From contig JAUYTF010000236.1 in assembly GCA_030695285.1 (NCBI GenBank), positions 1-10,134 on the forward strand: a stretch of 10,134 nucleotides of DNA, written 5' to 3'. Below, in pieces: positions 1 through 10,134 of this stretch. The translations under genes and the position numbers were made by a program. Position 1 is the stretch's first letter. Every line of letters begins with the position of its first letter. This stretch comes from Eubacteriales bacterium (lineage in GTDB: Bacteria > Bacillota > Clostridia > Christensenellales > CAG-138). The notes under the pieces are model-generated. The model was not told the DNA's origin and did not search any database. It saw nothing but the letters and a program-made list of their open reading frames with translations.

Positions 1-1342
1 GCAGCGGATCGTCGGGATATTCCCCGCTTTCCACCCAGCCGCCGATGAGATTCGTCAGCACGCGCCGAAAGTATTCATGCCGCGCAAACGAGAGAAAGCT
101 GCGGCTGTCCGTCGTCATGCCTAAAAAACGCCCGAACAGCCCCTGTGTCGCCAGCAGGCGCATCTGCTCGATCATGCCGTCGCGATGGTCGTTGATCCAC
201 CATGCAGAACCGACCTGAATATTACTCGGGTAACTGCTGTTCTGAAAATCCCCCGCAAGCGACATCAGCGCGAGATTATCTTTATGGTTCAATCCAAAGA
301 GAACCGTCTTTGGCAGTTCACCGCTTGTGTTCAACTCGTCTAAAAACGCACCCAGCGCATCTGCGAGCGGATGATCGGAAACAGAGTCAAACCCCGCATC
401 CCGCCCGCATAGCGCCGTCATGCGCTTATTTCGCGCGCGAACGGGGCCAATGTGCAGCTCCATCACCCAATTGCGCCGCGCATACTCGCCCGCAAGCCAG
501 CGCAGCAGCGCTGTCAGGTATTGGTCGGTCGCTTCTGCGGATACCGTTCCGCCTGATAAAGCGCGGGAGAATATCGCCTCGATCTCCCGATCGTCTGCCG
601 GTGCAAAGGGAAACCGCTCCATACCAAAATCGCTCGCAACACATCCAGCCGCAGCAAACGCATCCATGCGCAGGCTGAGCGCCTGTTTCAGCGTTGAAAA
701 GCTCGAAGTTTCTACGCCTGAGACGGATGAGAGCCTTTGCAGATACGCCCGCCAATCGCTGCCACGCCAGAGCTCGCCCGCCTTTTCCGGCCGGAACGCA
801 GGCAAAACCTTCACTGGGAACTCAGATTCGTTCGCGAGCTTCCGGTGCCAGATCAAATCATCCGCCGGATCCTCCGTGGTGCAGAGCGCGGTGACCCGCG
901 CGCGCAACAACAGCTCGCGCGGAGAAAAGCCGCCCTGCGCTATTTTATCGTTCGCCTTTTTCCAAATCTCAACCGCCGTATGGATGGATAACGGCGCACA
1001 AATGTCAAAATACCGCCGCAACTCCATGTGGCTCCAGTGGTAGAGCGGGTTCCCGATGGCGTATGGGAGCGTTTCGGCATAGGCGCAAAACTTGTCATAG
1101 TCCGGCGCGTCTCCCGTGATGAGCCGTTCCTCAACGCCGTTTGCGCGCATAAGCCGCCACTTATAGTGATCCGCGCCCAGCCAAAGCTGCGCGATATTCT
1201 CCGCAGGTTTGTTTTCGAAGATTTCTTTTGCACTTAAATGATTATGATAATCCACAATTGGCTGGCGCGATGCGACCTCGTCATATAATCGCCGCGCTGT
1301 ATCGTTATGAAGAAAAAAGTTCTCACCAATGAATGATTTCAC
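1..1342 (-). CDS. uxaC: Uronate (glucuronate) isomerase UxaC, 3' end cut by window edge
   Basis: This enzyme isomerises D-glucuronate to D-fructuronate (and D-galacturonate to D-tagaturonate), the cytoplasmic entry step of hexuronate catabolism. I translated the minus strand from 1342 to 2 and found 447 codons with no stop or frameshift. It matches UxaC throughout: metal-binding HxH at residues 33-35 in DYHNHL, GADHYKWRLMRANG at about 57-70, GNPLYHWSHMELRR near 95-110, ELHIG near 295-299, AWWINDHRDGM near 379-390, and TDSRSFLSFARHEYFRR near 411-427. Compared from memory with the 470-residue E. coli enzyme, about 20 C-terminal residues lie outside the window. The start is GTG at 1342; its GTGA overlaps the stop of the upstream LarA gene, and GGAGGT sits five bases before it, inside the end of that gene, so the two are probably translationally coupled. 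It is the fifth gene seen in the operon. Family assignment is secure; preference for glucuronate over galacturonate is inferred from the mannonate oxidoreductase neighbour. Confidence 0.96.
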   Translation of the reverse strand, partial: MKSFIGENFFLHNDTARRLYDEVASRQPIVDYHNHLSAKEIFENKPAENIAQLWLGADHYKWRLMRANGVEERLITGDAPDYDKFCAYAETLPYAIGNPLYHWSHMELRRYFDICAPLSIHTAVEIWKKANDKIAQGGFSPRELLLRARVTALCTTEDPADDLIWHRKLANESEFPVKVLPAFRPEKAGELWRGSDWRAYLQRLSSVSGVETSSFSTLKQALSLRMDAFAAAGCVASDFGMERFPFAPADDREIEAIFSRALSGGTVSAEATDQYLTALLRWLAGEYARRNWVMELHIGPVRARNKRMTALCGRDAGFDSVSDHPLADALGAFLDELNTSGELPKTVLFGLNHKDNLALMSLAGDFQNSSYPSNIQVGSAWWINDHRDGMIEQMRLLATQGLFGRFLGMTTDSRSFLSFARHEYFRRVLTNLIGGWVESGEYPDDPL

Positions 1343-2634
1343 AAGCTACCTCCTTCTCGCTCAAAGCGCGCGCGGTCGATCCATAACCCCAATGCCGGGT
1401 TCGGAATGAAAAAGATCTCTTCGCCGCTTGGCAGGGTGTTATAGCCGTATTGCAACGTATTCGGATCATAGCGCCGCAGCTGCTCGCTGATATCCGCCGA
1501 GGCATAGCCAACGCGCTCTATTTGCGCGCACATTTCATCCGACACCGCGTAGGTGACTCTAAAGCGCCCGTCGCTGGAGCCGTGAATCAGGTGCGCGGCA
1601 GCGCTGCGGTTTTCGCGCAGGTCTGCGCATGCCGGGTCTTGCAATAGCTCCAGCACCTGTTTTCTCCCGCAATAACCATATTTGCGTATCAACGCATCCA
1701 CCTGCCTATCCTCGCCAAAAATCTCCACGCCTGGCGCGAGAATGAGCAGTTCGCCATCGTCGGCCACCGCCATGCGCGTGCGGTAGATCGCCTTGTTGCC
1801 AAGCCATGTGCTGTGGAACTCATTTGGATCGAGATAGACCACGCATTTTTGAATACCGCGCGGCACAAAGTCGATATTCTTATGCTGAGACAGCGCAACC
1901 GCCGCCGTGAGCGCGTCCCGCTCCCGCCCGCAAAAGAGGCCGTGCGTCAGCGTCTTTCCCTCCGGTGCGGTGGTGACAGTCAGCAGGAAGAGAATCGGAC
2001 GCTTGCAAAAAAAACGCTCCAACGCATAGTCAAACACTTTACGCACGGGCGAATAGTCCCGCCCCATCACGCGCTCCATGCCGTAGATCGCGCCGAGCAT
2101 ATGTGATTTGTTGATCATCTCAGCGCCGCCCGCGCCGATAAACACGTTCTTTGCGTGGTTTGCCATGCCGATAACCTCGTGCGGCACCACCTGCCCCGGC
2201 GAGAGGATGAGATCATACGACTCGTCCATGAGCATGCGGTTGACTTCTACGGCGATGGGTTCCGTCCAGAGCCCATCTGTGAAAGCACCCATCACCCCAC
2301 CCGGCACCTCGCCGATTTTGACCACGTCCGTGCGCCAGTTATGCGCAAAAAAGCGTTCAAACGGAATCTCGCCGAACATATCGTTTGCTTCCGCCCGTGT
2401 CATGGCGCGGTGTGTGCCGAGCGTCGGCAAAATATCCACCACTAAGCCTTGTCCTGTATAGTATTCGAAACAGACACGCGTCAGAAACCCGGCTTTGCTG
2501 TGGAAACGCGAGAAATCCGGTGGCAGAATGAGCACCTTTTTCGCCGGATGTTTCGAAAGCAGCACGAGAAGACCCGCACGCAGTTCGTCGTCGGACAATC
2601 CCGCTTCATCTTTTGCGCGAAGGCACAATTCCAT
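1339..2634 (-). CDS. LarA-family (DUF2088) nickel-pincer hydroxyacid racemase/epimerase, candidate mannonate/gluconate 2-epimerase
   Basis: This 431-residue protein belongs to the lactate racemase LarA family, cytoplasmic enzymes that invert the alpha carbon of 2-hydroxyacids with a covalently bound nickel-pincer nucleotide. Visible landmarks are PPDFSR (38-43), GTHR with H75, VPH with H152, K162 in HAKNV, and H178 in NKSH. In the Lactobacillus plantarum enzyme, as I recall it, the catalytic histidines are H108 and H174, the cofactor lysine is K184 and the nickel ligand is H200; the spacings H-10-K-16-H are identical here, so the protein should be active rather than degenerate. Characterised family members include malate racemase and D-gluconate 2-epimerase. 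D-gluconate is the C2 epimer of D-mannonate, and the gene sits between mannonate oxidoreductase (5-base gap) and uxaC (overlap), so a hexonate substrate is more likely than lactate. The exact substrate is inference. The cofactor-making larB, larC and larE genes are not in the window. A GGGAG ribosome binding site overlaps the upstream gene's end. Confidence 0.88.
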   Translation of the reverse strand: MELCLRAKDEAGLSDDELRAGLLVLLSKHPAKKVLILPPDFSRFHSKAGFLTRVCFEYYTGQGLVVDILPTLGTHRAMTRAEANDMFGEIPFERFFAHNWRTDVVKIGEVPGGVMGAFTDGLWTEPIAVEVNRMLMDESYDLILSPGQVVPHEVIGMANHAKNVFIGAGGAEMINKSHMLGAIYGMERVMGRDYSPVRKVFDYALERFFCKRPILFLLTVTTAPEGKTLTHGLFCGRERDALTAAVALSQHKNIDFVPRGIQKCVVYLDPNEFHSTWLGNKAIYRTRMAVADDGELLILAPGVEIFGEDRQVDALIRKYGYCGRKQVLELLQDPACADLRENRSAAAHLIHGSSDGRFRVTYAVSDEMCAQIERVGYASADISEQLRRYDPNTLQYGYNTLPSGEEIFFIPNPALGLWIDRARFEREGGSL

Positions 2635-2639
2635 GATTC

Positions 2640-3491
2640 TTATACTCCCGAATAGGCAGAAAATCCGCCGTCTATGGCGAGCACCGTGCCGGTTACAAAG
2701 CTCGAGGCGTTGTCATCGAGCAGAAAGAGCAGCGAGCCTAACAGTTCTTCTGCCTCGCCAAATCGCCCCATCGGCGTGTTTTTAAGTATCTTCATCGCGC
2801 GCGGGGTCGGTGTTCCGTCTTCGTTCCAGAGGAGCTTTGCGTTCTGCCCCGTCGAAAAAAAGCCGGGCGCAAGCGCGTTGACGCGGATTCCGCTCTGCGA
2901 AAAATAGACCGCAAGCCAGCGTGTGAAATTTGAAACCGCCGCCTTTGCCGCCGAATACGCCGGAATCTTGGTCAAGGGCGTAAAGGCATTCATCGAGGAA
3001 ATGTTCACGATGTTGCCCTTGCCGCGCTCGGCCATATCGCGCGCAAACACCTGCGTGGGCAGCAGCGTACCCGTTAAATTCAACCCGAACACGAGGTCAA
3101 ACCCCGCAGGTTCCAGGTCAAAGAAGCTCTTCTTCCCTTCACCGATGGATTCGATGCGATCAAAAAACTCGTCGTCCGTGGTCGCCGTCGGTTTGTTGCC
3201 GCCCGCGCCGTTGAGAAGAAAATCGCACGGACCATACGTTGAAAGCATGTCCTCGTGCGCACGCATCAAGTTCTCCGCATCCGTCACGTCCGCAACGACC
3301 CCCAGCACTTCGCCGCCTGCCTCGCGAATTTCCCGCTCCAGCGCGCGCACTTTTACTTCGGTATGATCGAGAACGACCATCTTCGCGCCGCACTGCGCCA
3401 GCGCTTTTGCAAACAGTCTGCAAAGCACGCCAGCCGCACCCGTAATCACAATCACTTTATCCGAAAAGTCCGGCTTGTATGGCAGATTCAT
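2640..3491 (-). CDS. SDR-family D-mannonate oxidoreductase (fructuronate reductase, YjmF/UxuB-like)
   Basis: A 283-residue classical short-chain dehydrogenase, the usual length for the YjmF-type D-mannonate oxidoreductase of Firmicutes, which reduces D-fructuronate to D-mannonate. The N-terminal Rossmann motif is TGAAGVLC (17-24); a Cys replaces the usual final glycine, a variant I recall in this subfamily. D42 after the second strand favours NAD(H) over NADP(H). The NGAG motif is at 94-97, N138 is the structural Asn, and the catalytic triad is S166, Y179 and K183 in YSAAK. A long insertion at about 100-130 (rich in D, E, K and F) between NGAG and N138 fits the hexonate-oxidoreductase group. 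The start is ATG with AAGGAG five bases upstream, 8 bases after the gnd stop; 5 bases separate its stop from the LarA gene. The SDR assignment is certain; the substrate rests on resemblance plus the uxaC neighbour, and a different polyol or hexonate cannot be excluded. Confidence 0.88.
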   Translation of the reverse strand: MNLPYKPDFSDKVIVITGAAGVLCRLFAKALAQCGAKMVVLDHTEVKVRALEREIREAGGEVLGVVADVTDAENLMRAHEDMLSTYGPCDFLLNGAGGNKPTATTDDEFFDRIESIGEGKKSFFDLEPAGFDLVFGLNLTGTLLPTQVFARDMAERGKGNIVNISSMNAFTPLTKIPAYSAAKAAVSNFTRWLAVYFSQSGIRVNALAPGFFSTGQNAKLLWNEDGTPTPRAMKILKNTPMGRFGEAEELLGSLLFLLDDNASSFVTGTVLAIDGGFSAYSGV

Positions 3492-3499
3492 AGCGCTCC

Positions 3500-4951
3500 T
3501 TATACGGTATAGGTCGAGGCTGCGGTGTCTCCGCCCTCGCCCGTCCAGTTGGTATGGTGAAACTCCCCGCGCGGGCGGTCGAGCCGCTCGTAGGTATGCG
3601 CGCCGAAGTAGTCCCGCTGCGCCTGCAAGAGGTTTGCGGGCAGGCGCTCGCTCGTGCAGCCGTCAAAATAGCTCAGCGCCGCGCTCATTGCGGGAACTGG
3701 AATGCCATAGAGCACCGCCGCCGAGACGACCTTTCGCCAGGCGGATGTGCAGGATTTTAAGATGTTTACAAAATACGGGTCGAGCAGAAGGTTGGGCAAC
3801 AGAGGATCGCGGTCAAACGCTTCCTTGATTTTTCCCAGAAACGCGGAGCGGATGATGCAGCCCCCGCGCCACATCAGCGCAACGCCGCCGTAGTTGAGAT
3901 TCCAGCCGCTGGTCTTCGCCTGCGCACGCATGAGCGCATAACCCTGCGCATAGGAGACGATCTTGCTGGCATAGAGCGCCTGCCGGATAGCGTCGATCAG
4001 CGCGGTCTTGTCTCCGGATAACTGCGCGGTTACGCGCGGATAGACCTTCGCGGCGGCTGTCCGCTCGTCTTTCATTGCGGAGAGGCAGCGGCTAAAGACC
4101 GCCTCACCGATGAGCGTGAGCGGAACGCCCTCGTCAAGCGCGGCCGTCACCGTCCATTTCCCCGTGCCCTTCTGCCCCGCCGTGTCGAGGATATTGTCCA
4201 CCAGTGCGCCGCCGTCCGCGTCTCGATAGGCCAGAATATCCCGCGTGATCTCGACGAGATAACTATCCAGCTCGCCGCGACTCCAGTCGGCAAACACCTC
4301 GCTCATCTCCTCGGCGCGCATGCCGAGCATATCCCGCATGAGCTGATATGCCTCGCAGATGAGCTGCATGTCTCCGTATTCGATGCCGTTGTGTACCATT
4401 TTGACGAAATGCCCCGCGCCGTTTTCACCGACCCAGTCGCAGCAGGGCGTGCCGCCGTCCACCCTGGCGCAGATGCTTTGGAAGATGGGCTTGACCAGCG
4501 GCCACGCGGCAGGCGAACCGCCGGGCATCATGGAGGGTCCCTTCAGCGCGCCCTCCTCGCCGCCCGAGACGCCGGTGCCGATATAGAGTAATCCTTTGCT
4601 CTCCACATACGCCGTCCTGCGAACGGTATCCGGAAAATGGCTGTTGCCGCCGTCGATGATCACATCCCCCGGCTCGAGTACGGCGAGCAGTTTTTCGATA
4701 GAGTCGTCCACCGCCTGCCCCGCCTTGACCATGAGCATCACCTTGCGCGGCTGAGTCAGCGCATCTTTTAGTTCGGCGAGCGAACGGCAGCCGACGATGT
4801 GCTTGCCCCTCGCGCGTCCGGCTAGAAACGCATCCACCTTGTCCGTGGTGCGGTTATACACCGCCACGCGAAAGCCCTTACTCTCCATATTCATGACCAG
4901 ATTTTCGCCCATGACGGCGAGCCCGATCAGCCCGATGTCTGCTTGACTCAT
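3500..4951 (-). CDS. gnd: 6-phosphogluconate dehydrogenase, decarboxylating
   Basis: Oxidatively decarboxylates 6-phospho-D-gluconate to D-ribulose 5-phosphate and CO2 in the cytoplasm. The 483-residue length is that of the full-size enzyme. The N-terminal Rossmann domain has GLAVMG (10-15) and NRT (33-35), the latter typical of NADP+ binding through the 2'-phosphate. The substrate-binding GGNS is at 101-104, GVSGGEEGA at about 127-135, catalytic K184 and E191 lie in HFVKMVHNGIEYGD, DTAGQKGTGKW is near 255-265, and RLPANLLQAQRDYFGAHTYE is near 435-454. All key residues are present, so it should be active. It starts at ATG 4951 with GGGAAGGG upstream, 12 bases after the kinase stop, and precedes the SDR gene by 8 bases. 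A 6-phosphogluconate dehydrogenase inside a uronate operon is unusual for the KDG route but has a precedent in the Bacillus subtilis gluconate operon, where gntZ encodes the same activity; it points to 6-phosphogluconate being made locally. Confidence 0.96.
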   Translation of the reverse strand: MSQADIGLIGLAVMGENLVMNMESKGFRVAVYNRTTDKVDAFLAGRARGKHIVGCRSLAELKDALTQPRKVMLMVKAGQAVDDSIEKLLAVLEPGDVIIDGGNSHFPDTVRRTAYVESKGLLYIGTGVSGGEEGALKGPSMMPGGSPAAWPLVKPIFQSICARVDGGTPCCDWVGENGAGHFVKMVHNGIEYGDMQLICEAYQLMRDMLGMRAEEMSEVFADWSRGELDSYLVEITRDILAYRDADGGALVDNILDTAGQKGTGKWTVTAALDEGVPLTLIGEAVFSRCLSAMKDERTAAAKVYPRVTAQLSGDKTALIDAIRQALYASKIVSYAQGYALMRAQAKTSGWNLNYGGVALMWRGGCIIRSAFLGKIKEAFDRDPLLPNLLLDPYFVNILKSCTSAWRKVVSAAVLYGIPVPAMSAALSYFDGCTSERLPANLLQAQRDYFGAHTYERLDRPRGEFHHTNWTGEGGDTAASTYTV

Positions 4952-4963
4952 ATAACCCTTCCC

Positions 4964-6031
4964 TCAGCGCTTGACGCGCGCGTTGCCGGAATAAATGCTC
5001 CAAACCTGCTCTTCATCGGCGGGCGTGGCATAATCGTTTCGATCGGTCACGGCAAGCGCGCCGCATGCCCAGCCAAAGCGCAAGCACGCCTCCGGTTCCC
5101 AGCCGCGATAGACGCCATAGAGCAGTCCGCCGGTGAATCCGTCCCCGCCACCGATGCGGTCGAGTACGGGTATTCTGCGCGGCTGCTCGACAAAAAACAC
5201 TCCGTCCGCTGAGAGAATCGCGCCCCAGAGGTGCTCGTTTGCGTTCTCCACCTCGCGCAAGGTGGTTGCGAAGTACCGCGCGCATGGATAGGCGGCTCGC
5301 GCCTGATCGATCATACCCTTGAACCCGTCAATCTTCGCCGCGAGGTCTTTGCCGCCCGCTTCGGGGCCTTGTATGCCTAGGGCAAGCTGAAAATCCTCCT
5401 CGTTGCCAATCAGAATATCCGATATGGACGCGATCTGATGAAACACTTCCCTTAGCGTGCGCTCGCGACCTTTCCAGAAGGACGCGCGATGGTTCAGGTC
5501 GAAGCTGATGCGCGTTCCGTATCCTTTGGCGCGTTTGGCAAGCTCTGCGCAGAACACGGCCGTCTCGGGCGAGAGCGCGGCGATGAGGCCGGAGAGATGC
5601 AAAATGGCAACGCCCTCCTGCCCAAAGATGCGCTCTGTATCAAACTCGTCCATCGAAAGTGTGCGCCCGACCTCGCCCGCGCGGTCGTTCCAAACGCGCG
5701 GCCCGCGCAGGCCAAAGCCGCTATCTGCGATGTTAAACTGATGGCGATAGCCCCAGGGCCCACCCTGCGGCACGCTGATACCCTCAAAGCGAATGTTGCG
5801 CGCGCGCAGTTCGCTCTGGAGAAACAGCGAAACTGGGCTGCCTTCGATAAACTTGGTGAGCACCAGGCATTCATGTCCCAGCGAACTTGCGATGTTGAGC
5901 ACGTTGCTCTCCGCGCTCGTAGACGTCATGCGAAACAGGCTGCTCGTGTGCACACTCTGTCGCTCTTCGGGCGTGATGCGCACGCCCATGCTCGTTGGGC
6001 AGGCGATGGCATAGCGCGGTGCGTTTGGCAT
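4964..6031 (-). CDS. PfkB-family sugar kinase (KdgK-like; substrate possibly KDG or a hexonate)
   Basis: A 355-residue PfkB/ribokinase-fold kinase. The C-terminal signature DRIGGGDGFTGG (291-302) carries the anion hole and catalytic base D297, NEED is at 210-213, and SFDLNHRASFWKG at 176-188 is the strand and loop before the ATP site. SAESNVLN (39-46) corresponds to the substrate-side glycine/alanine motif. The sequence resembles proteins usually labelled 2-keto-3-deoxygluconate kinase, but its N-terminus (CPTSMGVRITPEERQ) lacks the common GE start motif of KdgK. In context it either phosphorylates KDG made by a UxuA encoded elsewhere, or D-gluconate to feed the adjacent gnd; the second option is inference. 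I chose ATG 6031, preceded by GGGGAAGGA at four bases. An in-frame TTG at 6091 would add 20 residues but places the -10 box inside the coding region, so I rejected it. It is the first gene of the five-gene operon. Confidence 0.86.
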   Translation of the reverse strand: MPNAPRYAIACPTSMGVRITPEERQSVHTSSLFRMTSTSAESNVLNIASSLGHECLVLTKFIEGSPVSLFLQSELRARNIRFEGISVPQGGPWGYRHQFNIADSGFGLRGPRVWNDRAGEVGRTLSMDEFDTERIFGQEGVAILHLSGLIAALSPETAVFCAELAKRAKGYGTRISFDLNHRASFWKGRERTLREVFHQIASISDILIGNEEDFQLALGIQGPEAGGKDLAAKIDGFKGMIDQARAAYPCARYFATTLREVENANEHLWGAILSADGVFFVEQPRRIPVLDRIGGGDGFTGGLLYGVYRGWEPEACLRFGWACGALAVTDRNDYATPADEEQVWSIYSGNARVKR

Positions 6032-6070
6032 AGATTCCTTCCCCTTTTCAAGAAACTCGTCTCTGACTCT

Positions 6071-6102
6071 ATTATAGACATTTTTGATCAAATGATTGTG
6101 AA
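6071..6102 (-). promoter_or_regulatory. Candidate promoter of the kinase-gnd-SDR-LarA-uxaC operon
   Basis: On the minus strand a perfect TATAAT lies at 6076-6071, which would place the transcription start around 6064 and give a 5' leader of roughly 33 bases before the kinase ATG with its ribosome binding site. No good -35 box is seen at the standard distance; TTCACA (6102-6097, five of six matches to TTGACA) is 20 bases upstream, too far for an optimal promoter. This suggests a weak or activator-helped promoter. It is the only promoter-like element seen between the upstream terminator and the operon. Confidence 0.6.
6083..6092. promoter_or_regulatory. TTTGATCAAA palindrome in the promoter spacer, candidate operator
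   Basis: A perfect 10-base inverted repeat lies seven bases upstream of the -10 box, between it and the candidate -35 region, with flanking bases that partly extend the symmetry (CATTT on one side, AAAAATG on the other on the minus strand). A repressor bound here would block RNA polymerase. The motif does not match the ExuR/UxuR or KdgR consensus that I know, so no regulator is proposed. A 10-base palindrome in AT-rich DNA can occur by chance. Confidence 0.35.
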
Positions 6103-6178
6103 AACACCGGATTTTTTTCCGAAAATCTCTCGCGCCATGATAGCGTTCTTTCAGCGTTCAGCAAGCTTGTTCGGCACG

Positions 6179-6216
6179 AAAAAGCGCGTTCCCCCGGACG
6201 GGAAGTGCGCTTTTTT
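6179..6216 (-). terminator. Rho-independent terminator after the deacetylase, bidirectional in form
   Basis: The arms AAAAAGCGCGTTCCC (6179-6193) and GGGAAGTGCGCTTTTTT (6200-6216) pair over about 14 bases with one bulge around a six-base loop. Read on the minus strand the hairpin ends in a run of five Ts, and on the plus strand in six, so it could stop transcription from either side. It lies about 105 bases after the deacetylase stop and about 75 bases before the promoter of the next operon, so its likely job is to separate the two transcription units. Confidence 0.85.
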
Positions 6217-6253
6217 GTGTTGATCGCATGCGTTGCTCCCGGTTAAGACTTCC

Positions 6254-6278
6254 GTTTAGCGTTCCGATTTCTCGCGAT
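6254..6278 (-). repeat. Degenerate copy of the end of the deacetylase gene, stop codon included
   Basis: These 25 bases match 6318-6342, the last codons and stop of the deacetylase gene, at 20 of 25 positions in the same orientation, 64 bases apart. Both copies carry an aligned TAA. Read in the same frame the copy encodes REKSER before its stop against REKPEL in the gene, and the frame stays open upstream into the spacer. It could be the remnant of a tandem duplication or of a deleted paralogue, but the match is short. Confidence 0.4.
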
Positions 6279-6319
6279 GCTTTTTATTCGTATTCGCTGA
6301 TCCCAATAAAGGCTTGTGC

Positions 6320-7153
6320 TTAGAGTTCGGGCTTCTCGCGATAATAAAAATACTCGCGATCGAAAATCGCATAGTACAAAAAGCGCGGCAGCTTGTCGTA
6401 ATACGGCTGTAGCTCGCGCATAACCGCCGTCTGCGTCTCGTGCGCGCGCGTCACCGCATAGCGAGTGTTTCGCCAGCGATAGATGTTCACGGCAACATTC
6501 GGCCGCGGCAAGCCGCGCGCGGGATCGTAGCGCTCACGGAATGTCCTGCTCATCTTCATCGCAAGCGAGAGCATGCCGCTAGGCAGCGTCATTTGAAACA
6601 CGCCTTTTACGCCAGCCAGCTCTTTGGCAGCGCAAACGGCGGCTTTTCCCGCGGCGACGTGATCCGTGTGTCCGTACATGCCGATGCTCTCATCGAACGT
6701 AAAGATATAAGTCGAGCCCAGCGCCTCCGCCGCGTTCCAAACAGTCTTGCAAACCGCGTCAAAGTCCTGATTCGCCAGATAGCGGTCGGGATAGTCACAG
6801 ATCGTCACCCCGTCGAGCGAAAGTAGCTCCTTTACGCGCGCAAGCTCCTGCGTGCGCCGTTCTTTTAGTCCGTTTTTTGGCACGAGGTCGAAGGTCGGGC
6901 CGTCCTCGCCATGCGTCAGATAGAGCGCATGAACCGGCAGGTGATAACGCTGCTTCAGCAGCGAGAGCGTGCCGCTCATGAGTACCTCGTCGTCCGGATG
7001 CGCAACAACGTAGAGAATGCGGTCGTCCTTGGTGAAGCGTACCCGCCGAGTCAGGCGCGGCACGCCGAACTGATTGACAAACCCGTTGGCAAAGGCAAGC
7101 GCGGCACAAACCAGCGCAAGCAGCGCAGCTATAACGATGATGAGCGGAATCAT
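6320..7153 (-). CDS. PIG-L/LmbE-family deacetylase with N-terminal membrane anchor
   Basis: A 277-residue member of the PIG-L (LmbE-like) family, zinc enzymes that remove N-acetyl groups from GlcNAc-type sugars and related compounds. The zinc motif AHPDDE is at 51-56 and the second zinc site GHTDH at 161-165, with the usual THGEDG at 80-85; all are intact. Residues 1-22 form one hydrophobic segment with no charged residue before it and a basic cluster after it (R33, R36, R37, R39), which by the positive-inside rule would leave the catalytic domain in the cytoplasm, tethered to the membrane. Its ATG overlaps the symporter stop as ATGA, so it is probably translationally coupled to the transporter and may act on the imported sugar. 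The natural substrate is unknown. Family confidence is high, role low. Confidence 0.9.
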   Translation of the reverse strand: MIPLIIVIAALLALVCAALAFANGFVNQFGVPRLTRRVRFTKDDRILYVVAHPDDEVLMSGTLSLLKQRYHLPVHALYLTHGEDGPTFDLVPKNGLKERRTQELARVKELLSLDGVTICDYPDRYLANQDFDAVCKTVWNAAEALGSTYIFTFDESIGMYGHTDHVAAGKAAVCAAKELAGVKGVFQMTLPSGMLSLAMKMSRTFRERYDPARGLPRPNVAVNIYRWRNTRYAVTRAHETQTAVMRELQPYYDKLPRFLYYAIFDREYFYYREKPEL

Positions 7154-8478
7154 AGTGCGTCTGCCTTCTTACGATTCAGCTGAAGCATGACGAAGAAGCC
7201 AACGATTGCAAACACCGCCGCGATAGGCGCAACGATGGTAATGCCGAGCGATTGCTCCGGCGAGCTGCCCAGCAGATCGTGCAACACGCCGACGGCGAAT
7301 GAAGCAAACGCGGTCGCGAGCTTATTGACCAGCCCCTGCACGCCAAAGAACATCGCCTCGCGGCGCACTTCGAAGCGGCGGTAGTCGTCGTCGATAATCT
7401 CTGAGACGAGTACGTTGGGTATGACCATCAACCCGCTGTATGGAAATCCCAGCAGCGCCATCAACGCAAACCCAAGCACTGTTCCCGAAATACTGCCGAT
7501 CTGCGGCAGTGCCATGATGAGCAGCGCAACCAGCGCATAGCTCGCCATGGAGATCATCAGCGACTTGACCGTGCCAAACCTTTTGACGAACACATTGTAC
7601 AGAGGAATGAACGCAAGCGCACACACCACCGACACAATAAAGAGCGTACTTGCCATACCCTTTTCCAACCCCAGCGAAACGGTCGTTACAAACGCAAGGT
7701 TGTATTGAATCAACTGGAAGCCGATGAAAAACGTTGCAAACCCGATGATGTATTTGACAAATTTGTCGTTTTGAAACGCGCCGACGATGTTTTTAAACAA
7801 GTTCTTCGTCTGGTTTGGGGCAGGTGCCGGAACATAGTCCTTGTTGACTTTGATGATCAGCGCGGGGATCACCATCACCAGCGCGCAGATGACACTCAGC
7901 GCGATGCCTGCGCCGAGATAACCCACCGCATTGATGAGAAAACCGGACGCACCAAGCGCAATTCCCATACCGAGAATGCCAAACACAGACACAAAACTCT
8001 GGATGAAAACTCGTTGCTTGTCGTCCTTGGCAATCTCCGGAAGCAGCGCAAAATACGGATTGACCACGACGGTATAGAAGAAATAGAATCCGTTGAGGAA
8101 GATAAACAGCCAAATAAACCGCGCCAGCTCGGTCTGTGCCATCTGCGGCGTAAGCCAGACCATAAGGAAGCAGAAGATCATCGGCAGTGTGCCCAGCAGC
8201 ATAAATGGCAGCCTGCGTCCCATGCGCTTTCCGCGAATATTGTCGCTCCAGTTGGCAACCAGCGGATCGGCCACGCCGTCCATTATGCGCCCGACCAGCG
8301 TTGCGGTGCCAACCAGTGTACCGGAGAGAATGGGGTCTCCCGCGTTGCCGGTCATGAAGAGCAGCAACCATGTGGTGATAAATTGGCTGAGCATACCCGG
8401 GCCAAGGTGGCCGGCCGCATATGCAATCTGCCTGCCGCCCTTGAGCTCGCGATAAGGGGTGTTGGGAAGTTGTTCCAC
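7150..8478 (-). CDS. GPH-family (MFS) glycoside/pentoside/hexuronide:cation symporter
   Basis: A 442-residue integral membrane transporter of the GPH group, which couples import of glycosides, pentosides or hexuronides to Na+ or H+. About 12 hydrophobic segments are visible. The family signature DGVADPLVANWSD (67-79) followed by GRRLPF (87-92) marks the second-third helix loop, and RREAMFFGVQGLVNK (372-386) is the equivalent motif in the C-terminal half. I chose GTG 8478 because AGGAGG lies eight bases upstream; a longer in-frame start at 8670 would run back into the upstream glycosidase gene and adds a non-membrane tail unlike the family. An ATG a few bases upstream of the GTG is in another frame. 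The 49-base gap to the upstream gene holds no terminator. Neighbours suggest an oligosaccharide or uronide substrate. Confidence 0.92.
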   Translation of the reverse strand: MEQLPNTPYRELKGGRQIAYAAGHLGPGMLSQFITTWLLLFMTGNAGDPILSGTLVGTATLVGRIMDGVADPLVANWSDNIRGKRMGRRLPFMLLGTLPMIFCFLMVWLTPQMAQTELARFIWLFIFLNGFYFFYTVVVNPYFALLPEIAKDDKQRVFIQSFVSVFGILGMGIALGASGFLINAVGYLGAGIALSVICALVMVIPALIIKVNKDYVPAPAPNQTKNLFKNIVGAFQNDKFVKYIIGFATFFIGFQLIQYNLAFVTTVSLGLEKGMASTLFIVSVVCALAFIPLYNVFVKRFGTVKSLMISMASYALVALLIMALPQIGSISGTVLGFALMALLGFPYSGLMVIPNVLVSEIIDDDYRRFEVRREAMFFGVQGLVNKLATAFASFAVGVLHDLLGSSPEQSLGITIVAPIAAVFAIVGFFVMLQLNRKKADAL

Positions 8479-8527
8479 GTTGTCATCCTCCTGTTGATAT
8501 TTTTTAGTTTGGTATCGTGATCCCTGT

Positions 8528-10134
8528 TTATCGAAACACACCGCTTGCGCTTTCGCGCTCCATGGCAAATGACGCAAACGCACTCCAGCCCTGCAGCATT
8601 CCGCCCGCGGGATAATAGGGCGAAAAATACTCCACAGGCGTAGCAAAGCACTGCTCGAGTCCGATTTCATACCAGCGCGTCAGCGCATAACGGTATTCCA
8701 TGCCGTTGACCTTCTTGGCAAAGGCGTAGAGTGAAGAAAGATATGGCCAGTCCGCGCCGTTGTGATAGCGCAGCGGATCCGCACTTTTTTCGACGAGCCG
8801 CGAAGATGAGGCATACGGCGGATAGACGCAGAGCGTGCCAACTTCGCCAAAGCGCGCATTGTTCTGCGTCTCAAGCAGCGCTTCCATGCGCGAGAGCATC
8901 CGCTTTGCGCGCTCCGGCGAGGCGATGTCGAAGAGCGCGGCAAACACCGTGTCAAGAGAGAGGTTTGTCTCCGTCTCCTCCGGCGTTTTGAAGTTGACAT
9001 AGTATCCAAGTTCCTCACACCAAAGCTCGCAGTTGACGCCCTCCTTTATGTTCTCCGCCGCCTCGGCATACCGCGCGGCATTCGGCAGCAGCGAGCCACC
9101 AAGGCGAAGCGCGCCGAACGCGAGGCACTGAATATAGGTCACATATCCCTCGCGAAACACGTTGTCCGCCCAGTCGTGCCGCGAGGCGGGCGCGCGCGTG
9201 AGCAGCCCGTTTTCATCCAGCGCTGCGGTGGTTTGATTCAGAATATTCGCCAGCTTTTGCGCGATTTGAGCTTCGCGCAGGATGCCGGAATCACCCGTAT
9301 TGGCAACATATGCATACAAAAGCAGCGCAAAGAACAGCGGGCTGTCCGTATGCTCGAGCCACCACGGCGCGCCATGTGCGTCCACCGCGGAACCGCAGGA
9401 GCCGTCGTCCGCGATGCCGCGCGCGAGAGTGACGAGCTGCTCTTTCACCCAATCCGGTCGATACGGCAGCACGACAAGCGCGGTGTAATACCCGTCGCGA
9501 TAATATGTACGCGCGGGTGCGGCGTAGTTCACGCCCGCAAAGAAGCCCGAAAAGCCCTCAAAGGACTTATAGCTCGAAAACGCGGCATTGAGTGCATAGG
9601 CCTTAAACGCGGCATCCTCGCCGGATTTCGCCGTGGAGAGTAGCATGGCAAAATACGCCTCGGCGTCCGCCTCCGCCTCGGCGGCGGAGCCGAGCAGCGC
9701 GTCCTGTGCCAGCATCAGGCCAAGGTCAAAGGCAAGCGTGAGTTCGGCAAAAAACGCATCCCGCCGGGCTTGGGCATTCTCGGTTGCGGTATAGTGCAGA
9801 TAATCCCCCTCGCACTCACGCAGCGTCAACGGTGCGGAGCAAAGCAGATGAAGCCGCTCCGGCAGGCACTGCACGCCAAAGTTGTACTCCAGCGAGAACG
9901 GACGGCAACTTTCTGCGCAAAGCCGCAGGTAGAGCACGGGAAAATCGGAGCTAAGAAACCATCTTGCTGTGTAGACAACCTCGCAGAGGGTAAACTGCGT
10001 CTCCTGTACGCGGCCGTATGCGACGACCTGCCGCTCGGTGGTCGGGTCATCCGGCGCGCGCCTGCCGCAGACGCCATAGTGTCCGCCCGCTAGTACCGCA
10101 TCGTAAGAACCGCTGTGTGCGAGCTTTATCAACC
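8528..10134 (-). CDS. Putative (alpha/alpha)6-barrel glycosidase, N-terminus outside the window
   Basis: About 535 residues are visible, ending at TAA 8528; the frame is open to the window edge, so the N-terminus is missing (an in-frame TTG at 10132 is not a convincing start). Residues 1 to about 130 look beta-rich, as in an N-terminal sandwich domain; the rest looks like an (alpha/alpha)6 barrel of the glycogen-debranching type. Motifs with candidate acidic catalytic residues are YRDGYYTA (211-218), WWLEHTDSPLFF (257-268), RHDWADNVFREG (318-329), YHNGADWPYLSSLYA (456-470) and FSPYYPAGGMLQGWSAF (503-519). The pattern RDG, HTDSP and HNGADWP recalls amylo-alpha-1,6-glucosidase-like proteins, but I cannot place it in a specific GH family. 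No signal peptide can be judged. With a GPH symporter next to it and an uronate operon downstream, it probably splits an imported oligosaccharide, perhaps uronate-containing; this is inference. Confidence 0.6.
   Translation of the reverse strand, partial: LIKLAHSGSYDAVLAGGHYGVCGRRAPDDPTTERQVVAYGRVQETQFTLCEVVYTARWFLSSDFPVLYLRLCAESCRPFSLEYNFGVQCLPERLHLLCSAPLTLRECEGDYLHYTATENAQARRDAFFAELTLAFDLGLMLAQDALLGSAAEAEADAEAYFAMLLSTAKSGEDAAFKAYALNAAFSSYKSFEGFSGFFAGVNYAAPARTYYRDGYYTALVVLPYRPDWVKEQLVTLARGIADDGSCGSAVDAHGAPWWLEHTDSPLFFALLLYAYVANTGDSGILREAQIAQKLANILNQTTAALDENGLLTRAPASRHDWADNVFREGYVTYIQCLAFGALRLGGSLLPNAARYAEAAENIKEGVNCELWCEELGYYVNFKTPEETETNLSLDTVFAALFDIASPERAKRMLSRMEALLETQNNARFGEVGTLCVYPPYASSSRLVEKSADPLRYHNGADWPYLSSLYAFAKKVNGMEYRYALTRWYEIGLEQCFATPVEYFSPYYPAGGMLQGWSAFASFAMERESASGVFR

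Follow-up and report, generated by a model that had tools for sequence, protein, structure and literature searches.

Among described systems, the UxaR-regulated operon aldH-pelB-gnd-uxaRED-gntEK of Thermotoga maritima (PMC3750489) brings together a kinase, a reductase and Gnd with a gluconate 2-epimerase of the LarA family, and directs hexuronates into the pentose phosphate pathway. A proposal of the sequence mannonate, gluconate, 6-phosphogluconate is credited to Rodionova 2012 in PMC6978723. The same paper deals with an isomerase/phosphoketolase hybrid route in L. suebicus, which leads from hexuronate via mannonate and 6-phosphogluconate to ribulose 5-phosphate and is redox neutral; it was demonstrated by enzyme assays, with the kinase acting before the epimerase, and its key genes are not named there. 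PMC7583248 (2020) reports that the epimerases GntE1 and GntE2 were assayed and epimerise mannonate, with group 18 of the LarA family (LarA18) only hypothesised to use a hexonate, and PMC11770544 adds a eukaryotic GntE.

Here we analysed a window of 10,134 nucleotides, which is one whole contig (G000:C303) of the draft genome G000 (2.54 Mb, 515 contigs, 93.8% complete, 2.7% contaminated). It holds a five-gene operon that differs from the T. maritima operon in several respects. The epimerase belongs to LarA group 20 in T. maritima and to group 18 in the window, the kinase is GntK in the former and a PfkB kinase in the latter, and uxaC is located elsewhere in T. maritima but inside the operon in the window. 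In addition, T. maritima has a separate kdgAK-uxuBA operon, whereas uxuA and eda were not found in the window genome. The L. suebicus route would share its intermediates with that of the window, the latter being known from genes alone. The original prediction knew of no description of such a route as a single operon, which the T. maritima operon (PMC3750489) contradicts. In principle such a route was known before, and the window is a variant of it; new here are the kinase family, the job proposed for LarA group 18, the position of uxaC in the operon, and its occurrence in Spirochaetota and Acholeplasmataceae, with carriers that for the most part have no glucose 6-phosphate dehydrogenase (G6PDH).

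The five-gene operon and the proposed route

All five genes lie on the minus strand, separated in the direction of reading by gaps of 12, 8 and 5 bp and finally by a 4-bp overlap, in which the GTG start of uxaC covers the larA stop. The PfkB-family sugar-acid kinase (4964..6031; PF00294), a proposed gluconokinase or mannonate kinase, starts with ATG at 6031, and its frame also offers a TTG at 6091. It is followed by the NADP-dependent 6-phosphogluconate dehydrogenase Gnd (3500..4951; TIGR00873, 738 bits, cut-off 427), an SDR D-mannonate oxidoreductase, that is, a fructuronate reductase (2640..3491; NF006132, 411 bits, cut-off 281), the LarA18 epimerase, proposed to be a mannonate/gluconate 2-epimerase (1339..2634; NF052594, a model named 'nickel-dependent putative hexonate epimerase', 586 bits, cut-off 500), and the uronate isomerase UxaC (2..1342; NF002794, 531 bits, cut-off 387). 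The C-terminus of UxaC is cut by the contig end, up to which its Pfam model matched as far as position 444 of 464. Four of the five enzymes thus exceed curated NCBIfam cut-offs, the kinase being the exception: its best NCBIfam model gives 148 bits where 700 would be required. The gene order, the tight co-directional packing and all five family assignments of the original prediction are hence confirmed, as is the presence of D42 in the SDR translation and of an NRT motif in that of Gnd; D42 suggests that the SDR uses NADH.

Upstream on the same strand, and separated from the kinase gene by 288 bp, are a PIG-L family deacetylase (6320..7153; PF02585), an MFS/GPH-type sugar symporter (7150..8499; PF13347; TIGR00792 at 129 bits, below its cut-off of 231) and a glycoside hydrolase-like protein of the GDE_C/trehalase-like type with a cut 5' end (8528..10132; PF06202, 30 bits, cut-off 21), for which a search for PDB relatives with E < 0.5 returned none. 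Together they may form a supply module that provides glucuronate from a glycoside. Folding of the 288-nt gap was no better than that of shuffled sequences (z -0.84), and scans of the window for promoters (6 promoter-like stretches, 4.1 expected) and terminators (14 terminator-like, 12.7 expected) stayed near chance. In G002, a genome of the same genus, homologues of the PIG-L, symporter and glycoside hydrolase-like genes directly precede SDR-LarA-UxaC (L102), and kinase-Gnd is found on a different contig (L133). Because of this separation, the operon looks as if it combined two modules, one for supply and the upper pathway, the other made up of kinase and Gnd.

On the basis of gene content, gene order, recurrence, co-occurrence, conserved residues and the failure to detect UxuA, Eda and G6PDH, from which we infer every catalytic step, including what the kinase phosphorylates and whether it acts before or after the epimerase, we propose that the products of the operon probably form a linear pathway of D-glucuronate catabolism, which passes through free gluconate and ends in D-ribulose 5-phosphate and CO2. 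UxaC would convert glucuronate into fructuronate, which the SDR would reduce with NADH to D-mannonate; LarA18 would invert C2 to yield D-gluconate, the PfkB kinase would act as a gluconokinase and form 6-phosphogluconate, and oxidative decarboxylation by Gnd would release D-ribulose 5-phosphate, CO2 and NADPH. The net conversion would be redox neutral, with reducing power moved from NADH to NADPH. Given that no G6PDH was detected in G000, Gnd would there serve sugar-acid catabolism rather than glucose oxidation. This scheme, put forward by the original prediction, is supported: of the readings considered, it agrees best with what the sequences show.

Recurrence of the locus and gene content of its hosts

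Loci were gathered by a contig scan with alignment of close LarA relatives, and the best 80 of 584 confirmed stretches were compared, many of them short contigs whose neighbouring genes were scored by protein similarity. Among these 80 of 584, 56 have Gnd encoded on the same strand within 3.5 kb and 38 the kinase within 4.5 kb of LarA; the SDR was found at 26 loci, and UxaC, within 3.5 kb, at 18. When the count is confined to the 56 of the best 80 loci that extend 5 kb or more on the 5' side, Gnd is present in 44 and the kinase in 35, invariably together with Gnd; 12 hold neither by these distance limits, among them L037, where both lie further off, and L071, where Gnd is on the other strand. 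Carriers of LarA18 include Clostridia, Acholeplasmataceae (L044, L050) and Spirochaetota (L053, L055, L057, L058, L063, L064), and many come from ruminant gut samples, according to the record titles. The five-gene arrangement is not a chance one and recurs in other families and phyla. Against the gluconate-first route speak the 9 of the 44 Gnd loci (from the best 80 of 584) that have no close kinase homologue nearby, and the presence within 8 kb of LarA of UxuA in 3 and of Eda in 4 of the best 80 of 584.

A mannitol-dehydrogenase-type reductase occurs within 8 kb in 11 of the best 80 of 584 loci, including all six from Spirochaetota, where it is near the kinase in 6/6; judged by gene content, the reductase step is apparently swapped but kept there. 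Of the best 80 of 584 loci, 16 carry the tagaturonate epimerase UxaE no further than 8 kb from LarA, from which we conclude that galacturonate probably enters the route in many hosts. Another input or hexonate pair might accordingly be the principal one, for instance galacturonate via tagaturonate, with glucuronate one substrate among others or not the main one, and the assignment of LarA18 to hexonates is itself a hypothesis in PMC7583248. The window, however, holds no UxaE, and 6-phosphogluconate is the substrate of the Gnd family. Fructuronate and mannonate are reached by way of UxaE as well as UxaC, so that the lower half of the route would stay the same, and we regard a different input as very unlikely for this operon. 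As side observations, a Cof-type HAD phosphatase is found within 8 kb of LarA in 17 of the best 80 of 584 loci, often between Gnd and LarA (for example L010:3981-4970), and the Gnd reading of L064:8477-9931 (G090) falls into two pieces, with a single TGA in frame.

At the genome level, 50 LarA18-positive genomes (our own, those of 12 relatives and 37 others to which the loci led) were set against 13 of the 48 LarA18-negative relatives. Gnd exceeds its cut-off in 50/50 of the former and 1/13 of the latter; since the 37 locus genomes had been chosen for carrying Gnd close to LarA, a fair test has to stay within our own genome and 25 relatives, in which Gnd is present in 13/13 with LarA18 versus 1/13 without. 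The single Gnd match of G000 is the operon copy. G6PDH was found in 4/50 positive and 0/13 negative genomes, UxuA in 10/50 (7 of full length) and 0/13, and Eda in 29/50 and 7/13; all three are jointly missing in 20 of the 50. By these counts, LarA18 is accompanied by Gnd, but not by a lack of UxuA and Eda. Searches of the 93.8% complete G000 draft yielded no match for UxuA, Eda or G6PDH and, judged by those for UxuA and Eda, this genome appears to lack the canonical UxuA/KdgK/Eda glucuronate pathway. The search of G000 thus did not bring up uxuA or eda, which the original prediction had named as refuting if placed immediately downstream; their absence by itself we discarded as evidence, as LarA18-negative relatives lack both genes equally often.

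The kinase and its relation to KDG kinases

The kinase has a PfkB fold (PF00294), which places it outside the FGGY and P-loop gluconokinase families, so that its function alone, not its family, could make it a gluconokinase. T. maritima GntK, in comparison, belongs to the FGGY family. FGGY kinases that score below the gluconokinase cut-off, a strict threshold that was reached in only 2/14 control genomes, occur in 56/63 genomes; G000 encodes five of them, and another gluconokinase may be present there, for example among these five. A match to the PfkB kinase of at least 375 bits was obtained in 49 of the 50 LarA18 genomes; in G007 a contig end leaves a fragment of the kinase, with 81% identity. 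Of the 13 LarA18-negative genomes, only G003 has it, beside Gnd (L132, G003:C21), in a neighbourhood that by eye resembles that of L133 in G002.

Its nearest solved sequences and folds are the PfkB-family KDG kinases 2afb and 1v19, and several of its relatives carry the source name 2-dehydro-3-deoxygluconokinase. If the protein were an ordinary KDG kinase and the operon a KDG pathway in altered arrangement, in which LarA and Gnd serve other purposes, this similarity would be accounted for, and in G063 the kinase comes immediately after Eda. The G063 locus, however, holds UxuA and Eda (both over cut-off), Gnd, LarA and a separate KdgK-like kinase before Eda; with both kinases in one locus, the kinase studied here is an addition to KdgK. 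In a phylogenetic tree, a branch supported at 100/100 separates 47 kinases of this type from 17 KdgK-like ones, a split that is in part by construction because the groups were picked by score, and 16/17 of the KdgK-like kinases come from stretches holding Eda. In close homologues of our kinase from the best 80 of 584 loci, by contrast, Gnd is no more than 300 bp away in 45/46. The original prediction would be refuted by a kinase active only on KDG; on the sequence side, this grouping apart from the kinases near Eda speaks against that case.

Both groups share the fold, R117, R182 and the catalytic D297. Positions 39, 40 and 115, which presumably lie at the substrate side, are S, A and N in 46/46 kinases of this type compared; in KDG-type kinases, position 39 is G (21/21), position 40 is G (19) or A (2), and position 115 is Y (15) or S (6). 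On the evidence of the G063 locus, of the kinase grouping and of the searches of G000, in which neither UxuA nor Eda was matched, we reject the KDG-kinase reading, which we consider scarcely probable.

Other kinases were encountered in individual loci. Tandem PfkB kinases precede Gnd in L068:6293-8524, the second forming a very long branch in the tree. In L077:4291-12580, an FGGY kinase whose frame is interrupted into two pieces is situated between SDR and LarA; its candidacy as a replacement of the PfkB kinase is weakened by a different PfkB-family kinase (PF00294, IolC-like, 93 bits) about 200 bp after LarA, and the locus, in which a ManD-like dehydratase (419 bits, cut-off 550) precedes Gnd, is ambiguous and slightly lowers our confidence in the gluconate-first route. 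PPi-phosphofructokinase-like and HAD-like genes adjoin Gnd in L067:676-2858 and L071:6609-8840, two loci without this PfkB kinase. We dismissed the PPi-phosphofructokinase as the missing kinase, as it fits sugar-phosphate metabolism better.

The epimerase, the order of the middle steps and the nickel-pincer cofactor

In an alignment to 4nar, residues R75, K184 and H200 as well as D72, H108, H174 and K298 of LarA correspond to R43, K162 and H178 and to D40, H75, H152 and K281 of the window protein. The NPN-binding and catalytic residues are invariant in 93/93 close relatives, and the structure model of LarA18 is nearest to GntE2, with 25% identity over the structural alignment. LarA18 has in common with GntE1 and GntE2 (LarA group 19/20) the fold, the NPN and catalytic residues, the EV/S loop and the tryptophan of helix 11; it differs in belonging to group 18, in often residing in genomes without LarB, LarC and LarE, and in being known here from sequence alone. 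We propose that LarA18 is a mannonate/gluconate 2-epimerase. In some loci from Kiritimatiellae, Victivallales and Verrucomicrobia (L012, L031, L038, L049, L052) this LarA is found without Gnd or the kinase nearby, which suggests another use of the epimerase.

The middle steps could also run in the reverse order, with the PfkB protein a mannonate kinase and LarA18 epimerising 6-phosphomannonate to 6-phosphogluconate. According to PMC6978723, mannonate is phosphorylated with ATP to 6-phosphomannonate in L. suebicus extracts, 6-phosphogluconate also gives rise to this product, and no gluconate was formed from mannonate in 0.5 h. In agreement, the KM values of assayed GntE enzymes for mannonate are 17 and 120 mM in PMC7583248, so high that these enzymes may in truth act on something else, for example the phosphate ester. 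On the other hand, the fold of LarA18 is closest to GntE2, which uses free mannonate. Moreover, LarA18 was not found in G003 (same genus; one draft, 94% complete), and the possession of kinase and Gnd without this epimerase suits a kinase for gluconate, not for mannonate. We therefore judge the reverse order unlikely and retain epimerisation to gluconate before phosphorylation.

A further point against this gluconate-first route in G000 is the lack of LarB, LarC and LarE over cut-off: searches of this genome gave no match for LarC (PF01969), and those for LarE (TIGR00268, 28 bits) and LarB (NF033503, 39 bits) remained far below the cut-offs and probably hit other proteins of the same superfamilies. 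The three proteins are a requirement of the known NPN cofactor route, not of the LarA fold. Among the 50 LarA18 genomes, 17 have all three over cut-off, 4 a part and 29, mostly drafts, none, compared with all three in 3 of the 13 LarA18-negative genomes. The 29 include G000, the isolate Peloplasma aerotolerans and 6/6 Spirochaetota, and their nickel-pincer residues are equally invariant. On the LarA18 tree, no fewer than 7 changes along well-supported branches are required to account for the lack of LarB, LarC and LarE. Ordinary LarA homologues likewise occur in genomes negative for LarB, LarC and LarE, for example three in G006. In 20 regions around ordinary LarA genes of such genomes, with neighbours judged by eye, no stand-in for the three proteins was recognised; shared neighbours were inositol, malic-enzyme and Etf/lactate-dehydrogenase-like genes. 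PMC11796402 describes the opposite case, LarB, LarC and LarE without LarA in about 15% of genomes, and our literature search, which covered few subscription papers, found no report of LarA without them. Whether LarA18 and ordinary LarA homologues work in cells that lack LarB, LarC and LarE, either by uptake of NPN from neighbours or with NPN or a different cofactor made by an unknown route, is in our estimation evenly balanced. If they do, the glucuronate operon depends on a community-supplied or unknown organometallic cofactor, which makes the source of nickel cofactor for LarA enzymes testable where the three proteins are missing.

If the proposed route is correct, it gives a role to LarA group 18 and to a group of PfkB kinases, and would explain why Gnd is retained in bacteria without G6PDH. 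It would also extend a hexuronate route independent of UxuA and Eda across Clostridia, Acholeplasmataceae and Spirochaetota.
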